This document shows, piece by piece, positions 1 to 64,000 of a DNA stretch of 64,000 bases (its first letter is position 1; every line of letters starts with the position of its first letter). The stretch covers positions 16,284-80,283 of the forward strand of contig JALFYY010000005.1 of NCBI GenBank assembly GCA_022783865.1. The letters are read 5' to 3'. The translations under genes were made by a program, and so were the position numbers. This DNA is from Bacteroidales bacterium. Lineage in GTDB: Bacteria; Bacteroidota; Bacteroidia; Bacteroidales; Paludibacteraceae. The notes beneath the pieces are model-generated. The model saw only the letters and a program-made list of their open reading frames with translations, made no database searches and was not told the origin of the DNA.

Positions 1-124
1 TTGACGAGGAAAGAACGGCGGAATGCAAGGAATGGACAGATGGGTTTTGACATGTCGCTGAAAATAGATATCTTTGCAGGGTAAAGATATATTAATTTGT
101 GTGATAATCAAAACATGGTAGTGT

Positions 125-1729
125 ATGGAAATTGGAAAAAACCGATATGTGCGGCGTATTATTATGACAGCCGGGAGTAGTTGGCGCAATGGATTGATGA
201 TGGTTTTGGTATGTCTGCCACTCAGTGTGCAGGCAGTCAGTGTACAGGATTTGGAATTGTTGGACCGTGCTTTGCAAATGCGAAATGAATATGAGGCACA
301 AAAGCGGGAAAGCATTCGCAGTATTATGGATGCGGATATGGCAACTTACGACAGATATTTGGCGTTGACAGAGGAATATCAGTCGTATTCGTATGACACA
401 GCTACGCTATATGTGGAAAAAATGGCGGACGAAGCCACAACCCAGGAAGATGAACAAAAGATAACGGCTGCCAATATCAAACGGGCCTTTTTGTTTTTGA
501 GTTCGGGTTTGTTCAAAGAGAGCGCCGATGTGTTTGAGGATATGGATATTTCCGGTTTAACCCCTGATTTGAGAGCGGAATATCATATTCATTATGCCCG
601 TTTGTTATATGATATGGCGGACTATGTACATGGTCAGATCAGTGCAGAATATCTGACGATGGGACATTGCCAGAGTGAGCAAGCATTGTCGTATATCCCT
701 CACAATGATACGGTCAGATACTGGTCAACGGCTGCACTGTATGCCAGCAAACAAGATGACTATCGGTTGGCTGTCGAACGCTTTGAGAGAGCCTTGGAAT
801 GCTCAACCATTACAGAGCACGAACGGGCTATTGCCTATTCGTCGATGGGTTTTGCCTACGACTGTGAAGGAAAGCAAGATTTGGCAGACCATTACTGGAT
901 TTTAGCAGCCGTAGCCGACTTGAAGAGTTGTACGAAAGAGACGATGGCGATGAGCATTGTGGCACAACGCATGTACCAATACGGCGACATAGAACATGCG
1001 ACCCGTTATATCCAACAGGCATTGGCAGATGCGCAATTTTACAATGCCAGACACAGACAATTGCACGTGAGCAAGATATTGCCCATCATCGAGCAGCATC
1101 AGTTGCTGACACAACAGAAACAGAACAGGCGGATCAGAGTGTTGAACGTGTGTCTGTATGCTATGATTGCCGCTATGCTCGTAATGCTGTTTTTCCTTTA
1201 TAACCGCATCAAACGGACGATTGCCGCAGAGCGGAGAATGGAAGAAATGAACAGGCGGCTGAGAGAAGCGAACTATATCAAGGAGGAGTGCATTGCGACT
1301 TTTCTTTATAACGAGAGTTCGGTGTATAGCAAATTGGAACGCTACCAACGCTACGTGAAGAAGAGAGCGCAAGAAAAACGCTGGGAGGAACTGCTGCAGA
1401 TACCATCGTATGCCGATGTGAGGACACTCAGAAACGATTTTTACAAGCGTTTTGACAGTATGTTTTTACACATTTTTCCGAACTTTATTGCGCAGTTTAA
1501 TGCCCTACTCGATGATGACAAACAAATCAGATTACGAGTGGGGGAACTGTTGAATACGGAGTTGCGTATATTTGCCTTGATACGATTGGGAATCAACGAC
1601 AATCAACAGATTGCCACGCTTTTGGACTATTCTATCAATACGATTTATACCTATAAGACCAAGGTGAAAAGCTATTCTCAATTGAGCTCAGAAGAGTTTT
1701 ATCAACGACTGATGCAGATAGCGGGTTGA
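125..1729 (+). CDS. Membrane-tethered TPR protein with C-terminal HTH (DUF6377-like regulator)
   Basis: 534 aa; N-terminal hydrophobic signal, helical TPR-like repeats, central TM (VCLYAMIAAMLVMLFFLY), coiled coil and C-terminal LuxR-like HTH (NDNQQIATLLDYSINTIYTYKTKVK). TATCTTTGCA upstream near 80. Confidence 0.8.
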   Translation: MEIGKNRYVRRIIMTAGSSWRNGLMMVLVCLPLSVQAVSVQDLELLDRALQMRNEYEAQKRESIRSIMDADMATYDRYLALTEEYQSYSYDTATLYVEKMADEATTQEDEQKITAANIKRAFLFLSSGLFKESADVFEDMDISGLTPDLRAEYHIHYARLLYDMADYVHGQISAEYLTMGHCQSEQALSYIPHNDTVRYWSTAALYASKQDDYRLAVERFERALECSTITEHERAIAYSSMGFAYDCEGKQDLADHYWILAAVADLKSCTKETMAMSIVAQRMYQYGDIEHATRYIQQALADAQFYNARHRQLHVSKILPIIEQHQLLTQQKQNRRIRVLNVCLYAMIAAMLVMLFFLYNRIKRTIAAERRMEEMNRRLREANYIKEECIATFLYNESSVYSKLERYQRYVKKRAQEKRWEELLQIPSYADVRTLRNDFYKRFDSMFLHIFPNFIAQFNALLDDDKQIRLRVGELLNTELRIFALIRLGINDNQQIATLLDYSINTIYTYKTKVKSYSQLSSEEFYQRLMQIAG

Positions 1730-1734
1730 GTGCC

Positions 1735-2436
1735 TCAGTCAAACAATGTTTCCAAAACCTGGAGCGATTTGGGTTGCCGGAAATCAGCAATGTGGAGTTC
1801 GTAGTATTGGCAGAGTTTATGCAACAGTGCTTGTCGCAATGTGCGTGAGACAAGTATTTCTTCGGTAGTTTCCAAAGATTTGAGCAGTGCGGTTTCTTCT
1901 TCTGTGAAATATTGGCCGTGTTTGGGACGGATGGGTGTCAGTTCGCCGTCCTGCATATCGAGCCATGGTTCATCGCCTGACAAATCGGGCGAGATGCCGA
2001 TATATTGCATAAAGTTGAGGAGAAACTGCAAATGCAGGTTTTCAGGATTAGGAGTGCAGTCTAATTGGTAGATAAGATTTGTCAGATACTGAAAAAGCAG
2101 TGGATCGGAAAGCGGATAACGGAGTGTACGATAGAGTATTTCAGCGATGAACATCGATACGGTGCGGCGATTCATATCGGTGCGTATCTGGCGCGGAACA
2201 TATTTCAAATGCGCTGTTTTGAGGGTTTGAATCGTGCGGTTAGGCTGCAGATTTGCCTCTATTTCGATGTGCATCAAGGGCTCGAGGATACCTGCCGTAA
2301 GTTTCCCTGTCTTGCTGTGTAGCCCGTGTACCATGAGTGCAAGACGACCCTGGTCCATGGTGTAGAGATGGAGAATGGAAGCTTTGTCGGAGTACTTAGC
2401 CAAGTGGAGCACTATTGCTTCGGTCAGGATTTGCAC
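1735..2436 (-). CDS. recO: DNA repair protein RecO
   Basis: 233 aa; N-terminus TEAIVLHLAKYSDKASILHLYTMDQGRLALMVHG is typical of Bacteroidetes RecO. Confidence 0.88.
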   Translation of the reverse strand: MQILTEAIVLHLAKYSDKASILHLYTMDQGRLALMVHGLHSKTGKLTAGILEPLMHIEIEANLQPNRTIQTLKTAHLKYVPRQIRTDMNRRTVSMFIAEILYRTLRYPLSDPLLFQYLTNLIYQLDCTPNPENLHLQFLLNFMQYIGISPDLSGDEPWLDMQDGELTPIRPKHGQYFTEEETALLKSLETTEEILVSRTLRQALLHKLCQYYELHIADFRQPKSLQVLETLFD

Positions 2437-2470
2437 AGTATCTGATTATTATTGCGTTATCTGATTATTC

Positions 2471-2490
2471 AGACGGGGCACGCCCCGTCT
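2471..2490. repeat. GC-rich perfect palindrome AGACGGGGCA/CGCCCCGTCT hairpin
   Basis: agacggggcacgccccgtct, followed by ctac. Confidence 0.6.
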
Positions 2491-2519
2491 CTACAGGGTG
2501 GAATATGCTTGTAGACACT

Positions 2520-2557
2520 ACAGAGTCCCTATACGAAATTTTATATAGGGACTCTGT
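2520..2557. terminator. 14-bp perfect hairpin, likely terminator of the CoA-transferase gene
   Basis: acagagtccctata-cgaaatttta-tatagggactctgt, between two minus-strand genes. Confidence 0.55.
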
Positions 2558-2613
2558 GTGCCGATATTCAGACATACGCTGATAATTATATAGTGTGGTG
2601 CCTGAGTTGAAGG

Positions 2614-4104
2614 TTACTTATACTCTTCCCATTTCGTGTTGAGCATATTGCCCGATTTGGCGAACTCGCGGTGCATGGCGGTAGCCAGCGCCAGGTTGTG
2701 CGGCGTATGGGCTTTGACGGACAATTCCAAGTACTCGCGCAACAACGGCTTGTACTCCGGTGCAACGCAGTTGTCGATAATGCAATGGGCGCGTTGTATC
2801 GGACTCTTGCCGCGCAGGTCGGCAATACCTTGTTCCGTAATGATTACCTTCACGGAGTGTTCCGAGTGGTCAAGGTGCGACACCATCGGTACGAACGACG
2901 AGATTGCCCCACCCTTGGCGGTGCTCGGTGTGGTGAAGATACTGATATAAGCGTTGCGGGTGAAATCGCCGCTACCGCCGATACCGTTCATCATCTTCGT
3001 ACCGAGTACGTGGGTAGAATTGATATTGCCATAAATGTCGGCTTCCAAAGCGGTGTTGATGGTAATCAAACCGAGACGGCGTGCCACTTCGGGATTGTTC
3101 GAAATCTCTTGCGGACGGAGCACAATCTTGTCGTGGAAGAAATCCATGTGGTCGATAATGTCTTGCAACTTGTCTGCACCTACGGTAAGTGAGCAGCCGG
3201 AAGCGAATTTCACATGCCCTTCTTTCATCAGTCCTACCACTGCGTCCTGTATCACTTCGGTGTACATTTCAAATGCGGGAATGTGCGGGTTTTCTCCCAA
3301 TGCGCCCAATACGGCATTGGCGATGTTGCCTACACCCGATTGAATAGGAAGGAACGTCTTCGGTATGCGTCCTGCTTTTATTTCCGTTTCAAGGAACAAA
3401 GCCACGTTGGCACCTATCTTTGCAGTGGTCTCGTCCAATGCGGCGAACTTGCCTACTTCGTTCGGACGGTTGGTGCGTACGATGGCAACGATTTTGGCAG
3501 GATCCACTTTGATGCAGTCGGTGCCGATACGGTCGCTTACGTGATAAATCGGTATCTCTCGGCGGAGAGGCGGATCAAGCGGTTCGTAGATGTCGTGCAT
3601 ACCGCGCATGCAGGCGGGCATGGCTTCGTTCAGTTCTACTATGATGTGGTCGGCAAGACGGCAGATGGTCGGCATAATGCCTACACCGGCGGTCGGTACT
3701 ATTTCGCCTTCGTCAGTCACTTCGCAAGCTTCCACAATGGCAAACTTGGGCTTCGGAAGAAAACCGTAGCGCAACTCTTGTGCCAGATGCGAAAGGTGCA
3801 TGTCGAAATAATGGGCGTCTTGGTTGTTCAGTTCCGTACGCAGGTCTTTGTTTGACTGGTAAGGAGTACGGAACAGAATGGCATGGGCACGGGCAAGCAT
3901 ACCGTCGCAACTGTCGCCGGTACTGGCACCTGTGTACATACCTATTTTGAATTCTTCACCGCGGGCGTGAAACGCTTCCGCACGATGGGCGATAGCGGTA
4001 GGTACCTCTTTCGGGGCACCGGCGGGAGTGAAACCGCCGAATCCGATAACATCGCCGTTTTGGATAAACTCCGCTGCTTCAGCGGCAGTCATATACTTGT
4101 ACAT
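2614..4104 (-). CDS. Acetyl-CoA hydrolase/transferase family (succinyl-CoA:acetate CoA-transferase-like)
   Basis: 496 aa; GFGGFTPAGAPKEVP, TGGSGDFTRNAYIS-like and TEQGIADLRGKSP motifs. Confidence 0.88.
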   Translation of the reverse strand: MYKYMTAAEAAEFIQNGDVIGFGGFTPAGAPKEVPTAIAHRAEAFHARGEEFKIGMYTGASTGDSCDGMLARAHAILFRTPYQSNKDLRTELNNQDAHYFDMHLSHLAQELRYGFLPKPKFAIVEACEVTDEGEIVPTAGVGIMPTICRLADHIIVELNEAMPACMRGMHDIYEPLDPPLRREIPIYHVSDRIGTDCIKVDPAKIVAIVRTNRPNEVGKFAALDETTAKIGANVALFLETEIKAGRIPKTFLPIQSGVGNIANAVLGALGENPHIPAFEMYTEVIQDAVVGLMKEGHVKFASGCSLTVGADKLQDIIDHMDFFHDKIVLRPQEISNNPEVARRLGLITINTALEADIYGNINSTHVLGTKMMNGIGGSGDFTRNAYISIFTTPSTAKGGAISSFVPMVSHLDHSEHSVKVIITEQGIADLRGKSPIQRAHCIIDNCVAPEYKPLLREYLELSVKAHTPHNLALATAMHREFAKSGNMLNTKWEEYK

Positions 4105-4190
4105 ATTGCAATAAATTATAAGTTTATACGTGATTTAAGGGATTGCAAAGTTACGGCTTTTTCTGCAAACAAGCAAATATGGGGGGAATT

Positions 4191-4246
4191 GCGGAGTTGA
4201 ATAGTTGAGGAGATGAGGAGTTGAGTAGTTGAAGAATTGAGGACCT
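4191..4246 (+). repeat. 8-nt tandem array (7 units, GAGGAGTT-like)
   Basis: gcggagtt gaatagtt gaggagat gaggagtt gagtagtt gaagaatt gaggacct. Confidence 0.75.
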
Positions 4247-4290
4247 GAATCTTAGCAGTATATTAAAATTATTAACGCTGTTTTTTCTCA

Positions 4291-4323
4291 TAAACCTTGT
4301 ATGACCCTTGTATAACCCTTGCG
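4291..4323 (+). repeat. 11-nt tandem array (3 units, TATGACCCTTG family)
   Basis: taaaccttgta tgacccttgta taacccttgcg. Confidence 0.75.
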
Positions 4324-4353
4324 AGGGGTGCGTGATGGTTGCTGACTTTGTTT

Positions 4354-4393
4354 GTTTAGTTGTGGAGTTGTAAAGATGTGGAGATGTATGGAT
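4354..4393 (+). repeat. 8-nt tandem array (5 units)
   Basis: gtttagtt gtggagtt gtaaagat gtggagat gtatggat. Confidence 0.65.
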
Positions 4394-4415
4394 GATTAGT
4401 AGTGTTGTGCAAGTG

Positions 4416-4448
4416 CCGCATGGGTAGCGTATGAGTGGCGCATGAGCA
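4416..4448 (+). repeat. 11-nt tandem array (3 units)
   Basis: ccgcatgggta gcgtatgagtg gcgcatgagca. Confidence 0.65.
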
Positions 4449-4476
4449 GCCAAATGAAATATATGTGCAATTGTGC

Positions 4477-4556
4477 TGCAAAGATAGTGAGAAAAAGCCA
4501 TATTCTATTCCCGAAAGTTTGGGAATGAAACAGGACAAAAATGTATTATCTTTGCA
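4477..4556. promoter_or_regulatory. 80-bp symmetric divergent-promoter element, copy 1
   Basis: tgcaaagata-N20-ATTCCCGAAAGTTTGGGAAT-N20-tatctttgca. Confidence 0.7.
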
Positions 4557-4559
4557 GCG

Positions 4560-4639
4560 TGCAAAGGTAGAACAAAGTTTTGATTTGCCATTCCCAAAAG
4601 TTTGGGAATGAAATCGGCAGAAAATGTATTATCTTTGCA
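4560..4639. promoter_or_regulatory. 80-bp symmetric divergent-promoter element, copy 2
   Basis: tgcaaaggta-N20-ATTCCCAAAAGTTTGGGAAT-N20-tatctttgca; 3 nt after copy 1. Confidence 0.75.
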
Positions 4640-4792
4640 AACGCAATGCAATAGGTTGGGGCAAATGGCGAAAACATACTGTAAAACATAAATTCAGCTA
4701 TTTGTTTGTTTACTTGTTTATTGTATATTTGCAAACAAAAAATATCTTTCAAAAAGAAGGCAGGTTATAAATCGTATTAATTTCTATATGCT

Positions 4793-4915
4793 ATGAAAAA
4801 ACTTCTTCTCTTTGGAGCGATGCTGTTCTTTGCATGGCTTCCGATGATGGCACAAAACAGCCAAGCACAAACGATACAGCAGTTGCAAGAGCAACTCAAT
4901 AGTTTAACCCGTTAA
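4793..4915 (+). CDS. Short exported peptide or truncated gene start (40 aa)
   Basis: MKKLLLFGAMLFFAWLPMMAQNSQAQTIQQLQEQLNSLTR: signal peptide plus short tail; TGTATATTTGCA upstream. Confidence 0.45.
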   Translation: MKKLLLFGAMLFFAWLPMMAQNSQAQTIQQLQEQLNSLTR

Positions 4916-4928
4916 GGAAAGTATAATC

Positions 4929-5657
4929 ATGAAAGCAAAGATGTTTCTTTTACTCAGTTTGTGTTTAGGCCTTGCGGCTTGTAACGAGTCACAGGAAGTT
5001 AAAAATACTCCTTATATGCCTTATGAATGGGGTAATGGAGAAGTGTACGTCCTTCAATTTAAGAAACCTGAATACAAAGAGTACATTATGGCATATCATC
5101 CACCCTATGATAATACCTGCCTATACACTAATTATGTTTCTCAACCTATATATCCTACTTTACCTATAGAAGTATTAGATGTTTATCATCAATCTCCTTA
5201 TATAGATTTAGTGGATAATTATGTCTTATTAGATTGGAAAAATTATCATTTTATTACCCAAACGTATCAGTCTGGGTACAAAAATAGAATGGTCATTATA
5301 AGAAACAAATGGGATGAATATGATGATGCCGGACAGCAATGGCCTTTAGAAAATTTGTATGTTACGGACCCATGTGAAAAACTATGTAATTTTAAAGTAG
5401 ATACTCTTTGCTTTTATAATAATGGATTAGAATATCCTTGTTTACCTAAATTTATTCTAGGTGGTATTGACAAGAGAGACTGGGAGGAAAAATACGAATA
5501 TAATAGTAGGAGACAAGAAGAACTTGAGCAAGAAATTGTAGAGGCAGACAATGCTTTTGCAGAATACAAAGAGATTCTTATCAAAATGATTAACGAAGGT
5601 GTGTTAGAACACTATGCCAATTATGAAGTACACTATGTAAATTATGAAGGGAAATGA
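4929..5657 (+). CDS. Hypothetical lipoprotein
   Basis: 242 aa; lipobox LGLAAC; ATGA overlap with next ORF. Confidence 0.65.
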   Translation: MKAKMFLLLSLCLGLAACNESQEVKNTPYMPYEWGNGEVYVLQFKKPEYKEYIMAYHPPYDNTCLYTNYVSQPIYPTLPIEVLDVYHQSPYIDLVDNYVLLDWKNYHFITQTYQSGYKNRMVIIRNKWDEYDDAGQQWPLENLYVTDPCEKLCNFKVDTLCFYNNGLEYPCLPKFILGGIDKRDWEEKYEYNSRRQEELEQEIVEADNAFAEYKEILIKMINEGVLEHYANYEVHYVNYEGK

Positions 5658-5899
5658 AGACAAAGAAATATATTATAATACTATGCTTGCTTCTGATTAG
5701 TGGAGTTGGTATGAGTTATGCCCAACATATCAGCATCAACAAAGCTATTGATATCGGAGTACGTTTTTTTGAGCAAGAAGCAGTAAACTCCAATTCTCCA
5801 AGGCATGTATCTGCGATGGGCGGAAATCTGATGGCAACGGCAAGCGGAAAAAATATATTAACAGACATTTGTGAAACTATAATTATCTACGCAATATGA
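5654..5899 (+). pseudogene. Truncated secreted protein, possibly C10 (streptopain-like) protease propeptide remnant
   Basis: Signal peptide followed by SINKAIDIGVRFFEQEAVNSNSPRHVSAMG, then an unrelated short tail; no catalytic domain. Confidence 0.4.
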
Positions 5900-6375
5900 A
5901 AAAAATCATCAATTTGTTATTTATGGGTTTAGTAATGTTATTCGTTAGTTGCAATAAACCTTTTGAAGAAACAGAATGTATTGTGGAAGGAGTCTTGACT
6001 ATAGGAGCAAATCCATGTATGTCAGACCCTTGTTTACCGGGAGTGGGATTGTGGATTGTGACAGAGAGTAAATCGTATGTGGTTAATAACTATTGGATAG
6101 ACTCTTCTGAGGAGATATGCGTTGGGGGAATTACTGCACATTGTGGTGATTCCATAAGGGCATATGGTATATCAAGATCTTATTATGACCATAATGGTGA
6201 TGTGTTTTTTGAAATATCTATTGATTCATTAGTATTATTGTCACCTTTAATAGAAACGAAAGATTCAATATATACTACGATAACCGGCTCTTTCTTAATT
6301 GCTCCAAACACAGAAGAATGTTGGATTGATTATGTTCGTGTTTCTACTAACTGCGATACACCAAATGAAGATTAG
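5896..6375 (+). CDS. Hypothetical lipoprotein
   Basis: 159 aa; lipobox LFVSC; ATGA overlap with previous ORF. Confidence 0.6.
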   Translation: MKKIINLLFMGLVMLFVSCNKPFEETECIVEGVLTIGANPCMSDPCLPGVGLWIVTESKSYVVNNYWIDSSEEICVGGITAHCGDSIRAYGISRSYYDHNGDVFFEISIDSLVLLSPLIETKDSIYTTITGSFLIAPNTEECWIDYVRVSTNCDTPNED

Positions 6376-6743
6376 AGTTGTGTGACAATCTGCAATACGG
6401 AAATATGTGGTATGTATTTAGATGATAAGCGCATTTTAGTAGAGGCATAAGGATTAACTTATCCGATATTTGATTCCATACGTGGGAAAAAGAGAAATGA
6501 GATATTAATTGATAATATTTAATCTGTCGCTAAATAGCCGCGAGATTGACGGTTGGATTATTGACACCAAAGGTGATGTGTATTTCATTAGTAAGAGTCC
6601 ACCTGATTGATAAAGATAGTTTGCTAAAAACAGAATCTTAATAGGTAAGCGGTTTGCATTGTAGTAGATATAGATACAATATTTGTCTATATCCAATATC
6701 TTTTGTATCTTTGCAACAAAGAATTATTGCAAAAATAGAGAGT

Positions 6744-7211
6744 ATGACAGATAAAGATTTTATGCGGCAGGCGATTGCCCTCTCAGTGGAGAATGTACGG
6801 AATGGCGGTGGCCCGTTTGGGGCTGTAATCGTGAAAGACGGCGAAGTGATTGCCACAGGTGTGAACCGTGTGACAGCCAATTGTGATCCAACGGCTCATG
6901 CCGAAGTGTCGGCTATTCGTGCGGCTTGCCAAAAAATGGGTACATTCGATTTGTCGGGCTGCACCATCTACACTTCGTGCGAGCCGTGTCCGATGTGTTT
7001 GGGCGCGATTTATTGGGCGCATCTGGACCGTATGTTCTATGGCAACAATCAAGTGGATGCCGCCCGTATCGGTTTCGACGACAAATTTATCTACGATGAG
7101 ATAGATCTGAAGATTGAAGACCGCCGGTTGAAATCGGTTCAACTCTTGCCCGAAGAAGCGATAAAAGCTTTTGAGGCTTGGGAACTCAATACGGACAAAG
7201 TAGAATACTGA
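6744..7211 (+). CDS. Nucleoside/guanine deaminase (CMP/dCMP deaminase fold)
   Basis: HAEVSAIRAA and CEPCPMCLGAIYWAHLDRMFYGN zinc deaminase motifs; start moved to internal ATG 3' of TATCTTTGCA. Confidence 0.9.
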   Translation: MTDKDFMRQAIALSVENVRNGGGPFGAVIVKDGEVIATGVNRVTANCDPTAHAEVSAIRAACQKMGTFDLSGCTIYTSCEPCPMCLGAIYWAHLDRMFYGNNQVDAARIGFDDKFIYDEIDLKIEDRRLKSVQLLPEEAIKAFEAWELNTDKVEY

Positions 7212-7333
7212 TTCTATACCTACCTGCCTGAGATACAGATTGCTGAGGCTGTTTGTGTTGCAGGGCAAAGAATGCTGTTGCACTATGGGGCAATGGCAAT
7301 TAGGCATTTGTAGAACTTAAAATCGGAATAAGG

Positions 7334-8149
7334 ATGGAACAACTGAATGTGTTTGATTACTCTAACACATTGATTGCTTGCTATTTCACCGACAACAAGC
7401 ATTGTGTACACGCGAACAAAGACCATACGCTGATGTATATTTGTTCGGGCGAGTTGGAAATCGAAGAAAACGGGCGGAACACCTTGTTGCGCCCGGGCGA
7501 TTGTGCTTTTATGCGAAGAGACAACCGGCTGATAATGAACAAACATGCAGATGAGCAACATCCGTATAAGTCGATAATGCTGAAATTTTCAAGGTCTTTC
7601 CTCAGAGAGTTCTATCGGGCTATTGCCAAAGACGATTTGCCTGCACAATCGAAACGGGCGAAAGACAGTTTGGTGGTGTTACCGAATAACCGTCCGGATA
7701 TCAGAGGTTTGTTCAACTCGGTTATTCCTTATTTTGATGCCGGTACGAAGCCGTCGGAGGAGATACTGAAACTGAAAATGACCGAAGGACTATATGTGCT
7801 GCTCAATACCGACGAGAATCTGTATGCCTCGTTGTTTGATTTTGTGGACCCGTGGAAGATAGATATAATCGACTACTTGGAGCAGAACTATATGAACGAA
7901 CTCTCGATACAGCAGATTGCTTATTACACGGGAAGAAGTCTGTCAACTTTCAAACGCGACTTTGCCAAAGTGAGTAATCTGACGCCTGAGAAATGGATTA
8001 TCCGCAGAAGGCTCGAAGCAGCGCACGAACTCATACAGCAAGGCAAACGCAGAGTGACTGACGTGTGTTTTGATGTGGGATTCAAGAACTTGTCGCACTT
8101 TTCGAAACTCTATAAAGAGACTTACGGCTATGCACCGAGTGCGGCATAG
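7334..8149 (+). CDS. AraC-family transcriptional regulator (ExsA-like)
   Basis: 271 aa; C-terminal double HTH (LSIQQIAYYTGRSLSTFKRDFAKV ... VTDVCFDVGFKNLSHFSKLYKETYGYAPS). Confidence 0.9.
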   Translation: MEQLNVFDYSNTLIACYFTDNKHCVHANKDHTLMYICSGELEIEENGRNTLLRPGDCAFMRRDNRLIMNKHADEQHPYKSIMLKFSRSFLREFYRAIAKDDLPAQSKRAKDSLVVLPNNRPDIRGLFNSVIPYFDAGTKPSEEILKLKMTEGLYVLLNTDENLYASLFDFVDPWKIDIIDYLEQNYMNELSIQQIAYYTGRSLSTFKRDFAKVSNLTPEKWIIRRRLEAAHELIQQGKRRVTDVCFDVGFKNLSHFSKLYKETYGYAPSAA

Positions 8150-8267
8150 CAGAATAGGGTAATTACAATTTGAACTTACAGACAAAGTAATTTGAGCTTC
8201 ACAGCAAAAGTCTTGTGGAGCATATGCCGTATCTTTGCAGCGGAATTAACACTAAATCCTATTTGAT

Positions 8268-9023
8268 ATGAAACACATTACCTATATCTGTTGCCTTTTG
8301 TTGACCGGGACAATGATGTTTACTTCTTGCAAAACTGATAATCAACAACAAACGAATATGGAAACATTGCAATTGACACATGAATGGGACAAAACTTTCC
8401 CGCAAAGCGACAAGGTGGAACATGCAAAAGTGACGTTCCACAACCGATATGGCATTACTTTGGCGGCAGATTTGTATAAGCCGCTGAACAGCAAAGGACG
8501 ATTGGCGGCAATAGCCGTAAGCGGTCCTTATGGAGCAGTAAAGGAACAAGTATCAGGACGTTATGCGCAAACTTTGGCAGAACGGGGCTTTCTGACGATT
8601 GCTTTCGACCCTTCGTTCTACGGAGAGAGTAGTGGTGAACCGCGTTATCTGACTTCACCTGAAATCAGTACGGACGATTTCAGTGCGGCTGTGGATTATC
8701 TGTTGACACGTCAGGACGTAGATGCAGAGCGTATCGGTATTCTCGGAATCTGCGGTTGGGGAGGTTTTGCTTTGAATGCGGCTGCCGTTGATACACGTAT
8801 CAAAGCAACGGTTACTTCCACCATGTACGATATGAGCAGAGTGCTTGCAAACGGATATTTTGATGTCGGTGCTGTGGAAAGCTACTTCTCCCAATACTTT
8901 TGCCGGAATATGGAACTATACACACCCCATAGTGCAACTGAAAATTGCCTATTGTATGCATACCTCCTCAACGATGCGTACATACTTGCATATGTATTAC
9001 GAACCGCAATATCTTTATTATAA
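8268..9023 (+). pseudogene. Alpha/beta hydrolase lipoprotein, C-terminally truncated
   Basis: Lipobox MMFTSC, nucleophile elbow GICGWGG; homology ends near MYDMSRVLANGYFDV, followed by non-hydrolase sequence. Confidence 0.65.
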
Positions 9024-9102
9024 CAACCAACCGGCACATACACAATATCTGCGCCATACAATAGGTATTGGGTGTACATTTCGCTTGAATGGATTCAAAT
9101 AA
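8992..9102 (+). pseudogene. Remnant of an outer-membrane beta-barrel C-terminus
   Basis: +1 frame: MYYEPQYLYYNNQPAHTQYLRHTIGIGCTFRLNGFK*, aromatic alternation and OMP-like terminal strand. Confidence 0.4.
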
Positions 9103-9305
9103 GCATAGTTGTATAACTAATTGTACTTTGCCGACAACAGATTGGCAAACTTTTGCAATATGATAAAAAAAGAAACGGAGAAATGAAATAGATGATTTGT
9201 ATATGAAAAATCTTTTGTATCTTTGCACCAGTAAAAATACTATAATAAGAATTGCTCCTTTGCCCTTGTTACAGGGGGGCGTGAGGCTTAAACAAACAAA
9301 ATGTT

Positions 9306-9854
9306 ATGAATAAAAAATGGATGTGTAGCGTGTGCGGTTATGTACACGAAGGACCAACTCCTCCGGAGTTCTGTCCGCAATGTCATCAACCTGCTTCTAA
9401 GTTCGTAGAAGTAAAGAGTGACAAACTCGAGTTCGCTTGCGAACACGTAATTGGTGTTGCTAAAGGTTGTGACGAAGAAATGATCAACGACCTCAATGCT
9501 CATTTTATGGGTGAAGCTACTGAGGTGGGTATGTATCTGGCAATGAGCCGTCAAGCTGACCGTGAGGGTTATCCAGAGATTGCAGAAGCTTTCAAGCGTT
9601 ATGCTTTCGAAGAAGCTGAACACTGCGCTAAGTTTGCCGAATTGCTCGGTGATGTAGTTTGGGATACCAAGACGAACCTTGAGAAACGTATGATGGCAGA
9701 GAACGGTGCTTGTGAAGATAAGTTCCGTATCGCCAAGCGTGCTAAAGCGCTTGATTTGGACGCTATTCACGATACTGTTCACGAAATGGCTAAAGACGAA
9801 GCTCGTCACGGACGTGGTTTCGAAGGATTGTATAACCGCTATTTCAAGAAATAA
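9306..9854 (+). CDS. Reverse rubrerythrin (N-terminal rubredoxin, C-terminal ferritin-like diiron domain)
   Basis: [20 protein letters not shown] at N-terminus; E...EEAEHCAKF and [12 protein letters not shown] diiron ligands. Confidence 0.9.
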
Positions 9855-9897
9855 TATCGCTCACCGGTAATGCCCGAGTGTAGTGCTTGGGCAAAAT

Positions 9898-9933
9898 AAA
9901 AAGAATGTGTATCATAGGGTACACATTCTTTTT
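9898..9933 (+). terminator. Rho-independent-type hairpin after rubrerythrin
   Basis: aaaaagaatgtgta ... tacacattcttttt. Confidence 0.75.
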
Positions 9934-9988
9934 ATCTGTCGTGTCACTATCTTTGTGCTACCTGTTACATACCTTCTGCATACCGATT

Positions 9989-10032
9989 GAGGGTTGCTGC
10001 AAGGGTTATACAAGGGTTATGCAAGGGTTATA
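9989..10032 (-). repeat. 11-nt tandem array (4 units; TATAACCCTTG family, inverted)
   Basis: gagggttgctg caagggttata caagggttatg caagggttata. Confidence 0.8.
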
Positions 10033-10061
10033 CGGAGAGTGAAGGAAATGCACCTGTATTG

Positions 10062-11333
10062 TCAGTAGCGCAACCATTTCCATAGTTCTGCCCACGTGGG
10101 TTTCTTGCCGTACATCAGAATGCCGGTACGGTAGATTTTTCCTGCCATCCATGTACTGCCCGCAAAAGATGCAATCAGTATTCCTATCGACAAAGCAATC
10201 TCCCACCATGCCACATCAAACGGTAAACGCACCAACATGACAATCGGTGAAGTAAACGGAATCATCGAGCACCAGAAAGCCAACGGACCGTCGGGATTCT
10301 GTGCACTGTAGATGGCAGCATACATGGCAAAAAGGATAGGAATAATAAGTACCAACGAGAACTGTTGCGTATCTGTTTCGTTGTCAACAGCCGACCCGAA
10401 GGCGGCAAAAAACGAAGAATAGAGCAGATAACCACCCAGGAAATATACCACAAACAACACCAATAACTGAGCCATATTCACCGATTGCAGTGCATTGGCT
10501 ATCTCCATTGCCATGCCGCTTTCTTGCGCCATAGCGGCAGAAGCATCGCCTCCCGGAAGCAATGGCAACAGTGTTCCGGCACATACCCATATCAGTGCTA
10601 CCCACAAGAAGAACTGTGTCAGTCCTACCAGAGCAATACCTATTATTTTTCCCATCATCAGTTGGAACGGACGCACTGAGGAAACCATCACTTCCATAAT
10701 GCGGTTTGACTTCTCTTGCACTACGCCTGACATTACTTGCGCACCGTACAGCACGATAAACATATAAATAAGGAAAGCTGCGAACATTCCCACCAGTGTT
10801 GCAACTTCTGCCGAACCGATAGTTTCTTCTCCGTCTTCGCTCCATTTCACTGTGGTTATCTGTATATGGGTTTGTGTGTCTTTGATAATCTGCTGTAAAT
10901 CAGGAATATTATATGCCGCAATCTTCTGTTGCTCCACAAAGCGGCTCAATATGCTGTTCAGATAGGCAACCGTCTCCGTATTCGCCTGTTTCTCGGAATA
11001 ATAAGTGGCTTTATTCTCTTCTTGTGCCAAATTGCCTGCTATACAGAGGAAACCTGTTGCATCGGGATGTTCCTGGCGGGCTTCGGACAAACCGGAGTCG
11101 GTATAGAAGAAACGATAGCCCTCACTGTCGCTAAACACCGGTTGATACAAGCCTGAGGCGTCAACTATAACAATACTTCTCACCGTGTCGCTTTTGGCTT
11201 GAGAAAGCAACAACGGTACTGCCACTATTCCTACCAGCAAGAGCGGCATAAGGAAAGTAAGCAGAATAAACGATTTCTTGCAGACACGCGTTTTGTATTC
11301 GCGTCCGATGATAAGAGCTATTTTTGATTGCAT
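10062..11333 (-). CDS. ABC transporter permease (NatB/ABC-2 type)
   Basis: 423 aa; six-TM layout, IVLYGAQVMSGVVQEKSNRIMEVMVSSVRPFQLMMGKI motif. Confidence 0.87.
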   Translation of the reverse strand: MQSKIALIIGREYKTRVCKKSFILLTFLMPLLLVGIVAVPLLLSQAKSDTVRSIVIVDASGLYQPVFSDSEGYRFFYTDSGLSEARQEHPDATGFLCIAGNLAQEENKATYYSEKQANTETVAYLNSILSRFVEQQKIAAYNIPDLQQIIKDTQTHIQITTVKWSEDGEETIGSAEVATLVGMFAAFLIYMFIVLYGAQVMSGVVQEKSNRIMEVMVSSVRPFQLMMGKIIGIALVGLTQFFLWVALIWVCAGTLLPLLPGGDASAAMAQESGMAMEIANALQSVNMAQLLVLFVVYFLGGYLLYSSFFAAFGSAVDNETDTQQFSLVLIIPILFAMYAAIYSAQNPDGPLAFWCSMIPFTSPIVMLVRLPFDVAWWEIALSIGILIASFAGSTWMAGKIYRTGILMYGKKPTWAELWKWLRY

Positions 11334-12199
11334 ACGGTCTGAATAAAAATGTCGTTCATGCGGGGCAAAATTTCTTCGAAAGAGACCAATTCGGTTTGTG
11401 TAGCCAGCTGCTGAATAAGTTGGCTGTTGCTCTGTGACGGTTCTTTCTGAATTGTATATTCGTATAAGTTTTTCCGTTCAGAGACAGGTGTGTAATCTGA
11501 TAAAGGCGTGCGCGTCAGTACACGGAAAAGATTGGTTTTATGGGCCTCACGGATAGTTTCCACTTCGCCTTGCAGCACTATCTTTCCATGGTTGATGAGC
11601 GATATCTCACGGCATAACATTTCTACCGACTCCATATTGTGCGTGCTCAGGATAACGGTGGTGCCTTCGCTGTTCAGACGCAGTACTTCCTGTCTGATTT
11701 GCTCTGCATTTACAGGGTCGAAACCCGAAAAGGGTTCGTCCAAAATAAGTAACGAAGGGTGATGAATCACCGTGGCGATAAATTGTACTTTCTGCGCCAT
11801 GCCTTTCGATAGTTCTTCGATTTTCTTGTCGCGCCAGCCACCTATGTCAAAGCGTTCGAACCATAGCTTCATCTCCGTCTCCGCATCGTGCAAACTCATT
11901 CCTTTCAGACGCGCCAAATAGAGTACTTGTTCGCCGACTTTCATCTTTTTGTAAAGCCCGCGCTCTTCCGGCAGATAGCCTATATGGGTACTGTCTTGCA
12001 ATGTGATACGGTGTCCGTTGAGCAAGGCATTGCCTGTGTCAGGTGCTGTAATGCCGTTGATAATGCGTATCAGTGTGGTTTTGCCGGCTCCGTTCGGTCC
12101 GAGCAAACCGTACACTGTTCCTTGTTCTACCGTAAGTGAAACATCGTCTAATGCCCGTTGTGTACCAAACGATTTGCAGACATGCTCTATCTGTAACAT
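11318..12199 (-). CDS. ABC transporter ATP-binding protein
   Basis: Walker A GPNGAGKTT, signature ELSKGMAQK, Walker B LLILDEPFSGFDP; overlaps the permease. Confidence 0.92.
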   Translation of the reverse strand: MLQIEHVCKSFGTQRALDDVSLTVEQGTVYGLLGPNGAGKTTLIRIINGITAPDTGNALLNGHRITLQDSTHIGYLPEERGLYKKMKVGEQVLYLARLKGMSLHDAETEMKLWFERFDIGGWRDKKIEELSKGMAQKVQFIATVIHHPSLLILDEPFSGFDPVNAEQIRQEVLRLNSEGTTVILSTHNMESVEMLCREISLINHGKIVLQGEVETIREAHKTNLFRVLTRTPLSDYTPVSERKNLYEYTIQKEPSQSNSQLIQQLATQTELVSFEEILPRMNDIFIQTVCNQK

Positions 12200-12290
12200 A
12201 CAATCTGTTTTATTATAACGGGTGCAAAGGTAGCGTTTATTTATTGTATATGCAAGTGCAAGGGGACGGTATGGTTTGCGATACGGAATA

Positions 12291-12962
12291 TTATAGAGAC
12301 AGACAGTTTATTTCTTTCTGTAGTTTGTCCAGAAAACGGGCGGCATGTGCACCGTCCATCTGTGTATGGTGGAACTGGAAAGAAACGGTGAGTGTTGTTT
12401 TCAGCCAATGACGTCTGTACTTGCCCCAAATGAGAAAGGGGTTGTTGAAGATTCCGCTGTACATGCCGACGGCTCCGTCGATGTCGTATTGTGCCAATGC
12501 GGAAGTGCCGATGACCATGCTGTCCGGTAGGTCGTGATTGGTGCAGTTTTCACTCGCTGATTTTGTCAGTTGGAGATAGTCTTTGCTGAATATCTGCAGA
12601 TTGTCGGAAAACGGTATGTCACATGAGTTGATTTCCCCGTTTCTGTTGGCAACGATGGTGTTTACGGCAAGATTGTCGTACAGCATCAATTTCCCGTTGA
12701 CGGGTAGCATGTAGAATTCTTTTACGGCGGTTGCCGCTTTGCCGATGCAATAGCACATGAGCATATTGAATTTCAAGTCCTTTTGTCTGTGACTGATTTT
12801 TGTCAGGCGTGTCACATCCAGCGTCTTGAAAAACGTAACCATCGGCATGGGAGCTTTCATCCATGTCTCGAATGCGTACGCGCGTGTTGTTTGTTTTGGA
12901 TTAACTTCCTGCATGGCAGATACTATATGCTGTGTTTGACTTTGAATAATAGACAACGACAA
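12291..12962 (-). CDS. CatA-like O-acetyltransferase (chloramphenicol acetyltransferase family)
   Basis: 223 aa; FQFHHTQMDGAHAARFLDKLQ catalytic HHxxxDG. Confidence 0.85.
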   Translation of the reverse strand: MSLSIIQSQTQHIVSAMQEVNPKQTTRAYAFETWMKAPMPMVTFFKTLDVTRLTKISHRQKDLKFNMLMCYCIGKAATAVKEFYMLPVNGKLMLYDNLAVNTIVANRNGEINSCDIPFSDNLQIFSKDYLQLTKSASENCTNHDLPDSMVIGTSALAQYDIDGAVGMYSGIFNNPFLIWGKYRRHWLKTTLTVSFQFHHTQMDGAHAARFLDKLQKEINCLSL

Positions 12963-12990
12963 AAAAGGCTGTCAGTACTGACAGCCCTTT
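12961..12990 (-). terminator. Terminator of rpsT
   Basis: Reverse complement GGGCTGTCAGTACTGACAGCCTTTTTT. Confidence 0.85.
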
Positions 12991-13012
12991 GTTCTATATG
13001 AAGGGTCGAGAC

Positions 13013-13267
13013 CTACGCCAATTTGTTCACGTAGATAGCCAACTTCGATTTCAAGTTAGCTGCTTTGTTCTTGTGAATGATGTTGCGCTTTGCCAATTTA
13101 TCCAACATCTTGCTTACGCTGGGCAACATTGCTGCAGCTTCTGCTTTATCTGTTGTAGCACGTACTTTGCGAACTGCATTGCGGGCAGTCTTGGCATAGT
13201 AGTGATTGTGTAATTTGCGTGTTGCGGTCTGACGTATTCTCTTCAAAGATGATTTGTGGTTTGCCAT
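13013..13267 (-). CDS. rpsT: 30S ribosomal protein S20
   Basis: 84 aa; [36 protein letters not shown]. Confidence 0.95.
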
Positions 13268-13305
13268 CTTGCTATTAGTTATAAGTTATAAGTTTCTTTT
13301 ATTTG

Positions 13306-13377
13306 TAGTCCATAGCAGAATCGAACTGCTCTTTCAAGAATGAAAATCTTGCGTCCTAACCGATAGACGAATGGACC
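13306..13377 (-). tRNA. tRNA-Glu (UUC)
   Basis: GGTCCATTCGTCTATCGGTTAGGACGCAAGATTTTCATTCTTGAAAGAGCAGTTCGATTCTGCTATGGACTA; cloverleaf with TTC anticodon. Confidence 0.93.
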
Positions 13378-13598
13378 AATCTCCGTCGCCGTTTGGCTGT
13401 GTGCTTTGTTGTGGCGGAAATCGGCTGCAAAAGTACTACAAGTTTTTGAATTACACAAGAGTTTTGCCGAAAAAAATGGCTTTTCTTGCAAAAATAGTGC
13501 GAAAAGCCTTTGTTTATTAGGTGTTTGATGGTGAAAAAAAATGTAAAGTGAGTGTGATAAGAACTTTTTGGCGGTATTTGGACATAATATCTATAGTC

Positions 13599-13631
13599 TA
13601 TCCCTTCGGTATCCCTAAAGTATCCTTAAGG
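13599..13631 (+). repeat. 11-nt tandem array (3 units; TATCCCTAAAG)
   Basis: tatcccttcgg tatccctaaag tatccttaagg. Confidence 0.75.
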
Positions 13632-13695
13632 CGGAGTATGCGAGAGGAAACCTGCATTCCGGTGAGCTCGCATATGTATGCCTGCATATCTGTAT

Positions 13696-13731
13696 AAAAA
13701 GAGACCCTCCCGAAGGAGAGCCTCACCAAAC
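13696..13731 (-). terminator. Terminator of rpoD
   Basis: Reverse complement GAGGCTCTCC-TTCG-GGAGGGTCTCTTTTT. Confidence 0.75.
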
Positions 13732-13772
13732 AATATAATTAGAATGAAAAATGAGAGAAATGTCTTACTCTC

Positions 13773-14633
13773 TTAGAGATAGCTTTTCAGTAGTTTCTCG
13801 CAATGCTGGTTGCGCTGCAAACGATGAATAGCTTTCTCTTTGATTTGGCGAACACGCTCACGTGTCAGTTTCATTTCGATACCAATCTCTTCCAAAGTCA
13901 TCTCCGGTACGCCGATACCGAAGAACTTACGGATGATGTCCGCCTCACGGTCGGTCAAGGTTGCCAAAGCACGGTCAATCTCTTTTGAGAGCGATTCGTT
14001 AATCAAACCATGGTCAGCATTAGGCGAGTCCTCGTTGATCATGACGTCAATCAGACTGTTGTCTTCTCCCTCTACGAAAGGAGCATCAACGCTGACATGA
14101 CGCCCTGACATCTTGATTGTTTCTGCCACTTTGTCAACAGGCATATCCAACTCTGCCGCTAATTCTTCTGCGGAAGGACGACGCTCATGTTCTTGCTCAA
14201 ATCGAGCGAGCGCTTTGTTGATTTTGTTGAGTGAACCTACCTGATTCAAGGGCAAACGAACAATACGCGATTGCTCTGCCAAGGCTTGAAGAATGGCTTG
14301 GCGAATCCACCATACGGCATACGAAATGAACTTAAAACCACGTGTCTCGTCGAACTTCTCGGCGGCTTTGATCAGACCTAAATTGCCTTCGTTGATAAGG
14401 TCGGGCAAACTCAATCCTTGGTTCTGATACTGCTTGGCCACAGAAACTACAAAACGGAGATTGGCGCGCGTCAGTTTTTCCAATGCTGCACGGTCTCCAT
14501 TGCGGATACGTCCGGCGAGTTCCACCTCTTCTTCTACCGAAATAAGTTCCTCGCGACCGATCTCCTGAAGATACTTGTCGAGCGATGCACTCTCGCGGTT
14601 AGTGATTGATTTAGTGATTTTTAGTTGTCTCAT
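13773..14633 (-). CDS. rpoD: Primary sigma factor RpoD/SigA
   Basis: 286 aa; region 2 [46 protein letters not shown], region 4 [28 protein letters not shown]. Confidence 0.95.
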
Positions 14634-14769
14634 AGGATTCCTCCATTTTTAACTTGGGCGTACAAAACAGCACATATCCTGACGGATAAGTGCCGTAATG
14701 AGCGTGCAAAGATACTACTTTTTCTTGAGTGTACCAAATTTTGCACGATATTTATTTTTATACTATGTT

Positions 14770-16254
14770 TTATTCGTTCAGATTGATAGCATAATATTCC
14801 ACTCTGCCACGTTGGTTGACACCGGCAATAAAGAGCACTTTGTCTTTGTCTGAAGCCTGCAAAGCTGCATCCACTACCTCTTGCAAATCATCTTCGGTGC
14901 GAATGGTGCGGTTGTTGACTTTCAATACGATAAAGCCCTTTTCGATACCTGCTTTCTGGAACTTTCCGTTCTTGACGGAAGTCACTTGCAAGCCGCTTTC
15001 AAGACCGAGTTTTTGCTTGGTGGCTTGGTTGATTTCCGTAAATTCTGCACCTAAGACAACTATTCCTTCCGAGCGTTTTACGATGCCGGTATCGCCATGT
15101 TTATTGGTCAGTTCGGCGGTCAAATTCAGCGGTTTGTTGTTGCGCAGCACGGTGATTGTTATCTTGTCGCCCGGACGATGGCGGGCAACCAATTCCTGCA
15201 AGTCGGTGGCGGAACTGATGACGGCATTGTCAATAGCAGTCACTACGTCGCCTGTTTTCATGCCGGCTTTTTCGGCAGCACCATCCTTAATAACGTTGGC
15301 TATATAGGCACCCTTCAAAGTGGGGATATTCTTCTCTTTTTGCAGTTCGGCGGTAATTTCCTGAATCTGCACACCGAGGATAGCGCGTTGCACAACGCCG
15401 TAGGTGCGAATGTCGCTCACCACTTTTTGCACGATACTGGTCGGTACAGCGAAAGAGTATCCCGTATAACTGCCTGTCTGTGAGGCAATAGCCGTATTGA
15501 TACCAATCAGTTCGCCACGTGTATTGACCAAGGCGCCACCCGAGTTACCGGGATTGACGGCTGCATCGGTTTGTATGAACGACTCAATCTTCATATCCGT
15601 ATCCAAGATGTTGATATTGCGTGCTTTGGCGCTTACAATACCGGCTGTGACGGTAGAAGTCAAGTTGAACGGATTACCCACTGCCAATACCCATTCGCCC
15701 ACACGGATATCGTCGGAATTACCCATTACGATAACGGGCAAATCGGTTGCCTCAATCTTCAGAAGTGCGATATCGGTATTAGGGTCAGTACCAACGAGTT
15801 GCGCCGTGAAAGAACGTTTGTCGTTGAGCACTACTTCAATCTCGTCGGCTTTGTTGATGACGTGATTGTTTGTTACGATGTAACCGTCAGGAGAGATAAT
15901 CACACCCGAGCCGGAAGCACGTTGTTGAGGTGCTTCGCGCCCTTGTTGCGGACGGCCGAAGAAGAACTCGAAGAACGGGTCGGCACTATATTGTTGGCGT
16001 TGTGATGTGTAGGTGGTTTTCACGTGTACTACAGCATTGACCGACAGTTCGGCAGCCACCGTGAAATCGGTTTCGCCCGCTTGTGGCAACGAAGCAAACT
16101 TGGCGTAGGCTTGCGGAAGAACGTATTGTGTGGAGTCGCCGGTCATCACAACAGCGGCAGGTTGTTGGAAATGTTTGACAGCCAACCATGCGCTGCCGAA
16201 ACTCAATCCGCAAACAATCAGTGCAACAAATAGATAATTAAAGAACTTTTTCAT
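14770..16254 (-). CDS. Do-family serine endopeptidase (HtrA/DegQ) with two PDZ domains
   Basis: H-D-S triad (TNNHV, NTDIALLKI, NPGNSGGALVN); start at MKKFFNYLF. Confidence 0.92.
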   Translation of the reverse strand: MKKFFNYLFVALIVCGLSFGSAWLAVKHFQQPAAVVMTGDSTQYVLPQAYAKFASLPQAGETDFTVAAELSVNAVVHVKTTYTSQRQQYSADPFFEFFFGRPQQGREAPQQRASGSGVIISPDGYIVTNNHVINKADEIEVVLNDKRSFTAQLVGTDPNTDIALLKIEATDLPVIVMGNSDDIRVGEWVLAVGNPFNLTSTVTAGIVSAKARNINILDTDMKIESFIQTDAAVNPGNSGGALVNTRGELIGINTAIASQTGSYTGYSFAVPTSIVQKVVSDIRTYGVVQRAILGVQIQEITAELQKEKNIPTLKGAYIANVIKDGAAEKAGMKTGDVVTAIDNAVISSATDLQELVARHRPGDKITITVLRNNKPLNLTAELTNKHGDTGIVKRSEGIVVLGAEFTEINQATKQKLGLESGLQVTSVKNGKFQKAGIEKGFIVLKVNNRTIRTEDDLQEVVDAALQASDKDKVLFIAGVNQRGRVEYYAINLNE

Positions 16255-16561
16255 AGTTGTATGGGTATAAATGTTAATCAAAAGCAAAGAGGCAGATTCT
16301 CATTGTGGATTGCAACTGTAAATGAATCTCTGTTTAGGTTTAATCGGCAACGATTGTTTTCCGTGACTACGGCTGCACTCACTGTTTTTCCTCATCATTA
16401 GCTGCACCGTATTTCGGGATGTTGCGCAGGCACAATCCGAATCTTGTCCTCTTTGCAGATGTATTTGCAAAGTCTGTGCCAAAGTAGAAAAGTGCTGTTG
16501 TCTATGTCCTTTTGGCATGAAACTCGACAGCGGATAGGCTGATGCTTTCATCTAAATAACC

Positions 16562-16604
16562 ATGAGCCTGCATGAGTGGGTTATTAGTGGGTGATTCGGC
16601 TGTT
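16562..16604 (+). repeat. 11-nt tandem array (about 4 units; reverse complement related to AATCACCCA family)
   Basis: atgagcctgc atgagtgggtt attagtgggtg attcggctgtt. Confidence 0.6.
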
Positions 16605-16723
16605 GTCAAGCCATGCTCTGAAAGACAATGACTAAACCTTGTCTGTTAGCCTTGCTCCATTGTCAAATTTTCCGTACCTTTGTCGTTGGAAAATTGAACC
16701 CCGTGATATATAATAGTACTATC

Positions 16724-18130
16724 ATGAAAAAGTCATTCTTTATTATCTTCTTTGCGCTGGCTTTTGGTGTCGTTGGTATGGCGCAACAAGCCAAGTATAT
16801 CTTCTATTTTATCGGTGACGGTATGGGCCCCAACGAGGTCCTTTTGGCAGAAATGTACCTTGCCGAACTTGATGGCAGAATCGGACGCAAGCGGCTCTGT
16901 ATGACGCAGTTCCCCTATTCCGGACAAGCGGCTACTTTCTCTGCTTCCAATAGTATTACCGATTCATCGGCTGCCGGCACTTGTCTTGCTTCCGGCAAGA
17001 AAACCAACAACGGCACACTCGGTCTGACGCCCGACGGAAAGCCCGTCAGCACTGTCGCAGAACAACTCAAAGCCGATGGTTGGGGCATTGGCATCACCAC
17101 TTCGGTCAGTATCGACCATGCCACACCGGGTGCTTTCTATGCCCATGTGCTTTCACGTGGCGACTACTATACTATCGGTACGCAACTTGTTGACAGTGAT
17201 TTCGATTTCTTTGCAGGTGCCACTTTCTATAAGCCTTTGGATCCGAACAATCCCGATGCGCCTTCGCTCTATAAGCAGGCCGCTGACAAAGGATATACTT
17301 GGGCGCACGGCTATACGGACTATCAGAATCTCAAAGCCGATGCACAGAAGATGATTCTCATTCAGACGCACGAAGGGTTGACCGATGATTATGCCGGACA
17401 AGGTATGATTCCGTATGCTATCGACAAAAAGTCTGACGATCTCACCTTGCCGCAAATCACCGAGGCGGCTATTGAGTTCCTTTCGCGCAACGACCGCTTC
17501 TTCCTAATGGTGGAAGGTGGCGCTATTGATTGGGCTTGCCATGGCAACGATGCCGCTACTGTCATTGGTGAAGTCGTGGAGTTCGACCAAGCCGTTCATA
17601 CTGCTTTTGAGTTCTATTTGCAACATCCCGACGAGACGCTTATCGTTGTTTCGGCTGATCACGAAACCGGCGGTTTGGCACTTGGTAATGACCACTATAC
17701 GCTTGATTTGCAACTTCTTCAGAACCAGAAATTGTCAGTGGGTGTACTCTCCGACCAACTCAAAGCACTCCACCGGCAATATGGCAAAAAGCTCTGTTGG
17801 ACACAAGTAAAAGCCCTTTTGCAGGACCGACTCGGTTTCTATACGAAGGTGGAAATCACTGCTGAAGAGGATGCCATGTTGCAGCAACAGTTCAAACATT
17901 CGATGAGCGGGAAAGCCAAGGATGTAAAGACTTTGTATAAGGAACTTTCAGGACTTTCCGATGTTGCTGTACGTTTATTGAACAAGAAAGCCAAACTCGG
18001 TTGGACCACTGGTTCGCACTCCGCTGCAGCAGTTCCTGTGTTTGCTGTAGGAGTTGGGGCTGAGCATTTCTCGGGGTGGCACGACAACTCCGAATTGGCT
18101 CCGATGATTCTTCGTATAGCAGGCAAATAA
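16724..18130 (+). CDS. Alkaline phosphatase
   Basis: FIGDGMGPNEV, nucleophile ITDSSAAGTCLASG, ADHETGGLALG, TTGSHSAAAVPVFAVG. Confidence 0.92.
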   Translation: MKKSFFIIFFALAFGVVGMAQQAKYIFYFIGDGMGPNEVLLAEMYLAELDGRIGRKRLCMTQFPYSGQAATFSASNSITDSSAAGTCLASGKKTNNGTLGLTPDGKPVSTVAEQLKADGWGIGITTSVSIDHATPGAFYAHVLSRGDYYTIGTQLVDSDFDFFAGATFYKPLDPNNPDAPSLYKQAADKGYTWAHGYTDYQNLKADAQKMILIQTHEGLTDDYAGQGMIPYAIDKKSDDLTLPQITEAAIEFLSRNDRFFLMVEGGAIDWACHGNDAATVIGEVVEFDQAVHTAFEFYLQHPDETLIVVSADHETGGLALGNDHYTLDLQLLQNQKLSVGVLSDQLKALHRQYGKKLCWTQVKALLQDRLGFYTKVEITAEEDAMLQQQFKHSMSGKAKDVKTLYKELSGLSDVAVRLLNKKAKLGWTTGSHSAAAVPVFAVGVGAEHFSGWHDNSELAPMILRIAGK

Positions 18131-18135
18131 TCCGT

Positions 18136-18612
18136 TTAGCAAAGATTCGTTTTGCGCAGAGCAGCTTCAATTTCCGGGTATTCGAATCCTCGTGAATAGG
18201 CAAAGCGCAATAGTTTCTGTCGCAACGTATCGCCCGTTTCCTTTTTCAGGGAGCGGGCTTTCTTCTGCAGAATATCAGTCAGCACACTGCTATATACCTC
18301 CTCTTCTATATCTTCTAAGGCAATAGCAATCTGCTCGCCGGGTAATCCCTTTTGACGGAGCATCTGGCGCATTTTCTGTCGTCCCCAACCTTGATACAGC
18401 AGTTTGTCGTGTACGAATGCCTTGCAATACCGCTCTGCTGACAGGTATTCGTTCTGGGTCAGGTACTCCACAAGGGCATCTTGGCAATCGGTTTCCGTCA
18501 TACCCCAAGCAGTGATTTTGTCTCTTACATCCTGCTCGCAATGTTCTGCTACGGAGCAGTACGCCGCCGCTTTTTGCAGTATTTCACTCTCTGTATATTC
18601 TTTTGCTCTCAT
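18136..18612 (-). CDS. recX: Regulatory protein RecX
   Basis: 158 aa; three-helix RecX repeats; CEQDVRDKI, LSAERYCKAFVHDKLLYQGWGRQKMRQ. Confidence 0.88.
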   Translation of the reverse strand: MRAKEYTESEILQKAAAYCSVAEHCEQDVRDKITAWGMTETDCQDALVEYLTQNEYLSAERYCKAFVHDKLLYQGWGRQKMRQMLRQKGLPGEQIAIALEDIEEEVYSSVLTDILQKKARSLKKETGDTLRQKLLRFAYSRGFEYPEIEAALRKTNLC

Positions 18613-18708
18613 TGCCTAAGCCTGAATAAAATTTGCTCGGTCAATCGTAATTCGTAAATATGGCTCCGCTCGGTGAATCGTCCAATTGTCAAATATAAAT
18701 GTCCTTCG

Positions 18709-19512
18709 TCATAAAATAGCTCTTACCATCCGTTCGTTACCCTCTGTGTCTTTCCTGAGTTCCACTGCAGTATATCCTTCTGCCTGTAGCATCTCTGTCA
18801 CTTCCTTGCCATACGCCTGATTGATTTCAAAGTACAACTTTTGTGCTCGCTTTTGCTTTGCCAAACCGCGATAGAAGCGTAGCACATCATCGTCCGGTAC
18901 AAATAGTGCCTCGGAAGGCTCATATTTGAGCACATTTTCTTCCATATCCATACGCTCCTTTTCGGCAATATATGGCGGATTGGAAACGATGATATCCACC
19001 TGTAAATTCTCAGGCAAAGTCAGCATGTTCCCTTGTAGCAACTGTATCTCCGTTTGCTGCCGGATGGCATTTTCTCTGGCAATAGCCAAAGCGTCAGTAG
19101 AGTAGTCCAATGCCGTAATATCCCAATTGGGTCGCTCCCGCTTGAGGGCAATGGCAATACAGCCGCTTCCTGTGCCGGCGTCTAATAGCGAAAGACTATG
19201 GCAGTCATTCTCCTCTAATATCCAATTTACCAATTCTGCCGTCTCAGGACGGGGAATTAGCACTCCCTTTTCCACTCTCAAGTCCATTCCTCGCCAAAGT
19301 GTATGGGAGAAGATATATTGCAGAGGTTCGTGTTGTTCGATTCGCTCCGCTACCATTTCCATATCTCGAAGATTTATCGTACCTTTGCCGCAGAGAATTT
19401 CCGTACGGCTCAGTCCTGTCAGTTCCTCGGCTATCCATTGGGCGGTAGCGCGTAGTTCGCTGTCGGGTACTACGTCCCGTAAACGGTTCTCTATGATAGT
19501 AAGGATATTCAT
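18709..19512 (-). CDS. prmC: Peptide chain release factor N5-glutamine methyltransferase
   Basis: VLIPRPETAELV, LLDAGTGSGCIAIAL, NPPYI. Confidence 0.93.
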   Translation of the reverse strand: MNILTIIENRLRDVVPDSELRATAQWIAEELTGLSRTEILCGKGTINLRDMEMVAERIEQHEPLQYIFSHTLWRGMDLRVEKGVLIPRPETAELVNWILEENDCHSLSLLDAGTGSGCIAIALKRERPNWDITALDYSTDALAIARENAIRQQTEIQLLQGNMLTLPENLQVDIIVSNPPYIAEKERMDMEENVLKYEPSEALFVPDDDVLRFYRGLAKQKRAQKLYFEINQAYGKEVTEMLQAEGYTAVELRKDTEGNERMVRAIL

Positions 19513-19536
19513 ACCGTTTGCAAAGATACGTAAATT

Positions 19537-20538
19537 ATGCCGAATCAGGAAATCCAATATATGCGTCGGTGCCTTCAGTTGGCGAAGAATGGCGAATACT
19601 ATGTAGCTCCCAACCCGATGGTGGGAGCTGTTATCGTTCTGAATGATAACATTATAGCTGAAGGTTGGCATCAGCGTTTCGGCGGTCCGCATGCCGAAGT
19701 GAATGCGTTCAGTCAGGTGCCTGAGACTACCGATTTGTCTCAAGCCACACTCTATGTCTCACTGGAACCATGCAGTCACTATGGCAAAACACCTCCTTGT
19801 GTCGAATTGATACTCCGTCGTGGTGTAAAGCATGTGGTGGTAGGTTGTCTCGATCCCAATCCGCAAGTGGCTGGCAAAGGGGTGCGTATGCTCCGCGAGG
19901 CGGGTGTGGAAGTGGAAACAGGTGTGTTGGAAGCCGAGTGCAGGACACTCAATAAACGCTTTCTCTGTCTGCATGAACAGCACCGTCCTTATGTCATTCT
20001 CAAATGGGCGCAGACGGCAGACGGTTATATAGGTTTCTCTCCCGAAAAAATCAATGGCAGAGGTGACCGTTTGCGCATTTCCAATGCTGTCAGCAAACAG
20101 ATAGTACATAAGATGCGGGCGGAAAACATGGCAATCATGGTGGGTACCAATACGGCAGTACAGGACAACCCCAAACTGCTTACCACCCATTGGTCGGGGC
20201 GTAACCCCATACGCATTACACTCGACCGGCACAACCGCATTCCCTCCGATTCTGCTATCTTCTCTACGGATGCGGAAACCATTGTCTATCGTGACCATAC
20301 CGAATGGACTTATATTTTGTCCGATTTGGCAAAACGCAACATCCACTCTCTGTTAGTGGAAGGCGGTGCCACATTGCTCAATACTATTCTCCAAACGGGC
20401 GTTTACGACGAGATACACGTGGAAGTAGCACCCGTTTATGCCGGCGAAGGCGTCAGAGCACCGCAGGTTCAGCTCCCTGCCGTTCCCGCTATGGAAATAG
20501 ACGGCAATCTGCTTTATACTATATACCGCTATGACTAA
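19537..20538 (+). CDS. ribD: Bifunctional riboflavin deaminase/reductase RibD
   Basis: HAEVNAF, EPCSHYGKTPPCVELILRRGVKHVVVGCLDPNP and reductase domain. Confidence 0.93.
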   Translation: MPNQEIQYMRRCLQLAKNGEYYVAPNPMVGAVIVLNDNIIAEGWHQRFGGPHAEVNAFSQVPETTDLSQATLYVSLEPCSHYGKTPPCVELILRRGVKHVVVGCLDPNPQVAGKGVRMLREAGVEVETGVLEAECRTLNKRFLCLHEQHRPYVILKWAQTADGYIGFSPEKINGRGDRLRISNAVSKQIVHKMRAENMAIMVGTNTAVQDNPKLLTTHWSGRNPIRITLDRHNRIPSDSAIFSTDAETIVYRDHTEWTYILSDLAKRNIHSLLVEGGATLLNTILQTGVYDEIHVEVAPVYAGEGVRAPQVQLPAVPAMEIDGNLLYTIYRYD

Positions 20539-20896
20539 AGTCGGTTTCCTTTCTCCCGAAGAAGTGAGCGATGCAGTTCTCCGTTATGTTGTCATCGTTG
20601 CATACCATGGTGGCAAGTATGTATTCTGCCGGCACAGAGCGCGCAGTACGTGGGAGATTCCGGGCGGCAAACGGGAAAAAGGTGAAACGCCGGAGACGGC
20701 AGCCCGACGCGAATTGCACGAAGAGACGGGAGCTCTGCGGTTCACGCTTTTGCCTGTCTGTGTATATGCCGTATATACCGACAATCTTCCGCCCTCCTAT
20801 GGCATGCTCTATACGGCAACACTCTTCGATATGGAAAACTCACTCCGCGCGTACCAAACGACTGCTCCACCTTGTCAGGAACGGCATCGGTATTGA
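20531..20896 (+). pseudogene. NUDIX hydrolase, C-terminally truncated
   Basis: Nudix box GGKREKGETPETAARRELHEETGA; ends abruptly in AYQTTAPPCQERHRY. Confidence 0.65.
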
Positions 20897-20961
20897 AATA
20901 GCAGTTGACGGTTTTGCTGCAATAGAACGAATCGGCTTCTACATACGCAACACGCGTCGCC

Positions 20962-21228
20962 ATGGCAGCAAAGCCCGCATTGGTCATGGTGCTTTCCGTA
21001 TCGCTTTGCCCGAGGGGCAATTACGACATGACTTCACGTGGCGTTCGCACAGAGGGCGATTGCGAGTTCTGTTTTGCTTGTATTCAGAACTGTCCGCAGA
21101 AAGCTATTAGGTTCAATCCTGCATCCGGTCAGCCTTTCCTGGCTAATGGAGAGAAGAATCCCAACGCCCGTTTCCGCAACGAGCATATCTCCTTGATGGA
21201 TATCAAGCGCGCCAACAATCAAAAGTAA
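20962..21228 (+). pseudogene. C-terminal fragment of an EFR1-type flavodoxin/ferredoxin protein
   Basis: GDCEFCFACIQNCPQKAIRF ferredoxin motif, no flavodoxin domain upstream; tail PNARFRNEHISLMDIKRANNQK. Confidence 0.55.
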
Positions 21229-21315
21229 TATTCTCACAAAACCTGATAATACCTTGTAGAGACGGTATATTACTTTTGTCGCTGGTAGTTATTGTTCCCT
21301 TTGCTTTGGGTGCTG

Positions 21316-22788
21316 TTATAGCGACCACTCAAAGCCGTCTTTCGTATCTTTGATAGTGAACCCTAACGCGGTAAGTTCGTTGCGGATACGGTCAGAGGTT
21401 GCCCAATCTTTGTTCCGTTTGGCGTCAAGCCGCATATTGAGGAGCAAATCTACAGCGCCTTTGTACGCCTCACTCGATTGCTGCTCTTCGCCCATACGCA
21501 AACCCAACAAGTCGATAACAAAGAGTTGCCATACCGACTGTAACTCCTTCAAATCTTCTTCACATATACTTGCCTTGCCGTCGAAAACGCTATTGATAGC
21601 CTTGGCGGAATCGAACAGGTGGGAGATAACGATAGGTGTGTTCAAATCGTCGGACATGGCTTCTTCGCAACGCTCGCGCAAGCCTTGTACATCTACTGTA
21701 GAGGTGGCTGCGGGTTGGAGTTTTTGTAATCGTTCGTATGCTTCGGTAAGTCGTGCCAATCCCTTTTCTGCTGCCTGCAATGCCTCGTTGGAGAAATCCA
21801 CGGTGGAGCGATAGTGTGCCATGAGGATAAAGAAGCGGATGGTCATGGGTGAGAACGGTTGCGAGAGCAAGGGATGTTTGCCCTCAAAGAATTGCTCTAA
21901 TGTAATGAAATTGCCGTATGATTTACCCATTTTCTTGCCGGCTATGGTTATCATGTTGTTGTGCATCCAATAGTGTACACTTTCGTGTCCTAAAGCAGCG
22001 CACGACTGTGCTATCTCGCATTCGTGGTGCGGGAACATCAGGTCCATTCCTCCGCCATGGATATCGAAGGTCTCGCCCAGATACTTCGTGCCCATAGTAG
22101 AGCATTCAAGATGCCAGCCAGGGAAACCTTCCGACCAGGGAGAGGGCCAATGCATAATATGTTCAGGTGATGCTTTCTTCCATAAGGCAAAGTCCAACGA
22201 ACGGCGTTTTTCCGACTGCCCGTCAAGTTCGCGTGTGGTTTCGTACAAGTCTTCGATATTCCTTCCTGAGAGTTTGCCGTAGTGGAAATCCTTGTTGTAT
22301 TTCTCCACATCGAAATAGACGCTTCCGTTCGATATGTAGGCGTAGCCGGCATCGAGTATCTTCTGCACAAATGCGATTTGTTCGATGATATGCCCCGAAG
22401 CATGCGGCTCAATAGAAGGCGGTAATACATTGAGGGCTTCCATATCGTGGTGATAGCGGTTCAGATAGTATTGCACCACCTCCATGGGCTCCAACTGCTC
22501 CAAGCGGGCTTTCTTTGCTATCTTGTCTTCTCCTTCGTCGGCATCGTGCTCCAAGTGACCCACATCAGTGATATTGCGTACATAACGTACCTTGTAACCC
22601 AGGTGCTGCAAATAGCGGTAGAGCAAATCGAAAGTGATGGCGGGGCGTGCGTGTCCCAAGTGGGCATCGCCGTAAACGGTAGGTCCGCATACATACATGC
22701 CGACATGAGGAGCGTTCAACGGACGGAACTCCTCTTTTTGCCGTGTAAGGGTATTGTAAATTAGCATAGTCTTAATGTTGTCTGTCAA
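21316..22788 (-). CDS. cysS: Cysteine--tRNA ligase
   Basis: [30 protein letters not shown]; 490 aa. Confidence 0.95.
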
Positions 22789-22801
22789 ATATAATGTATC
22801 T

Positions 22802-23566
22802 TTATTTCAAATTACGTTGCTTCTTGATGGTTTCATATGCTTCGTTGATGGCACGGAACTTCTCGGTGGCTTTCTGTCGGATATCCTCACCGGCGGAAGC
22901 AACCTTGTCAGGATGGTACTTCATTGCCATACGGCGATAGGCTTTTTTCAGTTCCTCATCGGTGGCTGTGGGGGCTATTTCCAATGCCTTGTATGCCCAA
23001 TCGGGGTCTTGCTGCTTTCCGTAGAGCGACAATATAGAGCGGTAGTCGGTATCTGCAATGCCCATATTCGCTGCAATCTGCTCAATCACCCGACGCTCCT
23101 GATCTGCATATTCGCCATCGGTATGCGACAAGTCCAAAAGGAAATGCAGAATGGTGAGGCGCACCGAATAGTTGACATACACCTTGATTTGTTGTGCCAC
23201 AGCCCGATAGTCGATGTCCTGTTGCAGTATCTCTTTCAGGAATTGTAGGGCGCGCTTGCCTTCTGCTTCTCCGTAGTTTTTCAGTAGAAACTGCTTCACC
23301 AATTCGAGTTCCGTTTTTCGTACATGCCCGTCTGCCTTCATCACAGCGGCGATAAGTACGAGAATACTGACTTTGATATCGCCTTCCGAAGGACGGCGAT
23401 AAGAATAGGAGCGCCCTGATTGTGGGGCAGTCGGTTCTTCGTCGGAGGGCAATGCCAATTTGCTGTTGCCTGACAGCAAACCTATCGCTGCTCCGATGAT
23501 TGCACCGATAGGTCCTGCCAATACGAAGCCTAATCCGCCATATAAGATGCCCTTGCCTATTCCCAT
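22802..23566 (-). CDS. TerB and C-terminal J-domain co-chaperone (DjlA-like)
   Basis: Glycine-rich N-terminal TM, TerB region, C-terminal [16 protein letters not shown]-domain (HPD). Confidence 0.87.
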
Positions 23567-23569
23567 TGA

Positions 23570-24379
23570 TTATAACAAAGTATCCGGATTGAGGTTGTTC
23601 TTCTCGATGTCCAAGAAGTATTTGTATGTACCAACGGTCAGTTCTGCACAAGCCGATTCATCGCATACGATGATGCCGTGTTGGTGCATTTGCAAAGCGG
23701 AGATGGTCCACATGTGGTTAATAGGTTCTTCTACCGCATGTTTTAATGCACGTGCTTTGTTGTGCCCGTTCACCATGATAAGTACCTCTTTGGCAGCCAA
23801 TACGGTACCTACACCAACCGTCAATGCCGTCTTGGGCACTTTGTTGATATCGTTGTCGAAGAAGCGTGAATTGGCAATGATAGTGTCGGTGGTCAAAGTC
23901 TTTTGTCGTGTGCGGGACGACAACGACGAAGCCGGTTCATTGAAAGCAATATGGCCGTCAGGACCAATGCCGCCCAAGAACAAATCTATACCGCCGCAAG
24001 CGGCAATACGTGCTTCGTAAGCGGCACATTCGGCGTCCAAATCAACCGCATTGCCATTGAGGATATTCACGTTCTCTTTCTTGATATTGATATGCGAGAA
24101 GAAGTTGTTCCACATGAACGAGTGATAACTCTCGGGGTGCTCTTCGGGCAAGCCCACATATTCGTCCATATTGAAAGTGATAACGTTTTCAAACGACACT
24201 TTGCCTGCTTTGTAGAGTTCTATCAAGTGGCGGTACATGCCGAGTGGCGATGAGCCGGTGGGCAAGCCCAATTTGAAAGGTTTCTGAGCCGTAGGCTGTG
24301 CCTCGTTGATACGTTTGGCTACATAGTTGGCAGCCCACTCGGAGAGGGCTTGATAAGTTGGTTCAATGATTAGTCTCAT
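23570..24379 (-). CDS. nagB: Glucosamine-6-phosphate deaminase
   Basis: [59 protein letters not shown]. Confidence 0.94.
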
Positions 24380-24398
24380 AATATTATATTTAATAGGT

Positions 24399-26402
24399 TT
24401 AATCTTCTTTTTCCAATACCACGGCTGAACGGGCAGGCAGGTAGAGTTTCAGCCATCCTTTGCCGTCTTTCTCGTAGAGCGGGTCTGCTTGGGTGAAATG
24501 CCGTACATTGTCATCGGCAATGCCGAATCCTGCAAACTCTGTGGCATCGGTATTGAGCACTACACGATAACTTCCGGCTGGTGCCAAGAAACCGTAATCG
24601 GCAAATGAGCGCTGTCCGTTCCAGTTGAAGGCAAATACGTATTTGCCACGGCTGAAAGCCACCACTTGGTCGCCCTCTTTGTCCCATAGGTTCACAACGG
24701 GCAAGTTGTTGAAGCCCTCTATACTGCGCAAAAGGTGCACCATGGCTTCATCGAAAAGGTTCAGTTCGTGATAGTAGAAATCCGTGTTGTCCACCAAACT
24801 CCATTGGCGACGGGCATATTTGTAACTCCATCCGTTGCCCTCGCGTGGGAAATCAATCCATTCGGGGTGTCCGAACTCATTGCCCATGAAGTTCAGATAG
24901 CCCCCGTTCATGGTGGAAGCTACTATGAGGCGGATCATTTTGTGGAGTGCAATACCGCGGTCCACCATGTAGGTATTCGAGCCGTGTTGCATATGCCAAT
25001 ACATCTCGGCATCAATCAGGCGGAAGATGATGGTCTTGTCGCCCACCAATGCCTGGTCGTGACTCTCGGCGTAGGAAATGGTCTTTTCGTCGGCACGGCG
25101 GTTGGTCATCTCGTAAAGGATATGTCCGGCTTTCCAGTCTTCGTCTTTCACTTCTTTTATCATCTTGATCCAGAAATCCGGAATGCCCATGGCTAACCGA
25201 TAGTCGAAACCTATACCGCCGTCTTTCACGGGATAAGCCATACCCGGCATGCCCGACATCTCTTCGGCAATGGTGATAGCGTGCTTGTTCACTTCGTGAA
25301 TCAGTTTGTTCGCCAAAGTGAGATAGCAGATAGCGTCGCCGTCTTCGTTCAGATTGTAATAGTCGGCATACGACGAGAAACTTTCGCCCAAGCCGTGCGA
25401 ACGGTAAATCATGCTCGTTACACCGTCGAAGCGGAAACCGTCGAACTTATACTCTTCCAACCAGAACTTGCAGTTGCTTAGCAGAAAGTGTATTACTTCG
25501 GGTTTACCGTAGTTGAAGCAATAACTGTCCCATGCCGGATGCTCGCGACGGGCTCCGTCGTGGAAATACTGATAGGGTGTACCGTCGAAGTTGCCCAATC
25601 CTTCTTGCTCGTTCTTTACGGCATGCGAGTGTACCAGGTCCATGATGACGGCTATACCGCGTTGGTGGGCATCATCAATCAGATGTTTCAGTTCTTCGGG
25701 CGTTCCGAAACGCGACGAAGCAGCAAAGAAATTCGATACATGATAACCGAAAGAGCCATAGTAGGGATGCTCCTGAATAGCCATTATCTGAATGCAGTTG
25801 TAGCCTAATTTCTCTACACGGGGCAATACATGCTGCCGGAACTCCTCGTAACTCGATACTTTCTCTTCTTCTCCTGCCATACCGATATGACACTCATAAA
25901 TAAACAAAGGAGATGTAGTCGGTTTGAAGCGCTTTTTCTTGAATTGGTAAGGCTCTGCCGGATTCCATACCTGTGCCGAAAATATTTTGGTCTGTTCGTC
26001 TTGCACCACACGTGTCGCATACGAAGGGATACGTTCGCCCGACCCACCTTGCCATTCCACTAATAGTTTGTAGAGTTGTCCGTGGTGCAAAGCCTCGGAA
26101 GGCAGATAGCATTCGAAGTTGCCGTTGCCGATAGGCTGTACCCGATAGGCTTCCTGCTTTTGCCATCCGTTGAAATCACCGGTAAGATACATCGCTGTGG
26201 CATTGGGCGCCCATTCGCGGAATACCCAACCGTTGGTAGTACGGTGCAAACCGAAATACAGATAGCCCGTAGCGAAATCCGACAGCTTGCCGCCGGTGGT
26301 CAAGCGCTGCTCTGTATCTGCCGCATAGCGGTAACGTCCCTCGATAGCGTCCTTAAACGGCATCAGGTAAGGGTCAGACTGCAAAAGTTTTAGCTTTTTC
26401 AT
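24399..26402 (-). CDS. glgB: 1,4-alpha-glucan branching enzyme (GH13)
   Basis: CBM48 region, [57 protein letters not shown]. Confidence 0.9.
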
Positions 26403-26671
26403 ACTAAATTGTTTTTCTGCTCCGTTAGTGGTGTTTTTATTTATTCTCTATTAATATCCATTAATTTGACCATAATCTGTCGTGGTGAACGGGGGCTACA
26501 TAGAACTCTGTTCGTATGGGATGTCAGTTGGGCGTCTCGCCCGCATACGCCAAAGGCGTACTTTTCTAAGATAATGCTATCCATTGCCCTTTCGCCCTAT
26601 AAATATTAACTATCATAATGAGCAGTGCGCAATAATGCAATATTAATTATTAACTATTAACTATCAAATAT

Positions 26672-27130
26672 TTAGTTCCTTGTGTCTTTTATCTTCACAA
26701 TGATTTTGCGGTACGATTTGCCTTCGGCTATTCCGGGTTGGTGTGCGTCTTCGGGGAAGAACACTGCGAACTGGCCTGCCTGCACATTGAGCATGGCTGT
26801 AGCTTTGTCGCCATAGAACTCCACGTCTTTCTGTTCGTTGTATTCCGTTGTCACTTCGCGGCAGTCGGCTGCCGATTTCCATCCCATTGTCTCGTCCGCA
26901 TTCATCGGAATCTGAATGTCAATATATTCTTTGTGGGCTTCCATACGGCAATTTTGTTCTGCTTTGCCTGCAAAATCCACAATGTTGACAATCAGTTCGT
27001 CGCCTGCCAGACGCAGTTTGCATGCCGGCATGTTCAGGAGATCGTTTTCGTTGAAGAACTTCATGAATTGTTCGAACTGGGGAACACATTCAAAGTACGC
27101 ACTGGCGTTTTCTAAATTGTCGAGTATCAT
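26672..27130 (-). CDS. YhcH/YjgK/YiaL family protein (DUF386)
   Basis: 152 aa; EAHKEYIDIQIPMNADETMGW ... FAVFFPEDAHQPGIAEG. Confidence 0.88.
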   Translation of the reverse strand: MILDNLENASAYFECVPQFEQFMKFFNENDLLNMPACKLRLAGDELIVNIVDFAGKAEQNCRMEAHKEYIDIQIPMNADETMGWKSAADCREVTTEYNEQKDVEFYGDKATAMLNVQAGQFAVFFPEDAHQPGIAEGKSYRKIIVKIKDTRN

Positions 27131-27300
27131 AAGCGTATATTATATAAACGTCTGCAAAGATACGAAATAATTTGCATATCCGCTAATATCCGCGAAAAAA
27201 GAACTACTATGGCTCTTTTGTTGCTTTTTGCGAATACTTTCTTTAGGCAGGTATCCAATTGATGGAACCGGTCTTTATTATATAGTAATGCATTTCAGTC

Positions 27301-27380
27301 TGCAAAGATAATACATTTTCTGCCGGTTTCCTTCCCAAACTTTTGGGAATGGCTTTTCAAAACATTGTTCTACCTTTGCA
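27301..27380. promoter_or_regulatory. 80-bp symmetric divergent-promoter element, copy 3 (inverted)
   Basis: tgcaaagata-N20-CTTCCCAAACTTTTGGGAAT-N20-tacctttgca; reverse complement matches copy 2 at 74/80 positions by hand alignment. Confidence 0.75.
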
Positions 27381-27438
27381 ACCGCTTATATATGGTTATG
27401 TTTGCAACAATATGTCAACTATGTATCATTTAGGCACT

Positions 27439-27471
27439 CATGCAGGGTTCATACGGGGCTCATACGGCACT
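27439..27471 (-). repeat. 11-nt tandem array (3 units)
   Basis: catgcagggtt catacggggct catacggcact. Confidence 0.7.
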
Positions 27472-27552
27472 TCTGAAACGATACAATTACCCCGTCATGT
27501 TGTTTAACGTAAGTTCAACGAATTCACGCTAACAATCTGACAGCAGAAGATG

Positions 27553-27608
27553 ATGTCTCATCTCTTCAACTTCTTATTTCTTCATCTCCTCAACTTCTCA
27601 ATAACTCA
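27553..27608 (-). repeat. 8-nt tandem array (7 units, inverted orientation)
   Basis: atgtctca tctcttca acttctta tttcttca tctcctca acttctca ataactca. Confidence 0.7.
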
Positions 27609-27646
27609 TTGGCAGAATTAGATACGCACTGAACTAATTCTGCCAA
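27609..27646. repeat. 13-bp perfect inverted repeat hairpin
   Basis: ttggcagaattag-atacgcactgaa-ctaattctgccaa, directly abutting the 8-nt array. Confidence 0.7.
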
Positions 27647-27669
27647 CGGGTTAGTGGATTGTTAACTGC

Positions 27670-29406
27670 TTACAACTCTTTGAATATCTTTCGGTTGGCT
27701 TTTGCTTCAATTACGTTGACAATATAGTCGCCCAAGCGCTCAAGCATACGGATAACGTCGTGGAAATAGACGTTTTGCTCGTAGTTGAACTCGCCTTCTC
27801 TTGTGAGTTCGAGGTCGGTGTCTTTCATTACCTCATTGCGCAGTTCGTTGATTTGCAACTCCAAGTTCTTCACTTGTTCTATTGCTTCTGCAGAAAGTGT
27901 TTCGAGCGAAAGGCCGGCAGTCATATTGTCGAGTGCCTGACTGACGAGCGCAATCATCTTATCCACTTGCGGCCAATCTTCTTTCGAAAGCTCAATCATC
28001 CTTTCCTGGTTGTTCTTGGCGATACAAGCAATCTTATAGCATGCGTCTGCCATACTTTCCAATTCGGAGATAACCCGCAAGACAAGTTGTGTCTGGTGTT
28101 TGCCTTCGGGGCTCAACCGTCCGTTCGTAACCGAATATACATACTTGGCAATCTCCACCTCAATCTTGTCGCTACGGTCCTCCCAGTTCTTGAGCCGTTC
28201 GTATTTCTTGGCAAACGCCTCAGGGTCTTTCTCCTGCAAGATATCAGGTACAAAAGTGTACATGTGTTTGATACGCTCGGCATAGAGTTGTACCTCTTTT
28301 TCGGCTTGCAGAATCGATAGTTCCGAAGTGGAGAGCAAACCGGTGGAAATATATGCCACTTTGAAACTGTCGTCCTCGTCGGTGGTGGTTTGTTGCTGAT
28401 GATGCGGACGGATAATTTTTTCTACCAGCATGATAATATATTTGCTGAACCATACGAGAATCAGGGTGTTGCAAACATTGAACATGGTGTGGAAGATGGA
28501 GAGTGCAAAGGTGGATGCTTCTACAGGGGTACCATGGATAGCCACCATTTCGGGCGAAATTTCAGGTACAATCCAGTAAATCACTTTCATCAACGGATAG
28601 AAGAAAATCAATGCCAATATGACGCCCACCATATTGAAAACAAAGTGAGAGAATGCGGCTTGCTTGGCTGCCCAACTGGCAGGCAAAGCGGCAAGGTTGG
28701 CAGTGATGGTAGTACCGATGTTCTGTCCCAACACCATTGCTACCGCTAACTCAAACGGAATCCAACCTTGTGCGCACATTACCAAGGTGATAGCCATCAT
28801 GGCAGACGACGATTGCACAATAACGGTCAGCAATGTTCCCACCAACATAAAAAGCAAAATAGATCCATAGCCCCATCCCGTGAAATGTTGCAAGAATTCC
28901 AATATTCCGGGATTGTTTTGGATATCCGGTACCGACGTATTCAAGAGCCCGATACCCATAAACAAAAGGGCAAAGCCCAAAATCATTTCACCTATATATC
29001 GTCGTGTATTGTTTTTGGAAAACAATAGTGGAAGCGTAAAAGCGATGATTGGCACGGCAAAAGCGGAGATATCCACTTTGAAACCGAAAATAGAGATAAG
29101 CCAAGCCGTAACGGTGGTACCGATATTGGCACCCATAATCACACTGAAAGCTTGGGTGAGATTGAGTAAACCGGCATTCACAAAACTCACTACCATAACG
29201 GTAGTTGCCGACGAACTTTGAATAATGGCGGTTACCAGAATACCGGTCAGAATACCTATAAATTTGTTTTTGGTCATCGTTGCCAATATGCCGCGCAAGC
29301 GTTGTCCTGCCACCTTTTGCAAGGCTTCACTCATGAGCTTCATACCATACAAGAAAATGCCCAAAGCTCCGATAAGGGTCAGAAAGTCAATAATTCCGTA
29401 ATTCAT
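27670..29406 (-). CDS. Na/Pi cotransporter family protein with PhoU-like C-terminus
   Basis: 578 aa; QSSSATTVMVVSFVNAGLL and QSSSAMMAITLVM repeats. Confidence 0.92.
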   Translation of the reverse strand: MNYGIIDFLTLIGALGIFLYGMKLMSEALQKVAGQRLRGILATMTKNKFIGILTGILVTAIIQSSSATTVMVVSFVNAGLLNLTQAFSVIMGANIGTTVTAWLISIFGFKVDISAFAVPIIAFTLPLLFSKNNTRRYIGEMILGFALLFMGIGLLNTSVPDIQNNPGILEFLQHFTGWGYGSILLFMLVGTLLTVIVQSSSAMMAITLVMCAQGWIPFELAVAMVLGQNIGTTITANLAALPASWAAKQAAFSHFVFNMVGVILALIFFYPLMKVIYWIVPEISPEMVAIHGTPVEASTFALSIFHTMFNVCNTLILVWFSKYIIMLVEKIIRPHHQQQTTTDEDDSFKVAYISTGLLSTSELSILQAEKEVQLYAERIKHMYTFVPDILQEKDPEAFAKKYERLKNWEDRSDKIEVEIAKYVYSVTNGRLSPEGKHQTQLVLRVISELESMADACYKIACIAKNNQERMIELSKEDWPQVDKMIALVSQALDNMTAGLSLETLSAEAIEQVKNLELQINELRNEVMKDTDLELTREGEFNYEQNVYFHDVIRMLERLGDYIVNVIEAKANRKIFKEL

Positions 29407-29431
29407 ACAGGGTTAATTATAATGTTAATTC

Positions 29432-29475
29432 ATAAAAAAACTTCCGTATGCCAACAGCGGGCTTACGAAAGTTCA
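29432..29475 (-). terminator. Terminator after lpxB
   Basis: Reverse complement AACTTTCGTAAGCCCGCTGTTGGCATACGGAAGTTTTTTTAT. Confidence 0.55.
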
Positions 29476-29684
29476 TCATCTTTATATATTGTTTGTTTAT
29501 CTGTGTTCTCCGGGAATAGTATGCAGTCATAATGCCACACATTGTATAGGCAGAATCACTACGAAAAGCGTTTCGCAAGTGAGGGTGTTGCATAGGTGTT
29601 ATTTGTGACAATAGGTGCATGAAATATTCATCGGAATAAATCTGTGCAAAGGTACGAAAAATATCATATACCTGCAATAGGGAA

Positions 29685-30833
29685 TTACGATTGCAAGTCA
29701 GAAATAATCGTGCGGGCTGCATTGTCGTTGGCTATAGCATTCCCCAAACGATTGGCTATCATGCAGTAGTCGGCTTCCATCTGTTGGCGATACCGGTTAT
29801 CGGTAAGCAGCCGGTGTGTTTCTTTTTCCACTTCATCGACAGTAAAGAGATAGGCGATTTTCTCCTGTATCACCTCTTTGCCGGCTATAATGTTGACCAA
29901 AGTGAAATGCGGTATCTTGAAGAGCAAGTCTCTGAACAATCCCACTAAACGCCCCATAGCAATATGATAGACAGCCACTTGAGGACAACCTAACAAAGCT
30001 GTTTCCAATGTTGCCGTGCCGGAATTGACAATTGCTGCACGCGCCTGAGCCACCACATCATAGGTTTGACCAAAAAGAATGGTTTCGCCTCGCAAGAACT
30101 GATGATAGAAATTAGGATGTACGCCCGGAGCCCCCAATACTACAATACGTAAATCGGGCATATCCGCCTGAATACGGCGGGCTGCCGTGAGCATTTTGGG
30201 CAAACATTTTTCTATCTCGTGCTTGCGCGACCCGGGCAAGACAGCAAGAGTATTTGACGATTGTGAGTTTCCATTAATTGCCGTTAATTGACTATTCATA
30301 TCTGTAGCACACTCCTTTTTCCATTCACGGATGGCATCCATTGTCGGATTGCCCATATATTCGGCTTTGTAACCATAACGGGCATAGAATGCCGGTTCGA
30401 AAGGAAAGATAGCCAACACTTTATCCGTATAGCGGGTAATGCGATGTACACGCCACGATTTCCATGCCCACACTTTGGGCGGGATATAATAATATATCTT
30501 GGTCCGAGGCAGGTGCCGGCGACAGAACTTGGCTATCTTCAGATTGAAAGTGGGATAGTCAATCAGAATCAGTGCATCGGGTTGTTCGTGTAGTAAGGTT
30601 TGCTTTGCGATTGCAAAGTTCCGGCGTACTGCAGAGAGGTTTTTCAGTACTGCTACCACGCCCATAAAAGCCATATTCTCATAGTTTTGTACCAAACAGC
30701 ACCCCTCTTGCTGCATGAGCATTCCTCCCATTCCAACAAACTGTGCCGAAGCGTCCGTTTGCCGTAACGAACGGATAAGACGGGCAGCATGCATATCACC
30801 CGATGCCTCGCCTGCTATGAGAAAATACTTCAT
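29685..30833 (-). CDS. lpxB: Lipid-A-disaccharide synthase
   Basis: MKYFLIAGEASGDMHAARLIRSL, VAVLKNL, LPGSRKHEI. Confidence 0.94.
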   Translation of the reverse strand: MKYFLIAGEASGDMHAARLIRSLRQTDASAQFVGMGGMLMQQEGCCLVQNYENMAFMGVVAVLKNLSAVRRNFAIAKQTLLHEQPDALILIDYPTFNLKIAKFCRRHLPRTKIYYYIPPKVWAWKSWRVHRITRYTDKVLAIFPFEPAFYARYGYKAEYMGNPTMDAIREWKKECATDMNSQLTAINGNSQSSNTLAVLPGSRKHEIEKCLPKMLTAARRIQADMPDLRIVVLGAPGVHPNFYHQFLRGETILFGQTYDVVAQARAAIVNSGTATLETALLGCPQVAVYHIAMGRLVGLFRDLLFKIPHFTLVNIIAGKEVIQEKIAYLFTVDEVEKETHRLLTDNRYRQQMEADYCMIANRLGNAIANDNAARTIISDLQS

Positions 30834-30851
30834 TATGGTAAGGTATAATAA

Positions 30852-30890
30852 CATCCGTCCGATTGAACCAACGATTCAACCGGACGGATG
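30852..30890 (-). terminator. Hairpin after M16 peptidase
   Basis: catccgtccg ... cggacggatg with nested attgaacc/gattcaac. Confidence 0.6.
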
Positions 30891-30897
30891 AGCATAC

Positions 30898-33711
30898 TTA
30901 TTCAGCAGGTAACATCACTACTTCGAACATGTTGCCGGCTTCCACCACTTGGCGCAAGGTGTTTTGTACTGTTTCTGCTGTGATAGCACGAACGGCATCT
31001 TCGTAATCGGTGATATAATTCACGCCGTAGATATACCAATTGTACAAAGCATTGTCCCACCAACTGTTCTTCTCCAAGTCTTCCTGATAGTCTTTGAGCA
31101 TTGACTCTTTCTCTTTTTGCAAGTCAGAAGCCAACGGTCCGTTGTCCACAATGGTTTGCACTTCTTCGTGGATAATCGCCATCAAGCGTTCCTGCTTGTC
31201 AAGGTCGGTATCGAACTGCATAATAAGGCGTGCTTGTTCTACCGGTTTACGGTCTAATGTACCATAGCAACCGACACCATACGAACCGCCTTCACGCTCA
31301 CGAATGCTCTCCAGATAGCGTGTGGAAAGAATACGTCCGATCATCTCCATATTGAGGTCGTTAGCCAGTGACCATTCCATCGGAGCCGTGTATTGAATAC
31401 GGTTGGAGGCGGTATGAATTTGCATCTGACGGTCGAAATAGTTTTTCACAACTCCCTTGGGAACACGCACACCACGGTCTTGCCAATGCTCAGTATAGCG
31501 AGCACTTTTCTTGGTCTTCAGTCCGCCTAACCATTGGCAAATAAGTTGTTGGGTTTGAGCATCTGCAGGGTCGATATTGCCCGTAAAGAAGAATACGAAG
31601 TCGGCAGGATTAGCAAAGCGTTCACAATAGATCTGGTAGGCTTTGTCTTGTGACACATTCGCCAAAGTCTCTTTGTTCCAAAGGATGGTACGGGGCGAGT
31701 AGTCGGTTGCCATGAGTGAGATAGAATCACGGAAAATGGCTTTGTGGTTGGTTTCTTTATTCTCCAACTGAGTTTGCATCAACCCCATTAAGGTAGCAAA
31801 TGATGCGGCATCTTTGCGAGGTGCGGTGAAATAGAGATAAGTGAGTTGAAGCAAAGTTTCGAAATCACGCACATTGGAACTGCCGTCCATAGTTTCCGAA
31901 TAGTTATTGACAGAGGGCGAGATGCTGATATGCTTGCCCGTTAAAGCTTTTTGCAACTGTGTGAGTGTAAAGTCACCCAATCCGGCAAACTCTACGATAT
32001 CGGTTGCCATAGAAGCAGAGGGCAAGTCGGCAGGATTACTGATGAGTGATGTACCGCCTTCCGACCATGCTGTCATCAATATCTCGTCTTGTTTGAATGT
32101 CGTTGGTTTGATAATCACACGAATGCCGTTGCGCAATGTCCATTCGGTAGTACCCAATGTTTCGTTGTAAGCCGTCTTGGCAATCTTGCCCGGTTTGGGT
32201 GCTTTTTTGACCAAAGTATTGTCGAATACCTCTTCTGCAGGTGCTTCAATCTGCAAGTCTTTCATTCCGGTAAACAGTGTGCGTACTTCTTCTTCGGAAG
32301 GGATGTTCACACCTTCTTTGTCAGGAGCAGAAAAACTGATGATCACATTCTCATTAGTGATATAGGCTTCTGCCAATTGGTTGAGTTGCTCCACTGCAAT
32401 CTGTGGAACGATTTGTTGCAGGATAGTATATTCCCATTCGATTCCCGGAATGGCTTCTCCGTCCAAGAAGTTGCGGATATACTCTTGTGTGTATTGACGA
32501 TTGCGAACAGAGTTGCGTTCGTTGTATGCTTTTTCATAAGAAGTAAGCAATTCGGTTTTGGCACGTTCCAATTCGGCATTGGTAAAACCATAGCGGCGCA
32601 TTTTCTCCAATTGCACAAGCAAATCTTTATACGCTTGTGTTTCTTGTCCGTTTTTCGCTACATAAATACTTATGAAAGCATCTTTGGCTTTCACGATGTC
32701 GCTATAGAAACCGGCTGCACCGACAAACGAAGCATCGGGTTGTTGCACCAATTCCTGGAAACGGTTGTTGAGCATGGTGCAAATCAAGTTATTGAAGATG
32801 TCTTGCATATATGCTACATTGGTACTCTTCAGGTTTTCAGGCATTTGGTTCTTTTTGAAATCGATGCGGATACGGGTATATTGAGCTTCGGCATCTTTTA
32901 CGATTGCCACAATCGGTTCTTTGTTGTCGTCCACCGAGTAGATAGGGCGTTCTCCACGATTTTCACGTGCCGGAACATCCGCCCACAAGGCTTTGATTTT
33001 TGCTTCAATGGCATCCACATCCACATCGCCCACTACTACAATAGCTTGCAAATCAGGACCATACCACTTGTGGTAGTAGTCGCGTAAGGCTTGGTAGGAG
33101 AAGTTGTTAATCACGGCAGTGTCGCCAATTACATCGCGTTTGGCGTATTGGCTGCCCGGGAACATCTTCGGATTGAGTTCTTTCCACATACGACGTTCGG
33201 CTGTGGCACCAGTACGCCATTCTTCGCGAATCACACCCCGTTCAGCATCAATTTCTTCACCCAAAAGGAGCAAATCGCATGACCAATCGTGCATCACCAA
33301 AAGTGCGGAGTCGATGATTCCTTCGCGAACGGTAGGAACATCCGAAAGGCGATAGACGGTTTCGTCGAGTGAAGTGTAAGCATTGATATTGCCACCGAAA
33401 TTGACACCTATCGACTCGAAATAGTTGATGATACCTTTGCCTTCGAAATGCTTTGTTCCATTGAATGCCATGTGTTCGAGGAAGTGTGCCAAACCGTTTT
33501 GGTGATCCTCTTCGAGGATAGCGCCTACGGCTTGAGCGATATGGAATTCGGCACGCTGCTTGGGCAGTTCGTTGTGACGGATATAATAGGTGAGTCCGTT
33601 GTCCAAATGACCAATGCGCACTGCACTATCAATAGGCAGGGGCTCGATTTGTTGCGCCGACACAGTCAATGCGGACATTGCCAGCACCAAGGTAAAGAGT
33701 TTTGCTTTCAT
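30898..33711 (-). CDS. M16 family metallopeptidase (pitrilysin/insulinase)
   Basis: 937 aa; HFLEHMAFNG zinc site, signal peptide. Confidence 0.93.
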   Translation of the reverse strand: MKAKLFTLVLAMSALTVSAQQIEPLPIDSAVRIGHLDNGLTYYIRHNELPKQRAEFHIAQAVGAILEEDHQNGLAHFLEHMAFNGTKHFEGKGIINYFESIGVNFGGNINAYTSLDETVYRLSDVPTVREGIIDSALLVMHDWSCDLLLLGEEIDAERGVIREEWRTGATAERRMWKELNPKMFPGSQYAKRDVIGDTAVINNFSYQALRDYYHKWYGPDLQAIVVVGDVDVDAIEAKIKALWADVPARENRGERPIYSVDDNKEPIVAIVKDAEAQYTRIRIDFKKNQMPENLKSTNVAYMQDIFNNLICTMLNNRFQELVQQPDASFVGAAGFYSDIVKAKDAFISIYVAKNGQETQAYKDLLVQLEKMRRYGFTNAELERAKTELLTSYEKAYNERNSVRNRQYTQEYIRNFLDGEAIPGIEWEYTILQQIVPQIAVEQLNQLAEAYITNENVIISFSAPDKEGVNIPSEEEVRTLFTGMKDLQIEAPAEEVFDNTLVKKAPKPGKIAKTAYNETLGTTEWTLRNGIRVIIKPTTFKQDEILMTAWSEGGTSLISNPADLPSASMATDIVEFAGLGDFTLTQLQKALTGKHISISPSVNNYSETMDGSSNVRDFETLLQLTYLYFTAPRKDAASFATLMGLMQTQLENKETNHKAIFRDSISLMATDYSPRTILWNKETLANVSQDKAYQIYCERFANPADFVFFFTGNIDPADAQTQQLICQWLGGLKTKKSARYTEHWQDRGVRVPKGVVKNYFDRQMQIHTASNRIQYTAPMEWSLANDLNMEMIGRILSTRYLESIREREGGSYGVGCYGTLDRKPVEQARLIMQFDTDLDKQERLMAIIHEEVQTIVDNGPLASDLQKEKESMLKDYQEDLEKNSWWDNALYNWYIYGVNYITDYEDAVRAITAETVQNTLRQVVEAGNMFEVVMLPAE

Positions 33712-33715
33712 TTTA

Positions 33716-35815
33716 TTAGTGATTCTTGTTATTGTCTTGATTTTCTTCCTCTTGGGAAGGGGTTGTTTCTTGGGGAGCAGGTGTTTCTGTCTGTTGAGGA
33801 GCAGTTTGTTCTTCGGCTTGTTTTGCTTTGGCTTGCTCTTCTTCGCGTTTGCGCAAGAGTTCTTCTGCTTTCAGACGGGCATTTTCCTCGATGATTTCGT
33901 CTTGACGCGAACGCCATGGACGAGGACCTAAAATATGCTCTACATCTTCTGCCGTGATGACCTCTTTTTCAATCAAGAGTTGTGCAATACGGTGATGTCC
34001 TTCGGCATTCTGTTCCAGAATTTCTTTTGCCCGTTGCATTTGCTCTGCAATGATGCGGCTCACTTCGTGGTCGATGGTTTCTGCTGTCCTTTCTGAATAG
34101 GGTTTGGTGAAACCGTAGTCGGATTTGCCTGTTGAATCGTAGTATGACAAGTTGGGCAACTCCTGACTCATGCCATAGAAAGCTACCATGGCATACGCCT
34201 GCTTTGTTACACGTTCCAAATCGTTGAGTGCACCGGTACTGGTTTGTTGCAAGAATGTTTCTTCGGCAGCACGACCACCCAAGGTGGCACACATTTCGTC
34301 CAAGAGATGTTCACGATTGGTAAGTTGCCGTTCTTCAGGCATATACCATGCTGCGCCCAATGCTACACCACGAGGAACAATGGTTACTTTCACCAACGGA
34401 TTAGCCCAATGCAACATCCAAGAGACGGTGGCGTGACCGGCTTCGTGGAAAGCAATAGAGCGTTTCTCTTCGTCGGTCATGATTTTGGTCTTGCGCTCCA
34501 AACCACCTATAATACGGTCAACCGCGTCCATAAAATCCTGTTTGTCAACCTCTTTTTTGTCCTTTCGTGCAGCAATCAGTGCCGCTTCGTTACATACGTT
34601 GGCGATGTCGGCACCCGAGAAACCGGGCGTTTGTTTTGCCAAGAAGTTGACATCTACGTTGGCTGCCAATTTGATAGGACGGAGGTGTACACCGAATATC
34701 TCTTTACGTTCCTGCACATCGGGTAATTCCACATGAATCTGCCGGTCGAAACGACCAGCACGGAGCAAAGCCGAATCCAATACATCGGCACGGTTGGTGG
34801 CCGCCAGGATGATAACGCCGGAGTTTGTTCCGAAACCGTCCATCTCTGTAAGTAATTGGTTCAGTGTGGATTCGCGTTCGTCGTTGCCACCACCCAAACC
34901 AACATTCTTACCACGGGCACGACCTACGGCATCAATTTCATCAATGAAGATGATGGCAGGTGCTTTTTCTTTGGCTTGGCGGAACAAATCACGCACCCGG
35001 CTGGCACCTACACCGACAAACATTTCCACAAAATCAGAACCCGACATCGAGAAGAATGGTACATTGGCTTCGCCTGCTACTGCTTTGGCAAGCAATGTCT
35101 TACCCGTTCCCGGAGGACCTACCAAGAGAGCTCCTTTGGGGATTTTGCCGCCCAAGACGGTATATTTCTTCGGGTTCTTCAGGAAGGCAACTATTTCTTC
35201 CACTTCCTGTTTGGCTCCTGCCAAGCCGGCTACATCTTTGAATGTGACTTTTTGGCTGTTGTCTTTGTCGAAAACCTGTGCACGGGCTTTTCCTACATTG
35301 AAAATACCGCCACCGGCGCCACCCGCCATGCCGCGTCCCATCCAAACGAAGAACAGGATAAACAGCAGGAAAGGCAGTACGTTGAGCACTATCAACCAAA
35401 AATCGTTGCCTTTTTCGAAGACCAAGTCAATCGGCTTTTTGCCTTCGGCACTGCGATTATCGTTGATTTGCGTCATGTATTTATTGAACTCTTCGATGGT
35501 CGGAATCATCACGGAGAGCATATTTCCGGTCTTGGGGTCTTTTTGCTCGCCAAATACCACAACCGCCGATTCGGGACGTACATAGGCTTCTACGACTTTT
35601 TTGTCGGAGACTACAATCTTTTCGATGACATCGTTCTCGATGTACGATTGCAATTGTGTATAAGACACCTCTTTGTTGTTCGCCGAACCGCTGAAGAAGT
35701 AACTTGCCATCAGAATGAGAATAATAGCCATATAGAGCCACGAAAGACCAATCCCTCGTTTTTTAGGGTCTTTCGGCTTATTTTCCTTATTGGGTGCGGG
35801 TTTGTTTTGTTCCAT
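33716..35815 (-). CDS. ftsH: ATP-dependent zinc metalloprotease FtsH
   Basis: [21 protein letters not shown] region, HEAGH zinc site. Confidence 0.96.
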
Positions 35816-35827
35816 AGCAAATCAGGT

Positions 35828-36211
35828 TTACAGGTCTTCTATCTCAGTGATTCCGGCATCCGCCCAAAGGTGTTCGATGTCGTAGAAATCTCGTGCTTCG
35901 CGTTGGAAGATATGTACCATGGCATCGCCATAGTCGAGGGCAATCCATTCGGCATTGTCCTGACCTATTGTGCCTATTGGTTTTTCTTTTGTTTCTTTGC
36001 GTACAAAATCTTCCACTTCGTCAGCTATAGCTAATACTTGCGTATTGGAATTGCCTTCCGCTACCACGAAAAAGGCGCAGGGTGCTACTTCCAAATCACG
36101 CATGTCGAGTACGACAATACGGTGTCCTTTTTTGTTTTGAATACCTTCTACAATCTTCTGTATAAGGGCAGGTGCCGGTTTTGCTGTTTTTTTCATATTG
36201 TTATTTGTCAT
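35828..36211 (-). CDS. rsfS: Ribosomal silencing factor RsfS
   Basis: 127 aa; DMRDLEVAPCAFFVVAEGNSNTQVLAIADEVED, WIALDYGDAMVHIFQREARDFYDIEHLW. Confidence 0.93.
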   Translation of the reverse strand: MTNNNMKKTAKPAPALIQKIVEGIQNKKGHRIVVLDMRDLEVAPCAFFVVAEGNSNTQVLAIADEVEDFVRKETKEKPIGTIGQDNAEWIALDYGDAMVHIFQREARDFYDIEHLWADAGITEIEDL

Positions 36212-36368
36212 TCACTTTTGTAGTATTGTTATTCAATATTAGTACAAATATAGTACCAAAGTTGCCCTCTGTCAGAACGGCATACTTTGCTACTTGCAAA
36301 GGTACGAAAATTTTAATAATCAGGCAAGAGGCTTTTTTATACACTACCAAATCAATTGCAAGGCAATG

Positions 36369-38270
36369 TCAAGGAACAAACACTTTTTGTTGTCCGTGAA
36401 TGTAAATTCCGCTTTGGGTGGGTGGTGCGGTAAGGCGTCTGCCCAAGATATCGTACCAAACCTTGTCTGTTTTATCCGTTTCCGCAGGCGAAAGACAATC
36501 TGTGGTATGTCTTTGTGAAACAGGCAATAACAGGCGTATATAGAGGTCGTCGGTTTGGTTGGCAAATTCAGTGTCGTAGTAAGTAATATCGTTCAACATG
36601 CTGGTAAGCAACGCATCCATCTGTGGTTTGAAAAGGTTCATGATGGCTTTGATACGGATTTGGCGTTCGTAAGGTTCGTATTGTTCCTCCATCATTTTGT
36701 CGAGCATTTGTTCCATGCCGGTTTGTACAAGTGCCGGAATGGTGTCGGTTTGTTTGAGATGTTCGTTGGCTTCGTTGTGGGTAAGTAAAGCGAGTGAGAT
36801 AGGTTCACCCAGATACTGACAGACCATAGCGGCAGTTATATTCCGGTCGGCAGGAAGCCACCCGAAAAGTTGATAAAAGATATCTTTGATAGTGCTACTG
36901 CTCTGACATATTTCATCGATACGGTTGAGCATGGTAAAAGTCAGACTGCGGGTTATTTGCGGTATATGACGAGTCATTTCTTCCCTGCCATATCGCATGA
37001 AATCGGGGATAGTGTCCAACGACCGGATATAGCGTGTTTGCACATCTATTTCGTCGCCCCATGCGCTCAGACGCAACAGACGATAAGGACAGGGATAGGC
37101 AATGGCAGATCCTGTGGTTATTTCTACGATGCTGTCGGTGAGGGCTTCGTTGTAGTAGGTGGTAATGTCAGAAGTATGCATATGCCCTGTCAGCACGAGG
37201 TGTATGCCATGTTGCATAAAGATGCGGCTAATGCTGTCGCCTTGTGTAATGGCGGCACTCGGCATCAATTGTTCCTGCATATAAATGTGTTGCAACAACT
37301 GGTGGTGCATCATAGCAATGACAGTCTTGCCGTCAGCCTGCGCCAAATCGGCTTGTTGAAGAATCCATTGTAAGGTTTCTTCACGGATTTGTCCATCCGC
37401 TACCGTTTTGTTTGCGGCATCACCATGTTGTATGCTCAGATTATCGTACCAGCGTGTGGCATCGATTCCAAGTACACAAATGCCCGGAAACGGTTCGGCG
37501 AGGTAAGAGAGCGAATTCGGATCACGTTGCACATTATCGCCATAACCATAGTCATGATAGAGACCTGCAAATTCATCGGCAAGGATGTCTCGCGCCGGAT
37601 AGGTGGCATCACCATCGTAGTAGCGTGCATTGGGGTTTTTGATATCGTGATTCCCCGGAATAACCAATGTAGGAATGCCCGCTTCTTTGAGTTGTTGCAA
37701 GTGAGAGAGAACCAATTCGTGGCTGAGATATTCGCCGTCTTTGGTAAGGTCACCGGCAATTAGTACGAGGTCAGGGCGATACGAAAGGATACTATCGGTC
37801 AATGCATTGAGAACATCTGCACTATGTGCCAACATCTTGCGGTCGGAGTTCAAAAGTCCGGTGTAGGCAGTACCTTGATTTTTCACCAAGTCCGGGTGCA
37901 TAACATGGATGTCGGTGAGCAGGCAGATATTCCATGTTTTGCGTTGCAACGGATGGTCGGTGACAGTAAAAAAGGCAGAATCAAGTGCGATATTGTTCTG
38001 TTCACATCTGATTTTGTAATGCCCCGGTTCCAAAGTGCTTTCTGTCAGAAAACTGCCATTGCCCGATTCTGTTACATTGTAGATAGTCCTCAAAGGCAGC
38101 AACGCTTCATCTTTGTAAAGACAGAGCAAAGCGTTCTGCGGAAGTCCGGTATAAGTAACACTAACCGTCTTTCCCTGTTCAGTAACAACAGGTGAAGGAA
38201 CAATAGTTTGCGCTTTCGTTCCTATAGCAAGGAGCAAAAGCAGAAAAAAGAGATATATTGACTGACGCAT
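36369..38270 (-). CDS. Metallophosphoesterase, secreted, with C-terminal sorting-like tail
   Basis: LLTDIHVMHPD, IAGDLTKDGE, IPGNHD, LTGHMHTSD; C-terminus VWYDILGRRLTAPPTQSGIYIHGQQKVFVP. Confidence 0.88.
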   Translation of the reverse strand: MRQSIYLFFLLLLLAIGTKAQTIVPSPVVTEQGKTVSVTYTGLPQNALLCLYKDEALLPLRTIYNVTESGNGSFLTESTLEPGHYKIRCEQNNIALDSAFFTVTDHPLQRKTWNICLLTDIHVMHPDLVKNQGTAYTGLLNSDRKMLAHSADVLNALTDSILSYRPDLVLIAGDLTKDGEYLSHELVLSHLQQLKEAGIPTLVIPGNHDIKNPNARYYDGDATYPARDILADEFAGLYHDYGYGDNVQRDPNSLSYLAEPFPGICVLGIDATRWYDNLSIQHGDAANKTVADGQIREETLQWILQQADLAQADGKTVIAMMHHQLLQHIYMQEQLMPSAAITQGDSISRIFMQHGIHLVLTGHMHTSDITTYYNEALTDSIVEITTGSAIAYPCPYRLLRLSAWGDEIDVQTRYIRSLDTIPDFMRYGREEMTRHIPQITRSLTFTMLNRIDEICQSSSTIKDIFYQLFGWLPADRNITAAMVCQYLGEPISLALLTHNEANEHLKQTDTIPALVQTGMEQMLDKMMEEQYEPYERQIRIKAIMNLFKPQMDALLTSMLNDITYYDTEFANQTDDLYIRLLLPVSQRHTTDCLSPAETDKTDKVWYDILGRRLTAPPTQSGIYIHGQQKVFVP

Positions 38271-38355
38271 ATATATACTATGAAATAGTGTAAATAATTG
38301 GTGCAAAGGTATTAAAATTTTAGGAATTCGGCAAGAGTGCATTACGGAATTTGCT

Positions 38356-38390
38356 TATGACCCTTGTATAACCCTTGTATGAACCCTTAC
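38356..38390 (+). repeat. 11-nt tandem array (3 units; TATGACCCTTG TATAACCCTTG)
   Basis: tatgacccttg tataacccttg tatgaacccttac. Confidence 0.8.
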
Positions 38391-38467
38391 TCGGAAAGTA
38401 ATAGACAGAGGGGTGAAGGCAAAGACAGCCGGTTTTCGCGAACAGAAAAGGTATAAAAGCGACAAAA

Positions 38468-38523
38468 CGGGAAGAATTGGGCATTATCGGGAACAAACGG
38501 GAAGAATCGGGAATTATCGGGAC
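38468..38523 (+). repeat. 10-nt phased array, GGG every 10 nt (6 occurrences)
   Basis: cgggaagaat tgggcattat cgggaacaaa cgggaagaat cgggaattat cggg. Confidence 0.8.
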
Positions 38524-38607
38524 AATGCAGTTTTCTGATGTAGTAACTTTGCTGACTGAAACATGTTTCAAGGCAAACAAACCCAATAATTGACAAACGA
38601 ATTGATT

Positions 38608-38967
38608 ATGAGTAAAATCATCCCTATCGATTTTCTGTGCAGTTTGCACGGAAAACTCAACAAAGACAGTGAGTATTATTTCCAAGAACGGTATGGTGTA
38701 ACATTCACCGGACAGAGAAAAAAGCCGCGTAATCTCGAAACCCACCCGTACACTGCAGCAGAATTGGTGACACAACAGAAATTCCGCCGTACCAAGAAAG
38801 CCATACAAGGATTAAGCGATGCGGAAAAAGAAGCCTATCGGGAGGCATACGGGCAACAGAGTGCATACAAATCGCTGCAAGGATATATTTTTGCCCGGGA
38901 ATATGCCAAACTGCAGAGACAACGCCAGAAGCAGGACGATGGTGTCAGAACGAGAAATAGATGGTAG
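38608..38967 (+). CDS. Hypothetical protein (about 119 aa)
   Basis: MSKIIPIDFLCSLHGKLNKDSEYYFQERYG...; TAACTTTG box upstream at about 38545. Confidence 0.6.
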   Translation: MSKIIPIDFLCSLHGKLNKDSEYYFQERYGVTFTGQRKKPRNLETHPYTAAELVTQQKFRRTKKAIQGLSDAEKEAYREAYGQQSAYKSLQGYIFAREYAKLQRQRQKQDDGVRTRNRW

Positions 38968-39226
38968 CCAATACGTATGGCATGGCACCAATGAGGATAC
39001 CTTTGGCGAACCGCCATGTATTGAGCTGGTAGAATACAAAGATAAACGCCAAATCGGGGAAGATGCTCACCAACAACAGTTTGTTGAGCACCGCCCCCAT
39101 TTGGAATTGAAATGTCTGCAGGGCATACCACAGGTTCATTTGGTCGATATAGAGCAAACCAAAAGTTGCGGGCAAGAGCAGTCCGAAAAGTATGCCGAGC
39201 CAATATTTGTCGATTCTATCTAACAA
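38945..39226 (-). CDS. Small membrane protein
   Basis: 93 aa, three hydrophobic segments; convergent with the preceding CDS. Confidence 0.6.
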   Translation of the reverse strand: MLDRIDKYWLGILFGLLLPATFGLLYIDQMNLWYALQTFQFQMGAVLNKLLLVSIFPDLAFIFVFYQLNTWRFAKGILIGAMPYVLATIYFSF

Positions 39227-39241
39227 GGTTTAATTAACAAT

Positions 39242-39262
39242 TAATAGTTAATATTGCATTAT
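39242..39262 (+). repeat. Dispersed AT-rich repeat TAATAGTTAATATTGCATTAT
   Basis: Same 21-mer at 47866-47886; inverted variant at 26631-26664. Confidence 0.6.
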
Positions 39263-39343
39263 CATTGGGTAATATTGCCCTGCCCACACCGCGACAAACG
39301 CTATCGGGTCTATCAGGCGGGACTTGTCAGAATTACCGTGTTT

Positions 39344-40114
39344 CTACAATGCATTGTTTTCTACTGCAGTGCGCAAGGCGGCATTCTGCAATTGCTGATG
39401 ACAGGTAGTATCCAAAGCGCAAGGCGTGACGGATATGTATCCGTGCGCCATAGCCCATTCGTCGGTATCCTCGGCATCTGGTTCGTGGTTGACGAAGTTG
39501 CCCGTGAGAATATAGAATGTCTCACCATTGGGATATTGATAGGGTTTCAACTCTTTTTCCCAGTGCCCCTGACATTGCCGCGTGAAACGCACCCCGCGAA
39601 TCTCTCCTTGCGGCGCATTGATATTATAACATACGCCATGAGGGAAAGGATGCTGCAAAAGCTTCTCGGTAAGCGGCAGGATGTAGGGCTTCATCTGCGA
39701 GAAATCGGCATCGCTATGGTGATCGTTGAGAGAGAAACCAATGGCAGGAATATCGTGTTCCGCAGCCACAAAGCATGCACCAATGGTACCGGAATAGATA
39801 ACATTCACCGCTGCATTAGAGCCGTGATTGATGCCTGAAACGACCAAGTCAACCGGTTGGTCTTTCAGCACCACTTCCAATGCGAGTTTGATACAATCGG
39901 ACGGCGTTCCGGAAGTGGTGTAAACAGCCAAATTCTCCGCTTTTTCTACCAGACGGAGCGTAATGGGCTGCATTACGGTAATGGCATTGGACTTTCCGCT
40001 TTGCGGTGTTTCAGGCGCAATGACCGTGACATTGCCGATTTGCTGCATGAGTTTCACCAATTCATGGATTCCTTTTGCACTCCAACTATCGTCATTAACA
40101 ACAAGAATGTTCAT
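39344..40114 (-). CDS. surE: 5'/3'-nucleotidase SurE
   Basis: MNILVVNDDSWSAKGI, GTPSDCIKLAL, SGINHGSNAAVNVIYSGTIGA. Confidence 0.95.
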   Translation of the reverse strand: MNILVVNDDSWSAKGIHELVKLMQQIGNVTVIAPETPQSGKSNAITVMQPITLRLVEKAENLAVYTTSGTPSDCIKLALEVVLKDQPVDLVVSGINHGSNAAVNVIYSGTIGACFVAAEHDIPAIGFSLNDHHSDADFSQMKPYILPLTEKLLQHPFPHGVCYNINAPQGEIRGVRFTRQCQGHWEKELKPYQYPNGETFYILTGNFVNHEPDAEDTDEWAMAHGYISVTPCALDTTCHQQLQNAALRTAVENNAL

Positions 40115-40117
40115 ACG

Positions 40118-41500
40118 TTATTTTGCCAAGCGGTTTACATCGTTGATAATACGTTGTGCCAATTCGTCAGCCTGCTCCATCGTAGCGGCTTCGGAATAGA
40201 CACGGATGATAGGTTCTGTATTGGATTTGCGCAAGTGTACCCAGCCTTCGGCGAAGTCGATTTTGACACCGTCTTTGTCGTTGATACGCTCGTTGCGGTA
40301 TTGTTCTTTGACAGCGGCAAGGAGGTTATCGACATTGATTTGCGGGGTGAGGTCGATACGGTTTTTGGAGATGAAATAGTTGGGGAACTCCCGGCGCAAG
40401 CAGGATACCTTGATACCTTTGTGCGCCAAGTTGCTCAAGAAGAGGGCGATACCGACGAGGGCATCACGACCATAGTGACTGGCAGGATAGATGACACCGC
40501 CATTGCCTTCGCCACCGATAACGGCATGGTTGCGCTTCATCTCGGTAACAACATTGACTTCGCCCACTGCGCTGGCAGTATATTCGCCTCCGTGACGGCG
40601 TGTAACATCGCTCAAAGCACGCGTACTGCTCATATTGCTGACAGTATTGCCCGGCGTATGTTGCAGCACGTAGTCGGCAACGGAAACAAGCGTATATTCT
40701 TCGCCGAACATATCGCCGTTCTCGCAGATAATAGCCAAGCGGTCAACATCGGGGTCAACTACGAAACCGACATCGGCTTTGCCGGAGCGCAAGAGATCGG
40801 ATATTTGGGTAAGGTGCTGCGGAAGCGGTTCGGGGTTATGCGGGAAATGTCCGTCGGGTGTGCAATTGAGTTCGATAATGTTTTTCACACCCAAGGCACG
40901 CAATACTGCAGGGATAGCGATACCGCCGATAGAATTGACGCAATCGACAGCCACAGTGAAATCCGCTTTTTCGATAGCGGCTTTGTCAACCAGTTTGAGA
41001 CCGAGTACGTTGTCGATATGGTATTGCAGATAGTCTTTCTGTGTGAGTTTGCCCAAGTTGTCTACTTCTGCAAACAGGAAATCTTCTTTTTCAGCGATAG
41101 CGAGTACTTCTTTACCTTCGGCATCGTTGAGGAACTCCCCTTTTTCGTTGAGCAGTTTGAGAGCGTTCCACTGTTTGGGATTATGCGACGCCGTAAGGAT
41201 GATACCGCCGGCAGCATGTTCGCCTGTAACAGCGAGTTCGGTAGTCGGCGTGGTAGCCATGCCGATATTGACTACATTGTAGCCCATACCGAGCAATGTG
41301 CCGGTTACCAAGAGGTCAACCATTTCGCCCGAGATACGGGCATCACGACCTACAACAATCGTGTTGTTGTCAGGAAGATTATGACGGCGCTGGGTAGCAT
41401 AAGCAGCCGTAAAGCGAACGATATCAACGGGATTGAGCCCGTCTCCTACAGGTCCTCCGATCGTTCCGCGGATACCTGAGATTGACTTAACTAAAGACAT
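40118..41500 (-). CDS. glmM: Phosphoglucosamine mutase
   Basis: SGIRGTIGG, TASHNPKQWNALK, DPDVDRLAII, RKSNTEPIIRVYSEA. Confidence 0.92.
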   Translation of the reverse strand: MSLVKSISGIRGTIGGPVGDGLNPVDIVRFTAAYATQRRHNLPDNNTIVVGRDARISGEMVDLLVTGTLLGMGYNVVNIGMATTPTTELAVTGEHAAGGIILTASHNPKQWNALKLLNEKGEFLNDAEGKEVLAIAEKEDFLFAEVDNLGKLTQKDYLQYHIDNVLGLKLVDKAAIEKADFTVAVDCVNSIGGIAIPAVLRALGVKNIIELNCTPDGHFPHNPEPLPQHLTQISDLLRSGKADVGFVVDPDVDRLAIICENGDMFGEEYTLVSVADYVLQHTPGNTVSNMSSTRALSDVTRRHGGEYTASAVGEVNVVTEMKRNHAVIGGEGNGGVIYPASHYGRDALVGIALFLSNLAHKGIKVSCLRREFPNYFISKNRIDLTPQINVDNLLAAVKEQYRNERINDKDGVKIDFAEGWVHLRKSNTEPIIRVYSEAATMEQADELAQRIINDVNRLAK

Positions 41501-41514
41501 TGTGTATTAGATTT

Positions 41515-42051
41515 TTATTGATTGGTACGAATTTGCAATTTAAGGTCGTAGCCGTAGGGCGTGACCGTAAGTTGGTCTTCGCCCAGTTTGCTGGGTACGA
41601 TAACCGTTGCTTCAGAACCGGTGTATTTCATATAGCCGATAGCCAAATTCCATGCGGTACAAACGGAAGAATTGGATACTCCATACTGGAATTCAACAGG
41701 GAAAGGAGCGTCGTTGGGTGTCCAATAGCTTGTAGTGTCAGCATAGGCATTGAGGGTATATTTGCGATAGCGCAGATTGATTTCGTCACGGTATTTGACA
41801 GGGTCGCTTGCCGTGTCGCCCAACTGCGAGATGTGGAGATAGAGATTGTCGTCGATTTCCAAGAAATCCTTTTCACCCCAAGCACCATCGGGAAGAGTAT
41901 CGATGATGTTGATATTCTGCCGTTTGATAAAGTCCTTGATGAGCTTTTTCTCCGCCTCCAATTCTTTGGCGTAGGTATTACTGCCATTGCAAGCGGTGAA
42001 TGCCATTGCGCATAACAGCAAGCCGACAAATACAACTAATGATTTCTTCAT
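41515..42051 (-). CDS. DUF4827 domain lipoprotein
   Basis: 178 aa; lipobox AFTAC; family gestalt. Confidence 0.8.
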   Translation of the reverse strand: MKKSLVVFVGLLLCAMAFTACNGSNTYAKELEAEKKLIKDFIKRQNINIIDTLPDGAWGEKDFLEIDDNLYLHISQLGDTASDPVKYRDEINLRYRKYTLNAYADTTSYWTPNDAPFPVEFQYGVSNSSVCTAWNLAIGYMKYTGSEATVIVPSKLGEDQLTVTPYGYDLKLQIRTNQ

Positions 42052-42053
42052 AC

Positions 42054-42572
42054 TTAATAATTATGTTTTACTTCTATTTTGATTTTTACGTTTTCGTAGG
42101 GCGGTATTTCTCCGGTTCCCGTTTGTCCGTAGGCACAATACCAAGGTACCAACAAAACAGCCGATTCGTCCATGCGCATTTCAGGCAAAAAGCTGTCCAC
42201 AGCCTTGACGGTTTGTCTTTTTTCCACCTCAATGCTCTCTTGCGTATCAAGCAACAAAGTATCCTGCAAGGTATATACTTTCATGCAGAGTGCCACCTGT
42301 TGCCCTTTTTGCAAATGCGGCTGCTCTGTCCGATGTGTTATCCGATACCAAAAGCCGGTATTGTGGAGCGTATAAGGCTGCCCGGCGGTCTGAACTGTCT
42401 GTGCTAAAGAACGGTCGGCTTCTTCTGCCATACGCTGATAAAAGAATACCATTGCGAGTTGTGCAGAATCGGATGTACCTGTCCGGTTAGCCGGTGCCTG
42501 CGGTTTGGTGCGCTGACATGCAACACATAACAAACATCCTGCCAAAGTCAATATGTAAATCAGTTTGCGCAT
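42054..42572 (-). CDS. FKBP-type peptidyl-prolyl isomerase-like lipoprotein
   Basis: 172 aa; lipobox LLCVAC; C-terminal GTGEIPPYENVKIKIEV. Confidence 0.8.
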   Translation of the reverse strand: MRKLIYILTLAGCLLCVACQRTKPQAPANRTGTSDSAQLAMVFFYQRMAEEADRSLAQTVQTAGQPYTLHNTGFWYRITHRTEQPHLQKGQQVALCMKVYTLQDTLLLDTQESIEVEKRQTVKAVDSFLPEMRMDESAVLLVPWYCAYGQTGTGEIPPYENVKIKIEVKHNY

Positions 42573-45500
42573 TTATTTACCGATGCTTTTCTTATATTCG
42601 GTCGGTGTCATTCCATAGACGGCTTTGAAGCACTTGGAGAAGTAACGACTGTCGTTCATGCCGACCATATAGGTAACTTCCGTAATATTGTACGATCCCA
42701 CTTCGAGGAGTTGTGCCGCCCGTTTGATACGCACTTCACGGATAAACTCCACAGGTGAGAGACCTGTAAGCGATTTGAGTTTGTTAAGAAGACGGTACGT
42801 CCCAATGCCATTTCGTTGACCAAATCTTCGACCACAAGACCATTGTTGTCCATGTTCTTTTCCATAAAGTCCATGAGTTTGGCAATAAACTTCTCGTTTG
42901 GCGTCTTGCCCTGTATCTGTTGCGGTGTAAGGTTGAGCAATTCGGTACGATAACGCTCTTGCAGTTTCTCACGTGACTTGAGGATATTATCCACTCTTGC
43001 TTGCAAATATTCAGGCGAGAAAGGTTTGGTGATATAGTCGTCGGCACCGTCGTTCATACTTTCCAGTTTGCTTTCAATAGCGTTTTTGGCTGTGAGCAAG
43101 ATGATAGGAATGTGGTCGGTCTGGTTTGCAGACTTGAGTTGTTTGAGCAATTCCAAGCCGTCCATATTCGGCATCATAAGGTCGGAAATGATGATTTCAG
43201 GTACCAATGTTTTGGCTTTTTCCAATCCGTCGATTCCGTCAACCGCCGTTTCTACTTTGAACTGCTTGCTGAAGATATTCACCAGGAAAGAGCGCATATC
43301 GTCGTTGTCCTCGACCACGAGCATTACTTTGCCCGATGCCGGCTCCAAATCGTGCGTTGCAGCGTTGTTTGCCGCATCTTTGAACGTCAACGGATCTTTG
43401 TCGTTAACTACCAAATCGACTTCGTTGCCGAAATGGTCTTTGCCTTTCTTGAACATCACGGTGAACGTGGTTCCTTTGTTCACTTCGCTCTCGACTTCGA
43501 TATAGCCTTTGTGGAGATCGACCAACTCTTTGACCAAGTTCATGCCGATACCGCTACCCGGTCGGCTGCTCAGGTTCTTGATTTCGTTCTGCGAAGAGAA
43601 GCGTTCGAACAGGATAGAGCGTTTTTCCAGAGGTATGCCCACTCCTTCGTCTTTGACTTTTACCAAGAGGAAATCGTTTTTTTCGCTTACGCTGACAGTG
43701 ATGCTCTTGCCCGAAGGCGTGAATTTGAATGCGTTGGAAAGAAGGTTATAGACAATGACATCCACTTTGTCTTTATCCACATACGCCACGGCATCGGGCG
43801 CATTGTTTTCCACTTGGAAATTGATGTGCTTATCGTATGCCTCTTTGGTGAAATTGGCACAGATATCTTTAATCAGACTGGCAAAAGGCACAGCCTGTAT
43901 TTTGAGCCGCAGTTTCCGGCTCTGCAGTTTCCGGAAGTCCAATATCTCGTTGATGAGCCGGAGCATACGGTTGCTGTTGCTTTGTACAATCTCGAGTTGT
44001 GTCCGGACGGAAGGCGATATCTTTTCGGTTTTGAGAATGTTTTCTACCGGACCGGAGATGAGCGTAAGCGGTGTGCGCAGTTCGTGGGATATATTGGTAA
44101 AGAAACGGAGTTTCACATCGGTAATTTTCTGTTCCATTTGTACTTCCTGCCGCACTTTATTATATGAAAATACAATGCGGTAGATAATATAGATGATGAG
44201 AACCGCAATGAGTATATACAGCAGGAAAGCCCAAACGGTTTGCCAGAAACTGGGTTGCAGTTTGATAGTCAGACTACGGGTATTATCGACCCATACGCCA
44301 TCGGCATTGGTGGAGCGCACCAGGAAACGATAGGTACCGGAAGGGAGATTGGTATAAGTGGCTTTGCGTTGGGAGTGTACATAGTTCCAATCGTCTTCGA
44401 AACCTTCGAGCATATAGGCATATTGTATCCGGTCGGCTCCTGCAAAATCGATAGCTGCATATTCGATACTGAATACGGATTGCTTATGAGAGAGTGTCAG
44501 GCAGTCCACATAGTCGATATTCTCTTTGAGCACAGAGCCTTTGGCACCCACTTGGACATCGTTGTTTGATATCTGGAAATTGGTGAGTTGCAAAGGCGGT
44601 ACTTCGTCGGAAGGGAGAATCTGTTCGGGAGAGAAATTGCAATAGCCGTTGGTGTAACCGAAGAATATCTGTCCGGAATGGGTATGCAATGCTTTTGCTT
44701 CGGTGAAATAGGCGTCTTTTTCTCCGATAAGCGCCTTGAAGTATTGGAAATGCTGTTTGTGATAGTCGTAGCGCGTGATGGCATTTTCGGAAGTGAACCA
44801 TAGTTTGCCGTTGGTATCTTCAGAAATACTGAGTACGATATCGCTCTGCAAGCCACTTGCCACATTGAAGTTCTGCAAACCGAGTTCAGGTTCTGCAGAA
44901 AGGAGTTTGTTCAGTCCTCCACCGAAAGTACCAATCCAGATGTTGCCATCGGAATCTTTGTGCAAGCAACGCACATCGTGGAGTGAGACAAAGCGTGTGG
45001 TACGGTCTTTCATGGAGATTTGCAACAGACCGGCGGTAGTAGCGGCATAGAGATAATCGCCATCGATAAGCAAATCGCGCACCATAGAGCATTGTTCTTT
45101 AGGATAACCGATCCAGTCGTTGGAGGAATTGAAGAACCTGCCGTCGGCATAGATGTTGACTCCACCGCCGTAAGTGCCGATATAGAGCCGTCCGAGGGCA
45201 TCTTCGGTGATGGCATAGATATTATCGTTAGAAAGGCTATAAGGCTGCCCGTCAGCTCTGAAGTGAGTGATTTGCAATGTTTTTGGTGAAGAGCCAGTGG
45301 CTTTGTACAAACCGCCACGGCGCGTGCCGAACCAGATATTGCCGGCATGGTCTTCGTACATGCAGTACACCAAGTCGGTGATGGGCAATACGGCTTTTTC
45401 GCGCATGTTGCCATCGTACCAGGTTACTTTGCCGTTTTTGCTTGCGAGCAGTATGTCTCCGTGCCGCAGTTGCAACATGGCACGTACTTCGCCCGATTGC

Positions 45501-46810
45501 TTTTTGTTGGCCCTGACATCGTTGAGGCGGAACTGCTGCCGGAAGATATCAACGCGGTCGATACCTTTGTCGTAGGTACTGATCCAGATAGAGCCTTGCC
45601 GGTCGGAATAAGCGGTATGAATAATATTAGTAATACCTTCGACAGGCGCTTCGAAAGCATCAGTATCGTAGTTGTAGCAAGCAAAACCACCTCCGTAGGG
45701 GTTTACCCAAAGTTTATGGTTTTCATCCTCAAAGAGCACAAGGTTCTGTGCCTGTTGCTGTGCGAAACGTTCGTCAACCACCGATTGCAGGTGCTTGAGG
45801 GAGTTGTCGGCAAAACGGAAACGGAAGATACCCGGTTGCTTATTTTCCAGCCATGCTATCCCATGGTTATCTATTGTGACAGAGAGGAAGGAGTTGGAAC
45901 GCAAGGCAGGTGTATTGTCCATTGCGTATTGGCGCAAGTTCTCTGCGCAACGGTCGTAAACAAAGAAACCGGCATCTGCAGTGGTCATCACAACCGTTTT
46001 GTTGTCCTCGTAAGTGGCAATATCCGTAATGGCAATGTCTTTGCCAAGTGTCGAATGCTCAAAGTGCAGGCTTTGCAACTGGCAACTCCAGAAATCGCCA
46101 CAGTCGGTTCCCAACCATATATAATGGGGAGTAACACAAGCGCAAACGAAGCGTACATTATCCGTTGCTTGCGTATAAGGATAGAGGTGCTGTACATCGG
46201 TGCCGTCGACAGATACACGGCATATCCCTGTATTGGTGTTATACCATACAGCTCCCTGTAAATCGGTCAGCAAGAACTCCACTTTGTCGCCGGTAGAGAA
46301 AGAGGTGATTTGTATAGGTTTTGCTGCGTCGGTTTCATCGATGAGAAAGACTTCGTTTTCGGCAGCCACCCATATTATGCCAGGAACAGGTTCTATGAAA
46401 GTATTGCAATGGTATTGGGAGAGTTTCTGTACCTGAATGTCCAAAGCAGTGAAAGTTTCGGTACGCTTATCGAAACGGTAGAGTTTGTTATCGTAGGTCT
46501 GAATCCAGATATACTCCAACGAGTCTTGATAGATAAAGTCAATACGGTTGCTATGTGCATGTGCATCGTTCACCAATTCGGATTGGTAACTGACAAACTC
46601 ATAGCCGTTGAAGCGGCTCAAGCCATTCCATGTACCCAACCAAAGATCCCCGCTTTTGTCTTGCAGGATAGACATAACGGTATTCTGTATCAGTCCGTCT
46701 TCGACAGAATAGTGACGGATATTATACCGGTTTTCATCGCTTGCGGGTTGTGCCGGAAGAAGTGCAACAGAACAGAGCGACAAGAGTAGTGCGAGTAGAT
46801 GTTTTCTCAT
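42573..46810 (-). pseudogene. Hybrid two-component system sensor/regulator (HTCS) with a frameshift in the AraC-type HTH
   Basis: Reg_prop repeats, Y_Y_Y, HisKA (NISHELRTPLTLI), HATPase, REC (ISDLMMPNMDGLELL). ORF breaks at about 42785, but the other frame continues KLKSLTGLSPVEFIREVRIKRAAQLLEVGSYNITEVTYMVGMNDSRYFSKCFKAVYGMTPTEYKKSIGK* to 42573. Confidence 0.88.
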
Positions 46811-46824
46811 AAGCGGTTAGTATG

Positions 46825-46864
46825 AGTAGTTGAGTAGTTGAGGAGTTGTGGAGTTGAGAAGTTG
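46825..46864 (+). repeat. 8-nt tandem array (5 units)
   Basis: gagtagtt gagtagtt gaggagtt gtggagtt gagaagtt. Confidence 0.75.
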
Positions 46865-46865
46865 T

Positions 46866-47726
46866 TTATCCCAAATCCAAGAGGTACTGACCATATTTGG
46901 TTTTGCTTAGTTCTTGTCCGATTGCATGCAGCTGTTCCGTAGTTATCCATCCGTTACGCCATGCTATCTCCTCAATGCAACTGACATAGAAGCCTTGCCG
47001 GTTCTGTATGGTAGCAATGAAGTTGCCGGCGTCAAGGAGACTGTCGCAGTTGCCCGTGTCGAGCCAAGCGAAACCGCGTCCGAAGAGTTCGACTTGCAAA
47101 GCTCCTTCTTCCAAATAGAGTTTGTTGAGGTCGGTAATCTCGTATTCCCCTCTTTTTGACGGGCGTAGCGAAGCGGCTTTGTCGCATACGGTATTGTCGT
47201 AGAAATAGAGTCCCGGTACTGCGAAATGACTCTTCGGATGTTCGGGTTTTTCTTCGAGCGAGAGCACCTTACCCGATTCATCGAACTCGACTACGCCATA
47301 GGCACGGGGATCTTTCACGTAGTAGCCGAAAACACAAGCACCATGCTCCAACGAAGCAGCCTTACGGAGCATTTTGGTGAAGCCTTGCCCGTAGAACATG
47401 TTATCGCCCAAGATAAGGCAGCCTGCATCACCGTTCAAGAATTCTCTGCCCAAGACAAAGGCTTGCGCCAAGCCGTTGGGCACTTCCTGTACCTTATACT
47501 GCAATTGCATACCCAGTTTGGAACCGTCACCCAACAGGTCGCGGAACATTGGAAGGTCGCGAGGTGTAGAGATAACCAATACTTCGCGAATGCCTGCCAA
47601 CATGAGTGTGGAAAGCGGATAATATATCATGGGTTTGTCGTAAACCGGCATGATCTGTTTGCTGATAGCGGTAGAAAGCGGATACAATCGCGTGGCGCTA
47701 CCTCCTGCCAAGATGATTCCTTTCAT
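46866..47726 (-). CDS. rmlA: Glucose-1-phosphate thymidylyltransferase
   Basis: [46 protein letters not shown]. Confidence 0.95.
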
Positions 47727-47933
47727 GGTTGTATGCTGTTTAATTGGTTTGTTATAAGCATGTTGTGCTATGCGTTTCAGTTGCGTTGCCGCCACAAAAG
47801 CATAGTAGTGCAAGTAAGTGCTACAAAGGTAATACAATTCTGCGACAATACCAAATGCTAATAGTTAATAGTTAATATTGCATTATTGGACAAAGGAACA
47901 AAGAGTGTAGGCTTCGCATCCTAATCTTTTTTT

Positions 47934-47981
47934 GTTATCTGCTTCGTTATCTGCTTTGTTATCTGCTTCGCGATCCGCTGA
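47934..47981 (+). repeat. 12-nt tandem array (4 units; GTTATCTGCTTC)
   Basis: gttatctgcttc gttatctgcttt gttatctgcttc gcgatccgctga. Confidence 0.75.
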
Positions 47982-48068
47982 GGGCGGTGGAGTAAAAAAG
48001 CAGTTATTCGATGATTTTAGCACAGAAACAGCAAGATAAGTGCTTGATAACAAAGCGATAGTATATGA

Positions 48069-48123
48069 ATCACCCAGTAATCACCCAGTTATCACCCAGT
48101 AATCACCCAGTTATCACCCAGTT
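48069..48123 (+). repeat. 11-nt tandem array (5 units; ATCACCCAGTW)
   Basis: atcacccagta atcacccagtt atcacccagta atcacccagtt atcacccagtt. Confidence 0.9.
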
Positions 48124-48200
48124 TTGGAAGCAAGCTGACGGCTTGAGAAAAGCATCAATGCAGCATGATAACTACTTGAAAACATACTGATTATATATGA

Positions 48201-48233
48201 ATCACCCGATCACCACCCGATAATCACCCGATG
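48201..48233 (+). repeat. 11-nt tandem array (3 units; ATCACCCGATA)
   Basis: atcacccgatc accacccgata atcacccgatg. Confidence 0.85.
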
Positions 48234-48288
48234 AAGACAGGCGGACGATATTTGAGAGACCGGGAGAAGACAGGTAGGTGGCAGGTGA

Positions 48289-48398
48289 GTATGAGTTATG
48301 TGCCGGATAGGCGGAAGTCAGTGGATGGGTGGGTAAGACTTATGCGTCAGGTCGGTATGAGTTGCGTGTCAGGGCGGTGAGATGTGCGTGTCGGGGTG
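48289..48398 (+). repeat. 22-nt (2 x 11) degenerate tandem array (5 units)
   Basis: gtatgagttatgtgccggatag / gcggaagtcagtggatgggtgg / gtaagacttatgcgtcaggtcg / gtatgagttgcgtgtcagggcg / gtgagatgtgcgtgtcggggtg. Confidence 0.65.
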
Positions 48399-48561
48399 AT
48401 ACGGATATCGAAGCCGGAAGGCGTATTTTCTTCGATTTAAGGCAGTGTAGGTAATGCGGAACAAAATGCGGCTTTTCCGTTATCGCCGGAAATGCGGTTT
48501 ATTTGCGTTCTGAGGCACGAACGCAAAATTTGCATTGCTTACCTATTGCCTATTCCAATAA

Positions 48562-50597
<2,036 letters not shown>

Positions 50598-50598
<1 letters not shown>

Positions 50599-51137
50599 TG
50601 ACTATCTGTGTGTATTGTTCCGCCAAAGATACGATTCCTGCCGTCTATAAGGAGACAGGAGTGGCATTGGGCAAATGGATAGCCGAACATGGGCACAATC
50701 TGCTCTTCGGCGGCGCTACGGGCGGCTTGATGACAGCGGTATCGGAAGCGGCACGGGAAGCTGGCGGCAACGTAGTGGGCGTAGTGCCGGAGCGTATCAT
50801 ACGGTCGGGACGATTGTCGGCAGTCTGCACAGAACTGATCCGTGTGGAGAACATGAGCGTTAGGAAACAGACGATGCGCGACAGAGCCGATGTATTTGTT
50901 TGCCTGCCGGGCAGTTTCGGAACCCTTGACGAAATGTTCGACGTGATAGCTTCCGGCACAGTAGGCGAACACAAGAAACCGCTGTTTATCCTCAATCAGG
51001 AGGGTTTTTATGACGGGTTGCAACAAGAAATCGCCCACATGAAATCGCTGGGATTTATCCCTCAGGAGGAATCGTATAAGCCCCGTTTTGCGGATACAAT
51101 AGAGGAACTGACCGAACAAATAACAGCATTGGCATAA
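50598..51137 (+). CDS. TIGR00730/LOG family Rossmann-fold protein
   Basis: LLFGGATGGLMTAVSEAAREAGG, VCLPGSFGTLDEMFDV (PGGxGTxxE variant). Confidence 0.9.
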
Positions 51138-51155
51138 CTTTTAATACATAATTGT

Positions 51156-52484
51156 ATGAATCTTTTCTTCAAAAAACTGACAGGCGCCCTTCTGACGACC
51201 GAAAAAGTAGAAGCACGCATTGCACAAATGCAAGCAAACATTGCACGTTACAGACAAATCGAAACGTCGGAGGAGTTGGCGGAATACAAGCGGCTGCTTG
51301 CCATTGTCAATGCCAAAGAGTTCCAGGCAAAGAAACAACATCTGACCCAAACCAAATATAAAGAGACCGCTCCTTATAAGACGCTGGCGGAATTGCGCCG
51401 ATTGGAGAAAAACAAGGCGCTGCAACTGTATTTCTTCGTAGGAGAGAGTGCGTTGCTGGCTGAATATCTGGCATTCCGCGAGTCGGAAGACTATGTGAAA
51501 CTGGCAGACAAGAAAGAGGTGAGCAAGTCGCCCGACCTGAAGCGTTTGCAGAAATTCGAGAAGTCGAAAGCCTACCGGACATGGCTCGCCTACAAGAACT
51601 CCAATGAACTCGAACGTTATCTGGCATTGAAAGAAGAAACCGCTACCGAAGCATTTCAAAAGGAGAATATCTTTTGGGCAAATCCGCGCCGTTGGCTGAC
51701 CACTGAAGAGTATAAACAGGAGAGCCGTTTGGCGGAACTCTCGGCATCGGACAATATAGTGTTCTATCTGTCGCAAGACTTGAAGCAGATAGAGGAAATG
51801 GAGTCGTGGAAGACCGTTTTTGCCGACGGTTTCGATTGGCGCAAGATGGCAGATTCGGCATGGAAACCTGGTTTTGCCTATTGTTGCGACGCTTTGAAGA
51901 AAGAACATTCGTTTACTAACGAACACCAAGCCAACAACGGTGGCAAGAACACCGGTACCATCAACGGCAATCTGACTATTCTGACACAAAAAGAAGCCGT
52001 TACGGCTCCTGCTTGGGACGAGAAGAAGGGTTTTGTTATGAAGGATTTCGATTACACGTCCGACGTTATTCAAACGGCAGACCGGTTCCGTCAGCAGGAA
52101 GGCTTGTTCTTGGCAAAAATCCGTTGCTCGGGCAAAGTGCATCATGCTTTCTGGCTCGGTACGGACAAGAAGACACCATTGGTTCATCTGTTCAACTTCA
52201 ACGGAAAGAAACTCTTTGTGGGTAACACGACCAATAGCGGCTTTAACGGCACAACGATAAACGGTATTTCCCTCGGGCAATACTATGTTTACGCCTTGCG
52301 TTGGACGAAGAATGAGATGATTTGGTACGTGAACAACATTGAGGTATTCCGCACTACGCGCGATCTTCCGAAAGAACCTCTGTATTTGGGTGTATCCTCG
52401 TTCTTGCCCCTATCAGACCGTCCTGCAGAAGGCAAGATGGAAGTGGATTGGGTGAGAGTGTATGCTACCGTTGCTACTAAATGA
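51156..52484 (+). CDS. GH16/concanavalin-like domain protein with N-terminal helical repeats, no obvious signal peptide
   Basis: 442 aa; C-terminus LGQYYVYALRWTKNEMIWYVNNIEVFRTTRDLPKEPLYLGVSSF...MEVDWVRVYA. Confidence 0.75.
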   Translation: MNLFFKKLTGALLTTEKVEARIAQMQANIARYRQIETSEELAEYKRLLAIVNAKEFQAKKQHLTQTKYKETAPYKTLAELRRLEKNKALQLYFFVGESALLAEYLAFRESEDYVKLADKKEVSKSPDLKRLQKFEKSKAYRTWLAYKNSNELERYLALKEETATEAFQKENIFWANPRRWLTTEEYKQESRLAELSASDNIVFYLSQDLKQIEEMESWKTVFADGFDWRKMADSAWKPGFAYCCDALKKEHSFTNEHQANNGGKNTGTINGNLTILTQKEAVTAPAWDEKKGFVMKDFDYTSDVIQTADRFRQQEGLFLAKIRCSGKVHHAFWLGTDKKTPLVHLFNFNGKKLFVGNTTNSGFNGTTINGISLGQYYVYALRWTKNEMIWYVNNIEVFRTTRDLPKEPLYLGVSSFLPLSDRPAEGKMEVDWVRVYATVATK

Positions 52485-53545
52485 GAATAGTCTTTACTAT
52501 AAAGTCTATTAACTTAGCCGGTGGTTCCGAGCGCTCTACCGTAACGATAGCCAACGCTTTGGTAAAGCGAGGACACGATGTGTCAATCGTAAGTTATACG
52601 GGCAGCGGCACACCGCCTTTTTTCAGCATTGATGCACCTATCCGTCGTTACTATCTAGCTCCGCAGCACGACCGCTATCCCGTATTGATACGGGAAGTGC
52701 GGCGTATTGTGCGCTTGCGCAAACTATATGCACAATTGCGACCCGATGTAATTGTGGTAATCGGTACCACCCGTGCTTTCGTCAATGTTCCCGCTACGAA
52801 AGGTTATCCTGTCATTGCGAAGGAGTATTTTACGGTTGATCACCGTTCTCAACTGACTTCTGCACTCTCTCGTCGCTGGACAGCCCGCCATGCGCAAGCT
52901 ATTCTGACATTATCCGACTACGATGCTGAAATCTACCGTCAGTGTTATGGAGCAAAAAAAGCCGTGGTGATTCCCAACCCGCTTTCGCTCTCCGCTCCGC
53001 AGCCTTCTTCTTTGCAAAACAAAGTGGTATTGGGTTTGGGACGAATGAGTTACGTAAAGGGCTTCGACCTATTACTAAAAGCTTGGCAGCAAGTGCAGCA
53101 TACCGATTGGGAATTGCATTTGGTAGGCGATGGCAATTGGCGACCGGAACTGCAACAGATGGTTGCCAATCTTCATCTCCGGAATGTACGTTTCTATCCC
53201 GCTACAGCCGATGTAGAGTTACATTATCGCAATGCTTCTCTGTTTGTCTTACCCTCTCGTTCGGAGGCGTTTGGCAATGTGCTGTTGGAAGCTATGTCTG
53301 TTGGTTTGCCGGTGGTGGCATTCGATTGCGGTGCCGGACCGAAAGCCATTATCCAAGACAAAGAAACGGGCATTATTGTTCCGGCAGAAGACACTGCGGC
53401 AATGGCACATGCCTTGGACGAACTGATGGACAATCCTGTCCGTTGTAAAGAGATGAGCGAGGCGGCATTATTGCGCATGAAGCAATACGACATTGATACC
53501 ATCATGGCACAATGGGAAACGTTGTTGACAGAAGTTACGAGCTAA
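52481..53545 (+). CDS. Glycosyltransferase family 4
   Basis: MRIVFTIKSINLAGGSERSTVTIANAL; SRSEAFGNVLLEAMSVGLPVVAFDCGAGP. Confidence 0.92.
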   Translation: MRIVFTIKSINLAGGSERSTVTIANALVKRGHDVSIVSYTGSGTPPFFSIDAPIRRYYLAPQHDRYPVLIREVRRIVRLRKLYAQLRPDVIVVIGTTRAFVNVPATKGYPVIAKEYFTVDHRSQLTSALSRRWTARHAQAILTLSDYDAEIYRQCYGAKKAVVIPNPLSLSAPQPSSLQNKVVLGLGRMSYVKGFDLLLKAWQQVQHTDWELHLVGDGNWRPELQQMVANLHLRNVRFYPATADVELHYRNASLFVLPSRSEAFGNVLLEAMSVGLPVVAFDCGAGPKAIIQDKETGIIVPAEDTAAMAHALDELMDNPVRCKEMSEAALLRMKQYDIDTIMAQWETLLTEVTS

Positions 53546-53551
53546 TAATTT

Positions 53552-54430
53552 ATGGATGCGGTTATTACATACGTTGATGGTTTAGACCCTGTTTGGCAAC
53601 GGCAATATGCTGAAGCCACACATCGTCCCGCTTTGTCGAAACGCTATCGTGATTGGGGCTTGCTGCCGTATCTGCTACGCGGAATCGAACAATTTATGCC
53701 CTTCGTGGAGCGGGTTTTCTTGGTGGTGTCCACCAAAAGCCAAGTGCCGTCATGGGTGAACGAAGAACAACTGAAGATTGTTTATCACCATGATATTATT
53801 CCGTCGCAATTTCTTCCCACTTTCAACAGTACAACAATAGAATTGTTTTTGCATCGTATTCCGGACTTGAGCAATGAGTTTATCTATTTCAACGATGATT
53901 GTTTTCCGGTAGCACCTTTGCAGCCGACCAATTTTTTCACGGACGGCAAAATCGTTATGCACTTCTCACGGCATTACTTGGCGTTAAATATGTATAAGAA
54001 ACAAACCCGGCAATCCGACCATATGGCACGCATAGGAGCCAATCTAAAACCTGCTTGCTCTTTCATCCGCCCGCAACACACTTGCACGCCGATGTTGCGC
54101 ACCGAAAGTGAAGCACTCTATCAAAAGATAGGTACTTTGCTGGAGCAAAATTGCTCTGTGTTGCGCACCAAACTAAACGCCAACCAATATGTTTTTACCG
54201 ATTATCTTTATTATTCCCGGAAAACAATCAACGAGCGTATCCCTACCAAGCATTGCTCGATGGCGGTCTATTCGCCGGAACGGATTGCCAATCATATCCT
54301 GCATCCTACCCGACCACTCATTTGTATCAACGATGTGTCGATGAACAAACAAAAGCAAGAGCAAATGCGGCTTAAACTACATCAGGCGTTTGCGACCCGT
54401 TTGCCTGCAAAGTCTCGCTTTGAGAAGTAA
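53552..54430 (+). CDS. Stealth-family sugar-phosphate transferase (capsule/surface glycan)
   Basis: VITYVDGLDPVWQ (CR1); RDWGLLPYLLRGIEQFMPFVERVFLVVS ... NSTTIELFLHRIPDLSNEFIYFNDDCFP (CR2). Confidence 0.9.
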   Translation: MDAVITYVDGLDPVWQRQYAEATHRPALSKRYRDWGLLPYLLRGIEQFMPFVERVFLVVSTKSQVPSWVNEEQLKIVYHHDIIPSQFLPTFNSTTIELFLHRIPDLSNEFIYFNDDCFPVAPLQPTNFFTDGKIVMHFSRHYLALNMYKKQTRQSDHMARIGANLKPACSFIRPQHTCTPMLRTESEALYQKIGTLLEQNCSVLRTKLNANQYVFTDYLYYSRKTINERIPTKHCSMAVYSPERIANHILHPTRPLICINDVSMNKQKQEQMRLKLHQAFATRLPAKSRFEK

Positions 54431-55640
54431 AGAAAATGATGGCCAAGCTATAAAGCAGTGGCGAGAAGAAAGAATCGAACATCGATTGTATGCAGAAGCA
54501 ACCGATTATCAATAGCATATAAATCCTGTTCTCTTTGGGGTACATCGTGAGAGGAAAGAGGAAAATGCAGAATAGCAAACAAAGCCCCACTATACCGAAT
54601 TCTCCCCAAGCTTCAAGGAATGCGTTGTGAGGCTGTATTTTGTTTTGATTGCCGTTGTAAACGGTATTGATTCGGTTGCGATACCATCGTTGTAATTCGC
54701 CGTCTCCGACAATGGCTTTCTCAATTAGCAATTCTTTGGCATCGCATACGCCATGGCCTATCACTGGCTTTTCCATGATAATATCAATATTGGCATTCCA
54801 TATCATCCAACGGGGTTCGTGCTCTATTTTGCTGGCAGTGAAACGCTGGTGTTGTGCGATGATTCCGGTACACAGCACTGCATAACCTATGAGAATCGGT
54901 ACAAACCATTTCAAGCCTCGTTTGTAAGAATAAATCAGAATGAATGAAGCACCCAACATAAGTCCCGTAATAATGCCCACCCGTCCTTCGGTGAGGCAAA
55001 GCAGATAGAAAAACCAAAGACATGCCAAGACTACTAACACACGTATTGCACGACTGATTTTCTCCCTTGTGAGCAGATAAAAAGCAAAAATCAATGTGGT
55101 ATTAAGGTACAAGTTGTACATCATATGCGAATTAACCCATTGGATACGTGACTGCGTGAAGAGAAGCGACTGTTTCATGGGTGATTGCAAAAAGAAACAA
55201 CCATCGCAATGGTAAATGATATAAAGCGAAGTAACAACGGCACTCACAATCATCACATAGCAGATATGCTTGAGCTTTACATCCTTATTGAGCCCCATTA
55301 TTCCAATCATCCCACACAATACAAAAGGCAAACGTTCTTCCAATACAAAAGAGAACCTCGACGTATGAGTATGACTTCCGATATGCCAGATAAAGATGCA
55401 TAGATAATAGACTATCATAATGACATACAGCCATTTGTCTTTTGTCCATTTCCAACCGATCCAGCGCTTGTTCACTCCGTAATCAATAAAATACAGCACC
55501 CCGGCAACAATCATTGCCCAACGGGGAATCACACCCATACGGAACGGAAGCAATGCAACCAAGATCCAAAGCGAAAGGACCTGCAGATAAGAAATTATTT
55601 GGCGGAAATCAGTAAGATGGGTTGCCTGTATCAGTTTCAT
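54372..55640 (-). CDS. O-antigen ligase family protein
   Basis: Multi-TM; PHNAFLEAWGEFGIVGLCLLF; GHGVCDAKE. Confidence 0.87.
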   Translation of the reverse strand: MKLIQATHLTDFRQIISYLQVLSLWILVALLPFRMGVIPRWAMIVAGVLYFIDYGVNKRWIGWKWTKDKWLYVIMIVYYLCIFIWHIGSHTHTSRFSFVLEERLPFVLCGMIGIMGLNKDVKLKHICYVMIVSAVVTSLYIIYHCDGCFFLQSPMKQSLLFTQSRIQWVNSHMMYNLYLNTTLIFAFYLLTREKISRAIRVLVVLACLWFFYLLCLTEGRVGIITGLMLGASFILIYSYKRGLKWFVPILIGYAVLCTGIIAQHQRFTASKIEHEPRWMIWNANIDIIMEKPVIGHGVCDAKELLIEKAIVGDGELQRWYRNRINTVYNGNQNKIQPHNAFLEAWGEFGIVGLCLLFCIFLFPLTMYPKENRIYMLLIIGCFCIQSMFDSFFSPLLYSLAIIFFTSQSETLQANGSQTPDVV

Positions 55641-55721
55641 TACGTTGTCAATATTAAGGAGTGCAAAGGTACTACTAAATTTTGACAATACAAAGAAAAA
55701 CCGTACCTTTGCAATTGCTTT

Positions 55722-56612
55722 ATGTCAAAAAGAGTATCCATAGTACGTTTGAGTGTGGGACATTTCTTCTCGAAATGGCTTCTTTACCCTTTGTGCTACT
55801 ACCTGATTCGTTATCGCCGTAAGGTGGTTAGAGAGAATCTGCTGATGGCGTTTCCTGAAAAAAGCCCGAAGGAGATTTGCCGTATCGAAAAAGATTTCTA
55901 TCTTGCTTTTTCCGATATGATTGCAGAAATATTGACGGGGCGGCATTTCTCCGAAGAAGATATGCAACAGTTCTTTGTGCTGAACAATAGTGAGATAGCT
56001 GCCGAAAGTGCCAAGCATTACGGGGGTGCATTCGTCATGTTGGGACATTTTATGAACTGGGAATGGATGACCGGCTTTGCAACTCGGCTTGCTGCGTTAG
56101 ATGTAGATAGCGGTATTGTTTATAAGCGCTTGAGCAATAAGTTTTTCGATCATTTGATGCTCCGCTTGCGCGGACAAAATGGTGGACAAGTAATTGAGAT
56201 GAACCAATTGCTCCGTGTGATGGTAAAGCAAAAGAAACAATCGGATGCCCAACCTATGCTCTACGCCATGCTTTCCGACCAGCGTCCACGGCGTAGTGCC
56301 ACACAATATCAGACCGTTTTTCTTCACAGGAATGTCGGTTTTCTGACAGGTACAGAGCAATTGGCACAACGGTTTCGCTATCCCGTGTTCTACACCCGCT
56401 ACCGTTGTTTAGGACGTGGGCACTACGAGATGACTTTTGTACGACTCTACGACCCGGACACAGAACCGGATTTGCCTTTGGGTACGATAACGGAGCGTTA
56501 TGCCCGTTTGTTGGAAGAAGATATCCGGCAGTATCCATCTCAATGGCTTTGGTCGCACCGCCGTTTTGCAGGAAGCACACCTGTTGACAGCATATCCGCC
56601 GACAAACGATGA
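55722..56612 (+). CDS. Lysophospholipid/lipid A acyltransferase (LpxL/HtrB family)
   Basis: HFMNWEWMTGFA (HX4D/E-like), DQRPRRSATQYQTVFLHRNVGFLTGTEQLAQRF. Confidence 0.87.
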   Translation: MSKRVSIVRLSVGHFFSKWLLYPLCYYLIRYRRKVVRENLLMAFPEKSPKEICRIEKDFYLAFSDMIAEILTGRHFSEEDMQQFFVLNNSEIAAESAKHYGGAFVMLGHFMNWEWMTGFATRLAALDVDSGIVYKRLSNKFFDHLMLRLRGQNGGQVIEMNQLLRVMVKQKKQSDAQPMLYAMLSDQRPRRSATQYQTVFLHRNVGFLTGTEQLAQRFRYPVFYTRYRCLGRGHYEMTFVRLYDPDTEPDLPLGTITERYARLLEEDIRQYPSQWLWSHRRFAGSTPVDSISADKR

Positions 56613-57976
56613 GAACTTTCGCTGTCATATTGTTCATGACGCTGGCAACCTCACTCGGGGCTGTCACAATGGCGGATGCTGACACGCTCAGAGTACGGGC
56701 GGAGCGCGAATTGGAGGCGGGGAAGATGGACAGGGCGCACACGCTCTTTCTGCAGGCGGCGGATACCTACGGGCGTTTCCCCGATACCGAACGCCAGCAG
56801 TCACTCTGTCTGTATTACATTGCCATAGCTTATCACAATCAGCAGGATACAACCGGTTTGCTTGAGGTGTTGGGCAAGATGGAACAACTGTGCCGGAAGG
56901 TTCCCGACAATCCGTATGTGCAATACGATTACCACTCCGTTATGTCAAGTTGCTATGGAATCCGTTTCGAGCAAACGCAAGATACGCTCTGGCGCGACAG
57001 GATGATGCAGGAGAGCAAAGAGGCGGTACATTGGCAGGAACAACTTTCGTTCAGCGAAAGGCTGAAAGCGTTTATTAATCCGGTATGGATGTACTACAAT
57101 GTCGCCGTGCAATACGACCTCTACTATTCTGCCGACTATCGCGATTCAGTCCGCTTGTGGCTCGACAAGGCACGAAAAGCAAATAATTATCAAGGCAGAG
57201 ATACGGTGGACCGCCTCGAAAGTGATGTCTCCATCCGTGATTTGCAGGCATGGCTTTATTATTACGACGGAGAAACAACGCTTGCCCGGCAGGAGATGGA
57301 GCAGGTACTGCTCCTTATCGATACTTTGGACAGAATGCGTCCCAACTTGGTCCTTACCGAGAAGGGCGAAGCCTATAAATTCTTTGTCATGCTCTACGAA
57401 GAGCAACAACGCTACGATGAAGCACTTCACTACCAGAAACTCTTGGACGACAACAACCGCAAACGCTTTTCACTGGAGCAGAACCGTGCCCTCCACGAAG
57501 TTGAAGCCAGATACGAACGGGCTTTGCAGGAAGAGCGTATCAGCAAACTGCGCCACTCCGTTTTCTTCTTGATAGGTTTGTTTGTTCTGACATCCTTCGG
57601 TGTTTCACTTGTGCTGATTATCAAACGCTTGCGTAAGAAGAACAAAGAGCAGACGCAGTACGAGGAAGCCTTGGAGGCTGATTTGCAGATGCAGGCGTCA
57701 CACACTACTTTGCAGGCGGTGCACGAAATGCTGATGAACGATTTCCCCTCAGCAAAGGACCAGCTGTCGGCTGTTAATCTTGCATTGGCATCAGAGATTA
57801 TGGCGCAAAGCCTTTCGCCGCTTTCCATCGTTGATAAACGCTATCTGCTCTGTTTCTTGGCAGGATTGCGCCCGCAGGAGATTGCCGCTCTGTTCCATGT
57901 CGAACCGGCATCGGTATATACTGTCCGTTATCGTCTTCGCAAGAAGTTCCCTAAAGACTATTCCTTGCCGCTTTGA
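56609..57976 (+). CDS. Membrane-tethered TPR protein with C-terminal HTH
   Basis: Signal peptide, TPR-like helices, TM HSVFFLIGLFVLTSFGVSLVLII, coiled coil, HTH LRPQEIAALFHVEPASVYTVRYRLRKKF. Confidence 0.8.
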   Translation: MRTFAVILFMTLATSLGAVTMADADTLRVRAERELEAGKMDRAHTLFLQAADTYGRFPDTERQQSLCLYYIAIAYHNQQDTTGLLEVLGKMEQLCRKVPDNPYVQYDYHSVMSSCYGIRFEQTQDTLWRDRMMQESKEAVHWQEQLSFSERLKAFINPVWMYYNVAVQYDLYYSADYRDSVRLWLDKARKANNYQGRDTVDRLESDVSIRDLQAWLYYYDGETTLARQEMEQVLLLIDTLDRMRPNLVLTEKGEAYKFFVMLYEEQQRYDEALHYQKLLDDNNRKRFSLEQNRALHEVEARYERALQEERISKLRHSVFFLIGLFVLTSFGVSLVLIIKRLRKKNKEQTQYEEALEADLQMQASHTTLQAVHEMLMNDFPSAKDQLSAVNLALASEIMAQSLSPLSIVDKRYLLCFLAGLRPQEIAALFHVEPASVYTVRYRLRKKFPKDYSLPL

Positions 57977-58100
57977 CAGATTCCCGGCAATATATTTAAC
58001 ATGAGTTCGGCATCAGCCATATCTTGAAAATAAGTGCTGTCGGTGTGTGGGTATATCTCGCCTGCAACTTGATTTCATGTAACTTTCATCTCATGTGCAT

Positions 58101-58155
58101 TCCTTTAGGGATACTTTAGGGATACTTTAGGGATAGCGAAGAAATAGCGAAGCGT
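58101..58155 (-). repeat. 11-nt tandem array (5 units; reverse-complement unit TATCCCTAAAG)
   Basis: tcctttaggga tactttaggga tactttaggga tagcgaagaaa tagcgaagcgt. Confidence 0.85.
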
Positions 58156-58159
58156 TTTT

Positions 58160-59245
58160 TCAATATTGCAGTACGCAACTGATAGGGTAGTGGTCGGAGT
58201 AATCCACTTTGTCGATGCGGAAATCCGTAGGATAGAACTGCGGTGAACAGAGAATGTAATCGATGCGCACGCCCAATCCTTTTTTATATAAGGTGTGTCC
58301 TGTTTGCCATGAGGTGGATTCAAGGAAACTGTCTTTGAGTCCTTTGCTCAGGGTGCGATATACGTAGCTCACCGGTACATCGTTCATGTCGCCGCACACT
58401 ATTACCGGATAGGGTGATGCGCATATCTCTTGCCGGATATATTGCGCTTGGTCAGCACGATATCGGTAGGCGTCAATGAGCTTGTGACCGATGGTATTAG
58501 CCGTTTGTTTGAGCTCTGTTGATAACTCTTCCGTACCGGAAACCGAGAGTGAAAGGTCTTGTTGCGTGAGGCGGTTCGATTGCAGATGGTTGTTGAACAG
58601 ACGGAAAGTGTCGGTTCCGACTACCACATCGCATCGGTCGGAGATGTTCGTCTGCGATTCGTAATGAAGCGTCTGTTTGTTGAGGAGCGGATATTTCGAA
58701 AACACTGCCAAACCGTATTGCCGTTTTTTCTTGTAAATCTTGTAATCGATATACGAATACGGATAGTGGGTAAGATATTGTTTTACTTCCGGTAAGGTAA
58801 TGAATTGCGGATTCTTGTTGGTCTCGAACTCTTGCAGACAAACGATGTCGGCATCCTGTTCCTGAATATATTGCAGCACCTTGTTCTTCCCGGGCTTTTG
58901 GCAATAGTCAAGCCGTTGCGTGTTATACGAAACTATGCGCAATTGTTTTCCGGTGCCTGTCGCTTCTTTCCTGCTGAAACCAATAGTATGACTGATGGGG
59001 ATCCACGAGAGCAACAGGGCGGTCAGAGAAATCAACGTCCTGCTTTTCCGTTCGGTGAAGAGCCAGAGCAAGGCACAGATGATGTTACATGCCACTATCC
59101 ATTCGTAACCGATACCGAAGAGCGATGGTAAAGAGAGCAATGTGGGTCGGATAAACTGCCCAAGGTTTGCCAATAGCAGGCATATAACCGCAGCTATGTT
59201 GATAATCAGGAGTAGTAGGCGCAATATGTGCCGTGTCAGTTTCAT
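58160..59245 (-). CDS. Endonuclease/exonuclease/phosphatase family membrane protein
   Basis: N-terminal TMs; VSYNTQRLDY, CLQEFE, CGDMNDVPVSY, SDHYPISCVL. Confidence 0.9.
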   Translation of the reverse strand: MKLTRHILRLLLLIINIAAVICLLLANLGQFIRPTLLSLPSLFGIGYEWIVACNIICALLWLFTERKSRTLISLTALLLSWIPISHTIGFSRKEATGTGKQLRIVSYNTQRLDYCQKPGKNKVLQYIQEQDADIVCLQEFETNKNPQFITLPEVKQYLTHYPYSYIDYKIYKKKRQYGLAVFSKYPLLNKQTLHYESQTNISDRCDVVVGTDTFRLFNNHLQSNRLTQQDLSLSVSGTEELSTELKQTANTIGHKLIDAYRYRADQAQYIRQEICASPYPVIVCGDMNDVPVSYVYRTLSKGLKDSFLESTSWQTGHTLYKKGLGVRIDYILCSPQFYPTDFRIDKVDYSDHYPISCVLQY

Positions 59246-60132
59246 TGTTGCTCAAAGAGTTTGCGCTTTTCTTCTGCTGTCAGACTGTCGTAACCCGACA
59301 ACTTGATTTTATCTAATATGCGGTCAATCTCTTTCTTGATTTCTGCTTCTTTCCGGCTCTTTTCTTCTTGGGTATGTTCGTCGCGAACAGGCTCTTGATA
59401 GTGATAGTCGGAGTAATGCGGCTTTTTTTCTTCGCGTTGCTTCCGTTTCCTTTGCTGCCACCATTGCTGCAATCTCGACGTCTCGCCGTTTGACTCCGAC
59501 GACATGCTGCTTACACCTTTGTGCTTCCACCACAGAATCAGACCCAAACCGAAAATCATACCTCCCAAATGGGCGAAGTGGGCGATGTTGTCTGCACTGG
59601 CAATGCCTTCAAACAATTCTACTACGGCATAGATGATGACCAATATACGGGCACGGATGGGTATCGGAAGCGGGAAGATGAAGATACGTACATCGGGGAA
59701 GAGCCAGCCGAAAGCCAACAGAATGCTGAACACGGCACCGCTGGCACCTATCACTACTGCTGCCGCAGGCACTGTGCCGTACATAAAGAACCATACCAGT
59801 TCCTGAATCAATCCTGCCCCTACGCCTGTTATCAGGTAATAGGTCAGATACCGTTTGCTGCCCCAGCGTTGCTCCAACGGTGCACCGAACATCCATACGG
59901 CAAACATATTGAAGAATATGTGACTGAAATTGGCGTGCATGAACATATAGGTGAACGGCTGCCAGATACTGAAGCCGTTGAATATATAGTGCAATCCCAA
60001 GATGTTGCTCAGGTGAATGCCTGCAGTACGTTCCAATGTGGCATCCGTCAACCACACGACGAGGTTGATAAGAAGGAGATTTTTTGTGACAGGAGGAATA
60101 CCCGGCAAAAAGGGATTGCGTTCTGTTGTCAT
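59242..60132 (-). CDS. Rhomboid family intramembrane serine protease
   Basis: HANFSHIFFNMFAVWMFG, GASGAVF (GxSG), AHFAHLGGMIFG. Confidence 0.93.
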   Translation of the reverse strand: MTTERNPFLPGIPPVTKNLLLINLVVWLTDATLERTAGIHLSNILGLHYIFNGFSIWQPFTYMFMHANFSHIFFNMFAVWMFGAPLEQRWGSKRYLTYYLITGVGAGLIQELVWFFMYGTVPAAAVVIGASGAVFSILLAFGWLFPDVRIFIFPLPIPIRARILVIIYAVVELFEGIASADNIAHFAHLGGMIFGLGLILWWKHKGVSSMSSESNGETSRLQQWWQQRKRKQREEKKPHYSDYHYQEPVRDEHTQEEKSRKEAEIKKEIDRILDKIKLSGYDSLTAEEKRKLFEQQ

Positions 60133-60388
60133 ATCTGTTGTTTGCTTTAGGTGTGTTTTACTTGTTCTTGTGAAAAGTCCTTGTTTATTCTTACACAAAA
60201 GTACTGTTTTCTATCCAAATACCTCCACAAAAACCGTGCAATAAATGTTTTTCTGCATATTATTGCAGAAAAATGCATTTTTATACCCTTAACTCTTGCA
60301 TATTTGAAAAATGATAAGTATATTTGCAGCGATTAAGTTATCCGATAACTTTAATCGAATATTAAACGTTTAATAATTTCTTATTACT

Positions 60389-60658
60389 ATGAACAAAGTT
60401 GAATTAGTTGCTGCTGTTGCAGCAGAAGCAGGTTTGACAAAAGTCGTTGCTCAAGCAGCTGTCGAAGCTACTGTTAATGCCATCAAAGACGCATTGGCAA
60501 AAGGTGAAAATGTACAACTCGTAGGTTTCGGTACATTTGCTGTTACCGAGCGTGCAGAGCGTAACGGTGTAAATCCTGCTACCGGAAAGGCTATCAAAAT
60601 TGCTGCTAAGAAAGTTGTTAAGTTCAAAGCAGGTAAAGCTTTGGCTGAGACTCTTTAA
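60389..60658 (+). CDS. HU family DNA-binding protein
   Basis: 89 aa; GFGTFAVTERAERNGVNPATGKAIKIAAKKVVKFKAGKAL. Confidence 0.95.
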   Translation: MNKVELVAAVAAEAGLTKVVAQAAVEATVNAIKDALAKGENVQLVGFGTFAVTERAERNGVNPATGKAIKIAAKKVVKFKAGKALAETL

Positions 60659-60680
60659 CAATAGAGAATCCCTTTTCTTG

Positions 60681-60713
60681 GAGCCGACTACTGCGTAGCC
60701 GGTTCTTTTTTTT
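60681..60713 (+). terminator. Terminator after HU gene
   Basis: gagccgactac-tgc-gtagccggttc followed by T8. Confidence 0.85.
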
Positions 60714-60818
60714 ATCCTCGGGTATTGTTATATCGGTTTTTCTTTGTACCTTTGTCACGCATAGCAGACAGGTCTGCTTTACGAAAAGAGAATATTTACC
60801 AATAAATCAAATTACACT

Positions 60819-61196
60819 ATGGCTAACATTCCATCTAATCTTCATTACACCAACGAACACGAATGGATTCGTGTGGAGGGTGATACCGCTTATGTAGGTA
60901 TTACTGATTTTGCGCAATCCGAGTTGGGAGAAATTGTTTTTGTTGATATTGATACGGTAGGTGAGCACCTGCAACAAGGCGAAGTATTCGGTTCTGTTGA
61001 AGCGGTAAAGACCGTTTCCGACCTCAATATGCCAGTATCGGGTGAGGTGCTCGAAATCAATGAGACGCTCAACGACCAACCCGAATTGGTCAATACCGAT
61101 CCTTATGGCGAAGGTTGGATGATTAAAATATCGGTTGACGACGCTGCAGAACTCGCATCGCTCTTGGATGCTGCCGCTTACGAAGCAATCATCTGA
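60819..61196 (+). CDS. gcvH: Glycine cleavage system H protein
   Basis: [48 protein letters not shown]. Confidence 0.95.
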
Positions 61197-61220
61197 TTGC
61201 TGCCGGATCGATATATCACA

Positions 61221-61262
61221 GAACCGGCTATCCTTTCCGAAGAGAGGATAGCCGGTTTCTTG
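61221..61262 (+). terminator. Terminator after gcvH
   Basis: gaaccggctatcct ... aggatagccggtttc. Confidence 0.8.
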
Positions 61263-61305
61263 TTGCTCAGGTGTTCCGCTGGGGAACGATTCTGTTGCCG
61301 GCAAA

Positions 61306-62508
61306 TTATTTGCCTTGTGTCAGTGCTTCTGTATCGGAAGCAATCATATATTCCTCATCGGTAGGAATGACGCATACTTTCACTTTGCTCTCCGGTGTAG
61401 AAAGCAAGGCTTCTTTGCCGCGGGTTTGTGCATTGAGCGCCTCATCGAATGTGATACCCAAATAACTCAGTCCTTTGATGATTTCGCCACGGATATAAGC
61501 ATCGTTCTCGCCGATTCCGCCGGTAAAGACAATAGTATCCACACCGTTCATGGCAGCCACATAAGCACCGATGTATTTGATTACGCGATAGATAAACATC
61601 TTGCGGGCAAGGTATGCACGATGATTGCCTGCTTTAACGGCAGCATCAATATCGCGTGCGTCGGAGCTGACGCCAGAAACACCTAACAAGCCCGATTTCT
61701 TGTTGACAAGGTTGGAAAACTCAGCTGTATTCAAGCCCTCTTTGTCCATAATGTACATGGCAGCACCGAGGTCCAAATCGCCTGCACGTGTGCCCATCAC
61801 GAGCCCTTCTACCGGTGTCAATCCCATACTGGTATCGACGGATTGTCCGTTCAGTACGGCAGTGATACTGCCACCGTTACCGATGTGTGCCGTAATCACT
61901 TTCTGCTGTTTGGGGTCTGTACCCAGGAACTCGCAAACACGGGCGGAAACATAGCGGTGGGAAGTACCGTGGAAACCATAGCGGCGGATGGCATATTTCT
62001 CGTAGAGTTCATACGGGATAGCATACATATAAGCGTGTTCCGGCATTGTCTGATGGAAAGCCGTGTCGAACACAGCCACTTGCGGAACTTGAGGCAATAT
62101 TGTGCTGATAGCGTCGATACCTTTCAAGTTGGCAGGGTTGTGCAAAGGAGCCAGGTCGGAGCACTCTACAATGCTCTGACGCACTTCGGGAGTAATCAAT
62201 ACCGATTGGTTGAATCGTTCTCCGCCATGCACTACACGGTGACCCACAGCGTCAATCTCTTCCAAACGCTTGATACAGCCAATCTTCTCATCTGTGAGAG
62301 TGGAAAGAATCAGTTCGATACCGACAGTGTGTTCGGGCATTTCTCGGTTGATTTGCACTTTTTCTCCGTTGGGCAACTTTACCAAAAGGAATGAGTCGGG
62401 CAGACCTATTTTTTCTACACCGCCTTGTGCGATTACTTCTTTGTTCTCCATCTCGAAGAGTTTGTATTTGATGGAGGAACTTCCGCAGTTTAATACAAGT
62501 ATTTTCAT
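61306..62508 (-). CDS. ackA: Acetate kinase
   Basis: MKILVLNCGSSSIKYKLFEM, VAVFDTAFHQTMP, HGTSHRYVS. Confidence 0.96.
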   Translation of the reverse strand: MKILVLNCGSSSIKYKLFEMENKEVIAQGGVEKIGLPDSFLLVKLPNGEKVQINREMPEHTVGIELILSTLTDEKIGCIKRLEEIDAVGHRVVHGGERFNQSVLITPEVRQSIVECSDLAPLHNPANLKGIDAISTILPQVPQVAVFDTAFHQTMPEHAYMYAIPYELYEKYAIRRYGFHGTSHRYVSARVCEFLGTDPKQQKVITAHIGNGGSITAVLNGQSVDTSMGLTPVEGLVMGTRAGDLDLGAAMYIMDKEGLNTAEFSNLVNKKSGLLGVSGVSSDARDIDAAVKAGNHRAYLARKMFIYRVIKYIGAYVAAMNGVDTIVFTGGIGENDAYIRGEIIKGLSYLGITFDEALNAQTRGKEALLSTPESKVKVCVIPTDEEYMIASDTEALTQGK

Positions 62509-62537
62509 AATGATTATAATGAAACTATGGTAAGTAC

Positions 62538-63542
62538 TTATGCTTTAGCCATTGCCTGGTTGGCTGTGATGATAACCATTTGCACGATATCGTCGGTTTT
62601 GCAACCGCGGCTCAAATCGTTTACCGGAGCGGCAATGCCTTGGAGAATAGGACCAATGGCATTAGCACCCGAGAAACGCTCAACCAATTTGTAACCGATA
62701 TTGCCTGCTTGCAAATCGGGGAATACCAATACGTTGGCTTTGCCGGCTACTGTGCTTTCCGGTGCTTTCAGTTTGCCAACTGACTCAATAAGTGCCGCAT
62801 CCGCCTGGAGTTCACCATCCAACATAAGGTCGGGAGCCAACTCTTTGGCAATGCGGGTTGCTTCTGTCACTTTGTCGATGAGTTCGTGCTTTGCACTGCC
62901 TTTCGTGGAGAACGAAAGCATAGCTACACGCGGTTCGATACCAGCCAAGGTGCGAGCCGTTTCTGCTGTAGATACGGCTATTTGTGCCAACTCTTGTGCA
63001 TTGGGACATGGGTTGACAGCGCAGTCTGCAAATACCAAGAAACCGTTTTCGCCCAATTGTGCAGCAGGAGTGAACATCAGGAAAGCGCCGGATACGATTC
63101 CCACACCGGGTTTGGTCTTCAAGATTTGGAAAGCGGGACGGATAGTATCGGCTGTTGTACCGCGTGCACCGGCAATTTCGCCGTCAGCGTCGCCGTTCTT
63201 TATCATCAGGCAACCCAAATACAGAGGGTCTTTGGCTTTTTTGCGTGCTTCTTCGATAGTCATCCCTTTGGCTTTGCGCAATTCGAAGAGCAGATTGGCA
63301 TATACTTCGGTAGCCGCATCGTCAGCAGGGTCGAACAGGGTGGCTTCTTCGATGTGGGTGTAACCTTGCTCTGCAGCCATCTGACGGATGGTGGCAGGAT
63401 TGCCGATAAGTGTAAGTTTGGCTACTTTGTCACGGAGCAGGATTTCTGCTGCGGCTAATGTACGAGGCTCATCGCCTTCAGGAAGAACGATGCGTTGCGG
63501 GTTGGCTATTGCCCGTTGGCGCATTTGTTGTAGAATATCCAT
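62538..63542 (-). CDS. pta: Phosphate acetyltransferase
   Basis: MDILQQMRQRAIANPQRIVLPEGDEPRTL; KANVLVFPDLQAGNIGYKLVERFSGANAIGPILQG. Confidence 0.95.
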   Translation of the reverse strand: MDILQQMRQRAIANPQRIVLPEGDEPRTLAAAEILLRDKVAKLTLIGNPATIRQMAAEQGYTHIEEATLFDPADDAATEVYANLLFELRKAKGMTIEEARKKAKDPLYLGCLMIKNGDADGEIAGARGTTADTIRPAFQILKTKPGVGIVSGAFLMFTPAAQLGENGFLVFADCAVNPCPNAQELAQIAVSTAETARTLAGIEPRVAMLSFSTKGSAKHELIDKVTEATRIAKELAPDLMLDGELQADAALIESVGKLKAPESTVAGKANVLVFPDLQAGNIGYKLVERFSGANAIGPILQGIAAPVNDLSRGCKTDDIVQMVIITANQAMAKA

Positions 63543-64000
63543 ATTATATTGATTATTTTAGGTTATACGCGGTATTTTGGTTCCCGTTGCTATGGCAACG
63601 CCATAATCGGTGCAAAGTTAGTGTATTTTTGGGTGACAGGCAAGTTTCAACTGCCGCAATATGTGGTAATTTTTGACGAAAAAACATTCTCCGCTTTTAT
63701 TTGTGCTGTTCTGACGGACAATTTCGTATCAGTATTTGTCTGTTTCGCATCAGCACTGCGTCCGCTCTCTGTTAGATATCTATTCTAATGATATTTCGGC
63801 GAACAAGTTGTACGATTGTGAAATTGTACAGATGTCAGATAATGCAATTGTCTAAGGTTAAACGAAATTTCCATTAGTAAATGCAACTTTAATGAAAGCT
63901 GTAGGATGTGAAGAAGCGAATGATTTTATTCAGCGAAAGAGAGAGCAAAAAAAGTGCTCATCTCCTTCGGCTGAAACGGAAAATTTGCTATCTTTGCACC

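Follow-up and report, generated by a model that had tools for sequence, protein, structure and literature searches.

The locus at positions 9989..10032 of the window, i.e. the whole 64,000-nt stretch of DNA analysed here, lies in the gap between two convergent genes, a rubrerythrin-like gene on the + strand (9306-9854) and an ABC permease gene on the - strand (10062-11333). It contains an array of an 11-nt unit, here referred to as family A, with the three units TATAACCCTTG / CATAACCCTTG / TATAACCCTTG on the - strand (10000-10032) and a degenerate fourth unit in the same register (9989-9999). Two further family A arrays are present on the + strand. At 4289..4321, the three units CATAAACCTTG TATGACCCTTG TATAACCCTTG are followed in register by CGAGGGGTGCG TGATGGTTGCT, while at 38356..38389 two exact units (38356-38377) are followed by a third, TATGAACCCTTA, with one inserted base (38378-38389). 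Re-reading of the window sequence confirmed the original prediction that the three loci share one unit in both orientations; the strict 11-nt spacing that it described holds at 4289-4321 and 10000-10032, but is off by one nucleotide at 38378-38389. TATRACCCTTG (at most one mismatch) has seven matches in the window, all of them within the three arrays, compared with 1.44 expected from shuffles, and none of 100 shuffles reached seven. The convergent gap also holds a long inverted repeat (AAAAGAATGTGTA...TACACATTCTTTT; 9898-9932), which by eye reads as a bidirectional terminator and is distinct from the array. The third array is adjoined by two copies of a 30-nt unit with an internal, CGGGAAGAAT-like periodicity of 10 nt (38465-38522), and the gene at 36369-38342 encodes a metallophosphoesterase (PF00149) with a weak likeness, far under the cut-off, to the anti-phage phosphoesterase model NF053862.

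Six additional 11-nt arrays with other units, at 13599, 16576, 27437, 48067, 48200 and 58103, had gone unnoticed in the first reading of the window. Two belong to family B, one with the units TATCCCTTCGG TATCCCTAAAG TATCCTTAAGG (13599..13631, +) and one with three perfect copies of TATCCCTAAAG on the - strand (58103..58135). A family C array has the two units GAATCACCCAC TAATAACCCAC (16576..16597, -), and a degenerate A-like array has TATGAGCCCCG / TATGAACCCTG on the - strand (27437..27467). Upstream of gyrB, a family C2 array has five units of [TG][AT]ATCACCCAG (48067..48121, +); a second, diverged array of the same family has three units of AATCACCCGAT (48200..48232, +). Tandem repeats of other periods are also present, i.e. 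three 8-nt arrays of a GAGTTGAG/GAGATGAG unit (4185-4250, 27557-27609 and 46818-46864), which is one of the two main 8-nt families genome-wide with 48 intergenic arrays, and three copies of the 12-nt GTTATCTGCTTC upstream of the gyrB arrays (47934-47970). An Rfam scan of the window returned a tRNA only. The HU gene to which the original prediction drew attention is indeed present at 60389..60658 (+; PF00216, E 7.9e-32) and is one of four HU-type matches in the source genome; its product is a candidate reader of phased DNA.

The source genome is a 1.92-Mb draft in 29 contigs, of which 1.216 Mb (63%) were scanned, with 892 genes called in this part by a simple home-made hexamer gene finder. With a criterion of 16 matching bases out of 18 at lag 11, 174 kb of intergenic DNA contained 135 loci, whereas dinucleotide shuffles gave 0.0 and predicted coding sequence, 1.04 Mb in total, gave 0. 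The corresponding intergenic counts were 0, 3, 2 and 0 at lags 9, 10, 12 and 13, and 15 and 36 at lags 7 and 8. The period-11 arrays listed number 131 in ~1.22 Mb, 129 of them outside predicted genes. By density, the source genome has 87.7 arrays/Mb at period 11 compared with 13.9 at period 7. Only 0-6 intergenic arrays were found at each of the periods 9, 10 and 12, and at periods 7 and 8 a few related units predominate. The 11-nt repeat observation is thus confirmed: the repeats are non-coding, as had been proposed, genome-wide enrichment over shuffled sequence, on which the original prediction had staked itself, is present, and the phenomenon is much larger in extent than first described. 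Two contig ends lie inside near-identical paired B/A arrays (G000:C16:246281-246387 and G000:C11:52722-52830, i.e. L024 and L020; 122 nt, 95%), indicating that the assembly breaks at these repeats.

The period-11 units form 27 clusters with a few large families and several families per genome. The large families are A (TATRACCCTTG), B (TATCCCTAAAG), C/D/E (TAATMACCNAN; hereafter CDE) and G (CCGTACMATTS), while F, H, I and J are smaller; the array families are dispersed at tens of loci in the source genome. A and B arrays often face each other with a few tens of bases between them. Despite the sequence variation among units, core-to-core distances are a multiple of 11 in 564 cases and deviate from it in 14. 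The register carries on across changes of unit type, giving rise to in-register blocks of up to 189 nt (median 107 nt, 90th percentile 183 nt). It also persists outside the arrays, with lag-11 matches in excess (z>=4.4) up to 160-180 nt away from the array edges and an excess at lags 22 and 44 when the arrays together with 60-nt margins are masked. The arrays show the fixed spacing and conserved core of iterons.

Based on these data, we tentatively suggest, with a confidence that falls somewhat short of even, that the arrays are a satellite-like lineage in which the helical period is held since something reads one face of the DNA. In this model, arrays would arise and grow by in-register duplication, and may be copied from spacer to spacer by recombination and then diverge, much like satellite DNA. 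A putative DNA-binding protein, either nucleoid-associated or dedicated, would bind one unit after the next along the same helix face, thereby holding the period at one turn. The main rival, which we consider less probable but a serious contender, is a purely neutral or selfish satellite. In that case, an old 11-nt lineage would have been spread by recombination or template switching, re-expanded by slippage and tolerated in promoter-free spacers, with period 11 by descent and no binding function. The excess of lag-11 matches, the restriction to intergenic DNA and the register beyond the arrays argue for binding arrays; this persistence of the register and the near absence of phase slips speak against a neutral satellite. 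The face-of-helix reading advanced in the original prediction fits this near absence of slips as well as the genus-wide core described below.

Variation among the units bears on both models. In the CDE unit (173 units), A3, A6, C7 and C8 are conserved at 0.99-1.00 while positions 9 and 11 are freely variable, and common variation is limited to a few unit positions. This conservation counts in favor of binding arrays, and at first we took such position-specific invariance as proof of selection. That reading was weakened by the rare variants, which are recent and show no significant heterogeneity across unit positions (p 0.11-0.38), i.e. they are spread roughly uniformly over the unit as under neutrality, which argues for the neutral satellite and against binding arrays. 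Sequence constraint on the units is suggested, and selection as well as a neutral model with shared ancestral variants and recent spread could yield the patterns observed in the present data. CDE and G units are more like their array neighbors than like units elsewhere (0/300 permutations); this similarity is weak in family B and absent in family A. The similarity of adjacent units in CDE and G supports a neutral satellite, and the local homogenization in B, CDE and G, as a product of slippage alone, counts against binding arrays. Slippage, the other explanation originally offered, is visible locally within B, CDE and G arrays, but is not supported for family A and is not enough on its own to place one array family at tens of loci. 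Outside the known families, as separated by a loose family filter, exact 11-nt duplications are rare and not commoner than 10-nt ones. A length-11 mutational seed, such as a primer length or transposon target duplications, was rejected on these grounds, and the excess would come from amplified families rather than from a length-11 mutational bias, which counts in favor of a neutral satellite. Intrinsic curvature of the units does not exceed that of shuffled units (mean percentile 0.47, KS p 0.44-0.79), and S/W, R/Y or M/K phasing is at chance level; the lack of extra bending and S/W phasing counts against binding arrays.

With respect to genes, arrays are found mid-gap, the 5th percentile of their distance to gene starts being 99 nt, in agreement with a neutral satellite. 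They occupy 99 gaps, compared with ~95 under random placement without an exclusion zone and ~76-87 when a zone of 100-200 nt preceding gene starts is kept free; the latter comparison favors binding arrays. Among size-matched gaps of 100-250 nt, arrays are present in 7/23 convergent, 3/120 co-directional and 0/19 divergent gaps, and among those of 250-400 nt in 6/13, 9/46 and 1/16, respectively. This convergent-gap preference, which is absent in 7/8-nt arrays, is at odds with a neutral satellite. In the binding-array model, the protein would be present mainly in promoter-free mid-gap DNA and between convergent genes, and bound arrays would organize or topologically insulate the neighboring transcription units.

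The same preference would be expected if the arrays were gyrase sites or supercoiling sinks, i.e. if a topoisomerase or HU were wrapped by 11-bp phased DNA at the places between convergent genes in which positive supercoils gather, as in E. coli BIME-2. The lengths of the in-register blocks are close to a gyrase wrap, and E. coli gyrase sites provide a parallel, as they have phased 10-bp G/C variation and are enriched in BIME-2 as well as downstream of operons (PMC6379681). However, the units lack S/W phasing beyond chance and extra curvature, the period is 11.0 rather than 10-10.5, and hairpins of the REP type are absent; we therefore consider this explanation unlikely. Even less probable, to the point that we give it little weight, is that the arrays are transcription signals, i.e. 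terminators, regulator boxes or Rho-utilization sites, which are C-rich with ~11-nt spacing. Many units are C-rich on one strand and G-poor, and PhoB/OmpR-type regulators bind 11-bp direct repeats. By contrast, the C-rich strand matches the strand of co-directional genes in 23 cases and opposes it in 30 (p 0.41), leading us to reject Rho-utilization or termination by strand; moreover, 40 of the 125 scored arrays are in divergent gaps, arrays stay ~100 nt clear of gene starts, and their RNA structure is weaker than that of other intergenic DNA. Array orientation has no overall preference relative to gene strand, GC skew or replichore, and the strand bias relative to replichore raised in the original prediction is thus absent; family B alone is skewed relative to gene strand (4 against 18, p 0.004), in one of 12 tests.

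Hairpins, RAYT-driven spread and reverse-transcriptase addition were likewise rejected as explanations. REP-like RNA or DNA hairpins do not account for the arrays, which fold less than other intergenic DNA and show no excess of palindromic hairpins. For RAYT-driven spread, the Y1 transposase PF01797 had 0 matches in the source genome while the control was positive in 5/14 genomes. No reverse transcriptase genes for telomerase-like or retron-like addition or for a DGR were found in the source genome, and its transposases amount to one remnant; mobile elements are possibly missing from this draft. The lack of a copying enzyme is also a difficulty for the neutral satellite. Carriage by phages or viruses was rejected because both queried units had no match in 2.9 million viral or phage contigs. 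Flank alignments showed no MITE-type terminal inverted repeats or target-site duplications, and no empty sites were available, the nearest congener having 79-80% gyrB identity.

Unit A is absent from 119 further genomes of its family and from the contigs of 84,980 GTDB species and, as judged from these searches, is species-specific. By contrast, TAATMACCNAN arrays, counted by pattern matches alone, are present in 70 of the 131 genomes of the genus (source genome included) and in 0/292 genomes outside it. Array-rich species also give matches to the reversed pattern used as control, owing to near-mirror words within TAATAACCCAA-type arrays; many positive species and all 292 outsiders have no such match. 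Unit G is present at low copy in 3/100 congeners. Congeners have their own units, and the 1.14 Mb sampled from them contain 21 period-11 and 70 period-7 arrays per Mb, while 472 kb from other Bacteroidota have 53 arrays/Mb at period 7 and none at period 11. The three loci are members of a genus-specific class of tandem repeats that are dispersed in intergenic DNA and keep to a period of 11 bp. Retention of the TAATMACC core across a genus with 71-80% gyrB identity to the source genome favors binding arrays over a neutral satellite, for which the species-specific units speak. The coexistence of several unrelated unit families, with families such as A being species-specific, counts against binding arrays, since a single sequence-reading protein predicts otherwise. 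So do the 61/131 genomes of the genus without TAATMACC arrays and the orthologous-site comparison, in which two syntenic congener arrays both lack an array at the position in the source genome, congeners being too diverged for more such comparisons. What places binding arrays slightly ahead in our view is that the spacing is almost never violated, that a core extends across the genus and that convergent gaps are preferred, and the original interpretation as a whole is partly supported. More speculatively, and with a low probability in our estimate, the arrays might represent a bacterial counterpart of satellite DNA with a chromosome-organizing role, in which helically phased sites, roughly one per transcription-unit boundary, are read by a fast-evolving, genus-specific putative protein, and the unit families are replaced from species to species with the 11-bp pitch maintained.

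Intergenic short-tandem-repeat families are already known in bacteria, e.g. the heptamers GGGAATC of Xanthomonas and GGGGA(T/C)T of Nostoc (PMC4692102) and TAACTGA of Beggiatoaceae (PMC4679880), and intergenic SSRs of 6-11 bp and long SSRs have been surveyed (PMC4060949). Like STRR/long SSR families, including the cyanobacterial STRR, the class described here consists of a hundred-odd dispersed intergenic arrays of few units each that share a lineage-restricted unit, are present in both orientations and are patchy across lineages; convergent pairs of arrays are also found in the Xanthomonas family. However, those families are 7-mers with one or few units, whereas the present class has a period of 11, comprises many unit families within a single genome and register, and is confined to one genus while 7-mers are found in most other Bacteroidota sampled. 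BrickBuilt of Porphyromonas gingivalis, a minisatellite-MITE from the same order, also consists of dispersed intergenic tandem repeats but has a 23-nt unit within a MITE with terminal inverted repeats and hairpins (PMC4596501), none of which were seen in the 11-nt arrays. REP/BIME elements are likewise intergenic, dispersed and enriched at gene ends; the 11-nt arrays differ in lacking a palindromic hairpin excess, and the source genome in lacking a Y1/RAYT transposase. The 10-11 bp A-tract periodicity of bacterial genomes also has a period close to the helical repeat and is stronger in intergenic DNA, but it is a weak statistical AA/TT phasing (PMC516772, PMC1242344, PMC3940949). The 11-nt arrays, by contrast, consist of separate, nearly exact tandem repeats that contain few A-tracts and do not raise curvature. 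The 11-bp iterons of ParR/parC and the 11-bp direct repeats of PhoB/OmpR are arranged head-to-tail, and a protein reads them from one face of the helix. These are single loci or promoters, while here ~130 arrays with several units are found in ~100 spacers without promoter placement. A phrase search of the literature on 11-bp intergenic repeats in Bacteroides/Bacteroidetes found no paper. Within the literature searched, a genus-restricted class of 11-bp period with many units in register is a previously undescribed form of the known intergenic families.

Short tandem repeats in bacterial intergenic DNA are usually seen as single-unit curiosities; here, a large genus of gut-type Bacteroidota retains one period while the unit changes, and the arrays are at gene boundaries. 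The origin of the helical-pitch signal in bacterial intergenic DNA thus becomes directly testable, with the arrays as natural baits for one-face readers and >100 congeners as replicate experiments, and if the arrays are neutral, they would represent a clear case of satellite-like evolution in bacteria. The preferred period varies by species within the genus, and in one congener (G087; L103, L104, L124-L127) 7-nt arrays (e.g. ACAGGCG) rather than 11-nt arrays predominate.
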